Origin: Erythrobasidium yunnanense
Lineage: Eukaryota > Basidiomycota > Cystobasidiomycetes > Erythrobasidiales > Erythrobasidiaceae
Length of the DNA stretch: 64,000 bases
Reading direction: 5' to 3'
Assembly: GCA_001600175.1 (NCBI GenBank)
Contig: BCJC01000003.1
Span: 868,001-932,000 of the forward strand
Part shown: positions 1-64,000 of the stretch, piece by piece
Layout of the letters: every line of letters starts with the position of its first letter
Position numbering within the stretch: position 1 is the first letter of the stretch
Program-made: the position numbers and the translations under genes
The notes under the pieces: generated by a model
Databases searched by the model: none
Told to the model about the DNA's origin: nothing
Seen by the model: only the letters and a program-made list of their open reading frames with translations

Positions 1-1539
<1,539 letters not shown>

Positions 1540-2463
1540 TGTGTATGTTTTGTATGTGTTTTCGAGTTCTAACTCTGTGAGGAAAAGAGAAGAGAGCAGC
1601 CAGGCCACTTCCTCAAACTTGGGCGACCTTGCCCAATTTTTCTTCGACGAGCTTCCCTCAAAAAAATCGGCCGCAGGGTGGCAACGGCAAAAAAGAATCA
1701 GAAATGATAGAGCGATGCAGAGTCGTTGTACTGTTATTGCGATACAGATAGCAATACTGTCGAGTTTGAGCGGAGCAGATTGAGCAAGGTTGTAGAAAGC
1801 GGTGCCTGAGACGTATAGAACGTGCCTATGCTTGTGCGATGTAGCAATTGAGATGCAATAGAACAAGTGCAACGACAGATACTGTCGACAGCTCATCACC
1901 GTCGCCTTGCCCTGGTTCGCGCAGATTGTGCCTTGTTCAACTGGATATCACTCATCTCCAGGCCCCATTGTCAGTATCAGCTTTGATGAGGATCTGACGG
2001 GCGACTGCATCTATTCCCTTTGACTTGTTTTGATTGCATTTTGGGGGGCGCACAGCGGCAGACTAACGACACTGACAAGGAAAACGGATACGGATACTAG
2101 CTTGCGCAGAGACAATATCGTCAAAGAGGAAATAGTAATAGCGGGGGAGAGAGAGGAGTGGTGAATCTATAGGTAACGGTGAATGAATAGAAAATAGGAG
2201 ATTGATGAAAGCATTGCGAGAGTATCATCGAGATCGAGAGAGAGAGATATCGCGAAGGAGCTTGCTAAAACTGCAAAGCAACGATGGGGATAGATAGGAT
2301 TGAGGATGTAGAAGTTGAGGACAGTGCTATTGTACCAAAAAGACACAGCCTGATTGGGATGCGCTCTTCAGCAAAACGCACCGCTCGAGATATACCGAAG
2401 TTTGCATCTCCATAAGGTAGAGGAAGCTAGATCATCCAGGGAATGAGGGGCACTCGATGGCGT
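1540..2463 (-). promoter_or_regulatory. Upstream region of TEF1, no gene seen
   Basis: This 0.9-kb stretch lies between the TEF1 start codon and the stop of the KH-protein gene, both on the minus strand. It should hold the TEF1 promoter and leader and the 3' UTR of the KH gene. The sequence directly before the start codon is A/C-rich on the minus strand, as is common in leaders of highly expressed fungal genes. A 121-codon open frame at 1534-1899 runs across it but ends inside the TEF1 leader and shows no family features. I read it as chance. No clear TATA box was picked out. Confidence 0.5.
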
Positions 2464-3709
2464 CTAAGCCGCCTCCTGACGCTGATGCTGGATTCGCTTC
2501 TCCTTCTCTCCCTCCAGCTGTCCATAGAGCAAGAAGAGTGCCTTTTCAAGCGCTTCTGACGATCCAGTAATAGTGAACATTCTTTCTCCAGACTCGTCAT
2601 GCGCATCTTTGGCGATAGAGATCTTGGCGCCGGATTGTTGGCGGATCTCGTTGATCTTGCTACCTCCACGGCCGATGATGCAGCCGACCTGAAGGCATGA
2701 AGGCACGTTAGCGTGAGAGAACGGAAGAGAGTGGGAAGAGGTGACTCACCATGTCACTTGGAATAGAAATGTTTTGAGTTCGGAGGTCAGGGTTTGAGGG
2801 AGTGGGGACGGCCTGAGAAGCAGCTGCACCACCAGCAGTTCGCTGAACACCGGCATTATTGTTGTTCTGCTGGCGTCTGTTCTGGTTTCCATATCTAGGG
2901 CCTCCAGCACCTGCACCTCCCGGGAAAGCAGCGAATCCTCCTACGCCAGTAAAGTTACCTGCTGTAGCGATTCCTCCGCCTACACCACCTAGCATCTGAT
3001 TTCCTCCTCCAAGACCGCCATTGGCGACTGATGTAGGGGCTGCGTGCGCACCAGGCTGATAGGGAATCTGGTTCGTAAGGCGAGACGAGTCTTGCTCAGA
3101 AACGATCTTGGCGAGCTCGGCGATAGTAGCATCTACAGCTGAGAGAGGTCCTTCGACAGAAACGATCCTGTCTGTAGAGTTGGGAAGCATTTCTTTGACA
3201 GTCAGGATCTTGCTCTGATGCTTGGTCTGAAGAGCTTGGATGGTCGCTCCTCCTTTTCCAATCAAGCTTCCCATGATGGCATTCGCAACAAGGAGTTTTA
3301 AAGTGATGTTTGCGGAAATTGAAGCTCCACCATCTGCCGTTTGGCCAGAAGGGTTATCTGCCATATTTGCGAGGATGGAAGAATAGGCTTTGACGACTCC
3401 TTCGAGGGCTCCAGATACGCTCAGAACACGCTCTTGTACTCCAGGTACTACTTTCGATACTCCAGCTCTGCACCCCGTACTCTCGCGCAGGTCAGCGACG
3501 TTCTTGCCTGCTTTTCCAATGATGATACCAGCTTCTTTCGAAGTGATCAAGGCGCGTAAAGTGAACTGCCCATCTTGATTGGCATTGGAATTGTTGTTGT
3601 TGTTGTTGCTGCGCTGAGGGTTGGGAGAGGTGGGTTGAGCCTCTTCAGACGTAGAAACCTTCCCGGTCTCGCCAGCAGGCGCAGGAACGGGGACGGTATC
3701 GACAGACAT
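2464..3709 (-). CDS. Triple-KH-domain RNA-binding protein (PCBP / Rnc1 / Pbp2 type)
   Basis: A poly(C)-binding-type protein of 394 aa, encoded by exons 3709-2750 and 2688-2464 with a 61-nt intron (donor GTGAGT, acceptor CTTCAG) inside the third KH domain. Three KH domains are visible with their GxxG loops: GKAG at about residue 60, GKGG at about residue 147 and GRGG near residue 330. The linker between KH2 and KH3 is rich in Gly, Ala and Asn, and the N-terminal region carries an Asn run. Relatives bind pyrimidine-rich RNA and control mRNA stability or splicing. Which target applies here cannot be told. The start at 3709 is the first ATG of the frame. TEF1 lies downstream on the same strand. 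Confidence 0.9.
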
Positions 3710-4591
3710 GGCGATTCGAGACTACTGAGATGCGTTGTTGGAGAGAATGCCTGAGCTTTGCTGTCAAGCACCACAAAGGGAGTAGAGGATGAAGGGCCGA
3801 GCGAAACTTGGAAGCTGGAACAAGGACCTTGTCGATGACCAGAGGTAGAGAAGAAGAAGAGGGATAGAGATGAGAGTCGGAAGGGGCGAGAAGAGAGAGA
3901 GGGCGAAAAGTCGAACTCGAAGGGAAACCTGCTGGGTCTTTGGAGGTTTGGTGAAGTTGAGTTGGGAGAGAACAGACCCGGACAACTGCAAGAAAGCTAC
4001 AAAGAGCAGGACTGGTGGACTAACATTCATTCGGTCATTACTACCGAGTACCTTCTACGACTGAACATGCAAGACTCGCTGTGACAACACGGAAGAGTCC
4101 GTCAAGCGTGCCTGCAACCCCTAATTCTCGCCGAAGGGTCGTCGTTTCGCTTAACCCTAGCTCTGTCTGCTGCTAAGCTCACTGCATATCCTTCGTATAC
4201 TGCTATTCACATGCTCCATCTGCCGCTGCCACGAAAACGTCTCCGCGATACCCAGATCCCTTGCGCAACCTCAATCTCCTGCAAGGACAGCTGCTTTAGA
4301 CTACTGTGAAGTATCTGGACGACCCTGAATATCGCTAAGGCAGCTTTCCTTCCTACCAGCCTGAACCTTCCTCTCCTCAAAAGCTGCACCTCTGACCCGT
4401 CAGGACCCTGACTGCCACATCCTTCTTCTGGTCATCTCCTCATAGGTACACAAGACAAGCTATGGCTGCCGGTATTATAGTATCTGTCGAGAAAAGGAGG
4501 CCGGAAAGCAGACTAAGGCACGGTGACTTGGTAAATATACGCTGGCGCATCGCTAAATCTTGGCTACTTGTAAAGGCAGCAGACCAAATCC
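3710..4591. other. Intergenic stretch, no gene supported
   Basis: This lies between the KH-protein start codon and the 3' end of the small gene at 4592-5105. The part next to the KH gene (3710-4000) is strongly pyrimidine-rich on the minus strand and probably is its leader and promoter. It opens a spurious hydrophobic frame at 3764-4030. From 4080 to 4590 all six frames are broken every few dozen codons, and I could not assemble exons with sound splice signals. Confidence 0.4.
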
Positions 4592-5105
4592 TCAAGTAGG
4601 AATAGACGCTCTCTTGAGGCCCTCCCTGCCCGTCTCCGCCAAGATCGCCCTCTGTACTTCGTTCCTACCCTCCTTCGCACGTTCGAGGGTGCTGTAGGCT
4701 CGAAACGCTGGTCAGCAGTCTTTTGTATAACGCTGCAGGAGTTTAGACATCATGAAGCTTTACAAAGTCAATACAGGGCAGGCGAGTCTAATGCTGATTT
4801 CACTCAGCCAAGCGGCCTCTTCAATCGCCAGCGCGAAGGGCATATCGACTGGCGACAAGAAACGAAATACCGTACTATGGACATCACGATCTCACCTCAC
4901 ATCTACCCTGCATACCCGTAGGCTGCTGAAGCCAGTCCGCGATGGCTGTCTTTTGTAGATCAAGGTCTCCCGACAAATACATGAAGCGGCACGTCGTGGT
5001 GTCCGTCTTGAGAGGACTGACCGATATGAAGAACAGCTCCGTCAGGCTATATCGCCATTCAAATTGAAGAGCCGTTCGGACAGCAAGCTCGATCGCCCAA
5101 ATCAT
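4592..5105 (-). CDS. Small protein of unknown function, three exons
   Basis: I do not recognise this protein. Exons 5105-4907, 4848-4764 and 4691-4592 join in phase (199 + 85 + 100 nt) across introns of 58 and 72 nt with GT donors and CAG acceptors. They give a continuous 127-aa product starting MIWAIELAVRTALQ and ending GLKRASIPT. Two separate junctions restoring a single frame is the main support. The product is mixed hydrophobic and charged, with no signal peptide or clear repeat. The start is uncertain: an in-frame stop lies just upstream of the chosen ATG, but an extra 5' exon is possible. It is divergent from RGP1, which starts 260 bp away, so the two may share a promoter. Confidence 0.5.
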
Positions 5106-5365
5106 CTCGCAGCTTGAGAATCGTTGCTATCGTCCTTTGATTCAGGGGAAATCAGAGGCAGTCTGGTAGAGGTCAGGCAATATACACGTCTCTACGAGAA
5201 CTCAACGATTTGCGATAGGAGCTGTAGGTAGTAATGGAAAAGCAGAGCACACTTATCACTACGCTAAAGCGATGTACTGGGACTGAGCATAAGATACTAT
5301 TGCATCTCATCGTCAAATGTCATCTTGCATTACACCGATTGCCTGAAAGCCAAGAGGCCTGCAAC

Positions 5366-8300
5366 ATGGCTTCGAAAGGTAAAGGCCGGGCAGACGATTC
5401 GCCATATGCTTCGCAGAGTACGCATGGCGGGATACAAGTCACCATAACGCCTTCGTCGTCTGCCTTCTTCGCTGGCGAGAACGCGACCTTCACGATTGTT
5501 TTCACAAATACAAGACCAGCGCGCGCAAGCACGTCGCACTTGGCTTATGCGCCTTCTGCCTCTTCATCTCGTCATCCGTACATCCACAGAAGCTCGTCTT
5601 CAATAGCTGGACCTGTTCGTTCAGCTCCGTCCGGGAAACCAGCTTTCCAACCCAACGACATATCTATCAGGCCGACACCGATACCAAGTCCTTCTGCAAG
5701 CTTTATAGACTTGAACAACGCGCAGGCTGGGACATCACACATAGTTGTGCCCGAAAGACGAGGTGTCATAGGCACACCCTTGGCATTGGCAAATCACTAT
5801 GGCGGACCTGGCAGAAGAAGCCATTCTCATACAAGCAGTGTGTCAGTCTCGTCACCTAGCCGGTCTGCGACCCAGCCGCCAGCTCTATATACATCGAAGC
5901 GGCTGCCTACGACTGCACGGCATAAGAAGAACGATTACTCCGTTGCGATACAGTATGCAGACGAGTCTGGAGTACTGGCGGATAGTGAAGATGTGGATGA
6001 GGGCGTGAGTGACTTGAGTAGTCAGCTAGCTGGGATGGCACTCTTGCAGGAAAGAGGCAGTATATCAGTTAGCGAGGAGCCGGACGTCGAGTCTGCCAGG
6101 CCTTATGTCGAGCAATACAAGCTGCAAGGCGAAGCTGTCATGGGCACTCGCTCACAAGGGCGGATACCTAGCTCAAGCAGCGTGGGATCGAGGAGGATAC
6201 CGTCCAATTTCAGCACGATAAGCGAAGAATCCAACTCTACGGCCTCACCCTCGGTCAGCCCGGAGAAGCGCTTCAGTCCCATGCGCTCGCTCTCGGCCAG
6301 CTCCGTAGCGAATTCCACGACCTCTACAGCCCGTCTCCCATCTGGCTCTTCCATCATCGACAAGTACCATTCTGCAGACTCGCGTCAAGACGATTCTAGC
6401 TTCTACAAAGCGGGTCAAAACTACTCTGTAGACTCCGTTCTGCGCGATGGCCTCACTTCGTATGCTGAAGCTTCTCGAGCTGGAGAGCGCAGGCATTCTG
6501 GGCATCTACGGAGTAGCACACGGACACATCTACCAGTCCTGAGACCGCCCAATCACCACTCTCGCTCATACTCAGCAGCTGTCGGGCCTCTCTCTGCGCC
6601 TGTGGACGCGTCATTCAGTCCTAGTTGCAGCATTACGCCCTCTACACCTGGGCATAGTACAGAAGACTTGCACAGCGAAGGATCGGAAACGCTTTTATGG
6701 GCATTTGCCCAATTTTCTGGATCCTTCACTGTCGAAGAGGCTCTCGTGAAGAATAGCGAATACATTGCCGTCAAGCGGTCCTTGTTTGCAGGCGGTAAGA
6801 ACAGCGGTGGCTACTACTCCAACTCAGTCAGCGGGAACTTTGGATCTGCAAGTGAAGCTGTCGTTGGCGGAGGATCGCTGGAAACAGAGACGATGGGTAC
6901 AGGCCGTGCGAAATCTGGAGGTAGCTGGACAAGCTGGTTGCTAGGTAGAAGCGCTGGGAACGATTCGAGTAATAACAACGCTCGAAGAGCATCGCATAGC
7001 ACGTCTGGACTGCCTACAGACCCCGTTATGGACGGACAAGCAAGACGCCGGTCGTCTGCTGCAGTCCTGCCATCAGCTGCTAGTACAGCTTCTACAATCG
7101 GGAGCTTGGAGGAACGCAGGCTTAGGATGATGAACGATGCAAGCGTTCCGGTCTTCTCGAGTCCGCCATCTATTTTAGCTGTTGATCTAGTTCTCGAGCC
7201 TGGCGAAAGCAAGACATGTAAGTTCAGCTTAGCTCGGTCTAATCGATAGCGAGCGCTGAGTTTTTATGTCAGACACCTTCAGTCTACAATTACCTGGTGA
7301 TCTACCGCCATCGTTTCGAGGCAAAGCAATTACCTTCACCTACAACTTTATGGTCGGCACAAACAAAGCATTAGGCGATGGTGGCAGGTCACAACAGCAA
7401 AGCCGGCTTGTCAGAGTGCCGGTGAGGGTGTACAACCACGTTTCAGGTAAGCTTTCTCCGAGCAAGAAGCGGTTCATCCCTGACAATGTATTCTCAGTAA
7501 ATGGCGTCCGGCCTTTCTATGACCTTACCAATCCTGTCATCTGGTATAGGGATGAAGCCAAAGTTCAGAGCCCGGAGGACGAGCCTCCTCCAGCTTCGGC
7601 TGAAACGAAAAGTACTTCTAGAAAGCGTCAACGGAGCGGTTCTATCGAGCTCGCACATGCTGCTGCCCGGAAACAGCAAGAGAAGGCGGCCTTCTACGAA
7701 TATGCAAGTTCTCTACTGGATTCAGCTTTCCAATCACCCGAAACACATACTTCGGGGCAGTTGTCGCCAATCAGGGAAGCCTCTGCACAATTACCGAATA
7801 CTTCTGCACCTCAAAGGAAAGCATCGCTGCCCGTAGCATCCTCAATGAAAAGGCTGCACTCCGGCGACCAAGTCTATAACGATGGTGGCCCCGCTCATAG
7901 GCCAGGACTTATGACTCGGTCATCTAGTCAGTCAGGGATAAGTGTTCTGCGCCCGGGGCTCGGGCAGCCCGACGAGACATCCTGTAAAAGTGCAGTCGAG
8001 ATCGTATCACGCAATGCACAGAAAGGTAGGCCCCGCCTTCCATACTTTAGAGAGGACCGTAGCTAATATGTGCTGTTTAGTCTCTTATGACATCACCAAA
8101 GATGGCTATCGGATAGCCACCCTTACTCTGGTGAAGTCAGCCTACCGGCTAGGCGACACAGTCAATGTCATGGTCACGCTCAATGGAGGAGAAGCTCGGG
8201 TCTTGCGGGTATGTCTCGGTACAGAATCCAACAAGAAGGATGCTAATAATTTTATCTCCATGTAAGATCGCCGCTCGCTTGGAAACGCATGAACTGATAG

Positions 8301-9013
8301 AAACAACAATTTCCCTCAAGACGGCCAATCAAGTCAGACAACTCACTAGACGCTTGCATGCTGAACATCACGAAACGACGCTTGACTCTGGAAGAACGGG
8401 TTTCGCGTTGGCTATACCTTCAGGCGCAACTCCTGACTTTGCTACAAGCGGTGTCAAACTGCAGTGGACGTTGAACTTCTCTTTTCTCATTCTTCCTCCT
8501 CAATACTCGAAAAATCCGCATGTCATCCCCACCGGTCCAGCTAGATCTGGAGCGGGTCTTGCTCCTCTGCTCTCGCCTGATTCCAGCGGCTCTAGCCAAG
8601 GCAGCCAGCAAAAGATGCAACAGCATAGGTATAGTAAAAGCTATGCTATCGGAGCGCGGTCTTTTCCTGGCACACCGGTGCCCGTCGAGACAGGATCGCA
8701 TCATCTGATGCCGGTTCCATCGAGTTCACCAGAACACCAATATACTTGCTATCGCGCAGTCCCAGATCTCTCGTTCATTCCAACTCTCTTTCAGTCGCCA
8801 GAAGCACAACAGCTGGCACAGCGACAGCAGGATGAGCTGACTGGGCGGAGTCCAGCTATGAACGGAGAGACGTCAAGCAAGAAGACTACAGCCATGGATG
8901 AAGCGGTTGTTCTGATGCCTACAAAGATCGAGACGGTTGATATCAACATTCCTCTCAGGGTCTTCCCCTCTGCGACACCATTTCGGAGTCCGGTGTCTAC
9001 ATTCGTTGTTTAG
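5366..9013 (+). CDS. RGP1: Rgp1-like subunit of the Ric1-Rgp1 Golgi guanine-exchange complex
   Basis: Rgp1 pairs with Ric1 at the Golgi to activate the Rab GTPase Ypt6 (Rab6 in animals), which is needed for retrograde traffic. Exons 5366-7217, 7273-8025, 8081-8208 and 8267-9013 give 1159 aa. The N-terminal beta-rich segment (IQVTITPSSSAFFAGE, residues about 22-37) and, after exon 1, the run LPGDLPPSFRGKAITFTYNF at about residue 620 are the family hallmarks. Between them lies about 500 aa of Ser-rich low-complexity sequence. The arrestin-like C-terminal half includes ISLKTANQVRQLTRR. The start was set at ATG 5366, because the in-frame stretch back to 5234 looks unlike protein. GID4 begins only 135 bp after the stop on the same strand. 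Confidence 0.9.
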
Positions 9014-9148
9014 CTTTTATCATAGCTTCATACGCAATATGACACAGACTCACATGAAGCGGACTCGCTCGCTCTCGCGGCTCGATGCATTCTGCATTGT
9101 TGCATCTTAGATTGTTGACAAACAGTGACGTTTCGCAAACATCAGCAA

Positions 9149-10948
9149 ATGCCGTCAAGCGGTCTGCGCAACTCACATCGCTCTTCCCGCTTGCTAGACG
9201 AAGAAGATGTAGATGACGCTCAGCTTGGGCCAGACGCAGCTGAACAGGCGGACGATGCTGATCCTGCGAGGACACCTCTGTACTGGGCCTGGCAAGCCGG
9301 CGACTATGCTAGAGCAGTTGCAGCAGCTGCACAGACACAAGCTACGTCTAGGAGTAGCGTGCTTGATCCAGCTAGATTGAGCGCAAATCATCCTGGAAGA
9401 GCGACGATAACACCGCATCAACAACAACATCATCGGAGACGAGCGAGCAATCCGGTCTTGATCGAAGGAGATGATGATAGTAAACCACCTGCTACAGGAT
9501 CAAATGCTCTACCCTTATCGCCGCCTAGACGATATCGAGATCTCCTAGCCCTGGACGATGATGATCAACAGCACCGAGCGGTACCTACAGAATACGCTGC
9601 AGCCAGTCGTAGCCAGACGTGCGCACACTGCTCAGCATTAGCTTCTACCTCTGCCAGGTCTTCGCGTCAGAAGGCTGTTGCTCATCATATCCGGCCTTCA
9701 TCGTTCTTACAGCCCGGTATGGTCTTCACGGGTCATCAAAACTTCACAACCTATACAAGCTCCTTGGCAGCTCCCTCCTCCTCTTCTCCGTCCTCGTCAA
9801 GCTTACCTCTGGCGAGCGCAGGCGGCTATCTCTTGCCTCCTCTACGTAATCAGCGGCAGCACCCACGTCCATACACAGCACCTCGCACACCTTCGCAACC
9901 AATACCGACGCAGTCTGTACCTCCTTATCCCTTTTCAGCCTATGCCCATCAGTTACCTAGCTGGAGCGACATACAAGACTCAGCAATCGACCCGCAAATA
10001 CAGGCTTTATTGAGCACAGCTCCAGCATATCAGCGGCCGTCTACGTATTCGTATGTCGGACGAGATCAGGGCAATGCTCTTGCCAAGGCGTCTAGTAAGC
10101 AAGAGTGGGAGGTTCGCGTGTCCATCACGCAAGTCGATTACGAAAAGGGACACTTGAGAGGCGTCATGACGGCAGTCAATGTTCCTACTCAGCCATCGTT
10201 AGCGGCATCTGCTTTCAGTACATTATCAGATGGCAAAGACGCCAAATCTAGTGTCAATACGATCACGACTTCCTTCGAAGGAGAGATCATCGATCTGTAC
10301 AATCACAATCTCTGGACATGCTCGGAAGGCGCTCAACGCACATCTATATTCAGGCCTTCTTCACAGTCAAACAATGAAGACCTACCCTTCGCGCATCTGC
10401 GAGCGCAAGAATCATCTTCGGGACCAGCTTGGTTGGCGGGTAGTGCAACTGTCGACAAGACCACCGATCTCGAGTACTGGAGCAAGATGGAGGCATTCAG
10501 CGGCCTAGGCGCGACTACGGAGAAGGAAATCTGCAGGATTGCAAGGGAGAAGTCATGGACAGCAGCAGGAGGCAAGGCCTCTTCGTATGCGAGTTCTGCA
10601 GCACGACAAAGAGATCCTGCAGATTACATCTTAATGCGGTGGAAGGGTGAGCGGCGGATTGCAATTTTTTTACTAAACGGCTCATGCTGAACATCTATCG
10701 TATGTTTAGAGCGTGATTTCATCAGCTGCGAAGCACAAGCTTCTGGCCTGACCATCTCCGGTTTCTACTATATCTGCTTGAACCGGATTACCGGAACTCT
10801 GAATGGATTCTATTACGATCCGATGAGTACACCGCATCAAAGGCTGGAACTACAAGCTAGCCGAACAGCAGTTTCATCGGATGCCAACCTTTCAGGAAGT
10901 CATAGCCAGCCAGGCGGCAGGTGGTTCGGCCAATATTCACTGCTTTGA
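9149..10948 (+). CDS. GID4: Gid4 / Vid24-like substrate receptor of the GID (CTLH) ubiquitin ligase
   Basis: Gid4 recognises proteins with an N-terminal proline (Pro/N-degron) and hands them to the GID E3 ligase, for example gluconeogenic enzymes when glucose returns. Exons 9149-10646 and 10710-10948 give 578 aa. The last third is the Vid24 beta-barrel domain: GHLRGVMTAVNV, then TTSFEGEIID, LEYWSKMEAFSGL, YILMRWKERDF and the C-terminal strand TISGFYYICLNR, in the family order. The first 300 residues are a Ser/Gln/Ala-rich extension, making it longer than the roughly 360-aa yeast protein. The start is the first ATG of the frame, and the frame is open further upstream only through non-ATG codons. 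The tail after the barrel (about 45 aa) looks disordered. Confidence 0.92.
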
Positions 10949-11257
10949 GGTCGTGTTCTTCCGCATTGGCGTGCAGAAGGGCCCAACTCGGATCGAGTGT
11001 TGCGTAGAGAACGCCCGATCAGTTCAATGTAGCATCCCATTCACATCGCCGTGCGCGAGAGTATCAAGTCCTTTCGATGATGTCGGTCTCAATTTATGTA
11101 GCCATTCTTCCACTGCAATCAGCTATAGACACACTGTAACGATTTCTGAAACGCAGTCGGACTGTTCAACGTCCCGGCCATGACCATCGCTGGCTAGTTC
11201 AGAGCTGGACCAGCAGGTTTAGGCTGCTCTTTAGCGCACTCACATAGCAAAGCAGCC
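10949..11257. other. Intergenic stretch between GID4 and EDC3
   Basis: These 309 bp hold the GID4 3' UTR and the EDC3 promoter. Nothing else is seen. The small open frames overlapping it are shadows. Confidence 0.5.
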
Positions 11258-13949
11258 ATGGCGAACCAGTTTCTGGGACTTGCAGTACTCGTTGCATTGT
11301 CTGATGGGTATGCCAGCCTGGGTCTTGCGAAGCTTCAATCTGACGTTTCGCCCTGCAGGACGGCCGTCGAAGGCACTCTGAGCGACATCGACGTCCAGAA
11401 TGGCACGCTGCGTCTGACTGCAGGTTGGCTGACTTCTTCCCACTCCTGCCTCGCGTCCTGCGACATCCCCGTTCTCTTTGCCTGTCCTGACTTCTTCTGC
11501 CGTCATGCACCTTCTTTCGCAGCCCTTGTTCATCAGGATGGTCGCGACAGCATCCCCGTGCATTCGCACATCGTCCAGCGTAGCCAGGTTAAGGACATCC
11601 AGGTCCTTTCGTTACAGCCAGCGCTCGATCAGCACCAAAACAACAACGGTCATCCGCCAGATGGTCAGGCAAGAAATGACAGAACTATAGCGGATGCAAA
11701 TCATATATCGGATCCTGCTATCCTATCTGTAAGGCTTTAATGCTATAAAAGCACCGAGCTTTGGTACCTAACGTCTAAAGACAGGTTGGCCGAAAAGCCC
11801 CAGCCTCAACCAGCGTACGTAAGAATGCTTTCTTCCTTCCATTCTATAACTGACCAAGCTTTCTTGGCGTCTATCAGTCAGTTTCTTCGCATGCTTCCCG
11901 GGTACATGCTTCAAGTCAAGGTTTCTCAGACAACAGTGTTACTGGAGCAGGTTTCGCTTCGTTCGCGCCGCATGTATCGTCAGGACCAGCCAGCGTACGG
12001 CCAGCCCCGTCTTCACTGGCCAGCAATAGCACGATCGGCGCAGCTTCCGTTCTTTCAGCTCCTCCCGCCGCAGGAGCACATCAGGCTTCTGGATCGCATC
12101 CTCAGAGACCTCACGTTCAGCGTGATAAGTCTTCTTCGCAGCGTATCAACATCCACAAGAAGAAAGGCCAGCAAGTACAGCATTACAACCTGAACTCCAT
12201 ACCGCGGAAGTTTGGAGGTGCAGAGACTGCAGGTAGCGAAGCCGATGAAAGCCATGTAGCCAACTCAGAAGCTCCGATGATCAGACGCAAAGTAAGTATG
12301 TCTGAGAAATAAAAGGCTCTCCGCTAATCTCCGTTGCGCAGGTGACGAATTCATCTTTGCGACCTAAGCAGCAGTATATGACTTCGCTACAGCCGTAAGT
12401 CTTGAACCACGCTAGCTCTCATAAAGCTTATATCGCACTTCTAGGGACGATACGGAGGCGGGCGAGACCTCCGACAATCAAAGTGTAGACAGTCCACATC
12501 CTTCAGGCGGCTTAGGCATTCTCGAAGACGAGTTCGACTTCCAGTCAGGCCTTGCTGCTTTCAACAAGCAAGCTGTCTTCAATGAGATACGTGAAGCAGA
12601 TAGGACAGACCCTTCGAATCGCTTAGTCGCTCACAACAAGCGAAGTAAAAGCCCAAATCGCTTCACTACGAAGTTACGTGAGTAAAGCCCCAGCTTGCCT
12701 CTTTTCGCTGCAGCTAATCTTGGCTATATAGGGTACGATGAGCCGGTGCTTGACGCCAACGAAACAGACGATGCACCCGAGACACATCGTTATGCAGGCT
12801 ACTATGCGAGCAATGAAGAGTCTGCCTCGCTTATGCCGCATGATAGCATTACCGAAGGTCTAGGGGGCGGTCATACAGACAATGAGACGGCGAACAGCGA
12901 CGACGGAGGTCCGCAGCGTTTGCGGCACCCGTCTGCATCCAATCCAGCTTCGTATCCTGCGAATGGGCTCGGCCGCTCAGTTGGACCAGCTTCGGCTATG
13001 CTCGCTAGTGCAGCAGCAAAAGCGCAGACTTCCGTTCAAAACAAGAAGCAAATCACAACGAAAGAGGGTGTACTGTGCCTTACTGTCTCTGACAAAGTCT
13101 GGAAGGAGGTACATCAGTTGTGCAACATCGAAAGCGGTCCCAACCTGGTGCAAAGATGCGAGAATAGTGCTCGAGGCATAGGTACGTATTCCGACACCTC
13201 AGAATGCTTAACCTTGTTCTGAGGCCAAGATTTTGTCAGCCTCGGTCGTATTCCGCGAAGCCAGCAAAGTCCGTCAAGGAGACCCACAATTGAGTGTTGT
13301 CATACTCACGACGCCTTGCGTCAAAGGCGGCCTGGGTCTCAGAGCTGGTGCTCATCTCGTCAATCACGGCGCTTCTGTCACCGCTTTCCTCCCTCAATCA
13401 GACAGCGCCTTTCCAGCAAATTTCGATTTCTACCTTCGGCTCTTCTCATCTTCTGGAGGAAAGGTCGCGAGATCTGCAGATGATCTGCCCGAATCTGCAG
13501 ACATCATTGTCGATGCTCTTACCGAGAACGAACCGGCGGCCGCCAATACAAGCCGTAAGGTCAAGTATGACGGCCCGATCCAGGAGGTTGTTAGTTGGGC
13601 CTTGAGCTGTAGTCCGGCTGGTAGGATGAGTTCGACACCTATCATCAGTGTCGATCTACCGAGTAACACGGATCCCGATACCGGAGCTGTCGTACCGGGA
13701 GCAATTTGGTCAATAACGCCAACAGCAATCGTTGCTCTGGGCCTAGTGCGAGCTCCTGCTGCCAACGCACGATGTCAGATCTACCTGGTAGATACAGGCC
13801 TCCCTTCGGTAGGTGACCACTTCTACCTTGCAGTCTGGACGAGGCTGAATGTTTTCTCACAGTCTGCGATCGAAAGGTCGGGTGTCAAAGACTATGTCAG
13901 ACCCTTTGTTGGAGATACCTGGGTGATTCGACCTCCAATCTTGCAGTGA
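11258..13949 (+). CDS. EDC3: Edc3-like enhancer of mRNA decapping (LSm, FDF and YjeF_N domains)
   Basis: Edc3 activates the Dcp1-Dcp2 decapping enzyme and scaffolds P-bodies in the cytoplasm. Nine exons (11258-11307, 11359-11423, 11523-11728, 11781-11814, 11882-12291, 12342-12394, 12445-12677, 12732-13181, 13240-13949) join in phase to 736 aa. The N-terminal LSm divergent domain spans roughly residues 1-65 (FLGLAVLVALSDG and GTLSDIDVQNGTLRL). The FDF box reads EDEFDFQSGLAAFNKQAVF near residue 300, followed by the downstream box RYDEPVLDAN. The C-terminal YjeF_N Rossmann-like domain starts about residue 455 and includes GLGLRAGAHLVNHGA and IISVDLPSN. Linkers are Ser/Ala-rich. The junction at 11814/11882 uses a tandem CAGTCAG acceptor, where the second AG keeps the frame. 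Confidence 0.92.
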
Positions 13950-14190
13950 CAAATTTCGTCTGACCGCTCGCATTCGCAGATAACGACAATCGTCTAAGCG
14001 GCTCTTCTAGCTAATTGTGGACCTATGATGACCTTGTAGATATAGCCCGTCTCCTTAGCTGTTATATAGTGCGCGTAGTCGAAGTCCTCAAGCGGTACAG
14101 TCTTGTCCGGAAGTTGCGGAACTGGTTGCTGGTGTAAGATACAACGACAATGCCCAAGAAAGCTTACTGCGATATTACGTTCTATGCTAC

Positions 14191-17100
14191 TTACTGTACA
14201 TGCACAACTGGCTCGTGACGTACTAAAGCATCTTGATATGTAGGCGGTGGGTTGACCAGGCCAGTTCGGTCTGCGTTGAGAAGGAGACTCGACTGCAGTA
14301 CTTGATCGCTAATACCAGAGTTGCTGGATGCGCTGACACCAGATCGTAGTGGAGGCGCTGTATTGCCGTTAGAAGGAGGAATAATGGTGTGGGATTGACC
14401 TGTCCGAATATATTGCGAAGCCCGCTCGACTTCGGAAAGCTCATGAGGATGGAATGGGAGATCGCCGCTTGCAGCGTTGATAGACATAGCATTATTTGGA
14501 GCAGAATGCGAATATGTGGGCAGGTTTGCAGCAGCGCTCGTGCGACACTGTAAAGAAGCGTCGATAAGACAAGGACAGCTACAGAATACAGCCTACTCAC
14601 CGAGAGGATATGCATTGGGGCTTCGATTATCTGGCAGAGAAAATTCAGCAGTTGACATAATATTCGCTCGGCGTACTCACAATGTCAAATCGCTTGCGGT
14701 TTCCCTTCGCATCCGAAGCCTCGTCATCTCCCCTCTCCACCCGTAGGAAGATCTTCAGGGTATGCACTACGGAAATGTTTGCAGCCTCATGACTGGTAGA
14801 GAAATGAAGCGTGTTGTTGCAGTCGGGAACTTTGATAGATCCAGCCAAATGCCAAGGTCCCAAAGGGTCGAGTGTTGTTACGCCAACGTCTTACATGCGA
14901 GAATGCTCAGCTGCTGGCGGGACAAGACCAAGGACGTCCCGCTTACCTTCACTTGAACCGCTATCAACGATCCAGTCTGCCAGAGGGGAGCTCTGTAGAG
15001 CATCTGGTTCATCTGATACAATGGGTAGCAACGGCGAGCCATCGGTATGTTGTATCTTTAGCATCTCATATTTGCGCGCTTGAGGACTCCGGATGATCTT
15101 CCTATCTTTGGCATAGAAAGAGTATTTCTGCCCACAGCCGTCAGCTTCGGTTCAATCACAAAACTAGGCAGATGCTGACCTCTTCCAGCAGGGCTGTATA
15201 TCGGAACACTCTCATCTTCGCAAGAGGGTTCAGACGTATCGAAACTGGTATCTCGCCGCCGATAGTTGCGCTCTTGTAATGCTCAATTAGCAAGACATAC
15301 TCTGGAGCTGTAATGATCCGAACTTACTTTGCAGTGTATAGTGATCTTATAGCTAAGCTGTGTTTCCCACATGCGGTCGACAATTATGCTTTCGACGCTT
15401 TCGAGGTCATCTTCGTTGGGAGCAGCAACGATGTGGACCTCAGAAACCGTTGTTAGGTTCGGGCTGAGCGCGCCCGCCCGGTTGACGAAGCCTTTCAGCA
15501 TATATGTCACCATGCCATGGTCGGCATGTATGGTCGGAGGCAGCGAATTCGGCAGGAGAACTGCGGTACGTCAGCTTCTTGTTCTACACTGAGAATGTTG
15601 TGCACATACTGTGTATGGGATAGTTGTATGTTCCAGGCTTGAATTCGTGCCAGCCAGTATGCCTAACTCGCCCACGATCATGTTCCTCATCGTCGCTATC
15701 TTCCTCGCTATCGCTATTCGTTGGCGACTTGCTGTGATGGCCAGTAAATGCATTCTTTATGGCTTTCAGTCCTGATGCCCTGCCCCTGCTGGTACTCTCG
15801 CTTGCGCGAGTAGAGGAAACGGGTCTCTGCCTTTCCGGGCTGGTTTGCCGCTCTACTCGCGTAGTAGACATGCCTCGTACCAAGCTGCTTAGACTGAAGC
15901 GAGCTGATTTAGGCTTGTCTCCGCGGCCGCTGCTCGATGGTGAGCGAGGACCTATACTTGGGTGCCGCATGGCGGAGGGAGCTGGAGAAGCACCACGTCC
16001 CATTGGCGAAGCTGACGTATTAGAGGCAACAAAGGAGTGAGTAGAAGGCTCTTCCAGATGTAGATGTTGGATGCTTGCGGGTGACCTGACTGCCAATTCC
16101 GATCGTTGCTGTTCCTCCATAGTACCATTACCGTTGGTACGATGCCTGCGAGCTGGGCCTAGAGAACGACCTCTTTCATCATGATCAGATGTAGTAGATA
16201 CGCTCGCATGGCTAACGTTCGTTTGGACCAAACCCAAAGGATGTCCGGTATCCTGACTGCTGGTGGGGTGCTCTTCCGGATGTGCTAGGTGCTGTATCGC
16301 CTGAGACTCTTCGTATGTAAGAATTGAAGGACCTGCTGAGCCGTTGATCGTGGAATTCACACCTTCTGGCATTGACGGCGCATGATTGCCAGTAGACATT
16401 GTTTCGCGGACTTGCGTAGGATCGCTACGTTCCTCTGTAACTCGTGGAGCAGGCGACGATGACGGAGATGGCGAAGGTGATGTCGCTGCACGAGTTGCAG
16501 AAGGACGAGCCGTGTCTTGGTGAAGGTCGGCTTGGACTGTCCGCTGGGGATGAGACAAGGAAAGGGACCGTAACGTGCTTGGGAGATCTTCGGGCAGCAT
16601 ATTGGCATTGGAGGTGCTCGAAGTGTATGCCATGACAGAAGAAGCCCTCTCTGCGACTCCTCGGGATGCAGATCGGGAGAAGCTGCTCCGTCTTGGAATA
16701 GTCGAGACGGCCCGCCTCGTATTATCATGCGCTGAAGCATCATAAAAGAGAACTTGTTTGTCTATCAAAGTCGTTCGCTCTAGTGTATCGAGACGTCTTG
16801 GACCGATACCCTAAAGCAAGCATGATCGTCCATTCAGCCGTTAACACTTAGCCATTTAGAATGCACACACCTCTGGCCATTCCGTCCTACTTTGTCCTTT
16901 CAGGCGTACTCCAATCTTCTTTATGCGAGTGGGTTTCGAAATGGTGAAACTGAGGACTCCTCGCAGAACAGCAGGCGGCCGTACGTAGTCTATGTGGGAT
17001 TCTTCTGGGACGTGCCTCTCATTATTCGAAAGTCTACCAGCTTCAGGTGTTGCATCCCGACTTGCTCTTCTGCTAGGAGATCTGCTATCGTCCGGTCTTC

Positions 17101-17434
17101 GACTTGGAGTCAACGAACGTCCTCGACTCTGGCTTCTAGCTCCAGCACCACCTCTGCCAGTGGGTGTAGCATATGTAAACATCCCAGCGGGACTTGCATC
17201 AGTTGCGCCGAAAGCTCCGCCAGCTGGCGTGCCATAGCCTTGTCGTCGGACTGGTCCATCTTCACTGGCCTCCTGCGCAGCACGGTTCCGCTGTCGTCTG
17301 CGTTCTCTTCTATCAGTCGCAGAATCCAGATTATGAAGGCTGTCGAAAGGGCTTCCGATTAGCTGATGCTTCCAAGACTGGCACGCCCGACCGCACAAGA
17401 CAACGGGTTCAGCCAGACGCAGCCGCACCGACAT
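14191..17434 (-). CDS. Alpha-arrestin with PPxY motif and large insertion
   Basis: Alpha-arrestins (ART family) recruit a Rsp5/NEDD4-type ubiquitin ligase to plasma-membrane transporters and trigger their endocytosis. Exons in transcript order are 17434-16871, 16810-15610, 15560-15328, 15272-15180, 15127-14947, 14889-14681, 14630-14601 and 14547-14191, giving 955 aa. The N-lobe begins with VRLRLAEPVVL at residue 3 and continues LRGVLSFTISKPTRIKKIGV at about residue 160. The N-lobe resumes with HEFKPGTYNYPIHILLPNSL near residue 575, and the C-lobe carries GGEIPVSIRLNPLAKM. The PPxY ligase-binding motif (NPPPTYQDAL) sits about 18 residues from the C-terminus. About 360 residues of Ser/Arg/Glu-rich sequence interrupt the N-lobe. 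It faces EDC3 tail to tail. Confidence 0.88.
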
Positions 17435-17584
17435 GCTGCGTAGCCTTCAGTAATTGTCGACTCTTCGTTGCAGATTGCATGTGTTGGCGTGAATTGGAGA
17501 GAGCCAACGGCTTTTGACAGCTGGCAATTAGCGATAAGAAATCAGGCACAATCGCAGATTCATGAAACAGCTAAGCTTTGCATT

Positions 17585-18686
17585 CTATGCTATGTACGTA
17601 CAAGGTACAGCACGCGTTTCTAGCCATTCCTTAAGGTGCGATGGAAGACTGAGATAAGCGGCCTCACGCATGTCGTCCCAGACATTCAGCTCTTTTCCAG
17701 CTATCAAATCGTTAAGATCAAGCGAGCTTTCTGCCATACTATAGCCTGCCAAACCTTCACTCCAGTACTTGTGCCCAAGGAAGCTGTCAATGCTCCTGCA
17801 ACTGGAGGTCTCGCTCAACATCGAATCCAGCATATCGAAGAGTAAATTTGCCAAAGATGTAGGCAGACTGGGTCTATTGCTGGATAGCATCTCGAGCAAA
17901 TCTCCCTTGGGTTTTCTGGAACAGTCGTGGCCTCCCATCTACAACAGAGTTCAGCCAGCTTCACAGGAAAGTGGAGCCCGCCGCCTACCGAAGCGTTTAG
18001 CATCAAGGCTGCCAAATGCTGGATATCCATCCCTTGTTTCTCTCTCCTACCACACATGTCTATCAGTCTGACGGAAAAGTCCGGCATCAAGAGTGCATTC
18101 TCCACTTTCAAATCCCCTGAAGAGTAGCCCTTGGCGTGGAGAGCTACGAGACCTAGCAGAATTTGGGCTGAGATATACTTGACGAAGATTGCAGGCAATT
18201 TATTAGCCCCTCTGGTCTTGGATGGCCCAGTAGCCTGCAAAAACGGAAGGTTTCGCGTCAATGTAGATTCGTTCCTGCACGATGGCTGGTCGTTACCATC
18301 TCCAACTCTGCAAGGCTACAGACTCCGACCTCCATCACCAGGATATCATCTCCCTCTACTGAATCTGGCCAGCCTCGAACAAGAAACGGTGATGCCAGAC
18401 TGCTCATTATAGCTCTTTCGGTCGCAAACTGTGCCAACGTATCATCATCCGTCCAATGGGTATCCGAAGTCGCAAGCTTTAATGCCACTTTGTTTGGTAA
18501 AGCGCCTTCATTCTGCATTGGGGGTTCCGCCAGATAGACATGGGAAGAGTCTGAGTACAAGACGTGTCACCATACAACTGAAGAATCGGAAGGCTGCACC
18601 TCACAGCCATCGCCTATCTCCTGGAGCAGTCTGAACCCTCTCAGCTCCGTAGGAAATGTCTTCACCGGGTCCGATAGTCTGGACAT
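17585..18686 (-). CDS. Divergent protein kinase fold, probable pseudokinase
   Basis: Exons 18686-18605, 18550-18297, 18234-17989 and 17938-17585 give 311 aa with all phases closing. The order of motifs is that of a protein kinase: glycine loop EIGDGYSSHVYLAEP (residues 23-37), VALK with Lys52, a helix-C Glu near residue 72, HAKGYSSGDLKVENALL in place of the HRD loop (Asp153 and Asn158 kept, His and Arg lost), LIDMCG in place of DFG (Asp171 kept), and a C-lobe helix DIQHLAALML. Only about 10 residues separate the DMC triplet from that helix, so the activation segment and APE motif are missing. The end YWSEG fits the usual C-lobe end. Substrate and pathway are unknown. I infer weak or no catalysis. 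Confidence 0.75.
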
Positions 18687-19097
18687 ATCTGGCTCTTACG
18701 CCTCGATTTTGAAGGCAAAGAATGAAGATGCTGCTAGACAAGCCGATGCTCTCTGGGACCAGTTGGCAAAGTATGCTCCCTTTGTTCAGCAATTTGGCTG
18801 TCTTTGGTTGTCGGTCGCTAGCAGGCATTGCATGTCATCACTACATCTACAACACTCTCTACTCCGCCAGTTACCTGACACTAACGATCCTAGCTACTGT
18901 ACCCCATCCTCGTCTTTCTTTCAGATGGTCCGGCTCCTCTAAGTACCTTTCACGTCAATGCTAGGCTAATCTGAAGGGAGACGCACGACAAAGGTTGCAA
19001 TGGACTCTGACTTGCCAGAGGGCGGCCGACTGCTTCTATCGCTTAGACGCCAAAGCAAGACCACTAGAAGACACTGGTCAACCAGGAAGCCGACATT
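18687..19097. other. Intergenic stretch with unresolved open frames
   Basis: This contains the promoter of the pseudokinase gene. Two overlapping plus-strand frames cross it: a charged frame at about 18709-18942 without an ATG, and an 80-codon ATG frame (18722-18964) with a hydrophobic stretch. Neither has matching partners on both sides, so no gene is claimed. Confidence 0.35.
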
Positions 19098-19585
19098 ATG
19101 TCACCCGCTCCAAGCCGTCACCAGAGCTTAGGGTCCTCGAGCTTATCAGGCAGTCGGCAGCGTACAGGGTCGATGTCTTCGACAAGATCGATCAGCAGCA
19201 ACATGATATCGACAAGGAGAACAAGCGCAGGTTCGTAGATGGAATGCTCTGCTGGGCGTAAGCTGATCTTGAGTCAGCTTCAGCTCCACTTCCAGCTTTC
19301 GTACTGGGACGAGAGAGAGCAAGCGCCCTCTTGCATAAAAGACCTGCCCGTTCAAAGCCATTGGTCGAATGGGACGTGCGCTCACACAACAGGCTAGCTT
19401 TCGAACACTCACATCGAAAAGGCCTCAAGACTGCGATGGAGACTCTTCGAGACAATATAAGGCGCTTTTCGTGCCTGCCGCAGCCTTTACGCAGACTGAC
19501 ACTGGAATCAGGTGTTTGCGAAGTGGTGGTAATATTGCTGAGTGCACTGCCAAGTCGCATGACGGATAGGAACGGTATCTCCTAA
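19098..19585 (+). CDS. Possible small two-exon gene, unknown function
   Basis: I do not recognise it. Exons 19098-19230 and 19284-19585 join in phase across a 53-nt intron (donor GTTCGT, acceptor TTCAG) to give 144 aa. The N-terminal third is Ser/Arg-rich (MSPAPSRHQSLGSSSLSGS). The rest is basic and amphipathic, for example KGLKTAMETLRDNIRRF. A second plus-strand frame over exon 1 (PELRVLELIRQSAAY) also looks protein-like, so either the model is wrong in exon 1 or only one frame is used. No antisense gene explains the region better. Confidence is low. Confidence 0.35.
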
Positions 19586-19912
19586 GAGATGTATTGGACG
19601 AGCACGGTGCTCGTGTGGGAGTTTAGCGACATCTATTTTCAAGCCAAAGATGCAGCTGCTGTGTAGCTAGGAGCTTGTTGTAACCGCCTACGCTGCCGCC
19701 AAGGAAGGTTCACCATCATCTCGATGCAGCGTTGATCAGGCATGCACCTCTCTTGTAGGACCGCCTTTGGTGCTTGACCTTCCATGGCACTGAAGTGCGC
19801 CGTTCAACCGCCCTTCATCGTATATTGCGTTTGTCCTCCGAGACCATTGTGCTTGGCCTTTCATGTCACTCAAGGGATGCTTGGTAGTCCAGTGACAATG
19901 GCTGTCCCAGGG

Positions 19913-19919
19913 TATAAAG
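19913..19919 (+). promoter_or_regulatory. TATA box (TATAAAG) upstream of the gene at 20006
   Basis: TATAAAG sits 87 bp upstream of the ATG at 20006 in a GC-richer setting, a usual distance for a fungal core promoter. The surrounding gap 19586-20005 holds no other gene that I can support. Confidence 0.5.
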
Positions 19920-20005
19920 CGCGCCTGTTGTCCGTCATCCTTGTCTCTCATCAACACAAGATTTTCACAAACCAGCTTTGAGAGTTTGGAGCCAAGAAAG
20001 CAAGC

Positions 20006-20619
20006 ATGTCTGAGTCCTCATCCCAAAGAAAGATGTCTGGGTCCTCACATTCATCTCAATCCTCACGATCGTCTCCATCGTCTCAACCTAGGAAGCCGGC
20101 AATTGGCGCAAATGGGGTCACCAAGCTCCAGCGACCTCCTTTCTACTCAAGAAACACCTGTAGGTACCAATCAGTGCAACAGTACACGAGGATACGATAC
20201 TAATACCTGCTTTAGCGTTCCAAGGTGTTGCCACCTACGGCCTTGGTCTGGAGAGGGCAGGAGCCATCTTGGCCAAACCGCCTGCTAAGTCGCGGCCCCG
20301 TCCCATGGCTCGCAATCGCACCGAGTCGGACGATGAAATGCACTTGAGATGGTTCCTGGAAGAAGAGCGAGAGAAGCGTATGCTCATCATGAAGTTCTTA
20401 CGCATGAACGTGGAGCTCTGGAGTTCTATGTCCGACAAGTCAACGCGCAAGATGTTGCTCCTCTTGGCAGTATGCCAACCAATCACGAGGATCTTGGCTG
20501 AACTGCCCACCCGTGGCAAGGACAGTAGCACGGAAGAAGTTGAATGGGAGAGTACTCTTCTCGTATGGGAATTATCGACTATCTATTGGTGGGCCCTGAG
20601 CTTGGCCGCTCGCAAGTAG
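20006..20619 (+). CDS. Small protein of unknown function, Ser-rich N-terminus and helical C-terminus
   Basis: I do not recognise it. Exons 20006-20159 and 20216-20619 join in phase over a 56-nt intron with donor GTAGGT, a CTAAT-like branch site and acceptor TTTAG. The product is 185 aa. The first 30 residues are Ser-rich with short repeats (SGSSHSSQSSRSSPSSQ). Residues about 90-150 are predicted helical and charged (MHLRWFLEEEREKRMLIMKF). The C-terminus is more hydrophobic (WELSTIYWWALSLAARK). No signal peptide is seen. A TATA box lies 87 bp upstream. It converges on the CofD-like gene. The clean intron and TATA box make a real gene likely, though no family can be named. Confidence 0.6.
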
Positions 20620-20732
20620 ACGGCATGTAACAGCTTCCGGATTTGGCCGTATTTCGTTAAGCATTGCAATCGATCTTTATTATCCGAAATCCGAAGTGTT
20701 CCTGCTTCGTGTCTTTTGATTTCGGCGAGTCA

Positions 20733-22781
20733 TCACGGAACTTTGTCTGCCGGAGAGCCATCTTGTTGAACAGCTAAGATAGACGTGAGAGCAGCCTTGA
20801 GATTGGCATCCCCGAAGCGTTCATCCGGTATTGGCACGCATGCTATATTCATCTCCTGCATGTATATGCATCAGTAAGCTTCACTAGACTGTTTTCAGCT
20901 TGACTTACCTGAAACTTGTCAAGATCGACAGGTACCTTGCCATTTTCTAGATACACAAGGTGAGTGACATAATCGCAAGGGGAGAAAGCATGCATCTTCC
21001 TCGACGGTGACGGCTGCGACTGCTGGTGGTAAAGCGGAAGGCTTGCGATTCCTCCATTGAGATGGTTCGTCACAGCTTGAACCTGCGTACAAGCTGATGA
21101 TCAGCATGAAAACAACTTGGCAAGATGGTGAGCTCACGAAGTCCACAGCCGTCAGACCTTCGCTCTCCCTGTCGAAAGTGGCATTGAGGAGCAGCATTTT
21201 GACTTTCAGCTTTGACGACATGGCTATAGCGCTGCCCACGCCAGTCAGTGCCAGAGGTGGTATCAGACTTGTATACAGCGAGCTGTGAGTACAAGTGAGC
21301 GTATGATTTGCAGACGACGGTTTTCTGACCCCTCACCCGCACGAATATACGAGAACCTCGGACGTTGCTAGGCCGTTCAGAAAGGCAGAACTCGGCGCAG
21401 GAAAGGTTTCTTGACCGTAGGTGTTGAGATATATTATGCGGGAGATAGGAGAGGGCAGGGTCCTCCAGCTTCCATCATCATCTTTGCTGAAGACTATGTT
21501 TCCAGCTGGTTGAAGTCGTTGTCGGTCGGTGCGATTCGTGTCCCAGGATGTTTCGCCGTCATCGACATCTTGCTGATTCATATCGAATGCCGTTCGTGCT
21601 ATTACCGATAAATTGTCATCATCGTCGATGTCGTTTGAGCTTGTCCGGGAGTGCGAGTATAGGGGTGAATGCACAGCAGGTGTATGTTGAGCACGAGAGA
21701 CAGGTCTCGATGAAGAGGTGGAATGGCTAGTCGAGGCCGATGCGAGATGCGAGTGTGGTAGCTTTAGGTGGCCTAAGCTGTTGCGTCTCGGATCGCGAAT
21801 TGGTTGCGCTGACTGGCTAGACGCGTGTTCGTTCCAGGGTAGAGGAGTGGCGGGCGTATAGCTCCCGGCTACAGGCTCGTCGCCGTAGGGATGGTCTTGG
21901 CTAGGATGCGAGATCTCGTTTTGGCCGACAATACGGCTTCCATCTGCCAATTCAGCAGCGATCGTAACTAGGGAATTCGTGTTGATGGCAGGGACGACTG
22001 AGTAGTCTGTGGAGATACCGCAGACGGAAGAGAACAGGAAGATGGCCGATTGAAGAGAGCGGACGAATAGCTGTGCCCCGGCAAGCCAGAAATTTCCAAT
22101 GCTACCAGACCTATAGTTGAAGCGCCGCTGCGCCCTCCGCAGACAGGCATGCTCGAAGTGTACTGGAGATGTTCCTCAGCACAATCAAGGACATGGCATA
22201 TTCAGCCTACCTAAGAAAGCACGAATAGCTTCTCTTCGATCTGTAGGGATATTCCGCCAAAGCTGATGGCTGCCTTCAACTATGTCGAGCCTGAAAGATC
22301 ACAATCAGAATTGTGTGAAGCCGCGGGCAGCATCGCTCCACGCACCACTCCTGCTTGACGCGAGTGCCATCCTCGTCACTTGGCAAGCGATACGAAAACA
22401 AGTCTCTAAGACCTCGCTTGTCTGGCGTGTCTGGGATAAGGCGGACTAGCCTACTCCGTATATCACCTGGCAAATGTAGAAATGTAAGCTTAGATGCGGG
22501 ATAAGACACGTGTCGCGGAGCTCACCGAGAGACGGTCCTCCAAGTACTCTGCGTGTTGGCCGCAGCATCAGCGAAAGTCGCAGTACCTTCCATATGTTTG
22601 CATACCTGATGATCTCGCTGGAGCTACCGCCGTTATCTGACACAGGAAGGATAAAGCGACAGATGGGAAATAGGCCAGTAAAGCTGTCCAGTATTTCATT
22701 TGCAGCTGTTCCACCAGATACGACGATGACAGATTGTGCAGAGACGTTGCTTTCTGGAGGTTTATCGCCTTCTTGCATCAT
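20733..22781 (-). CDS. CofD/YvcK-like (UPF0052) nucleotide-binding protein
   Basis: This belongs to the family of bacterial YvcK (gluconeogenesis factor) and archaeal CofD (2-phospholactate transferase). The function of the fungal members is not settled. Exons 22781-22606, 22548-22526, 22466-22346, 22290-22211, 22162-21337, 21282-21138, 21082-20909 and 20855-20733 give 555 aa. Family motifs are SVIVVSGGTAANEIL, then LPVSDNGGSSSEIIRVLGGP, LGDIRSRLVRLIP, the Asn-containing RRFNYRSGSIGNFWL and a C-terminal Rossmann-like half. A Ser-rich insert of about 140 aa lies between FVRS and YLNTYGQETF. The motif VLGGPSL is encoded by a 23-nt microexon. The start is the first in-frame ATG (a second ATG follows directly). 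The frame extends upstream without an ATG, so a further 5' exon is possible. Confidence 0.85.
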
Positions 22782-23089
22782 AGAAGCGGAGGCGCGATAG
22801 CAGCTCTTTCGGACCTTGGCTCTGTCTCCTCCCGGGTGAGATTCAGAGTTATGCAACTTCGAGGAATCTAGCAGTAAAGACAGTGAGTAGCTAGTCGAAA
22901 AAGCTCGGGCTGGCGAACAGGGACCAAGGCAAGAGAGAAGGACCGATGTCGCAACGTGGACCTCTTCAATTCATTTACTGTCACTGCATTCCAAATATAT
23001 ATGCTTGCTACAACACGGAAAATCTCGTAAAACTAGGCTCAATATCCGGTAAAGACACTCTAACGACACACCTTCGCAAGCCTATCAAA

Positions 23090-24292
23090 CTACGACGCGA
23101 CCTGCGCCATCACTTTTGCTAGCAGGCTTTGCAGTACGGAGTACTTCTTGTCCGCAGACAAGCTCATAAAGACCGTCGCGACTGCTTTTCCTTTCGCATC
23201 TCTGATCTGTCCAATCTTACCACCGCTATACGCGCCAATGGCCTGTGGAAGAACGGTAGATGCAATGAGTACTCGGAAAATTCCTTGTGGACTGCATTCG
23301 GAGGCCGACTCACCGCTCCAGGCAGATTGCCGACTATGAAACCCATCACTGCGCCTGAGCCTGCTCCTACCCACCGCCAGAAAGGTACTGTACGCTCTAC
23401 TTCTGGTGTAAGCAAATCTTCGAAAACATCGCTGAAGACCTGGTGAGGAAAAAGTGACACGTGGTTCAGGACGGTTCAGATAGAAGGCCGAGTAGGAAGG
23501 AGGGAAGTGAAGGGCCAGTAGGCACGAGCGAAGGAAGTGCAGTTGTATGGTAGTCGAGGAAAATGAAGGCCTATAATAGGCGGAATAGAGCTCACATATT
23601 CGGCATTTGGCCTTGCGCTCTCGCTTCCTGCTGAGCTTGAAGCATCATCGTCTGCATGGCTAAAGCCAGCTCCTCCTCTACTGAAGAATGACTGGAAGAA
23701 GTTCGCCGATGACGAGTCCGAGTTGTCCGCATTCCATCCACCTGGAACTTCTTGACGGGCAGCTCTTTGATTGTCGTAGGCCCGCTTTCGAGCAGGATCG
23801 GATAGAACGTAGTACGCGTCGGCTACCGTCTGAAATTTGGCTGTCGCATCTGCTCGTTGCTTTTCTGTCGCGTTCTTGAGCCTATCCGGATGCGTCAAGA
23901 GGGATTGCTTCTGTAGAAGCAGAGAATCAGATTCGGCGTCAGTAACTAGTGCATATTACACGCTGTTTCCTGCATGCTCATGGCCCATCGCTTCCTCTAA
24001 TCAGCTTCTCGCTTCCAGCCTGCTCCTCCTCATGGACCGAACCTGTACAGTGCATGGAGCCTGGAAGTCTTGCAGCGGCAGCTCATCTCTATCCATATAG
24101 AGAAGCAATAGCGGTGTCTTGAGGGCAGAAGAAGGTGTCGAAGAGGAGCAGGGCGGATGGACCAAAGAACGAATGCTGATCCAGGAATTGCGGCCAGACT
24201 CGACCCACCTTATATGCCGTACGTATCTCGCTTTCTGTAGCTGTCTCGCTGATGCTCAGGATGGCATAGTAGTCAGGAAAGGTACTCGACAT
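23090..24292 (-). CDS. J-domain (DnaJ/Hsp40) protein with hydrophobic C-terminal segment
   Basis: J-proteins stimulate the ATPase of Hsp70 chaperones. Exons 24292-24209, 23910-23596, 23439-23314 and 23242-23090 give 225 aa. The J domain occupies residues 6-75: YYAILSISETATESEIRTAY, then the HPD loop in KQSLLTHPDRL, then FQTVADAYYVLSDPARKRAY. There is no G/F region or zinc finger, so it is a class III type. The C-terminal part has Gly-rich hydrophobic stretches (GAGSGAVMGFIVGNLPGA, AIGAYSGGKIG) that could be membrane-associated. The first intron, between helix II and the HPD loop, is 298 nt, about five times the local norm, and no exon could be placed in it. The 3' end of MMM1 lies 216 bp upstream on the same strand. 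Confidence 0.9.
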
Positions 24293-24507
24293 GTTGTAGG
24301 TTGTGACGTGTACGAGAAGCGGCACGTGAAGGAATTGGAAGAAGCAAGAGAGGAGGTACCCAAGTCAAATCACAAGTCAAGCAGGTAATGTAGCGATAAC
24401 TATGTATCTATTGCGGTGAAAGCCTGACAGAAGACTGAGTGGCAGCAGAGCTGCCTGTGCTGTACAACGACATCCTGCTGAACATGTTATGCAGTAGTAT
24501 GAAAAGA

Positions 24508-26723
24508 TTAGAGCTCGTCAGACACAAGCTGATCATGCAGTGGACTGAAACTTTGGCGGTCTCGAGCAGCCTTCTTCGCCTTTGCCCACCTCGGGTCCTC
24601 TACGTCGAAGAAGCCAGAAGCAGTATCCTTTTGTCCTTGTCTGTCTTTCGTACTCCGTTGACCTTGACTGTATCTAGAAGAAGCACCTTGCACACTGCTG
24701 GCTGTACTTCGATACAGCGCGTTCGAGCTTGGATTCCTGCTGATATTGGCAGAAGAAGCATATCCAATGCCCAGACCTGGCGAATTGAGTGGCGCGCGAT
24801 GCCGAAGCATAGCTTCCTTGTATATATCCCTGAATTGCTCGCTTGATTGAGAGTCGCTGAGCTCAGGTGGTGCGGAAGTCGTACTAGCTTCCGCAGAAGA
24901 AGACGCCATCGAACTCCGCCGCCTATCCCGCAAAAGAGCGTGCGAGGGCGGAGGATCATTCTCGAATGAAGAGGTGAATGCTTCGATCTTGATGTTTTCA
25001 GGCGTCTTTGGATCGACATTGGCATTTGAGCTTTTATGCTGCTGTTGCGGCGATATATGCGTCTTGATACTGACTACCTCCGACTCTTCTGCCTCTTCAT
25101 CGTCCTCCTCATCCTCGTCGTCTACTGCAGAGCCCATATCTGGCGAGCTCGCAGACCTCTGTTCGCCAAACGTATCTTCCTCTTCCGAAGTCTGCTGCTT
25201 CTTGCTGACACTCTCCGCAGTTGACGAAGAAGAGGCATTTCCGCCGATAGAAGGTAATTTGATAGTCTTGACTTTCGGCCATACAAGGTTGTTGTTCACC
25301 CAAGCTCGTATTCGGCCGACGATGAGCTGTTCGACTTTCGGGATGTCTTGAAGCTTAGCTCGTGAGCCTATCAAAGAGGTCGAAGCGAGTTCGAGGATAA
25401 AGTCGGGATAGAGCGATAAAGACATTGTCGCTGTCGGAGAGGAGGAGGTTATGCTGGAAGATGAGGTGAAGTTTGGCGGTGGTATCTCGACTATGAGCTA
25501 GATATGATTCAACATCAGCTACAGCTATTCGGCGAGAGTCTCGCTAAATCAGCTTACTGTAGCGGACAAGCGAACGAGCGCCAAGGCCAGACTGACAGGC
25601 AGGATCGCAAACTTCGGTTTCGGAAAGTTGATGAGGACTTTCGTTTCTATGCCAAGAGAAAGGTGGTCTGTATAATCCAAGTCGATTTCGATGCGCTGGC
25701 AAGCGGGTCAGCAGAGTTCGTAAGAGGTTTGGGAGCAAGTAGAGGGCACGGACCACTTTCCCGCTTTCGTTACTTGGTCGCACTCTTGCACCGGAGAATA
25801 CAGGGTACTCTTGCCCGAAGTCGAACTCGGTAACATTGCTGTAGGTCGATACTGATGTCAGATCAAAGCGGCGGCAGAGCTTGCATAGCATGAGAGGCGT
25901 ACATATAATCCTGCAGCAAGTCGCAAATCAGTTAATAGTCCAACTCCTACGTTAATGCAAGTGCCCGCTTACCAGCGTGACAATAGCCTCATCCGTCTCC
26001 CTATCGCCTCTCGCCTGATTGAGCGCATCTTCTACATATCCCTTCGCACCTCTTCCCTCCCTTCCACCACTCGCGACAATCATACTGCGATAAGCTACTG
26101 AAGCCTGCGCAACGAGCACGTTGATCCAATCTGTACTTTCGGACGTATGTGTCGAGAGGTCGTAATTTAGCTTCTCGAGTATCAGGGCATCGGATTGTGG
26201 AATAGTTGCGGCGGCGCTGAAGAGCGCTTTGCGGGAAGAAGAGGATGTCCGTCGTTGGCGCTTTGACGTTGCGTTTCGCAGGCGCTGGCGTTCCATTCAG
26301 ATAGTAGCATATTGGTCAGAGGAATTTGGCAAAGTTGAGGTCGCTGCTCACCTTCTTCTTGCGCTTGCCAGCTTCGCGCATTGCGATCTTTGGGTCTTCA
26401 AACACGACATATCGGAGGAAGATGACAGCAACGAATATCCTGGGTCACCATCATCAGACATTTATCTCATACATCTTGCGAGAGAATCAGGCGCACAAGC
26501 TGGCTTGACCACATAAGAAACCGGCAGAGAAAGTAAGGGTCCGGTATCTTGAGAAGGGGAAATACACTGGGACAAAGGAGATGATGGGCGCAGATGTCGT
26601 TGATGGAGATGCGACTGCTACTGCTGTAGTGGATGTAGAAGCGGCAGAATCCGCGGTCATAGCGGTCATGAAGGCATTGCTGGAGAATTGTCGCAAAGGC
26701 AAGCGTAGCAACAAGACTGCCAT
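24508..26723 (-). CDS. MMM1: Mmm1-like ERMES subunit (maintenance of mitochondrial morphology)
   Basis: Mmm1 anchors the ER-mitochondria encounter structure in the ER membrane and transfers lipids through its SMP domain together with Mdm12. Exons 26723-26497, 26439-26352, 26284-25973, 25910-25903, 25838-25754, 25695-25558 and 25497-24508 give 615 aa. A single membrane helix follows the short lumenal N-terminus (GFLCGQASLIFVAVIFLRYV, residues about 69-88). The SMP domain (about 150-368) shows NVTEFDFGQEYPVFSGARV, DLDYTDHLSLGIETKVLINF and GSRAKLQDIPKVEQLIVGRI. The 8-nt exon 25910-25903 is needed to keep frame through the conserved VTE strand. The acidic, Ser-rich C-terminal tail of about 245 aa is unusual for a family of typically 300-450 aa. 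The start could also be an internal Met at residue 19. Confidence 0.92.
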
Positions 26724-26922
26724 CAAGACAGGAAGTAGAGGGAAAGCAGCTCGTAAAGAGCTAGGTTTTGTCTAGATTGCGCAGAACATAGAACTACTGG
26801 AGTAAGGACAAGATGCGCCAACGCTAGAGCCTCGTCTTCCCGTTGACGAGATCTAGCGACATGCGCTGTATAGTAGTCTGATCCTTCCTTTGCAGTATCC
26901 TATATCCTGCTATCTAGAGCGC

Positions 26923-27761
26923 TTACGCGTCCTGTGCGAACTGGAAAGCGACGTTCTTGCCGGTAAGCTTGTTGTAGACGGACTGAAGGAAACTAAGGTC
27001 AGCTTCGGCTCCTTCGAAGGTAGTCGACAAGCGGCACGCACAGAGAAAGAGTCGAGCTTGTATTCCATCGAGGTAGCATCCTTGGGGTCGAGGAAAACCT
27101 TGATGGTCTTGTTTCCATCGGTGCCTTGTCTGACTCTCTTTCCTGTAATCTCGGTGGGATACACGAGGTCTTCTAGGATCTTCTCGTGGACTTCCTTCAG
27201 TGTGCGCGATCTAGGGCGAGGCTGCTTTGCACGGGTGTTGCGACCAGGCTTGCGGACCATTCTGCGCTGGGCGATGAAGACGACATGGCGGTCGCTGAAC
27301 TTCTTCTCCAATTCGCGGGTGAGTCTGTAGTTCCAGATAAGAAAGTCTGAGCATTTAACAGACTGCTGGCTAGAAGGTGTCGACCAACCGTCCTTGAATC
27401 TTGTGGAAAGCCTTCAATTGAGGGACGGGGACGAAGCTGCGAAGGCAGATTGTATATCAGTATGGTGTATATCGTATCTCTCGCTTCCAGGCCCTACATG
27501 ACAATAGCTTTGCGGCCTCCCTTGACCTCGATTTCTTGAGCAGAGCTGATCTGAAGGGGAGCGAGCTCGGTTCTGCGTAACACACATCCATCGTATCAAT
27601 ATCATTCGTATTCCTTCATCTCTTGCGCATAATTATGCCCACTTGAGGTCGGCGACGGATGCCTGGAGGTCGATGAGAGCCTGTCCAATGGACGCCTCGA
27701 GCTCGTCGGCGGGCACACGCGGTGCGTTGGCAGAACGCTGAATCTTCGAAGTAGCAGACAT
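26923..27761 (-). CDS. RPS7: Small ribosomal subunit protein eS7
   Basis: eS7 is a cytosolic 40S subunit protein. Exons 27761-27643, 27572-27498, 27436-27389, 27324-27042 and 26982-26923 give 194 aa, the usual family length. It reads [20 protein letters not shown] at the N-terminus, [16 protein letters not shown], then [40 protein letters not shown], and ends with [18 protein letters not shown], all matching eS7. Four introns of 52-70 nt interrupt it. The start ATG is the only one that leads into the family N-terminus. The tandem SR-arm family begins 180 bp upstream of its start codon (its most downstream member ends at 27943). Confidence 0.96.
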
Positions 27762-27942
27762 GGTGAGATGGAATAATCAAGCAAGGACTTGTAGCGCGAG
27801 GAATTTCCTGTCCCTCTCCTCTCTCCTTCTCCTATTTTGGGGGAAGAAAAATGCAAGTCGAATCCAATCGGGGAAAAATGAAAGACGGAAAAGCAAAGGT
27901 GGACCCTCAAAAGCAAGGCATGACTAGTTTCAGAGCTCACAT

Positions 27943-28530
27943 CTACCTCCTTCTGCTTCTCTCGTCTCTCGCATTCCTCTTTTCCCCTTCCCTGTCCCGC
28001 CTGGGCCTTGCAATGTGATGCATCCAGCTGTCCTTGAACTGCAGTCTAGTCGGCATACGCATTCCTGACGTACCACCGTGTTCTAGCACCCAAAACTTGC
28101 AGATGAAGATCGCATGTTCTGCTCGAAAAGAGCCCTCTCTATTTCGATTGTACCGCAGGAGGGCTTTCGAAACCTCGGCGTTGACGAAGCTTGCGACTGG
28201 ATGCTCTCTTGCAATGACCCACCCTTCCTTCAAGACCTTCATCATAGGCTCAAGCGCGTACCAGTCCCGCCGGATCAGAGTCGCGGGTGCGGCTAGTCGC
28301 AAAATGCCAACTCCGCCACTCCTAGTCTTCACCGAAGCATGCTGCTCTCGCGAGTCGTAGGACAAGGCTGCGTCCGCCATTACGTACTCAGTATCGCTGT
28401 CCTACCAGGCACCCGGCATCTGACCTTCTGCGAAGCCATATGGTTCTTCTGCCAATCGTCCGCTGCTATGTCGTCTTTGACTCCCTTCATCCTCTCCGTG
28501 CCTACTTCGGCCAGAGTGCCGCTTCGTCAT
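27943..28530 (-). CDS. Member A of tandem SR-arm family (unknown function)
   Basis: I do not recognise this family. Exons 28530-28425 and 28367-27943 (57-nt intron, donor GTCAGA, acceptor CGCAG) give 176 aa. Exon 1 encodes a basic Ser/Arg/His arm (MTKRHSGRSRHGEDEGSQRR). Exon 2 encodes the core shared with the three genes upstream: EPMMKVLKEGW, then EHPVASFVNAEVSKAL, then FICKFWVLEHGG and MPTRLQFK, and ends with an Arg-rich tail. It is the only member for which an intron was found, and also the shortest and most downstream copy. There is no signal peptide or membrane helix. The arms suggest nuclear or RNA association, but that is inference from composition only. The open frame at 27943-28380 with its own ATG is an alternative start that would drop the SR arm. 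Confidence 0.7.
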
Positions 28531-28881
28531 CTGCACCCAGCAAGAGAGCCTATTCGAGCCGCGCAACGCAGCAGTCAGCACTAAGCACCTGTGATGTGGC
28601 AGACCCAGCAGCTGTCTACAGCGAACCGTCGAGCACTTCAATTTCCGCTCAACCTGTCCTACCTGTTAACATTTCGCACCGCCTGCCGAGCAACTGGCAA
28701 GGATGAAAGACTTCTACCGTTTGCTGAGATATGTCTGGAACGATGCAAGTCTCGGTACTACAGACAACATGCAAAGCGTGCTTGAGCTCTGAGAACCGCC
28801 GTACTACACCAATAGTCCCGGACAGTCTTTCGCAGCATGCTTTGTTTTTGCCTCTTCGAGCTTTGCGATCCTGGTATTTTC

Positions 28882-29412
28882 CTACACAAAGTAGCACTTT
28901 GTTAACTGGACCTTGCACGGAATGCGTTGGCTGCTTCCTCCAAGATTCTCCCAATCTATCACTCGAAACTCGCAGAACATATGGGCGCGCTTCGACCGCC
29001 AGGAATTGTAGGGATTGCGATTAATCCATTCTACGGCCACTTGAATGTGATCCTGCAGGACCTGGGCGATTGGATGCTCTTGGGGAATCGCCCATAGATT
29101 GCTTAGCGGCAAGACCTTCGAGAATGGTTCGGCGACGTATAGGTCCTTTTCAAGCCAAAGTTTGCAAAGTGCAGCTACGACCAGCTTGTGCTGTCGAGAC
29201 TTCGCCCTCGCTTGTCCCTGCTGGCGATGGCCTCTCCTCATGCCATCGGACGTTCTGGAGTCTTTGGGACTATCGTCATCGGTGCTCGTTCTGGATCGAG
29301 ATCGACTCTTGGCACGGTGGTTCGCCCATCGTCCCGATCGGGGTGGTCCTTGAGCTCGTCTGCTGCTGCTGCTGCTACTGCTGCTGCTGCTGCTGCTGCC
29401 AGACTCGGGCAT
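28882..29412 (-). CDS. Member B of tandem SR-arm family (unknown function)
   Basis: A single-exon gene of 176 aa. It starts at ATG 29412, since the frame upstream lacks an ATG. The N-terminal arm is a run of 12 serines encoded by AGC repeats, followed by an RS-like stretch (HRAKSRSRSRTSTDDDSP). The core is KVLPLSNLWAIPQEHP, then IQVAVEWINRNPYNSWRSKR, MFCEFRVIDWENLGG and IPCKVQLTK. It aligns with the cores of members A, C and D at the Trp, the Cys-Glu-Phe-x-Val strand and the closing Pro...Lys. It lacks the long C-terminal Arg/Ser tail and stops nine codons after the core, so it may be truncated. About 350 bp separate it from member A. Confidence 0.7.
   Translation of the reverse strand: MPESGSSSSSSSSSSSSRRAQGPPRSGRWANHRAKSRSRSRTSTDDDSPKDSRTSDGMRRGHRQQGQARAKSRQHKLVVAALCKLWLEKDLYVAEPFSKVLPLSNLWAIPQEHPIAQVLQDHIQVAVEWINRNPYNSWRSKRAHMFCEFRVIDWENLGGSSQRIPCKVQLTKCYFV
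29360..29399 (-). repeat. AGC trinucleotide repeat coding poly-serine
   Basis: On the plus strand this is a (CTG)n tract with one CTA interruption. On the minus strand it is the AGC run that encodes the 12-serine stretch at the N-terminus of member B. Such tracts vary in length by slippage. Confidence 0.85.
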
Positions 29413-29740
29413 GCTCCACTCCGTCACTGGTGCTAGCTAAGGAGGCAGGCTTTGTAGATCGGTAAGACAGCCAGCGCCGTGCGTGCAAGCTTGAGGAGAA
29501 AGCACGGAGGCAGAAAAGCAAATTTACCTCGCTCAAGGGTGCCTCTCGTCCAGACAAGATGCACCGCCGGCAAACTACTCGTTGCATAGTCAAGTCAGAG
29601 CTACCACTTCGCAGTCCGTGAATTTGCGGACACGGTATCTCTTTAGTGCATTGCAAGAAGCGCTCTGGGTGCCCGGTGGCAGTTATATCGCAACGGCAGA
29701 TCCTTTCATCTTCCGTGTCATACCTGCAGGGACCAGACCC

Positions 29741-30472
29741 TTAACGATAGCTGCTCCGAGCTCTTCTCGTCTCTTTCCCGCTTCTGCTTCTGCTTCTGCC
29801 ACTTCTAACCCTGTCTCTGTCTTCTCGGTCTCTGGTGCCACTCTCGCTTCTCCGTTTCTCGCGACTGTCCCTGGATGATCTGGCATCGAACTCACTGCGC
29901 TTGAATTGGAATGTAATGGGAATCTTCAAGTACGGATCTCTGGGATGCGGAACAAAGTCGAGTACCCAGAATTCGCACTTCAATCGAGCTCCCTCTTTCG
30001 GGAGTTCCTCTCTGTTACGATGGTGCCGTTCAATGGCCTTTGCGAACTCTTGTCGCATGGAAAAAGCGCTTTGGGGCTCTAGTGGGACTGCCCAGTCCCT
30101 GGTCAGCATCTTCAAGCGGGGCTCTTCTTCGTCGAGGCTGGGTTCAATCATGTCTTTTGCTGTTTTTGCGGACACGACAATGACCGGCACCGGCCCCTTT
30201 CGATATTGGAGATCGACGTCCTTCATGGAAATCTTGCTGTGCGAACGTGATCTGTTGGGTCGATCGTAGTCGTTTGAGGCGCTCTTGTGGCGTGCGCTTC
30301 GATCGTACGAAGACACCGATGAAGCCTCTGTCAAGGCGGAAGACCCGTCACTTCCCGAGGAAGAGTCGCTGCTGTGGTGGTCGTATCTACGGTTCTTGCT
30401 TCGACTTGACCTCGAAGACCGTCTGCTCCTGCCACTCCCGGATCTAGAGCGATCATCACGGCGACCGGGCAT
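29741..30472 (-). CDS. Member C of tandem SR-arm family (unknown function)
   Basis: A single exon of 243 aa starting at ATG 30472. The frame is open 61 codons further upstream to 30655, but that part looks non-coding. The N-terminal arm is strongly Ser/Arg/Asp-rich (RDDRSRSGSGRSRRSSRSSR). The core runs PVPVIVVSAKTA, EPRLKMLTRDWAVPLEP, EFAKAIERHHRNREELPKEG, LKCEFWVLDFVPHP and LKIPITFQFKR. The C-terminal arm is again RS/RD-rich and ends RSRSGKETRRARSSYR. Arms on both sides of a compact core resemble the composition of splicing-associated RS proteins, but no RRM or other RNA-binding fold is visible. It lies 293 bp from member D and 328 bp from member B, head to tail. Confidence 0.75.
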   Translation of the reverse strand: MPGRRDDRSRSGSGRSRRSSRSSRSKNRRYDHHSSDSSSGSDGSSALTEASSVSSYDRSARHKSASNDYDRPNRSRSHSKISMKDVDLQYRKGPVPVIVVSAKTAKDMIEPSLDEEEPRLKMLTRDWAVPLEPQSAFSMRQEFAKAIERHHRNREELPKEGARLKCEFWVLDFVPHPRDPYLKIPITFQFKRSEFDARSSRDSREKRRSESGTRDREDRDRVRSGRSRSRSGKETRRARSSYR

Positions 30473-30765
30473 ACTGCACGTTGGATTTACTCGGCTTGAC
30501 AGGAGGGGTAAACTTTGCTCCTGTTCAACCTGGGGTGTTTTGCGGTAAGTACGAAAGCGAAAGCTGTCAGTCCAAGGCAAGGCCTTATGCACAAAGTCAG
30601 CAGATGTGCTGGACTCGAAGCATAGCCTCGCTGTCTGACGTTTTCCGCATGTCATCCGAGCAGTATCGTCACAGTAAAGGAAGCGAATAGCTGTTACAGA
30701 GCGGCAGGTAGGTCAAGCTGAGAGAACGGCTCAATACCTTCATACGCTTCTTTGCAGATCGAACC

Positions 30766-31458
30766 TTAGTGATGGCTGCTGCGACTTCGTCTTAGAGGCT
30801 TTGCGCTTCTGCTTCTACCGCTTCCGTCACTGTCTCTCCCTCCTCTCCCTGTGGTACCATTTCTGCGCTCTCGACTTCTGTGCTCCCTACCTTTGGACCT
30901 TCTGTTGACCTCGCCCTTAAACCGGCAGATATGGGGCTCCTTTGTACCATCAGGATCTCTACCAGACCTGAGAACGTAAAATTCGCATTCGATACGCTCT
31001 CCGCGTCCGGGCAATCTACCGCAATCCCGATAAAGGCGTTCCACAGTTCGGTTAAATTCCTCAATCATCTTGACGTGGCAAGTGTAACCTGCTTCTGGTT
31101 CTCGCCAACCCTCGGTGTGTATTTTGAGCGGGGCGCGGAGGCTGAACTTATCAAATGTAGGAAACTCCAGTCTCGTTGGCATCTTCATTGATGCAACAAT
31201 CGTTGGCACCTTGCCGACGCTGTATAACGTTGTGTCCCTATCTCCTTGATGACCCCAGCCGATCCAGTCTGGCGATAATGGCGATGCCATGCCTAAGTCG
31301 GGGGAGACTGGCGATGCCCCAGTCGAGGCGGGGCCAGAAGAGCTGTCGCCAGTGGAAGACTCGCTTCCGTAGTCGGCTCGACCTGACCTCCTTGAAGTAG
31401 ACGACATTCTTCGGCCATCACGTCGAAAGCGAGCTTCGCTGCGGCTGCGACTTGGCAT
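30766..31458 (-). CDS. Member D of tandem SR-arm family (unknown function)
   Basis: A single exon of 230 aa starting at ATG 31458. It begins with MPSRSRSEARFRRDGRRMSS, followed by a Ser/Gly/Pro-rich linker. The core is GKVPTIVASMKMP, then RAPLKIHTEGWREPEAGYTC, IEEFNRTVERLYRDCG, IECEFYVLRSGRDPDG and EPHICRFKG. The C-terminus is an RS/RE-rich arm (KGREHRSRERRNGTTGRGGR). It is the first member in the direction of transcription. The short-chain dehydrogenase gene lies 354 bp upstream on the same strand. No functional call is made. Confidence 0.75.
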   Translation of the reverse strand: MPSRSRSEARFRRDGRRMSSTSRRSGRADYGSESSTGDSSSGPASTGASPVSPDLGMASPLSPDWIGWGHQGDRDTTLYSVGKVPTIVASMKMPTRLEFPTFDKFSLRAPLKIHTEGWREPEAGYTCHVKMIEEFNRTVERLYRDCGRLPGRGERIECEFYVLRSGRDPDGTKEPHICRFKGEVNRRSKGREHRSRERRNGTTGRGGRDSDGSGRSRSAKPLRRSRSSHH

Positions 31459-31812
31459 GCTTGCTGTTCGGTGTAAGCGCTGTTTATCCTTGGAGTCTCG
31501 CTTGGTTAGATTGGCAAACAGCGACTGACAAATATAGGCCAGCTTTTATCTGCCAAATGAACTGCCTTGTCATACCAAAAGCACAGTCGAAATGTTAGAC
31601 GACTAGTTTGAACGCAGCACCGTTGGCGTGAAAGTGGGGTACATTGTGTGCTCGACGCAAACTGATGCGAGCTTTTGCGCATTGTCAGCTGAGCTTGCAG
31701 GTCTTTGTCAACAGAACTGAGACAAAGAACGTAGTAAGCTTACAAGGGCTTCTCCGGTCAGGGGTAAATCACAGTTAGAGCATATAGGGTAATGGGTTGT
31801 CAGGAAGCAGAT
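31459..31812. other. Intergenic stretch upstream of member D
   Basis: This 354-bp gap holds the promoter of member D and the 3' UTR of the dehydrogenase gene. Nothing else is seen. Confidence 0.5.
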
Positions 31813-32914
31813 CTACAGACCCTGATCCTTCTCCATCTCTTCTGGGCTGAAAGACCAATCATCTTGTAGCTTCTTGTCAAGCGATTTCGCGATGGTCTCT
31901 GCGCTCCACCATTCTCCCCAGCTGGTCAAGAAGATCTGATCTGGGTTTTCTGGGAAGTCGTCTCTCGTGAAAGCGGCCAATAGTGATCGAGCGCCTAGAT
32001 CAGAACCTGATTAGCTGGACTAGCTACTCTGTACTGTGAAAGACTGGACGGACCTTCAGGAACCGACTTCGCATCCTTCATGCCTGACATATCTGGCTTG
32101 TTCTCCCAGTGCCGGCCAAGCCCAGTAGCTGGGATCATGCCAGGCGAGACCGCTACGACTGTTGCTGTGTCTTGGAACTGTCGTCTCCAGTAGTGTGCAT
32201 TAAGCAGCTGTACAAACTTTGTCCCGCCGTAAGTCTCATGGATGGGTGTGCCAGATTGCGCTTTGAGAGTTTGTGATAATTCGTCTGAAACTCGGATTAG
32301 CTTACGCTCTTAGAGTATCGCTATAAGCGACGTACTTGGATCCTTGACCAGATGTATCGCTCCGGAGGACACGACGACGATGCGAGATCGTGAAGAAGCC
32401 AGCTTCTCCCGCAGCAGGGTGACCAAGTAGTGTTGGGCTGAAAGCGGAAACATGAGCTATTGTCTCACTTATGCAATGGGAAGGATCGTACAGATGTGGC
32501 TCACGACGACCGCTTCACACCATTTCGACCCATGTGGCCCCGCTTCATTCGCAGGTTTGCACAGAGCAGCATTTAGGAAGAGGTAATCTAGCTTCTTGTC
32601 TCCCAAGCTCTGTAGTGCGCTCTTTGCGAACGTTCTAACAGTGCGCAGGTCAGATAGTTCCAGGGGCAGCAAGTTGACCGAGTGCTTCTGGGTATCATAA
32701 CCGAGAGAATCGTAGGCTTGTTGAGTTTGCTGGACATTGCGACATCCTAGTATGAATCTGTACGGCTCAGTCTGTGCCAGTAATTGCTTGATGGCTTCAA
32801 AGCCCTGAGAAGTCGGGCATGTCAAGATCTGTCATTTCAGCTTCAAGCGTTTCATCAGCTCACGAGGCCGGAGGAAGCGCCAGTTGCGACGACCGTTTTT
32901 GCGATGTTGGCCAT
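31813..32914 (-). CDS. Short-chain dehydrogenase/reductase
   Basis: A classical NAD(P)-dependent oxidoreductase of the SDR superfamily, of the protochlorophyllide-reductase/retinol-dehydrogenase-like kind. The substrate is unknown. Exons 32914-32864, 32804-32492, 32437-32336, 32284-32054 and 32006-31813 give 296 aa. Visible motifs are the cofactor loop TGASSGLGF (residues 11-19), LDYLFLNAA (the NNAG equivalent), RIVVVSSGAIHL (catalytic Ser strand), YGGTKFVQL (catalytic Tyr and Lys) and VSPGMIPATGLGR after it. No signal peptide is seen. The cofactor loop is split by an intron exactly after Gly-Leu. Its 5' end faces the 3' end of the MYB gene. Confidence 0.88.
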
Positions 32915-33634
32915 ACTTGCAGATTGGTAGGGGAACAAGAAGCAAGCAAGAAGCTGGAGCACATGGCGCTGATCAAGCAGGATATCGGGAATATGCAAAG
33001 CGCCGAGAGAGGGGAAATAGAAATAGAAAGGAAATTGTAAACTAGAACATAGAACAACAGTGTATCTCAACAGACTAGACTGGATAGCTGCTATCGGCGG
33101 GGATGCGTGTATCTGTACGGTGACTAGAGATCTGACCTGGAGCATGTTGCATTCACAGCTATATAGGGAAGAGCATTGCGCTGAAAGAGAGCATTCGTGA
33201 CGTTTCGTGTGTGTGCGGAGGGAAGAGAAGTAGAAAAGAATCGGAAGATAAGGGATCGTAAACTATCATAAGGAGACTAAAAAACTATAGGAATCGCAGA
33301 TTCTGGGGGTAGTGAGACTGAAATATGGGATGATTGAATGACAAGGAATATAGTAAGAAGAGAAGGGATATAGCAGTGGTATCTTGCTGGTATTGAGGAG
33401 AGTGTCACACACAAATGGTCGTATTTGTGCATGATGTTCGTTAAAAAGGGAAGGCAACTTCGTCTTCAGAAGCCAGGGTATATAATGCGAGAATGGCCAG
33501 AGAATATAGTGCCTCATCGGTAGAGGATAATGAGCGTCTGTTTTGGGTGGAACTCGGTTAGCTGGCTGAGACTTCGAGGTTGAACCGCTGTCTACTGAAG
33601 TTCAAGCTTACATCGAAATTGCCTTCAAGGACTT
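32915..33634. other. Intergenic stretch, AT-richer, no gene
   Basis: These 720 bp include the dehydrogenase promoter and the MYB 3' UTR. It is richer in A and T than its neighbours and opens one hydrophobic minus-strand frame (33266-33517) that I treat as chance. Confidence 0.45.
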
Positions 33635-36600
33635 TCAGTGCATGTCTTGATCATAGGTATCATGAACCTCTTGCAGATTTCCATGTACCATATCAGAGGT
33701 CCCCTCATAGCCCGTCTGATCTTTAATATCCCTAAATCGATTCTCGTGCTCTGGAACGGCTTCTCCGTGACTTTCCAGCCCAGTACTGCCTTCGTACTGC
33801 AGATGTATAGAGGGCATGCGGTCCTCATGCTGTTGCGGGGGAGTGACTAGTGACGAGCTGGCAGGTGACGACAGCTCTACTGCCGCAGTACTAGTGCTAG
33901 TGACCGTATTGGCCGACGTAGATGCACTCATGAGCGTCGATGCAGGAGCTACGTAAGGTGAATGAGGAACGCTTTCGCCCGCGCAGTCGGGTCGTGGGAA
34001 CTGCATCTCTTCATCCTGCCTTTGTGCGTCTTCATAGTTTGCAGAAATCGAAAGAGGGCCAGGAAGTGCTCGTGTCATTTCTGGAAGCGGAGAATGATGG
34101 CGCTGCTGCGAATGCCACTGCTGCTGCTGTTGCTGTTGCATGTCCGATCTGTGCATGTATTCAGGCGACAAGCCTGGAAAACCTTGTTGTTGTTGCTGGT
34201 GTGTATAGTAGTATGGCGAATGCGGATGATGGTGATGATATTGCTGAGGTGACATCCTAGCCTCTGCCGATGCTGCAGAAGCTGGGTTCCCAAGCATGCT
34301 CGTCGTAGTAGGTGGAGCAGAAGCAGGCGGAATAGAGCTCATATGAGGAGAAAGCGTCGGTGAGGGCATAGAAGTATGAATACTGAGCCTCTCTGTAGAA
34401 GGAGATAGGAAAGTAGTCGTTGCTGCGTGTATGAAGGGAGGCCTGGTTAATCCAGACGAGCTGATACTGCCGCGGTGCGTGACTATCATAGGAAGAAGAG
34501 GAGAAAGCTGAAAGCCCTGATGCTGTTGGGCAGTTGAAGAGGAGCTACCGGAAGCGGGGCTTCCTGGCGAAGCTAGGCTAGACTGCATACTTCTTGCCGA
34601 TCTAGGCACTGCATAACTCTGTTCACTGTCGTAGTCCAGAGCTCCACTTTCCTGACTTGATGTTATAGTAGAGCCAGGAATGCGGCGGAAGGAGATTCTT
34701 CCAGCATCCTTCTCGCTTCCTGTGGCGCCTTCTTCCTGATTGTGAGGTGGTGACACGGGATGAGAGCCTACACATTCCAGCTGTGGACTATACTGCGTAT
34801 TCGGGCTTCCTTGACGAGTTTCATCTTGCGGTTGTGGTACTACTGGGAAGTATAGATTTTGCTGCTGCTGTTGGAAGTATGACTGTCTCTCCTGGTTCTG
34901 ATGTTCAGCTTTCGCTGCTGCTGCTTCTGGTGATATAGCAGGCGACACAGCAGCTAAAGCTTGTCCACTCTGTGCTAAAGCACTCTCCGACATAGCAGGT
35001 GACATAGCTCCTCCATGCATAGGTGGGCTATTCGGATTCGACAACTGTGCCGGCAATGATCTCGAGAGGGCCATCTGTGCGCTTCCCGGACCTCCCACAG
35101 CGTGCGGACTACCAGGGATGGGCAGATAGCTGCCCGATACCGGCGAGGCGGGGTAATAAGCTTGATAATGTGGGTTCGTGCTGTTTCTGGGGAAGCCAAA
35201 CGTCACTCCCCCTCCTCCTCCTGCACTCGAAGGTGCTTGTCCTCCTTGTTGAGTAGTCCTCGCGTGCGAATACTGTGGATAGGCACTAAAATGCGGGGAG
35301 CCTGGTAGGGGCGGCGAAAACTCATGAGGTGTAGGAGGAGCTGGCGAAGTGGTGTGTGGATCTGAGTATCCTCGTGTAGGAAGAGGAGGATAGCGGAATG
35401 AGCCTGGTGCGTGGGCGTAGCTTCCTGCACTTCCGGGAGGTCCATGGCTGTGAATCATGAATCCACTCTGGCTAGGTGACGCGGAGGGAGGTAAAGAAGC
35501 TGAGAGCGGGCCTCTCATATAGCTCGTACTGTTGCTAGATGCAGAAAACGAAATCGGAGAAGTTGCAGAAGTGGTAGCGGAATTCGGCGGCATAGATAGA
35601 TAGGGTGAATGAGGAGTGCCGGGTGATATGATGGAAGGAGAGCCTAGTGCAGAAGAGGAAGAAGAGGAATGCTGGGCGTGGAGAAGAGAAGGTCGTGGAA
35701 GAGGGCGTCGATAGGGAAGATATCTGTCTCTGGCTACTTGGATGTACGTAGTATTGGGTCCACTACTGCTAGGCGGTCCAGCTCCTCCTGCAACTCCTGA
35801 TCCGATCATGTTCCTATGACTGTCTACGAATGAATTCGACGTGGCAGAAGAAGGACCAGCGTCGCCGAGATCTTCCTGCTTGAGATGGCTACTGCTCAGG
35901 CCAATACTTGGTATTGCATAATCTTCGCTTTCTTGAGGTGCAATGCCGCCTTCTGTGTTGGCAGTCGCTCGTGCTCGCTGCTTTCGCTTGTTTCGCTGCA
36001 CAGAAGTGTTGAAGTGGTTCTTGATCATGTTATCTCTGTCCAACAGTTAGGTATGAGCGTGTGAAGGGCTGAACAAGGGAATAGAGAAGGGACGTACGGC
36101 CTTCCTGGGAGATGTTTCGCTATCTCTGCCCATTTCGACCCCCATTGAGAATACAGGCGCCATATCGTCTCGTCTTCTTCTGCTGTGAAAGGTGTCTTCT
36201 TGACTGTGAGCAAACCTCGAGATCAGCTTTCTGGGTAAAGCAAGCAACAAATGATGATGATGTGAGGGACACACTCGCCGGATCCAGATGGTTGTGCCAT
36301 CTCTCTCTGCACTGCTTCCCCGACCTCGTCTGTATCTTAGTAGCGATGACCACCCATTTCTCCGGTCCACACTCTTCCACCAGATCCAGCAGTAGATTAT
36401 CTTCCTCGCTCGTCCATGGCCCTTTCGTAGCTTTTGGAGTAGATAGTATCTTCCACCTGGCACAGCATTCATGCTTGTTTCTCTCTCCTCGTGGAAATGC
36501 GCGTTTACTGATCTCGGGCCAGCTCCGTCCAGGCGTGGTGCGCATGACTCCGCGAAGTGCCTCGTCTTCGTTGGCTGTCCATGGGCGTGTGGGCGCTGTA

Positions 36601-37079
36601 GTCGAGCTACTGGCTTTCCCAGATGATGGTGGTTTGCTAGAGCTTGCTTCAACTGCTGCTGATGAGGCTGATGATGTGGATATGCCTAGGCCGTATGTCC
36701 CAATAAACGGCGATTCCATCAAGGCCGTTCCCGCCGCTGCCTTGGGAGATACAGCAGCATCGTTGACATCGCTCATCCTGTCTGTTCCACTTCCACTTCC
36801 ACTATCGACGCTGACGAGCTGCAGCCCCGACGGTTCGTTGACAGACCTTCCAGTTGCAACGGGCGTGCCTCTAGCTGATGTGTTTGTTGATGTTGCTGTG
36901 ATTGTTGTGGTTGTATTTGCTGCTTGTTCTTCCAGATATTCTACAATGTTACTGATGATGTTGATGTTGGTGTCTGGACAAGGTGTCTGCTCTTGCAAGA
37001 TGTCGAGGGCTGAAGGGAAACGAGGTCCATGCGCTGACCCAAATCCATGAAATACAGATCTGGGGACTGGATGAAGCAT
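33635..37079 (-). CDS. Three-repeat MYB (c-Myb/3R type) transcription factor
   Basis: A large DNA-binding protein of 1103 aa. Exons 37079-36275, 36203-36098 and 36035-33635 join in phase. Three adjacent MYB repeats are visible: R1 PTRPWTANEDEALRGVMRTT ending CARWKIL, R2 KGPWTSEEDNLLLDLVEECG ending RERWHNHLDPA, and R3 TPFTAEEDETIWRLYSQWGS ending PDNMIKNHFNTS. Introns fall between R2 and R3 and within the third helix of R3. Before R1 lies a 170-residue low-complexity region. After R3 come about 770 residues rich in Ser, Pro and Gln with several Gln runs, typical of activation regions. The start at 37079 is the first ATG, since an upstream non-ATG extension exists. It acts in the nucleus. The targets are unknown. 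Confidence 0.9.
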
Positions 37080-37187
37080 GTAAGTAACATTCAAATAGTC
37101 AGGTAACAAGCTTAGAGCTTGCTCTGACTTCTTTGCTATTCAGACTGCCCCCTATTCTGCAGGCCGACCCCTATTGTTGGAATTTGA

Positions 37188-37791
37188 GTGCTTGACATCG
37201 CAGGGAAAGTCCTCATGGATTGCAAAATCTACCTGTGGATTACTTCTATACATCAGTATGCCATCAGCTGGGCGCTCCCTCTGTTTCTGCGCGTCCCTGT
37301 CAGCCTTCAAGCTCTGGTGCCACCTCCTATCCCTCGAGAACGGCTAAAGAGATCTGAGCGAGCGACGCAGAAGAAGTCATGATGAACAAGTGAACTGCGA
37401 CTGGCTTCCATTTGTAGCGACTTGAAGGTATCTCCGCTTGCAGCTGGATGCTTCAGCGCCAAAAAAGCCAGGCAGAAGTCGTCTACAATGTGGAGATTTC
37501 GCCAGAAGACTCATCGTCCTGAGCCAGGGAAACCTTCCTGCTTTCAACAGTGCACACTGTACTTTGGAGAGGCTTGTTTACTCCTCTGCTGGCCGAATCC
37601 TTGAAAGCTTGGCCTCTGAATCTGCATCTTCATTCTTCGTTATCCTCAAGCTGGCAGGCAGCTTTCACTGCATCAGGCTAGAAGCACACTCCAAGCAGTT
37701 GATGTATTCCATCATCGTTGGCGGTCTATTGCGTGTCTATCTTCCTAGAGAATATGTCAAGGAAGTCGACAAAGTCTTAGCAGAAGCATAA
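37188..37791 (+). CDS. Possible small gene, exon structure unresolved
   Basis: I do not recognise it. Two plus-strand open stretches follow each other. The first, about 37215-37379, begins MDCKIYLWITS. The second (37443-37791) is open without an internal start and ends LRVYLPREYVKEVDKVLAEA, which reads like genuine protein. A CGCTTGCAG acceptor precedes the second stretch, but the donor that would join them in that frame was not found. An alternative join from donor GTCATG at 37377 puts the second part in another frame and ends after about 25 codons. I report the span only. Confidence 0.25.
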
Positions 37792-38459
37792 GAAGCGACT
37801 CTTTTATTTCGCTATCAAACCAAGCTAGCGACAACCATCAAGCAAAGGCGTTGCATACAGCGATTAGCCAAGCTCTAACGTGCAGCCGTTGCGCAACGGT
37901 TCCAGCCCGCAATTAGCAGCTGTCAAGCGCTTTCTGACACCTCAAACGTCAGCATGTAGAGATTAGCACAACAGGTTCCTAGCATGCAGCGCTGTACAAA
38001 TGTAGAGACGCGCACTAGACGAGAGCAAAGACAGCTTCATACTCTCATTTCGGCGTTACTTGCCCTCTTCCCGACTGCAAGGTCTGCATCCTTACGACTT
38101 CTAGCCTGTCTCATCGAATGCAAACACAATCTACGCGCTTTGTGCCCAATCTATCGCCCTCCGAGATGGGCTAAGCGCACAGAGTGCCTTTGGCGTTTGG
38201 CCAGCATGCAGGTCTGGTCTCGGGCTGACGTTCGCAGGGCTGATGCGTTATTGGAGCAGAAGACGTTCTTCTTCTTCGTATCAACTCGTTCCTCTGATGT
38301 TGCAGAAATCTGCTCCTTATGCGGTCTAGGCCATCTCCTTGATAGCGGGTTTGAGCGCTCGACCAGGACATCCACATTCTCAAGCTGGACCAGCAAGAAC
38401 GGAAAACACGGGCTGAGACCAGCACAACAACCAAATGAAATAAACACTGCAGGGAAACA
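37792..38459. other. Intergenic stretch before the RhoGAP gene
   Basis: This is the promoter and leader of the RhoGAP gene. A 268-codon plus-strand frame starts at 37984 and runs into the first introns of the gene, but over exon 1 it is out of frame with the WW segment. It is taken as a shadow. Confidence 0.4.
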
Positions 38460-41400
38460 ATGGACGCTCTTAGTCTGTCGGCTCTGGGCTTACCGACTCG
38501 CAGCACCGCGACGACCCAATCTCGATATCGTCAACACGCGCAGAGTAGTTCGCAGCAGCAGCAACTACGAGCATCTTCGTCGCCCACAAGAGCTACAGCT
38601 ATGTCTACGAAAGACTGGGCTAGCAACTTCTGGATTACGTTGGTTGATGAGAATGGTGAAAGTGGGTCGCTCTATCATTGAGCACGCTCACGATCGATAC
38701 TCATTCGTATCTTATTCAACAGCCTTCTACGCCAATCCAGCTACCGGCGAACGTAAGTCTATTCTCCGCTTTCAGTCATTTCCAAGCTAAAGAGTCGAGT
38801 TGCAGGCAAATGGCAGCTAGAGCCCGGCAAACTCGTTCTCCCACGTTCAGAAGAGGGAGAGTGGTATGAATTATGGAGCGACGAACATAATCTGCCGTAT
38901 TACTTCCAAACAAGGACGAACGAGACGAGCTGGTATAAGCCTGATGGATTCGTGATACCTCTGAAAGCTGTTCAGGTACGTCTTCTTCCTTGCAACAGCA
39001 TGATTGTGTAGAGGCTGAATGTGGGGCTGTCCCCAGCGCTTCTCGGCCGGTAAACGATTCTCACTGTCTTCAGAGGCTGGTGTAGCGCTGGACTTCCAAG
39101 CTCCGCCGGCATCGTCTATCCCAGATGAGATCTCTTCGAAACCACTTCCTTCTCTTCCCACGATGGACAGCTTCGAAGAACTCGCTCGACAAAGCCTAGA
39201 GTCATTCCGCCAATTGCAGAAGGCAGATATCAGCCATGCAAGCGATGCTACAAATCACCAAGATTCGGAGGGCGATGAGGAAGGGTCTGCGTGTCTGAGT
39301 GCAGAGTTGATGGAGCACATGCATGATTTCTCCTCATATCGGGATGAGAGTCTACAGAGCGAGCTCTCAGCTTCGACCAGCAGGAGCGGACAACACGAGC
39401 AACTTCGAAGCAGTCCTTCTTCATTTGCTACGTTCGAGACTGCTAGGAACAATAGTGATGGAGAAGATACCATCTCCCTCTCACAAACGACTTCTTCTAC
39501 ACCTTCCTCCAGCAAGCTCAATACACCTGCTCTTCCACAAGGAGATTCATTCTCTACTCTTCCCGATATACCTTCTTTGTCGGGATCCAGGGCGGGCATG
39601 CAGCATAAATCTTCAGCTTCGACAGGCACGCAGGACGCATATGGCGGAGTGATCATCATTCCAGAAACGACTCCATCCTCATCAGAGAAGACGAGCAAAG
39701 CACACGATAGGAACTTCAGTAACATAGCAGAAGAAGAAGAGGACGATACTGCGGTCATTGCGGTTCTAGACACCTCGCTCGCTAGCCTCGCATCAGCTGC
39801 TAAGAACATCACTCCTTTGAGACTTATCAAGAAGAAGCAGTCCAAGAAAGCATTGTCGATCCTCGGACTGGGTCTAGGAGAAGCTTTCGATCCGACACTC
39901 AATAAGACGCCAAGTCTACCTTCTTCCCCTCTGCTGGCTTCGCCGAAGACGGCGACGCATAAATCGACTCACGCAGTACCATCGTCCCCATCATCCATGT
40001 TCAGCTCGTTATTCAGTAAATCCTCCTCTTCACCTTCTACGGTCTCATCCCCCAAATTCGGAAGATCGTCCTTTTCTTCTTCCACAACAGCAGCACCGGC
40101 AGTGGTTCCGTCTTCTCCTACGACTTCAAAGATACCTGCTACGCCTACTTCACCTATCAGGCCTGCGGTAGTCTCTTGTTTCGGGAATGCAATGAATGCA
40201 AGTTCTACTTCGTTACATGACAGTATGGACAGTCAAGAGAGCGGCTCAAAGAGCCCAAAGGCTCCGAAGGCTGTGAAGAAAGTAGAGTCGCCTAAGTATA
40301 CTCTGCTTCGGCACCGCGAAGGTAAGGAACATCTACAAAAGATTCTAGCAGTACTGACTCTCTAAATTTTCACAGACTCGTCAGTTGTGAAGCTGAAATC
40401 CGGCAAGAACGTTCCCCGCATAAGCAGTCCTACCACCAGGTCCTCCCTGCCCGTGATGAACATAGCACCAGCGACTGCGAAGCGACAGTCTGTACTTCCT
40501 CCAAACGTGCTGAACGATATACAACGTTTCTCGCTGGATGAATATGCTCAACAGCATTTCGCTCAGAAGAAAAAGAAGAACGTTCTGTTTGGAGGAGCGC
40601 AGCAGAATACCGTACTACATGCGCTGAAGTGGCAGGCTGTGCGTAAATTTGCTACATAGAGCATAGCAATGATTGTTAGCTGATTGGACGGTCAATGCAG
40701 GAGGATCTGGAATCACCGATCCTGAACCTCGGCAAACAGTTCAAGTGGGATGCGCAACAGAGCTTTATGCACCTTCAATACATTATGGGCGACCGCATCA
40801 AGACTGCGCATACATCGCCATCTCCCGAGCATCCGGCAACCGACAGCTCTGTCCCATCAGCATGGGACAGCAGTACGACTGAAGAAGCGCGCAAGCTCCT
40901 CACTTTCGGTATCTCGACACCTGAACTCCGAGACGAGATCTACGTGCATCTTCTCTGCCAGCTGACCGACAACCCCTCTGCTATTTCCATCTATCGAGGC
41001 TGGCAGTTCCTCCAAGTGCTTCTCGTGACGTTTCCTCCATCACCTTCTTTGGAAGCGACACTTCGACAATTCCTGCTTGATCGAAAAGGCATATCCCCAC
41101 AAACGAGGCTAGGCATTATAGCGCGCTATGCGCTCTCGAAACTAGATGCGATCATCGTTAAAGGCCCAAGAGGCAAAGTACCGAGTCTGTTTGAGATAAA
41201 AGCGGCGAGCGAAGCGGCGTTCCAGCCGAGCGTCTTTGGCGAATCACTCCAGAGAATAATGTCCTTGCAGAGCGAGGCGTATCCAGATTCGAAGATCCCC
41301 ATTATTCTGTCTTTCTTGACAGATGTAGGTATCTACCTTTCTTGTGGATATGGGACTGGGCTGACATTGAACGACCAGGGCATTCTCGCACTCGGCGGTC

Positions 41401-42495
41401 TGCGAGCACCTGGCATCTTCCGCGTTTCAGGCGACATGGAACGCGTTAACGAGCTCCGTATCACCATCGACCAGGGCAAATACTCTCTGGCAGGTTATGA
41501 AGACCCGTATATCGCAGCTTCGCTCTTCAAGCTCTGGCTACGTGAACTGGCACAACCTCTTATTCCTGAATCCTGCTATCGGAATTGTATAGCTGCGGCG
41601 TCTCAGGCGAAAGCGTGAGTCCAAACAACTGCAAGACGCGTTGGTGAGATGGATTAACGGTCACTTCTTCCTGCAGTGTTGTCGAGATTGTACAAAAGCT
41701 ACCGAGTTTGAACAGGAGGATTGTCGCCTTCGTCATCAGCTTGTAAGGAAAGCGCATCTTGACAAACAAGAGCTGCCATTGACCATTTCTTGTCGTTCAT
41801 TCAGTCTGCAAATCTTCATTCAAGAATCAGTTGTCAAGGACACCACAATCTCCGCTTCTTCTCTGGCGATGATCTTCACGCCCACCCTGTTCCGCGGTTC
41901 TGGCGACGTGACCACTGTCTTTCAGAACGCCAAGATCGAACAGCAATTTGTTCTACATCTTCTCCAATATCTGGAAGTATCAAAGTTGCAGGACGAAGAT
42001 GACTGGATACCCACTCACAACAAGACATACAGCGGCTCAAGCGCGACTTCCTCTTCATACACTTCCGAGACGTATACAAGCACAAGCGAATCATCGGGTA
42101 TTCAGACGCCTCTCGCTGGTAACGAAGCAGACGTTTCGCGAGCTTCTTTGGACTCCGACTCTTCTTCAGCTCCTTCTTCTACCTTCTCATACAAGTCAAT
42201 AGCGAGTTCGAAGCGCGTCCGACGACCGAGAACCCAGACGCTCGTGCCTACCCCTCCACCCAGAATAACAGTCTCAGACAGCACGTCTTCTCTGCAAGAA
42301 TCACTGCCTAGGAATTCTATGGATACAGTCTCTTCGGCTGGTACGGATAAGAAATCGCTCCGGAGGAGGTCGAGATCAGATTCGTGCTTAGCGGGTAAGA
42401 ACGCAGTCCTGGCGGAAAAGGTGGAGCAGCAGAATCCAACACCCGCACCGAAATTCATCAAGCCGAGAATAGTGATAGAGGAAGCAGATGACTGA
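38460..42495 (+). CDS. WW-MyTH4-RhoGAP protein (ARHGAP39/Vilse-like)
   Basis: A GTPase-activating protein for Rho-family GTPases, which control the actin cytoskeleton. The WW-MyTH4-RhoGAP order is that of animal ARHGAP39 (Vilse/CrossGAP). Nine exons (38460-38661, 38723-38752, 38806-38975, 39037-40321, 40376-40638, 40701-41324, 41379-41614, 41677-41742, 41805-42495) give 1188 aa. WW-like segments at residues 50-125 read WITLVDENGETFYANPATGE and EWYELWSDEHNLPYYF. MyTH4 lies around 640-830 (LLTFGISTPELRDEIYVHLL). RhoGAP lies at 859-1015 with the arginine finger in GLRAPGIFRVSG and later SSLAMIFTPTLFR. About 430 Ser-rich residues separate WW and MyTH4. The intron before the GAP domain is 54 nt and free of in-frame stops. 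Confidence 0.92.
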
Positions 42496-42925
42496 AGAGC
42501 TTTCCTAGAGAATCGTGTATCTCTTCATACTAATAGCATAGAAGCATACCCGTCATTTCATTCACCGTCAGCATGCAGTACAGTCTCAATCTTTAGTGCC
42601 TGTTGTTGATAGTTCACTCCCTCTCGTAGCCTGCGATAGCATTCATCACATACTAAACGAGATCGACAGAGAACGAGATTGCTAAATTGCGCTTCCTAGA
42701 GAACTAGTACAACGATAGCTCGACCCTACTGAAGTTAAAGACAATCTATACGTGATGAAAATGGCGAGATCTGCGATGAATGTTTTGCTATAACGATGTA
42801 CGACAGAGCCCTGCGTACGAAGACCGATAAAAAGTGTTATGCTATAGAGTAACAGTGTAGCGAGTGTCCGTATGTTGTTCATCTTGGTGGTATCTGAAGA
42901 CTCTCTGCCTGTGGCTGATGCTTCC
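42496..42925. other. Convergent 3' intergenic stretch
   Basis: These 430 bp separate the stop codons of the RhoGAP gene (plus) and the AT-hook gene (minus). They hold both 3' UTRs and nothing else that I see. Confidence 0.5.
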
Positions 42926-44566
42926 TTATTTACTAGCCTCCACAGCCATCTTGATCTGAGCGAACAGAGTGCCAGGCGAGTCTGAGTGCGGGACGGGAAT
43001 GTCCTTATCCGTACTGTTCGGTACGCTAGATGGGAAGTTCTGGGTAAGAGGGCTTGATCTTGGAATCGTGTCGTTCAGAGCTACGGCTTGTAGCGGTACT
43101 GGACTTGGGAGAGTCGTGTAGTTGGGCTCCTTGTTGATAGTAGTACTGATAGTGGGAATAGGATTGATCTCGTCCAATTGGAGTGGAGCATCGTCGTCGA
43201 TACGTCGGAGAGGAATGGCGGATCCCATCATGGGAAGAGCAGGTGGAGCCACTACAGAGGGCTTACGAGCCTGAGTAGGTGCTAACAAGATGACAGCCGC
43301 AGGAGGAGATTTTGACGTAGCTCTAGTCATGCCGGCTGCTGATGCCCGTCTCTTGCTGCTCCTCGTTCCAGCTCGCGACGTGTTGGAGACGCTAGACGCT
43401 TCACTGTCGTACTCGCTTGCTGAGACGGCCAACGAGGCACGATTCTTTGGTGGTCGTCCTCGAGGTCGCTTGACTGGTACTTGTGGTGCGACAGCTGCTG
43501 CGGTTGTTGAGGGTGGAGAAGGAGATGCTCGAGCAGAAGCTGGAGCAGTACGTTTTCTCTTCGGTCTATACTCCTCTTCATCCTCCTCCTCTTCTACAGC
43601 TTCTTCAGTCTCCGCATCGCTTAGCGTAGCTGCAGAAAGCTGGGAATGCTGTGATGTCGTAGAGTACGAAGTAGGTTGAGGGCTCTCGATGTTTACGGCT
43701 GGTAGAAGAGCTATGTTTGGGAGAGAAGGGGGAGTAGCACCTAGTGTAGAAGGTGGAAGTGGAGTAGTCGCTCGGGAGCGAGATGGTTGTCTTCGCAGAG
43801 GGAGAGAGGCGAGGGTCCGCTGCGAGGGGGGTGTGGAAGAGCGAGTTCTATCAGAGCTGACTGTGCGCTGAAGAGCTGCCGTTGGTCTGCTGCCAGAAAG
43901 GGAAGAAGAGGAATGCGTTCTCTTCAATCGCATTGGATAGTTGATTGAGGAGGAAGAAGAACCTCGTCTGCCTGCTGGAACGTATGAGTCTGGCATCTTG
44001 AGTATTGTGTTTCTGGGAAGTAAAGAAGAAGGTGTGTCTGGAGGAACCATGGCACCATTGCCAGCTTTGTGAGGAGGAGAAGCTCCACTTCGCAATACTC
44101 TTCCTACTGATTGAGACAGAGAAATTGATGCCTTTGCATCTCTCTTGCCGAGATTCCCGCCTAGGCATCTATCGTTCACGAGCGGTACTTTACTGAACCA
44201 ATCAATGATGCTTTCCGACTTTGCTTTAGCAGTACCGTCATGATCTGTGACGCTGAACATGAAAGCAGGCTGACTGGCCAATGCATTCGGATCATACGTG
44301 TCCCATCGTAGAATACCAGTCTTGGTCTTGCCAGATCCCCTTATATCGACGGTGAGGCATCTCTTCGCTCGCACGACTGGCTCTTCGTCCTCACCTTCAT
44401 AGCCTAATGAAGATGGTGCGCGTATAGGGAAAGCTGACTTGCGCTTGGAGATACGTCCAGAGGAGGAGGAGCTCGAGAGAGAGGTCATTGACGTCGAAGA
44501 GGTCATGGAGAGGAGAGAGGGGGACGTTGAGGAAGAAAGAGAAGCAGAAAGAGCAGCACTCAACAT
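42926..44566 (-). CDS. Ser-rich protein with an AT-hook, unknown function
   Basis: No full-length family was recognised. A single exon gives 546 aa from ATG 44566. The frame stays open to 44632 without another ATG, so a short 5' exon is possible. A canonical AT-hook core, KRPRGRPPKNR, lies near residue 380, just after an acidic run (about 12 Glu/Asp). A second basic patch (RSSKRRASAAG) follows. The only part that looks folded is near the N-terminus (KRCLTVDIRG, TGILRWDTYDPNAL, PAFMFSVTDHDGTA). The rest is low-complexity Ser/Thr/Pro/Ala. AT-hooks bind the minor groove of A/T-rich DNA, so a chromatin-associated role is a fair inference. It converges on the RhoGAP gene. Confidence 0.7.
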   Translation of the reverse strand: MLSAALSASLSSSTSPSLLSMTSSTSMTSLSSSSSSGRISKRKSAFPIRAPSSLGYEGEDEEPVVRAKRCLTVDIRGSGKTKTGILRWDTYDPNALASQPAFMFSVTDHDGTAKAKSESIIDWFSKVPLVNDRCLGGNLGKRDAKASISLSQSVGRVLRSGASPPHKAGNGAMVPPDTPSSLLPRNTILKMPDSYVPAGRRGSSSSSINYPMRLKRTHSSSSLSGSRPTAALQRTVSSDRTRSSTPPSQRTLASLPLRRQPSRSRATTPLPPSTLGATPPSLPNIALLPAVNIESPQPTSYSTTSQHSQLSAATLSDAETEEAVEEEEDEEEYRPKRKRTAPASARASPSPPSTTAAAVAPQVPVKRPRGRPPKNRASLAVSASEYDSEASSVSNTSRAGTRSSKRRASAAGMTRATSKSPPAAVILLAPTQARKPSVVAPPALPMMGSAIPLRRIDDDAPLQLDEINPIPTISTTINKEPNYTTLPSPVPLQAVALNDTIPRSSPLTQNFPSSVPNSTDKDIPVPHSDSPGTLFAQIKMAVEASK

Positions 44567-46038
44567 CTTGAAGACTCTTCCTTTGTGCGGGATCAACAAG
44601 TATGGATCTTGAAGGGGGCTTCTCTCGTCCAAACTATCGACTTTGGATTTTCAAGAGGGATGATTGGATGAAGAGAGGAAGAGAAAGAAGAAGCAATCCC
44701 TTCGTATATCAGCCAATGTCACATCGCGTCAGCCGTTCTTCGATTGATTGCGATGGAATCGCAGCTGGAGCGAGCATGAAGGGGACTGACTGACATTCTT
44801 CGACGACCTCGAAGAAGCGGGTCAGGAGTAGACACTGACGTGTAGAGAATCTGCATCTACATCTACAGAGCATCATAGCGCGTAGGTTGCAGCTCGCTAT
44901 CAGTCTTGGAGCCGGCTGAGCTGACGTTTCTGCAGGCATCCATTTAGCGAGTCTCACCTCAACAACCTTTACTGTGCTTTCTGTACTTCACAAGAAGATA
45001 GCAGACCGTCAGCAAGAAGCCGTCCGCGATAATCACGAAATCGTCTCCGCATCGCGTCAACTTCGCAATCTGGCCACTCACGCTGCAACGAGCACAAAAC
45101 TGCAGCGAGAAGACATCTCACATTTCTTTCTTCACTTCATACAGCTTTGTACAAAGACTGGTCAAGACCCGAGGCCAATCCACGAGCTACCGATTTTCAA
45201 CTCGCCTTCAACAGAAACTGGACCCTCAGCTGGATCGACTTATAAGTACAAGACTATTAAGCATCAATATCACCAATCTCTCGTCCTGCGACGCCGACAT
45301 GGTCAAGAGCTTGGCTTGCTGGATTGCTAGGCTTAAAAAGAGAATGAGCAGCACATATGGGAGAACGGCGGCAGGAACGGTTCATCAGTACGTTGTAGCA
45401 TTCTGGTAAAGCTCACTGCTTCCTTCCTATCCTCACCCACACAACCTTCCGCTTCACACTCCCAAGTCTTTCTCATTCCATCGCAGCTTCGTCCTACCAC
45501 CGCTCACTCACTGCCTTGACTTTACGAGGACGAGGTTTCTATTCCTGTGCCTACCTTCATCTCCGCGGAGCCTTCTTCCTTCTTCGAGTTGCTTCCCTTA
45601 CCGTTGCTCTGATCTTATGGCTCATCTTTGGGTGAGCCGTTGAGATTTATTGACCGTTACGATCATCCGGTCCATCTCCGTAGCGTGCTAGGGTCAGGGA
45701 AGGCTCAGAGCGGAGATGTCTCTGATTTGTCAGCCATCTCTCTACCCTCTGTCCTCCTTGTTTGTATTTATTCCAAGTTCTTTCAATTTCACCTCTTTCT
45801 TTCCTAACAATTCGCAGAGTACAGGAGAGACAATAGAGATAAGTCATGATTGACCACAGACAGCAGGTGAGAAGGACTGATAGTGAATGCAAGCTGGATT
45901 CCATGCTGACCATGCATGTTGTCCTGACTTCAAACGCAGTCCCACTCGCTTACACCACCTGCAACACCCGCCGACAAGGCTTCATTACAAACATCGTTAT
46001 CGTCCGCGTCCGCGTCTCAATCCCATCCACGACGACTC
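44567..46038. other. 1.5-kb intergenic stretch with one suggestive open frame
   Basis: This contains the divergent promoters of the AT-hook gene and the Mei2-like gene. The part from 45380 to 46030 is pyrimidine-rich on the plus strand and looks like a long leader. Within it, 44956-45330 (plus) is open for about 120 codons and includes a charged helical stretch (HKKIADRQQEAVRDNHEIV) preceded by an acceptor-like CCATTTAG but no ATG. I could not find a first exon, so no gene is called. Confidence 0.35.
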
Positions 46039-48969
46039 ATGACTGGCCCAATCTCCCAAAACCAGGCTTCGACAGCCAGCAAAACAACTTCAAACCAGTC
46101 ATCCCAACCATTTAGCTATGCAACAGCTGTAAGAAGGTCATCTCTGCCTCCGTCCGACGAAGATAATAAGGGAGAAGGAGGAACAGGAAGCCAGCATGAT
46201 AGCAGCAACAAGACACAGCAAACACTAGCAAGAGATATCCCATCTTCACACTTCCCTATTTCTCCTCCTGCTACGGACCCGAAACAGCAGGCTTCGTCAT
46301 CAGTCTTCGGCAGCATGAGAGGACGAGGAAACCCGCTTCCACGACCAGCTTCAGTCTCACCTACCAAGAATGGTCTTTCGTCAGAACACGACATTTCTCC
46401 CCTCTCTTTACCAACTTCGTCGTCAGGTCTCAACAGAAACAAACCGTTCACTGCAAACAGCATCTTCACTCCTTCTACAGTGAATAGTACTTTCTCGACT
46501 GCTTCATCGAAAGCATCTACTGCAAAGACATCTCACTACTCTCCTTCTCCTCTTACTCGTCAAGGAGCATATACAGACTTGTCTTCTCACTTCAACAAGA
46601 GTCTAAGTCTAGATGACGATCCTCTTCTACGAAACGACAAGATCACTCCTCTTCCACCTTTCCAGAGACACAGCGTCAAATTTGCAGATGTCGAAAAGAA
46701 GCATCATCAGCTTCCCTCTCCGCCTACTCAATCTATCCTGCAACAGATTATCGAAGGTCAAATCAAGAAGGATGCTTTCTCTTACGAGAGAAGAGATACG
46801 CCATTCTACAATTCGTATCAAGAACCTACAAGATATCTATTCGTTTCGGGCTTACCTCCCGTGGAAGAGGATGAGTTCAGATATAATGGAAATAGTCTTT
46901 CCGCATCTGAAAGTAGGGAAAGAGTAAGATTGGAACTGTCAGAAGAGATGAAAGCTGCTTTCAGAGTAAGTTTTCCCTTAGTTCTTTCGGAATTTCGTGC
47001 ATCTGATCAATGTATCTATCTGTTCAGCAATACGGAGACCTCCGAGGAATATACGCAAGAGACTTTATCCAGCATCAATATGTCATTCTTTCATTTTACG
47101 ACACGCGTCAAGCATCTCGAGCATTCAGAAGAATCCTTTTGGATCAGCATCCTGCTTTCCAATACAACTCACTGTACCCTAGCTTCATCACGAGAGAAAG
47201 AGCTGTTCAGGTGGGCTTCGACATTTTTCTTTCTTCCCACGAGAGACTGAGGATATTGTTTCGATAGCTCGCTTCTCATTCTTTCACGAGCAAGTTCCTC
47301 TCGGTAGGAGAAGGAAGATTAACCTTCAAGCTACGCCCTGATATTCCCTTCTCTGGTCTCGAGGTTAGTCAGCTTTCGAATATTACCATACTACTTTACT
47401 GACGATATTTCTGCCATCCTTTCCTCTCTTTCTCGTACTGCAGATCTACCTGAAAGGCTTTGGAGACATTGAATCCTTCATTCCTAACCCTGAAGAGAAA
47501 GGGCGCTACAATCTAGTCTATTACGACGACCGAGCCGCTGCACGAGCTTGGCTGCAGCTCTGCGATGACAACGTACGTATCTCCTTTCTTGCTGTATTTC
47601 GGCGTTGCTGAATAGACTTTCTCTGTAGATTCCTGGTGTCGAAGTGGATTGGCAAGACAAGGAAACTTTGGTGTGCCGCAGCATCACATATCTTCCAACA
47701 GGAGCCTTCTGACGTTTCTCCGATCTTCAGAATCAGTATCTTTTGGAAGTGGAGCCTAAAGAGCAAGACTCAGCAAACAGAAGACGCGGTACTCCCCCTC
47801 TTATACCTATTCCCACTCCGCCTACTTCAAATCACTTCCAGTATCAGCAACATCAAAACCAGAACTACCACGACAGATGGTCAACTTCCACAGCCTCTTC
47901 GCCGTTCTCAAGCACTTCTCCACATTCAGCAGAGCCCCAGCAGAAGCAGAAAGATCTTCTTCCAGACGGCTTTACTTCAGCTACTACTCGTCCGCCAAGC
48001 GTTCTTCCTCCACTCCCAACTTCGAGTGCTTTTGTGCCGAACGAGCAGAAACATCTGGGAACGGGAGGGACTGCTAATGCATGGGGCTTGATCAGAGATG
48101 AGTGAGTGCTGAAGAACCTGAAGAAGGGGATCAACGAGAAGACCTTGTACTGACGTTGTTTACCGTTCTGCAGCCCGATCCCGGATCATAACTTGATCAT
48201 CTTCGAGAACATCGAATCTGGAAAAGAGAAGAGAACGTCCTGCATCCTGCGAAACTTGCCAAACAGAATGACTCAGCTAGAGTTGATGGAGGTACGCTAT
48301 CCGTCCATATTTATCTCCGTCAGCTTCATTACCCTAACTTGTATTCTTATCCTCAAAAGAACCTCGACGAGATCGTACCACGGGAGTACGACTTCATCTA
48401 TCTGCGCTTCGACTTCCAATCTGGCAGCAACTGCGGTTTTGGCTTTGTAAACTTCATCTCGCTAGATGCGCTGCTTCGCTTCTGGTCGGCTAGATTGGGC
48501 CAGATGTGGGATAAAGATAATAGTAGGAAATTGGTGATGGGAGGATTTGCGAACATTCAAGTTAGTCCCGTCATTCCTTCCTCGATGAAAGAAGTACACA
48601 TAGCTGAAGTTGTGCTCAAGGGTAAGAAGGGCCTCATGGAGCGCTTCAGAAACTCGTCCGTTATGGAACAAGACATTGCGTAAGCCATCAGTACTCCTCT
48701 CGCTTGGAAAGTGGACTGAAGTGCTGAATCCTTGACAGCTATCAACCCAAGATCTTCTACTCAACCGGTCCCCTCAAAGGTCTACCGGAGCCATTTCCTG
48801 CCTCAAACAACGCACTACGTAAAGCAAAGTCAACATACGGCTCGACCCTGTACGGACGTAAGTTGTACTTTGTTGAATGATATAGCTTGCTCGGCTAAAA
48901 TTGACTTCTTCTGTCGATGCAGTCTATGGCAACAAACCCAAAGGAGGCTTCCGACCCGTCAACGTGTGA
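46039..48969 (+). CDS. Mei2-like RNA-binding protein
   Basis: Mei2-type proteins bind RNA through a distinctive C-terminal RRM. In fission yeast Mei2 switches cells to meiosis. Eleven exons (46039-46965, 47028-47210, 47268-47363, 47444-47572, 47629-47670, 47731-48101, 48174-48291, 48360-48560, 48621-48679, 48739-48857, 48923-48969) give 763 aa. The C-terminal RRM_2 domain (about 600-715) shows RTSCILRNLPNRMTQLELME, EYDFIYLRFDFQSGSNCGFG, ARLGQMWD, FANIQGKKGLMERFRNSSVM and YQPKIFYS, all family signatures. Two weaker RRM-like units lie upstream (EPTRYLFVSGLPPVEE and IYLKGFGDIESF). The first 230 residues are Ser/Thr-rich and may be phospho-regulated, by analogy only. Confidence 0.92.
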
Positions 48970-49771
48970 TCTCAACAACTCTCACCCACCAATTAAAATG
49001 AAAATAATACCAAACAAAACAATCCTCTCGTTCCTCTTTACTCTGATCCTGATTCTCTTATATATTCTCTATCTGCTCTCTTTCACCACTTTCTCTTTCG
49101 TTTCTCTCTGCGCATCCGTCTCTCGGGTGTGTCGTTACGATCATCGTTCACGCTCACGTTTGGGGTTCTGTATTCCTTTCCTCGCTTATCTTTTCATTCA
49201 TTCGTTACTTTCTCCGCTCGTGCTATTCTTTCATAGACGAAGGAGACGGGCTCTCCTTAGACGGCATAGAGAAGCACGAAGGCCGCAGATGCTGCGAGAT
49301 ACTAGAGAGGCACATCTAGCGGCTATACGAAATGCTACGAATACGAATTACGACTTTGTAGCTTAGTTTTCCGTTTACTTCTGGTCTGGCAATGAAACAT
49401 CATCATGGTACTTCAAGTTCATCTCGCATCGCTGCAATGTCATGCAAGCTTGCGACAGTTACGGAAAAACAGACCATTCGTGTTTCTTGTTATTTCGCTA
49501 CAATGACAGATCGGGCTGATTACAGGTACCTATTTACTTCGACTAGAAGACAAGGTAGATGCAGCATGCACACTCTAGTGATGGTGATTGAGAAAACTTG
49601 TACATCGAGAATTACTGGGAGTTAGAGCGATGGAGGTGGGGTGAACCTGGCCCAAAGGTCGGACGGGACGCATTAGGCATTGCCAGAGGCTACCAGATTC
49701 GGTATTACGGTCTCGTAGGACGCGAACTGTCGGCCTGTAGCCTCCTTATCCTAATCAAACGTAGTCTCACA
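48970..49771. other. Convergent 3' intergenic stretch
   Basis: This separates the stops of the Mei2-like gene (plus) and the PhoD-like gene (minus). A T-rich part at 48998-49366 (plus) opens a 122-codon ATG frame with two hydrophobic runs and a basic C-terminus. T-rich 3' UTRs easily produce such frames, so it is not called as a gene. Confidence 0.4.
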
Positions 49772-52515
49772 TTAGCTGGGGAAAGGGAAGGAAAGTGGGC
49801 CACTTCGACTTACCCTGCTTTCGAGCCACATGCGGATCCTGAGACCACTAACGGGATCTCTACTTTCATTACCATTCTCTTCTACCTTTCCAGCCTGCAT
49901 CTGCGGGTTGTGTCCATGTCGATGCAGCATCTTCGATCTTCTATGATGGCAGAAGATTCCATGACTGTGTTCATGCACCTTCTTATCCGTCAGTATACCC
50001 TTTCCATCAGGCGCAGAGACTGGTCCTAGAGTACTTGGGTAACCCTTCTTCTTATCGAAAGCATAGTTGTCCCGGAACCATTCTAGGTCTTTATTCTCAT
50101 CTTTTCCGCCGTTCTTGTGACCGAATGTAGGATGATGATGGTGTTCTTCTTCGTTGGTGGGTGATCCTCCATTCATGCCCTCAGAACCGTTCTGCGAATC
50201 GACCTGGCGGTGAAAGTTGTGCGTTGTGGGATCCGTCGCGCTGCCATAGCTGCCTTCTCCTCCGACTTCCTCGAAGTATGTATAGTTTCGGTTCGGCATG
50301 ACCTTGCGATGGCGGACTTGTTTGCCTTGTTCTGGCCGCCTCTCGAACATCTCGACGAGGGATTCTTCCGTGTCTTCAATGGGATGCCAGCTGTTTGCAA
50401 TGTAATGATACCCAATACTACGATGGAAAAGACAGTATGTTGTCAGCGTAAACTCCTCTACTTCGTTTAGAATTCGATGACTTACCATGCATTGGGCGAA
50501 GGAGCCTGATTAACAATTGCCGAAGAGATGATCTGGTACATGAGTTTCGGATCGTTCTCCGGTCTGAGCTTGAGCTTCTTCCTTGCAGCTTTGTCTGAGC
50601 GGAACATCGAGAATGCAGCGCAGTGCACATCGCCAGAGAGGAAGGTCACTCGGATGTTGCGCCTCGCAGCGAAGTCTTGCATGCGCTTCAGGACTGAGTT
50701 CCGTTCTTCGATATGCGAGTCGTGGCACCATTCGTCGAGAAGACTGGATGGGATGAAATGGTGAGCTTTCCTAGCGCTTGAAAAGATCAACAGAACGTAC
50801 TCGTCATAGAACTCGGGCAGATCGAATATACTGTTCAGACCTTTCACTCCAGGCAGCTTGCGGACCCACCTACACAAACAATTAAATGGATCAGCTTTGG
50901 CTTTTGGTGAAACATCTCTTGCTAGCAAGCAATACGCACGGCTTCTGTCCAGCCAAGAAATTGAAAAAGCTTTCACCCGCCGGCACTCTTATAAAGCTGA
51001 ACGGCACCGCAAAGACGGTAATAAGATGCTGCGTCGTATCTGAAATTTCATTCATTTTGTCGAAGATCATCTCCATCGACTTCTTCTCGTGTACTTGTAA
51101 ATGGTTTCGCTCGCTTCGGCCATCAGGCATGACGATCGCCAGTCTTGGTCCGCATTGCCCAATGAAGTTCTGTGCTTGCACGCCGAAGAACCCGTGCGAG
51201 GCGGCGAGAGCTTCGGTCGTGTGATGTTGGAATAACAAACGGAACTTGTGCGCGCTTCGGAAAAGACCGAGCATAACGGGCGAGTCGTGGAGTTCTGGAG
51301 GATAAGAGCCAGCTCCATCGAAGATCTGCATTATATTGTATGTATAAGTAATGCTTTAGCAAACTTGCCTCTGGTGAAACTCACATCGTGGTCATCCCAC
51401 ATCATCAAGCTGGGCATAGTCTCCAATGCCAGCCTGACCTCATCTCTCTGCCACGTCTCATGGTATGTATTGAAGTAGTACTCTGCGACTTGTGTGGACA
51501 CTTCTTCCGAAAACTCATGCTTCCACTTTATGTCCCAGTCAAACTTGATCCATCGCTTCAAGAAAGGTATGTCGGCGAAAATGAAGTCGATGTAGATTTG
51601 GTCGCCGCCCCAGATCAAGAGATGTAAAGGTGTCTCGCGATGTACTGAATTCAGATGCTTCCACACGTTGTCGAAGCCTAGGAGCTCCACGGTCTTCTGC
51701 GGGACGGTTTCCTGAAAAGACACCCAAGTCAGCTGAGTATCTCATCGAGAACAGCAAGAAATTCTGACATCAAAACCATTACAACTATGGCTGTTTGAAT
51801 GCATCTCAGAACAATTCCTGATGTCTGGTATGGTCTGGGAGCAACTTACAAGCCGCCTCTCCATTTCTGCTCCCACTTGGGAATATGGAACGTGTTCGAG
51901 CTGACTTTGTGACCTTGGTGTGTCATTGTCCAATTGACTTTCTGATCTCCGGTTCCATTCGGTATAGGCATTGAAATATCGAATCGGACGGCAACCATTC
52001 CAAAGACATCGTCATAAAGGACTTGCGAAGACTGCTTGACATCGTACTCGAATGAAAGCTCTGGTTGTGGTGTTCCTGCGATTCATGAAGAGCATCGTCA
52101 GAGAGAACGGAAATAGACTGCCCGCCACTTCCTCTCACCTCTTCTGTGGAAGACCAGCACTGATCCAGTCCATCTCTGATCTTGTGTAGTAGTCTTGAAG
52201 TGGAAGTATGGTCCTAACGTTGGTTCTTGCGGACCTTTGGCTATTTGACGATGGTCATAATTGGAACGGCGGAGCGGGTCTCAGGTCAGTCGCACTTCGC
52301 AGATCGGAGTTTTCCACGATGGATATGGTATGCATACGTGGTCTATTGATGCCTGGCGACTGTGTTTTGGCTGGTTTTGAAGGTGCTGGGGCTGAATCGA
52401 TGGGACTATTTGCTCTCCTTTCACCAGCGACTGGCTCTACCATGAGTGTATCCTTGTGCTTTGGCTGCAACAGTGATATATCCGTAGGTGGTTCATTGTA
52501 GGTATCGCCAGACAT
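49772..52515 (-). CDS. PhoD-like metallophosphatase domain protein
   Basis: A member of the fungal PhoD-like phosphatase family (metallophosphoesterase fold). The substrate is not known. Nine exons (52515-52296, 52213-52139, 52075-51850, 51784-51769, 51711-51385, 51325-50940, 50869-50801, 50743-50486, 50417-49772) give 740 aa. Metal-site motifs are visible: CNGFD, WGGDQIYIDFIF, LMMWDDHDIFDG and FLSGDVHCAAFS. The conserved CNGFD motif is encoded by a 16-nt microexon. Choosing that acceptor gives a normal 65-nt intron instead of a 32-nt one. The exon 1 donor (52295) is the least certain junction. The C-terminal 200 residues are His/Gly/Asn-rich. The gene is divergent from RPL3. Confidence 0.85.
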
Positions 52516-53187
52516 GTTTGTAGATTCCTCCAGTTGCGACAAGTCGAAGAAGACTTCAGCCTAAGTTTCAGTCGTCACCGGCAACCCGCAAAATGGCACG
52601 TGCAGCTCGGCATCTTTGGGATTAGGGGAAGGAACAGGAACGAGCAGAAGCTGCGGTTAGCAAAGTAGACGATATAGTGGGCATGTTAGTAGCATGGCGA
52701 TGGTCGGAGTATGATTTTACAGGGTTCCAGCAAGAGAAGCGAGCTTTTTTTGACAGAATTCACTATGTCTTGGCTTATTTTCTGCCTTTCGAGCTAGGAA
52801 ATGCGAACTGTAAAGATGCGAAGCAGCATACGATGCGATATACTGGAAAAAGTTGCTTCTAGATGTTTTCTTGAACCCTGCTTGCGCATTCTCAGATTTT
52901 TCTGATCGAATAGATGCGGAAGATTTCAAACTCGAAGGAAGGAGGAGAGGGGAAAGAGAGAAGGCAAGGAAAGAGTTGTCTCGACCATCATCCACCACTT
53001 GTGAGCAGAGCATACACACATTTCAACACTTTCTACATCATACTAACGCCTTGTTGTCTCCCAGCTCCAGGTATGTTTGAGCTCGTCGCAGGTTGCTGCA
53101 GAGGCAATTCTCGCAGTGACTGGCAAGAAAAGATCTGCTGAGTATCCTCCGCTGACTGCTGGCTTGTGCTTGATCGATACATAGACA
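52516..53187. promoter_or_regulatory. Shared upstream region of PhoD-like gene and RPL3
   Basis: A 672-bp divergent intergenic region with no supported gene. A minus-strand frame at 52717-53019 is treated as chance. It probably contains both promoters and the RPL3 leader. Confidence 0.45.
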
Positions 53188-54652
53188 ATGTCTCACAGAA
53201 AGTGAGCTGCATTCGGTTCACTGTTCGAAGAAAGCTCGCTAACCTGCATATTCTTCTCCAGGTTCGAGCATCGTACGCAGAATCGCACCCTCCATATCAA
53301 GCATCAACTAACGTAATGCAACAGCTCGACATGGTTCCCTAGGGTTCTTGCCCAAGAAGAGGGCCGCCCGTCACCGCGGAAAGGTCAAGTCGTTCCCAGT
53401 CGTGAGTTTATGCATGAAAATTCGGATAGCAGAAATGGACATTCGCCAACGCACCTACAATCTTACAGGACGACAGCAAGAAGCCTGTACACCTTACTGC
53501 CTTCCTTGGTTACAAGGCTGGTATGACCCACATTGTCAGAGAGCTTGACCGAGCAGGAAGCAGTCAGTCGAGACTCCTCTCCGACAAGACGCTTAGCTGA
53601 CATTGCTCTACAGAAATGCACAAGCGCGAGGTCGTTGAGGCTGCCACTGTCATCGAGACTCCTCCTCTTGTCATCGTCGGTGTCGTCGGATACGTAGAGA
53701 CACCACGAGGTCTGCGATCCCTCACCACCGTCTGGGCCGAGCACCTTTCCGACGATCTGAAGCGACGATTCTACAAGAACTGGTACAGGAGCAAGAAGAA
53801 GGCTTTCACCCGCTACGCTGCCAAGCACGCAGAGTCTTCCGGCAAGTCTGTTGCAGGCGAGCTCGAGCGAATCCGCAAGTACTGCACTGTCGTCCGTGTC
53901 CTTGCACACACCCAGATTCGCAAGACTGGTCTCTCGCAGAAGAAGGCTCACCTCATGGAGATCCAAGTCAACGGAGGATCGATCGCCGACAAGGTCGAAT
54001 TCGCCAAGTCTCACTTCGAGAAGACCGTCGACGTCGCTTCCGTATTCGAGGCAGATGAGAACATCGACATCATTGGTGTCACCAAGGGTCACGGATTCGA
54101 GGGTGTTACACACAGATGGGGAACCAAGAAGCTTCCCCGAAAGACACACAAGGGTCTGCGTAAGGTCGCTTGTATCGGAGCGTGGCATCCTTCCAAGGTC
54201 ATGTACTCCGTCGCAAGAGCTGGTCAGAACGGTTACCATCACCGTACCGAGACCAACAAGAAGATCTACAGAATCGGAAAGGGCGAGGATGCATCGAATG
54301 GTGCTACCGAGTTCGACATCACTCCTAAAACTATCACTCCTCTCGGCGGTTTCGTCAGATACGGTGTCGTCAACAACGACTTTGTCCTCATCAAGGGATC
54401 GTGTGTCGGTGTCAAGAAGCGTATCATTACACTCAGGAAGTCCATGCAGACACACACCAAGCGAAAGGATCTCGAGAAGGCAAGCGAGAGCTTGAAGTTC
54501 ATCGATACTGCCTCCAAATTGTACGTTCGCTTCCGACGTCTCATAGAATTCATTGCTAACTCTTCTGCGTGCAATATAGTGGTCATGGCAGATTCCAGAG
54601 CAAAGCAGAGAAGGATGCGTTTATGGGACAGCGAAAAATCAAGTCTACTTAG
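53188..54652 (+). CDS. RPL3: Large ribosomal subunit protein uL3
   Basis: uL3 is a core 60S protein near the peptidyl-transferase centre. Six exons (53188-53201, 53262-53272, 53325-53401, 53469-53562, 53614-54520, 54580-54652) give 391 aa, the family length. It begins [20 protein letters not shown], continues [20 protein letters not shown], and contains [20 protein letters not shown] (the basic loop) and [20 protein letters not shown]. The C-terminus [20 protein letters not shown] comes from the last exon. Exon 1 has only 14 nt and exon 2 only 11 nt, yet together they restore the invariant N-terminus. The two 5' microexons echo TEF1. Identity is certain. Confidence 0.96.
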
Positions 54653-55311
54653 AGATTTTTCGTCCCTTACCCCTATCTTTCTTTTTCCGCTGCTACAAGT
54701 GTTGTTTCGGGGAAGCTTGTAGTTACACATGCAATGCTATCCTTCTTTTCACTTGCTGTGCAGTCTTGCGCTTCCTGAGCTTGCTGTCGTCGAGCCTTCG
54801 AGAATTTATGCGATCTTTACCGACTTCAACCATGTCTACTGACCTGTCGTGCCCAATACATATTCTTTCTGTATCTATTCTACATCTACATCGTGTACAG
54901 TATGCCTTTGTCGTACGGGATCATCGTCTTTTACGCACGACTCAAGGTCTTCCAGATACGGGCACCACAAGTAAACAACGTAGAGACGCGATAAGCCCAG
55001 TAGAACCACCACATCACACTCTAACAGTATCTCTGCAACAAACTCCAACTCCACCTCCTGGTCTGGGCTTTACAAATGGCTCCCTTCGACCTCATGCTAC
55101 TGGCCAATCTACCGTTACATAACGTCGTTCCAATGGCGCTGCCATCTGCAAGATACTGTCTAATTTACACTAATAGGCTGACCTGATGGCGATATTCATA
55201 CGATACACGTTCGAAACAGCTCCGCAAGCGATATTCATCGTAATCTGAGTATGAACAGGGTCACCAGGACCGCCTGCACTACCACGTAATACTACATCCA
55301 CACCAACCTGA
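54653..55311. other. Intergenic stretch after RPL3
   Basis: The convergent 3' ends of RPL3 and cysteine-rich gene 1 lie here. A minus-strand frame at about 55155-55305 stays open directly downstream of the cysteine-rich gene but in another frame. It contains a near-repeat of ATGAATATCGC (two copies 35 bp apart) and is not called. Confidence 0.4.
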
Positions 55312-55737
55312 TCAAGCCACGCTGCTAGTGGCTAGAGGCGCCATACCACCTACTGCAGCTGAACTAGCAGCGGATCCCGAAATCTGTACCGGCAGTACAC
55401 ACTGCGACCTATCTAGCCCCGATGGCGCTATCGCAATAGCAGCACCCTGTTCCACACACACTGTCCCTCTAGCACATCCAACCGCTTTCCATCCATTACT
55501 CGTGCAAGATGTTCCCTTCCATTTGGTGCATTGTTCAAGACCAGCTTCTGCGGAGGCACTGCATCTCCATGCTTCACTGCAATCTACAAACCCTCCTGAT
55601 ACGCCCGTAGCCGGGCAGAAAGAGGATACCTTGCGCGGCGCAAAGGATCGGAACCCAAGCGGGGCTGCTGAAGTTTGTAGAATGACACTGGCCATGATAG
55701 CTGCCGTAAAGACTGAGGCGGTCTTGGTTGAGAACAT
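55312..55737 (-). CDS. Cysteine-rich secreted protein 1 (effector-like), no introns
   Basis: I do not recognise a named family. The single exon gives 141 aa from ATG 55737. An N-terminal signal peptide is evident (MFSTKTASVFTAAIMASVIL then QTSAAP). The mature part has eight cysteines: FCPATGVSGG, FVDCSEAWRC, LEQCTKW, TSCTSN, AVGCARGTVC and SQCVLP. It ends in a short Ser/Ala-rich tail. The same cysteine frame and the words GLDR and GCA.GT recur in the gene at 56565, so the two are paralogues. Small secreted Cys-rich proteins in plant- or animal-associated fungi often act as effectors or adhesion factors. That role is inference. An in-frame upstream ATG at 55839 would bury the signal peptide and was not used. 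Confidence 0.78.
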   Translation of the reverse strand: MFSTKTASVFTAAIMASVILQTSAAPLGFRSFAPRKVSSFCPATGVSGGFVDCSEAWRCSASAEAGLEQCTKWKGTSCTSNGWKAVGCARGTVCVEQGAAIAIAPSGLDRSQCVLPVQISGSAASSAAVGGMAPLATSSVA

Positions 55738-56020
55738 AACTGCAGTGGATGGTTTACGGTGAGGATTGTGGATGGTGAAGTGAGTGATTGTGTGCGGGAG
55801 ATGTATTGTGTCTGCGCCTGGCGGACAAGTGGGTTTCAAATGAGTGAGTGTTGAGAGTCCTCAGTATGTTCTGAGTGATGTTTGATGTTATATGTTGATC
55901 AGGATCAAGCCCAGGCAACGCAAACGTCCAGGTTTTAAGCCGCACTGGTGACCCTTCAAATGCTGCACTCAACGGGGTCATCAAGGTCCAGGGAGACCTC
56001 CGGTTTCTAGATAGAACGGT

Positions 56021-56071
56021 AAGTGTGTAAGGGAGATAGGTGACTAACCTGCAAAATTCCCTTACACACTT
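56021..56071. repeat. 14-bp perfect inverted repeat between the two cysteine-rich genes
   Basis: AAGTGTGTAAGGGA (56021-56034) is matched by its exact reverse complement TCCCTTACACACTT (56058-56071) with a 23-nt spacer. It lies in the 827-bp divergent region 55738-56564, which holds no other gene that I can see. It could be a paired regulator-binding site or a hairpin. The function is unknown. Confidence 0.7.
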
Positions 56072-56564
56072 CAATGCGGCCACTGGCCGGGCCGCCTAGG
56101 GACACGCTGGAATTGTTGCGGATACCTGGCAGGAGCTAGGCGTAGTACAAGCTGAAAGTTAGGGCGGGAATCTGGTAGAGTTGCTGAAAGCTTGTCCGCC
56201 TGACCCGCAGCCGACATTGGCTAAAACACCTGGCGTGGACCAATACCACCACACTCATCAAACATGCTTCAGCGTGACATTTACTGATGTACGACCTTCA
56301 ACTCATCCAGCTACAGGAACTTAACATAATCGCCTATTCAGGTAGCTGCAAGTCTTGCAATCTCGACGCCTTCAAGCCTGAATCACACGTAATGCCCGCG
56401 TCTGACCATCAACTATGAAAAATCTGCATAAACCCGAAAATTCGACACTTTGGTGGTACGCAATAGAGAATTTGCGAGGCAGTGCAGTTGCTGCCGTGAC
56501 GATAGAGCCCTGCGCTAGCACTTCAGTCCCTTTTCCTCCTTAAGCGAACACAACAAGCGAAAAC

Positions 56565-57176
56565 ATGCTATCTATCGTCTGGTCGATCGTTCTTTTGGCA
56601 GCAATTACAGAAGCAGCACCCACACTGTCTGTAGTCCCGGCCGCTCGAGCGGGAGAGTGCCCAGCGATGGACCCTGTCAAAGGTGGTTACTTCGTCAATT
56701 GTAGGTGGTAAGATCGATGAAGCTCCCTGAATTGCGTATGAATAGCCGAAATTTAGGTACGCAAGCCTATAGGTGCAATGAAGACACGAATATGGGGTTA
56801 GACCAATGCACGGTATGGTCGGGTCAAAATTGCACAAAGTGGGCCAACATCGGTTGCGCGGAAGGAACGTGCTGCACGGAGAGCGTGAGTCTATACATTC
56901 GTCTAGCTGTAGCACAACTACTGAATATGCTACATATATATTTAGGGTATTGTGGTGCTTATAGCACCTGAGGGGTTAGACCGAGCATACTGTCTTCTTC
57001 CTGGTCAGATCGCTGTGCCGGACAATGGTGAACCAACCTCTTCTATGGTCAAGACAACTTCCGAGATCACCACTGTTCCTCATTCCAAGCCTACAAATCT
57101 TCCTGAAACTACCCACTTGACAGTACTGCCTAGCATCAAGAGTCTTGCTGAGGCTTCTACAATTTCTTCGCTCTAA
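56565..57176 (+). CDS. Cysteine-rich secreted protein 2 (effector-like), two introns
   Basis: A paralogue of the gene at 55312. Exons 56565-56700, 56757-56884 and 56946-57176 give 164 aa with all phases closing. The signal peptide is MLSIVWSIVLLAAITEAAPT. The mature part has nine cysteines: ECPAMDP, FVNCTQAYRC, LDQCTVW, QNCTKW, IGCAEGTCC and AYCLLP. Eight line up with those of gene 1, and the ninth makes a CC pair. A Thr/Ser/Pro-rich tail of about 55 residues follows, which might be O-glycosylated. There is no clear GPI signal. Its last 20 coding bases overlap the end of the methyltransferase gene on the other strand. The role is unknown. Confidence 0.78.
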
Positions 57177-58135
57177 TTACCCAAAGAGGATCGCCTTTCG
57201 AAGAACGCTCAAGCACATTCACTATCTCTATATCACCATATAGCTGCCCAGGCTTGATCTCTTCCGTTGTGTTCTGTGTACCCGCGAAATGGAAGTAGTC
57301 TGCTACCATATCACATCTTTCAGGTTCACTGACACGAAGCCACCGGCCGACGACCTGCACAACATAGTCAGCAACGTTCTGTGAAGTCTATTAAGACTAA
57401 CCTTTGTTGGGAAACATCTATTCGAGAAAGCCAGATGTACAGTTCCGCCCGGCTTCAGGATCTTTGATAGATCTGCTAGCAGTTCCCGGGGTTTGACAAG
57501 ATAATCTATACTGACACTGCAGATGGCAGCATCGTATGGTTCATCTTTGCCAAGTTGTTTCGATAGGTGCCCTGGGTCTTCGTTGAGATCGAGTAACAAG
57601 TACTTGGTCAAAGCTCGATTCTTCGATAGCTCTTCGTTATTCATCCCAACTCCGACTACATAATAGTTATCGGGGCCCCTGTCTTCAGGCAAATGCGATA
57701 TCCAGCTTGACGCAAGATCCAGCACCCGCGGTTTGCGACCCGGTTCCGGCTTCGGTAGCACCGAACCATAGTAATCTGCAGAGAGAGGTTTAGCGAAGAC
57801 TCTACGTCCTGATGGAGTTTGCCTATACCGGATAGATGTGCGATGCATCGATCATCGACTGCACGTGACGCGTTAATGGCCATTATAAGTAGTACGTCGA
57901 GGTCTTACTGACTGTGTGTCACAAAACGCGGTGAGGCATAGAAGTCAGAGTCGGAGCTTGGGTCCATCCGCTGGAAGTCGACTGCTCTGTATGGCCATTT
58001 TGCCGGGAAAGACCTTGTTCGGATTTGATTGGCACTGGCTGCCATGGTAGTGGTAGTAGACTTCGTGAAGTAACGGACACCAAGATAAGCAGCTGAAGAT
58101 ACAGCTGCAACGATAGCCGAAGATCTCGCAAGCAT
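57157..58135 (-). CDS. SAM-dependent methyltransferase (class I) with N-terminal hydrophobic segment
   Basis: Exons 58135-57913, 57858-57829, 57775-57402 and 57354-57157 give 274 aa. A class I methyltransferase core is seen: RKPRVLDLASSWISHLPE (motif I, with the usual Gly-rich loop reduced), VVGVGMNNEELSKN, then LLLDLNEDPG, AAICSVSIDYLVKPRELLAD and the post-core strand KPGGTVHLAFSNRCFPTKVV. The substrate is unknown. Similar fungal proteins are annotated only as SAM-dependent methyltransferases. A hydrophobic stretch near the N-terminus (AIVAAVSSAAYLGV) could be a membrane anchor or part of a targeting signal. Exon 2 is only 30 nt. The start ATG 58135 was chosen because upstream frame codons lack another ATG. 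The stop overlaps cysteine-rich gene 2 tail to tail. Confidence 0.8.
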
Positions 58136-58290
58136 CCGCAGGAAGGAAAGGAAGGGCGAGAAGCCATGGAAAGACAAATAGTACGCGAATCTTGCTATGT
58201 GATATCGTGTAAGATAGCCGTAATGGTGTGAATCATGCAGATTGGAGGGCTGCTAGATCAGGCACAGCAAGAAACGATTCTACGCGTCGC

Positions 58291-58507
58291 CATGTCTGGG
58301 CAGTCATTACTGCCAGGCAAAGCAACATCAGACCGAAACTCAGTCTCTCCGAACGGATTCTATGTGTCGCCTATGTCCAACTTGCATACTTCAGTGTGAG
58401 GACGCTTCCGTATTATTACCTGGGTGTTGAGGATTTTCGTTTGTTGTCGCATTGGTGCTGCTAGGATATATAAACGGGAGATTTGCAGTGCTACAGTGTA
58501 TAATGTC
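58291..58507 (+). pseudogene. Inverted partial duplicate of the 3' end of the Zn2Cys6 gene
   Basis: This segment, read on the plus strand, matches the last 36 codons and about 110 bp of 3' flank of the Zn2Cys6 gene at 58698-61807, which is read on the minus strand. By my count there are about ten substitutions and no gaps over 216 bp. The copied coding part (58292-58399) still reads MSGQSLLPGKATSDRNSVSP and ends in TGA where the parent has TAA. It lacks everything upstream, so it cannot encode a functional factor. Seven differences fall in the coding half, four of them changing amino acids, and three in the non-coding half. That pattern fits neutral drift or recent conversion rather than selection on protein. 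Confidence 0.85.
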
Positions 58508-58805
58508 AACGTATGCGTTCGCGCGAAAGATCGAGAAAGAAAAGTCAAGCAAATAAAGAAGGTAGTCAAGAAAACCCAGGTTCCTCAAAGACATTATGCA
58601 CTGTAGCACTGCAAATCTGCCGTTTATATATCCTAGCAGCACCAATGCGACAACAAACGAAAATCCTCAACACCCAGGTAATAACACGGAAGCGTCCTTA
58701 CATTGAAGTATTCAAGTTAGACACAGGCGACACATAGAATCCGCTAGGAGAGACTGAGTTTCGGTCTGATGTTGCTTTGCCTGGCAGTAATGACTGCCCA
58801 GACAT
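58291..58805. repeat. Long inverted repeat, arms about 216 bp, loop 82 nt
   Basis: The left arm 58291-58507 and right arm 58590-58805 are reverse complements at about 95% by my count, separated by an A/G-rich 82-nt spacer. The right arm overlaps the last 36 codons of the Zn2Cys6 gene and its immediate 3' flank. The left arm lies upstream of the methyltransferase start codon. Transcripts of the factor that extend about 400 nt past its stop would contain both arms and fold into a long hairpin. Confidence 0.88.
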
Positions 58806-61800
58806 TGCGAAACCAGGATAAAGGTCGGTGGGAGGAGGGTTGAAATAGGCATTCCAATCGGCATCGATCTTTGCAAAGGAATTGAGTAATGAGGATGAAG
58901 TGAGCGGATCGGGTACTGCAGCCTGCATGATTGCATCGAGTCGATCTGCTCCTTCTGTTGAAAAGACCATGTTGTTGTAAGGATAAGGAAGATTCGAATT
59001 GGTCGGCTGTACGTTGTTGTTGATTTGCTGCATGTAGAAATCGTGCGCCTTGGCCTGGGCCGAATTGTCGAACTCGTTATTTGGGGATGTGTTGAGCGCC
59101 CCAGGTAGCATGCAGCTGACGCCGTCGTTGCCGATGGCACCTGTGAACAGCTCTCCATTCTTGTAACCCTGTAGTCCAGGCGGCAGAGTCTGAGGAATAG
59201 AAAGACATGCCATAGTACGTAGAAGCTGCGCTTGCGGAATAGCAGGGAAGTCTTTGTTCGGCGAAACCAGCTCGTAAAACTCGGCTGACAGCTCCAGGAG
59301 GCGCATAAACTTGGAGGCCGGTAGCAATGCCCTCGAAGGGAAGCCAACGCTGTAGAGATCGTTTGTAATCTCCGGTGCCATATCGAGATCGCAATTGATC
59401 AGGTTTTGCGCTCGAAGCTGAGCTAGGAAGAGAGGAGGGAACGCATAGACGATAAGGAGGGAGAAGTCGGGCGCGCTTGAATGTACTCTCGACGCTTCCG
59501 GGTCCAGTTGCAGAGGAGGGCGATGACCAGTCTGCGGATCTCTAGGCGCCCATTCGCATCGTCTTTGGCCTCTATTGTCGTCTCTACTTTGGTTGCTGAG
59601 GAAATAGAGTATCTCTTCGGCTGCACTGACAGCAAAGCCAAGACAATGCGATTCTTCCGAAGTCAAGGTGAATCTGGTGGTGTTGAGATCCCATTCCTGG
59701 CCTCGCGTCTCCAGCTTGCGGCGAATGTACCATGTCCTGAAGACGTCTGCATTGAGCACTACCCTAGCAAAGGGTACAAAGACGTTGAGGAAACTGCAAG
59801 CTATAGGGTCGCCATGCTGCTTAGCCTCTTCAATAAGGGGCCGCCAGTAGTCACGAAGTCGATCGATCACGGCGTTGGCACGGTAGAGCGCTCGGAAGTC
59901 CGTTCGCTGCGTCCCATTCTGCATTGCTACGATAGGAACGATAGCCGCACTATCGATAGAATGGTCAGCTCAGAGATTCGCCTTATTTCTCGACTTGATT
60001 GACATACTAAAGCTCCACTGTTGCTGCGAGTCTTACGTCCCCAGGCTTTGCTTTGATGCTTGCGAAAAGCCGCGTGACACGTAAGACATCAGCTGGATCA
60101 AGTGCTGGAGCTTTGCCTTCTGCGAGAGCGGCTCGACTATCGATAAGGTTGATCCATAGCCATAACCGGCAAGCGTTGGTGCTGCTTCTATCCCTTGGAT
60201 CTGGGGCAGCAGCCTTCCTACCAAGCCCGAGAAGCTGAGAAATTCGTAGCGCCAGACCTCCTAGAACGTAGCCGGAAGATGGATTAAGCTTGGAGTGTGC
60301 CTGAAGAGTTGCAAACCCTGCAGGTCCCAGTTGCATCTCGCTTCCGCATCTGACAGGCTTCCAGGTGATGCAGATCAAGAGTCCGGTGAGAAGGTCGACA
60401 CTCAGCTCGGCCGGGCTGGGTGACACAACCAGAGGCGCCAGCGATTCGACCAGTGTAGTGACAATGGCATAATACTTGCGCAGGCCATTCTCGCCTTGAG
60501 GGACATAGCAGAAGTAGGAGGCCACGGAAAGAATTGCGTGGAACAGGAAGGTCGACCGCCTGCGGACGTGATACATGTTCCTGTCTGTATGTGGATCTAG
60601 TGGAGGCGTCCATTGCACACATCGGGTGAAGAAGCTGAGGCATATGCCAAAAGTGTCCGTTAATTAGAGCTGTCACGTCCCGAACGGGCATGCGGGCTTA
60701 CAAATCAAACAGCTGTTGAGCTTCCTCGACAGTCACAAAACCTCTTGAGACTGCATCTGGGACATCAGGCTCGTAGTTTGCTGCTATGCTTCCGTTAGCG
60801 CGAGGACTTGGCGAATCGCTGCCAGTCATCGAGAAAGGACTAGCCGGGTTGCCCATCATGTTGTCGAGACCTTTGATGGCATTGGTGACTGCGCTGATTG
60901 GATCTCTTAGATCGCCAGGCGTCGAATCGTTCATTGGGATCTTGACATCGTGGTCGAAACCGACTGCCGAGTGGCTAACATGAGGTATCTGCGAAGGTGA
61001 GCTAAGCCTCGTAGCAGCGAGCTGTTCTTCAATGCCTCGTAGTCTCTCTGTGATGACCCGTAGGCTGAAAACGTATTTGTCAGCTGAAGGAGTTTGATCG
61101 AGCAAGCCAGCTTACCTTTGAAGAACGGCCTGACTTGTCTCAGGATCAGCAGCTGGCGCTTTCGCAGTAGTCTTCTTCGGTTGTCTAGGCTGCTGTGACT
61201 GCGCAGGCCCATCTTTCGAAAAGACGCATTCCAGCTTGTAGCTAAACGTGCGATCCACAGAACTGGGAATCAGACCTTGGTTCGGAAGCGCATAGCTATC
61301 GCCTTACAGTTGACATCGTTCGCATGGGTGTTTTGAAGCGCCAGAGCATCTCTGCTTGACTGCCCTGCATTGCTGACAAGCCTGGTAATGTACGAAAGGC
61401 GGAGTAGGGAGAGATCGGGTGGGGAGGGGAGCAGAGTATCGATGTATCAGCGCTGGGCTGCACGCCTCCCTTGATAGTAGCATTACCCTCACTCCTTTGC
61501 TTCTCGAGAACTTTGTAGGCTGCTGATCTGAACCTCCGGCTGTACTGGTGCCAGCGTTCCCGTCAGGCTGGCCATACTGCGAAGACTGATCCCCAGCGGA
61601 GTCTTGAGGGTGTGATAGACCGTTTGCGACTAGACTGCCGTTACTGGGCTTGTTATTGAAGCCATTATTGCTGTTGCTGCTGCCTTCATTGCTGGCTGCT
61701 GAACCAGCGTAGCCAGACGTCGCCGGATTGTACGTGGACGGCGTGAACATCTGAAAGCCTTGCGCTGGCGAGCTCCTCTGATGTTGCTGATGCCCAGCGT

Positions 61801-61807
61801 CGCCCAT
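58698..61807 (-). CDS. Zn2Cys6 (Gal4-type) transcription factor with fungal TF domain
   Basis: Exons 61807-61493, 61381-61308, 61241-61116, 61064-60702, 60634-60008 and 59949-58698 give 918 aa. The binuclear zinc cluster is at residues 106-135 (ACQQCRAVKQRCSG, then HPCERC and LECVF) with spacing C-x2-C-x6-C-x7-C-x2-C-x6-C. The intron at 61492-61382 directly precedes it, and a second splits it before the last cysteine. A coiled-coil-like stretch follows (LRVITERLRGIEEQLAATRL). The middle region (FTRCVQWTPPLDPHTD onward, GGLALRISQLLGLGRKAAAP, CRLWLWINLIDS) is the fungal-specific TF domain. The Gln/Asn-rich N-terminus and the C-terminal tail look disordered. The last 36 codons lie in the right arm of the long inverted repeat. 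Confidence 0.9.
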
Positions 61808-62281
61808 CAATACGATATTGTTGCCCCTCGAAAGCCTCCGATCCTTCTTCCCCCTCGAAGTGGCTCTACTTTGATCTGGGTTGGCGGAGCTGTATAGATC
61901 CAGCTACTAGATAGCTGCTATCTTCTGACGAGCAACGTGAACGCTGCGACTTGGCTCGAGAGTTGGGCAGATGTCAAGACCACTTTGGCTGCTGATGAGT
62001 GACTAATTGCCAAAACTGTCAAGCTCAAACGAGTGACATGAACCTTGGAGAAGAAGTCAAGCATCTGTCCAGAGTATACAACACCTTTCAGGACCCTGCT
62101 CAGTGCAGACCTATACACTATTGTCCACACGCGTCTACAGGTTTACCGAGAATGGCAACCTGAAAACTCTAAACATCGAAGTGTGTTTGACCACCTTTGC
62201 AGTATCGCAAGCTGAGCGAGAGCATGGTCAGAACTCTACGAGAATTTAGGAGGAAGGCCAGGCCTCGCCGAAGAGCCCGTT
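61808..62281. other. Upstream region of the Zn2Cys6 gene
   Basis: A 474-bp stretch between the factor's start codon and the stop of TVP23. It should hold the promoter and the TVP23 3' UTR. No gene is seen. Confidence 0.45.
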
Positions 62282-63881
62282 CTACTGTGTCGCCGCAGAC
62301 TTGAGCATTAGTGCACGCTGGAACCAGGTCCACTCTTCACAAGGTATCAGTTCAGATGGCATACGAATCAATACCTGTACTGCTGTTATGTCAAAGCAGA
62401 CTGTAAGTCGCTGCAATGTGGACATGTCGTTACTCGGCATGACTTGCAGTGCGCCATGTAGACTGTCGTAGAGTTTCCTGGAACAACGCAGAGGTACTTC
62501 ATCCAATAATCTTCGAAACTCCGCTGCGCACTGTGGTATACAATCCCATTGCATCTCAGCTAGCGGACGACGAGCTTCGCCCAAGACGGAAGACTTACGC
62601 AAACCGCTGACCACGCTACCACCCAAGCCGCCCAACTGCCCCAGCACACCGCTTGCTGCCATCCCACTCGCCCATCGCCGCTTCGCGCTGTGCATAAGAG
62701 GGTAAGTAAGGCTCGTGCCTCGAAGAAGTTGTTCGGCACTTACTCTCTGTCAGCATATGTAAAGCCAATGGTATTTGTCACATTGAAGATCAAAGCCAGC
62801 ATAACGATTGGCAGGAAGGAAAGATTGCTGTTTGTATATGTCAGTCAGCATATAGGTCTCCCTTGCGTCGGCCAGATATGGCGTCCGGATACGCACAATT
62901 TGAGTATTCCGCTGCAGGCGGGAGCGCCAGTCTGTTCAGTCTGTAATTTTTGGCTTTCTTTGAAGGCTGCACATACACGAAGAGCAGCGCGATCCAGGCG
63001 GCCGGGAAGGTGTACAATGCTAGCCAGAACATCTTCGAGTCGACTGCATTCGCCGGCTGAGATGGCTGCAGATAACAATACTGAAGGTGAGTCTAGCTTG
63101 GACAAGCAGCGCAAGATCAAGCACTCACGTCACGAGATTCGAAAACCCAATAGCTGATATGCGAAAATCAGCATGTCTACATAGGCGTCTTTAAGATGCA
63201 TGCGAACCTGGTACCATCGTCATCCACCTGATTCCAGAAGCGCAAGCCGACCAGCACGCGTCCAGATACGTTCTATGGGAGTATAGAGCATTAGTGCTGT
63301 TGAATGAGGTACGTTTGCGTTGTTGCGAACCCTGACTGTCCAGAAGTCCATAGATAGGAGAACGACCACTAAAACAGTCTGAGGCAGAAGGCCATGTAAG
63401 CTATGTGCGCGCATTGTGTTGAAGGTACTGTATGACTCACAGAGAACACGTCTGGACATGTGCGACCAAGGGTTAGAGAGCCTACCTCAGGCAGCATGAT
63501 ATGGATGAAACGAACAAGAATTGCTGAAGAAGCCGCATAGCAGATATGTGACGATAGCAGCAGATCTGAAGAAGAAGAGGAAGAAGAGTGCGACTGGATG
63601 GCTGCGAACATAGATAACCAGGCTTTAGGAACGGCACACTCTTTCGACTGCCAGCCTTTGGAGACGCACGCAGACTGTTCCCATATACTCTGCTCTCGTT
63701 GAGCAGTTGCCATTTGGCCTTGCTGCGAGCTCAGAGCGCCTGCCGCCGATGCGTTCGTGGAATTCGCTGGTCCAGCGCGTCCGGTCTCGAGATCTGCTTC
63801 TACATCCGGCGCGATGCTACCATGAGAGCCTCCGTCACTACTTAGCAGATTGGCTGTACTAGGTGACCGAAAGCCAGACAT
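62282..63881 (-). CDS. TVP23: Tvp23-like Golgi membrane protein
   Basis: Tvp23 (FAM18 family) is a multi-pass protein of late Golgi vesicles. Exons 63881-63441, 63378-63331, 63272-63208, 63152-63128, 63056-62977, 62911-62897, 62827-62744 and 62687-62282 give 387 aa. Family signatures are [70 protein letters not shown] and [20 protein letters not shown], the last two being membrane helices. The 15-nt microexon 62911-62897 and the 25-nt exon 63152-63128 are required for phase. The first 80 residues are a disordered extension. The C-terminal end is uncertain: a GTAAGT donor near 62610 may splice to a shorter tail in another frame, whereas the unspliced frame runs to 62282. Confidence 0.85.
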
Positions 63882-64000
63882 GACAGAGTTGCGGGCTAGT
63901 CAGGAGCACAAAGGTGAATCAAGAGATGCTATATTACGTTGGGGTGAAGTAGTGACGACTGCACCCGCTGAGATATGCTGGGAAGAGACACTATGCCACA

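What the first reader, a model, noticed from the sequence alone, without database searches (positions are those of the whole stretch)
58291..58805. Self-targeting long hairpin formed by inverted duplication of a transcription factor's 3' end
Two arms of about 216 bp, with roughly ten mismatches and no gaps by my count, flank an 82-nt loop. The right arm is the end of the Zn2Cys6 gene plus 3' flank, and the left arm is an inverted copy. A transcript of the factor running through its own stop into the left arm would form a long double-stranded RNA matching its own coding sequence. That layout is what natural hairpin-RNA loci that feed Dicer look like, and would make the gene self-silencing or its expression depend on where transcription stops. 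The non-coding half has fewer differences (3) than the coding half (7), so the preserved feature is not the protein.
Basis: partly seen in the sequence, partly recalled or inferred. Interest (0 to 1): 0.85.

Follow-up and report, generated by a model that had tools for sequence, protein, structure and literature searches.

The report
Inverted copy of a gene's end
A fungus carries, just past the end of one of its gene-regulator genes, a mirror-image copy of that gene's last 216 bases; if both were transcribed together the RNA would fold into a long double strand, but nothing in the sequence shows that this happens or was selected for.

Summary
The structure is real and as read: arms 58292-58507 and 58590-58805 (216 nt, 10 substitutions, no gaps) flank an 82-nt loop, far beyond chance and found once in the 20.9-Mb genome. 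The right arm is the last 35 codons, stop and 108 nt of 3' flank of a 918-aa Zn2Cys6 gene whose one detected homologue is in Cystobasidium minutum (Basidiomycota). The left arm is an inverted copy lying before the next gene on the same strand. The genome has a Dicer with two RNase III domains, PIWI matches at three places and RdRP matches at two, so RNA through both arms could be diced. Nothing examined shows that such RNA exists or that pairing is maintained: coding and non-coding halves do not differ significantly (7 v 3, p = 0.33), and the seven transitions leave G-U pairs about equally on both strands (4 v 3). Most likely it is a young local inverted duplication (template-switch type) without a dedicated function, acting as a hairpin only if transcription passes 191-406 nt beyond the stop. 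Self-silencing is possible and untested. New instance of a known kind.

The parts
58590..58805 (-). Right arm, probably the original: last 35 codons and TAA stop of the Zn2Cys6 gene (58698-58805) plus 108 nt of its 3' flank (58590-58697)
   Evidence: that it is the original is inferred from continuity of the reading frame
58508..58589 (.). 82-nt loop, unpaired with the arms; holds an AATAAA on the + strand at 58552
58292..58507 (+). Left arm, probably the copy, in reverse complement; 10 of 216 positions differ; + strand still reads 35 codons and a TGA stop (58292-58399)
58287..58291 (+). Outer junction of the left arm: TCGC shared with the other arm's edge, then one mismatch; possible microhomology
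   Evidence: interpretation inferred
58698..61807 (-). Zn2Cys6 gene, hand-made model of six exons, 918 aa
57171..58135 (-). Next gene on the same strand, methyltransferase-like (Pfam matches below curated cut-offs); start near 58135 or 58045 and the 3' end are my reading of the open frames

Best explanation
A young local inverted duplication. In one event during replication or break repair (template switching or microhomology-mediated repair; inferred) the end of the Zn2Cys6 gene and its 3' flank was copied in reverse complement 82 bp downstream, before the next gene. The arms have since diverged by about 5% (10 of 216). Shown: structure, single copy, RNAi genes in the genome. Inferred: that the right arm is the original and that there is no dedicated function. 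Consequence, from general RNAi knowledge: if transcription of the gene enters the left arm (191 nt past the stop) or crosses it (406 nt), that RNA snaps back into a stem of up to 216 bp which Dicer could cut; only RNA reaching more than about 300 nt past the stop pairs with the coding end.
For: Gap-free arms of a sequence found at one place only. The right arm continues a reading frame conserved with C. minutum up to 12 residues before the arm. Differences are 7 transitions and 3 transversions, not significantly concentrated in either half and without clear preference for pairs kept on one strand. A 4-nt match (TCGC) with one mismatched base at the outer junction, as microhomology might leave. 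Template switching is described as making reverse-complement repeats able to form hairpins in a single event (PMC8794818, abstract and outline seen).
Against: No relative's DNA could be examined, so neither the empty site, the direction nor the age is shown. The gene's last 35 residues align only weakly with the C. minutum tail, and the LEFT copy aligns slightly better than the gene's own end: shuffles reaching the score are 306 and 105 of 2000 for the gene copy and 179 and 50 of 2000 for the left copy under two gap penalties. No indel among 10 substitutions is what a pairing constraint would also give. There is no matching base at the inner junction.
Confidence: 0.62

Rival explanations
1. 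Working self-silencing hairpin: read-through transcripts of the Zn2Cys6 gene are diced and the siRNAs hold down its own mRNA, so that its level depends on where transcription stops.
For: Very stable fold; 84 possible perfectly paired 21-mers, 39 of them against the coding sequence, none seen in 330,596 other letters in hand, partly overlapping loci; Dicer, PIWI and RdRP genes. In Drosophila simulans some new hairpin loci lie beside their target gene (PMC10317233, passages); read-through over inverted repeats silences genes in plants (PMC3608071, passages; PMC6196474, abstract and outline).
Against: No transcript or small-RNA data; no sign of selection for pairing; TATAAA/TATATA about 70 nt past the stop could end the mRNA before the left arm (function recalled); better-supported fungal hairpin small-RNA loci are short (PMC9757828, passages).
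Confidence: 0.2
2. The inverted copy matters at the DNA or promoter level: it moved or doubled promoter or terminator elements (both arms hold TATATAAA) between the Zn2Cys6 gene and the next gene and changes the expression of the latter, with no RNA hairpin role.
For: The left arm ends about 150 nt before a likely start codon of the next gene; TATAAA occurs once in each arm, in opposite orientations.
Against: No expression data; AT-rich words of this size arise by chance.
Confidence: 0.1
3. Assembly artefact from a fold-back chimaeric read.
For: Inverted repeats with short spacers are a known form of such artefacts (recalled).
Against: Ten base substitutions and no indel between the arms, a unique 82-nt loop, unique sequence on both sides leading into two genes, inside a contig of 2.34 Mb.
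Confidence: 0.04

Closest known systems
Inverted-duplication model for new hairpin small-RNA genes (Allen et al. 2004, seen only as a reference and recalled; PMC3237417, abstract and outline seen)
   Same: A hairpin whose sequence is an inverted duplicate of a gene segment.
   Different: Here one arm is the end of the source gene itself, in cis; no small RNA is shown.
Drosophila hpRNA loci born beside their target, such as D. simulans hp58 (PMC10317233, passages)
   Same: Long inverted repeat derived from a neighbouring gene's exon.
   Different: hp58 is a separate transcript with shown Dicer-2-dependent repression of its target; here no separate transcript and no RNA evidence.
Plant read-through silencing loci: rice Low glutelin content1 (Kusaba et al. 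2003, seen only as a reference in PMC3608071; details recalled) and soybean inverted-repeat CHS (PMC13051633, search listing only)
   Same: Transcription running from one gene into an inverted copy is the proposed source of double-stranded RNA.
   Different: Those silence gene families and were found by phenotype; here a single-copy gene, no phenotype, another kingdom.
Template-switch mutations creating hairpins (PMC8794818, abstract)
   Same: Reverse-complement copy placed close to its source in one event.
   Different: Parent and empty site not seen here; a 216-nt copy is long for an RNA-gene stem.
Fungal milRNA hairpins (PMC9757828, passages)
   Same: Possible Dicer substrate in a fungus.
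   Different: Those are short; this has 216-nt arms and an 82-nt loop.

Membership tests
hpRNA / endo-siRNA hairpin locus | long, nearly perfect inverted repeat able to fold | tested here: met
   216 nt, 10 mismatches; -419.5 kcal/mol
hpRNA / endo-siRNA hairpin locus | transcribed through both arms, giving Dicer-dependent 20-25 nt RNAs | not testable with these tools
   no RNA reads available
hpRNA / endo-siRNA hairpin locus | host has Dicer and Argonaute | tested here: met
   Dicer domains at C7:37,922-40,465; PIWI matches at three places. Whole genes not modelled
fungal milRNA | short hairpin, under 20 nt between the duplex arms in the better-supported loci (PMC9757828) | tested here: not met
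   82-nt loop, 216-nt arms
fold-back or MITE-type mobile element | several dispersed copies | tested here: not met
   one place in the genome
template-switch inverted duplication | reverse-complement copy close to its source | tested here: met
template-switch inverted duplication | ancestral empty site in relatives | not testable with these tools
   no DNA of a related fungus could be reached; only one homologous protein
conserved RNA structure | substitutions biased to keep pairing | tested here: inconclusive
   10 differences in one genome; 4 G-U on the gene's strand, 3 on the other

The most novel reading that the evidence does not exclude
A transcription-factor gene in an RNAi-equipped basidiomycete carries its own cis-acting silencing hairpin gated by poly(A)-site choice: short mRNAs are stable, read-through mRNAs become Dicer substrates and yield siRNAs against the coding end, giving negative feedback on the gene.
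Probability: 0.13. Interest if true: 0.75.

Novelty: new member of a known kind. Interest (0 to 1): 0.36.

Why it matters
[quoted passage not shown] This locus is a concrete single-gene candidate in a genome that has the machinery, so one small-RNA library would decide it. If nothing is made from it, it is still a clear picture of how a proto-hairpin locus can arise at the end of its source gene.

Tried and rejected
Mobile fold-back element: rejected, one place in the genome. Assembly artefact: unlikely, substitution-only divergence. 'Non-coding half better kept, hence an RNA function': rejected as evidence, p = 0.33. Selection for pairing through G-U changes: none visible, 4 v 3. Polarising the copy with the C. 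minutum tail: weak alignments only, the best of four at 50 of 2000 shuffles and for the left copy. Bacterial promoter/terminator scan: not meaningful for a fungus, not used. Organism by rRNA: not answered. Literature: a search with Cystobasidium and RNAi terms counted 4,696 papers holding four of five terms; none of the 8 listed held the word Cystobasidium. One search counted 40 papers and listed 8, none holding Basidiomycota. Searches were likewise seen as lists of 7 to 20. These lists do not show that nothing is in print, and I make no such claim.

Corrections made on checking: the Dicer's RNase III domains lie 1.3-2.3 kb beyond the dimerisation domain; the TATAAA/TATATA words near the stop, which speak against read-through, and the slightly better tail alignment of the left copy are now told.

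Full report
OBSERVATION. Searches give arms 58287-58507 and 58590-58810 (221 nt, 11 mismatches, no gaps) with 82 nt between; the 216-nt core (58292-58507 / 58590-58805) has 10 mismatches. Complementarity ends abruptly on both sides. RNA of the gene's strand over 58280-58815 folds into one long hairpin at -419.5 kcal/mol, against a mean of -147.5 (sd 6.7) for 100 shuffles, none as low. The sequence was found at one place in the host genome, 20.9 Mb in 10 contigs. The window (contig C3:868001-932000) has no other inverted pair of 30 nt or more within 3 kb. In 264 kb (the window plus 20 stretches of 10 kb, all 20 from contig C1) one other place shows inverted pairs of at least 40 nt, a repeat-array element. 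Such repeats look uncommon, but about 98.7% of the genome was not examined for them.

GENES. A hand-made model joins six exons of the - strand into a 918-aa protein, 61807 to 58698, with a Zn(2)-Cys(6) cluster above Pfam's cut-off (27.8 v 21 bits). One protein passed E 1e-3 among the 7,998 candidates scored: a 1062-aa protein of Cystobasidium minutum MCA 4210, 62% identical over 86% of the query. The host is therefore probably a cystobasidiomycete (inference from one protein). By eye the two proteins agree up to DADWNAYF, 12 residues before the arm begins; the tails beyond align weakly, the left copy a little better than the gene's own end (best case 50 of 2000 shuffles as good). So that the right arm is the original rests on the continuity of the gene, not on the tail. 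The left arm lies between this gene and the next gene on the same strand, whose middle resembles methyltransferases below the curated cut-offs and which may start near 58135 or 58045 (open frame; my reading).

DIFFERENCES BETWEEN ARMS. Seven of 10 fall in the coding half and three in the other half (108 nt each; Fisher p = 0.33). Of the seven, four change an amino acid, two are silent and one turns TAA into TGA, so the left arm still reads as 35 codons and a stop; there are 27 synonymous and 78 non-synonymous sites. Seven of 10 are transitions; in RNA of the gene's strand four become G-U pairs, in RNA of the other strand three. None of this departs visibly from drift.

COULD IT FEED DICER? The genome encodes a Dicer: dimerisation and helicase domains and, 1.3-2.3 kb further along the same strand, two RNase III domains. 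PIWI matches lie at three places (seven matches) and RdRP matches at two (six matches); some of the matches on C2 contain stop codons, from introns or decay, which I did not resolve. The paired arms offer 84 perfectly paired 21-mers, 39 of them antisense to the coding sequence, none seen in 330,596 other letters in hand. A transcript must run 191 nt past the stop to enter the left arm, about 300 nt to reach the part that pairs with codons, and 406 nt to complete the stem. Of the eight patterns tried on the gene's strand between 58700 and 58135, AATAAA, ATTAAA, AATATA, TTTTTATA and TATGTA are absent; TATAAA (58628) and TATATA (58630) lie in the right arm about 70 nt past the stop, TATATA recurs at 58472, and AATAAT is at 58417. 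An mRNA ending soon after the first of these would not hold the left arm; one ending near the last would pair its 3' flank but leave the coding end free. These words are no evidence of use.

MECHANISM. The most economical account is a one-step inverted duplication. Template switching is described as making reverse-complement copies that form hairpins (PMC8794818, abstract). The outer junction shares TCGC with one mismatch between it and the arm, as a microhomology landing site might; the inner junction shows none. The consequence follows from general RNAi knowledge: where read-through RNA occurs, a stem of this length is a Dicer substrate. Whether it occurs is unknown. In plants, read-through across inverted repeats does cause silencing (PMC3608071, passages; PMC6196474, abstract), and in Drosophila simulans some new hairpin loci lie beside their target (PMC10317233, passages). 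In fungi, the better-supported hairpin small-RNA loci tend to be short, with under 20 nt between duplexes (PMC9757828, passages), which this is not.

VERDICT. Observation confirmed; self-silencing possible and cheap to test, but unproven. I put 0.62 on a young inverted duplication without dedicated function, 0.2 on a working self-silencing hairpin (0.13 for the fuller, poly(A)-gated feedback version), 0.1 on an effect through promoter or terminator elements, 0.04 on artefact. As a kind of thing it belongs with gene-derived inverted duplications; what is unusual is its position, in cis at the end of its own source gene, in a fungus that has Dicer.

Noticed in passing
L019:5260-5942 (G000:C1:305,260-305,942); related places C7:45,270-45,731 and C7:531,784-532,337: A repeated element of about 0.5-0.7 kb with two opposed arrays of ~41-bp units, each holding a CCAA-nnnn-TTGG palindrome and a GCT..TAG.AGC palindrome, around a shared core (84% identical over 470 bp between the C1 and first C7 copies). 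The C7:45-kb copy seems bounded by terminal inverted repeats (TACTGGAACCCAAAGAG and its complement, by eye), like a non-autonomous DNA transposon.
   Followed up: partly
window 55312-55860 (-) and 56565-56971 (+): Two neighbouring open frames on opposite strands seem to encode related small cysteine-rich proteins with signal-peptide-like starts (...QCTKWKGTSC... and ...QCTVWSGQNC..., by eye).
   Followed up: no
window 58235-58399 (+): The reading frame copied into the left arm stays open upstream of the copy, giving 54 codons from an ATG at 58235 to the TGA; about 19 extra open codons, probably chance (by eye).
   Followed up: partly
G000:C2:2,964,519-2,965,158 and C2:490,004-492,168: PIWI and RdRP matches with several stop codons inside the matched stretches: introns or decaying copies, not resolved.
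   Followed up: no
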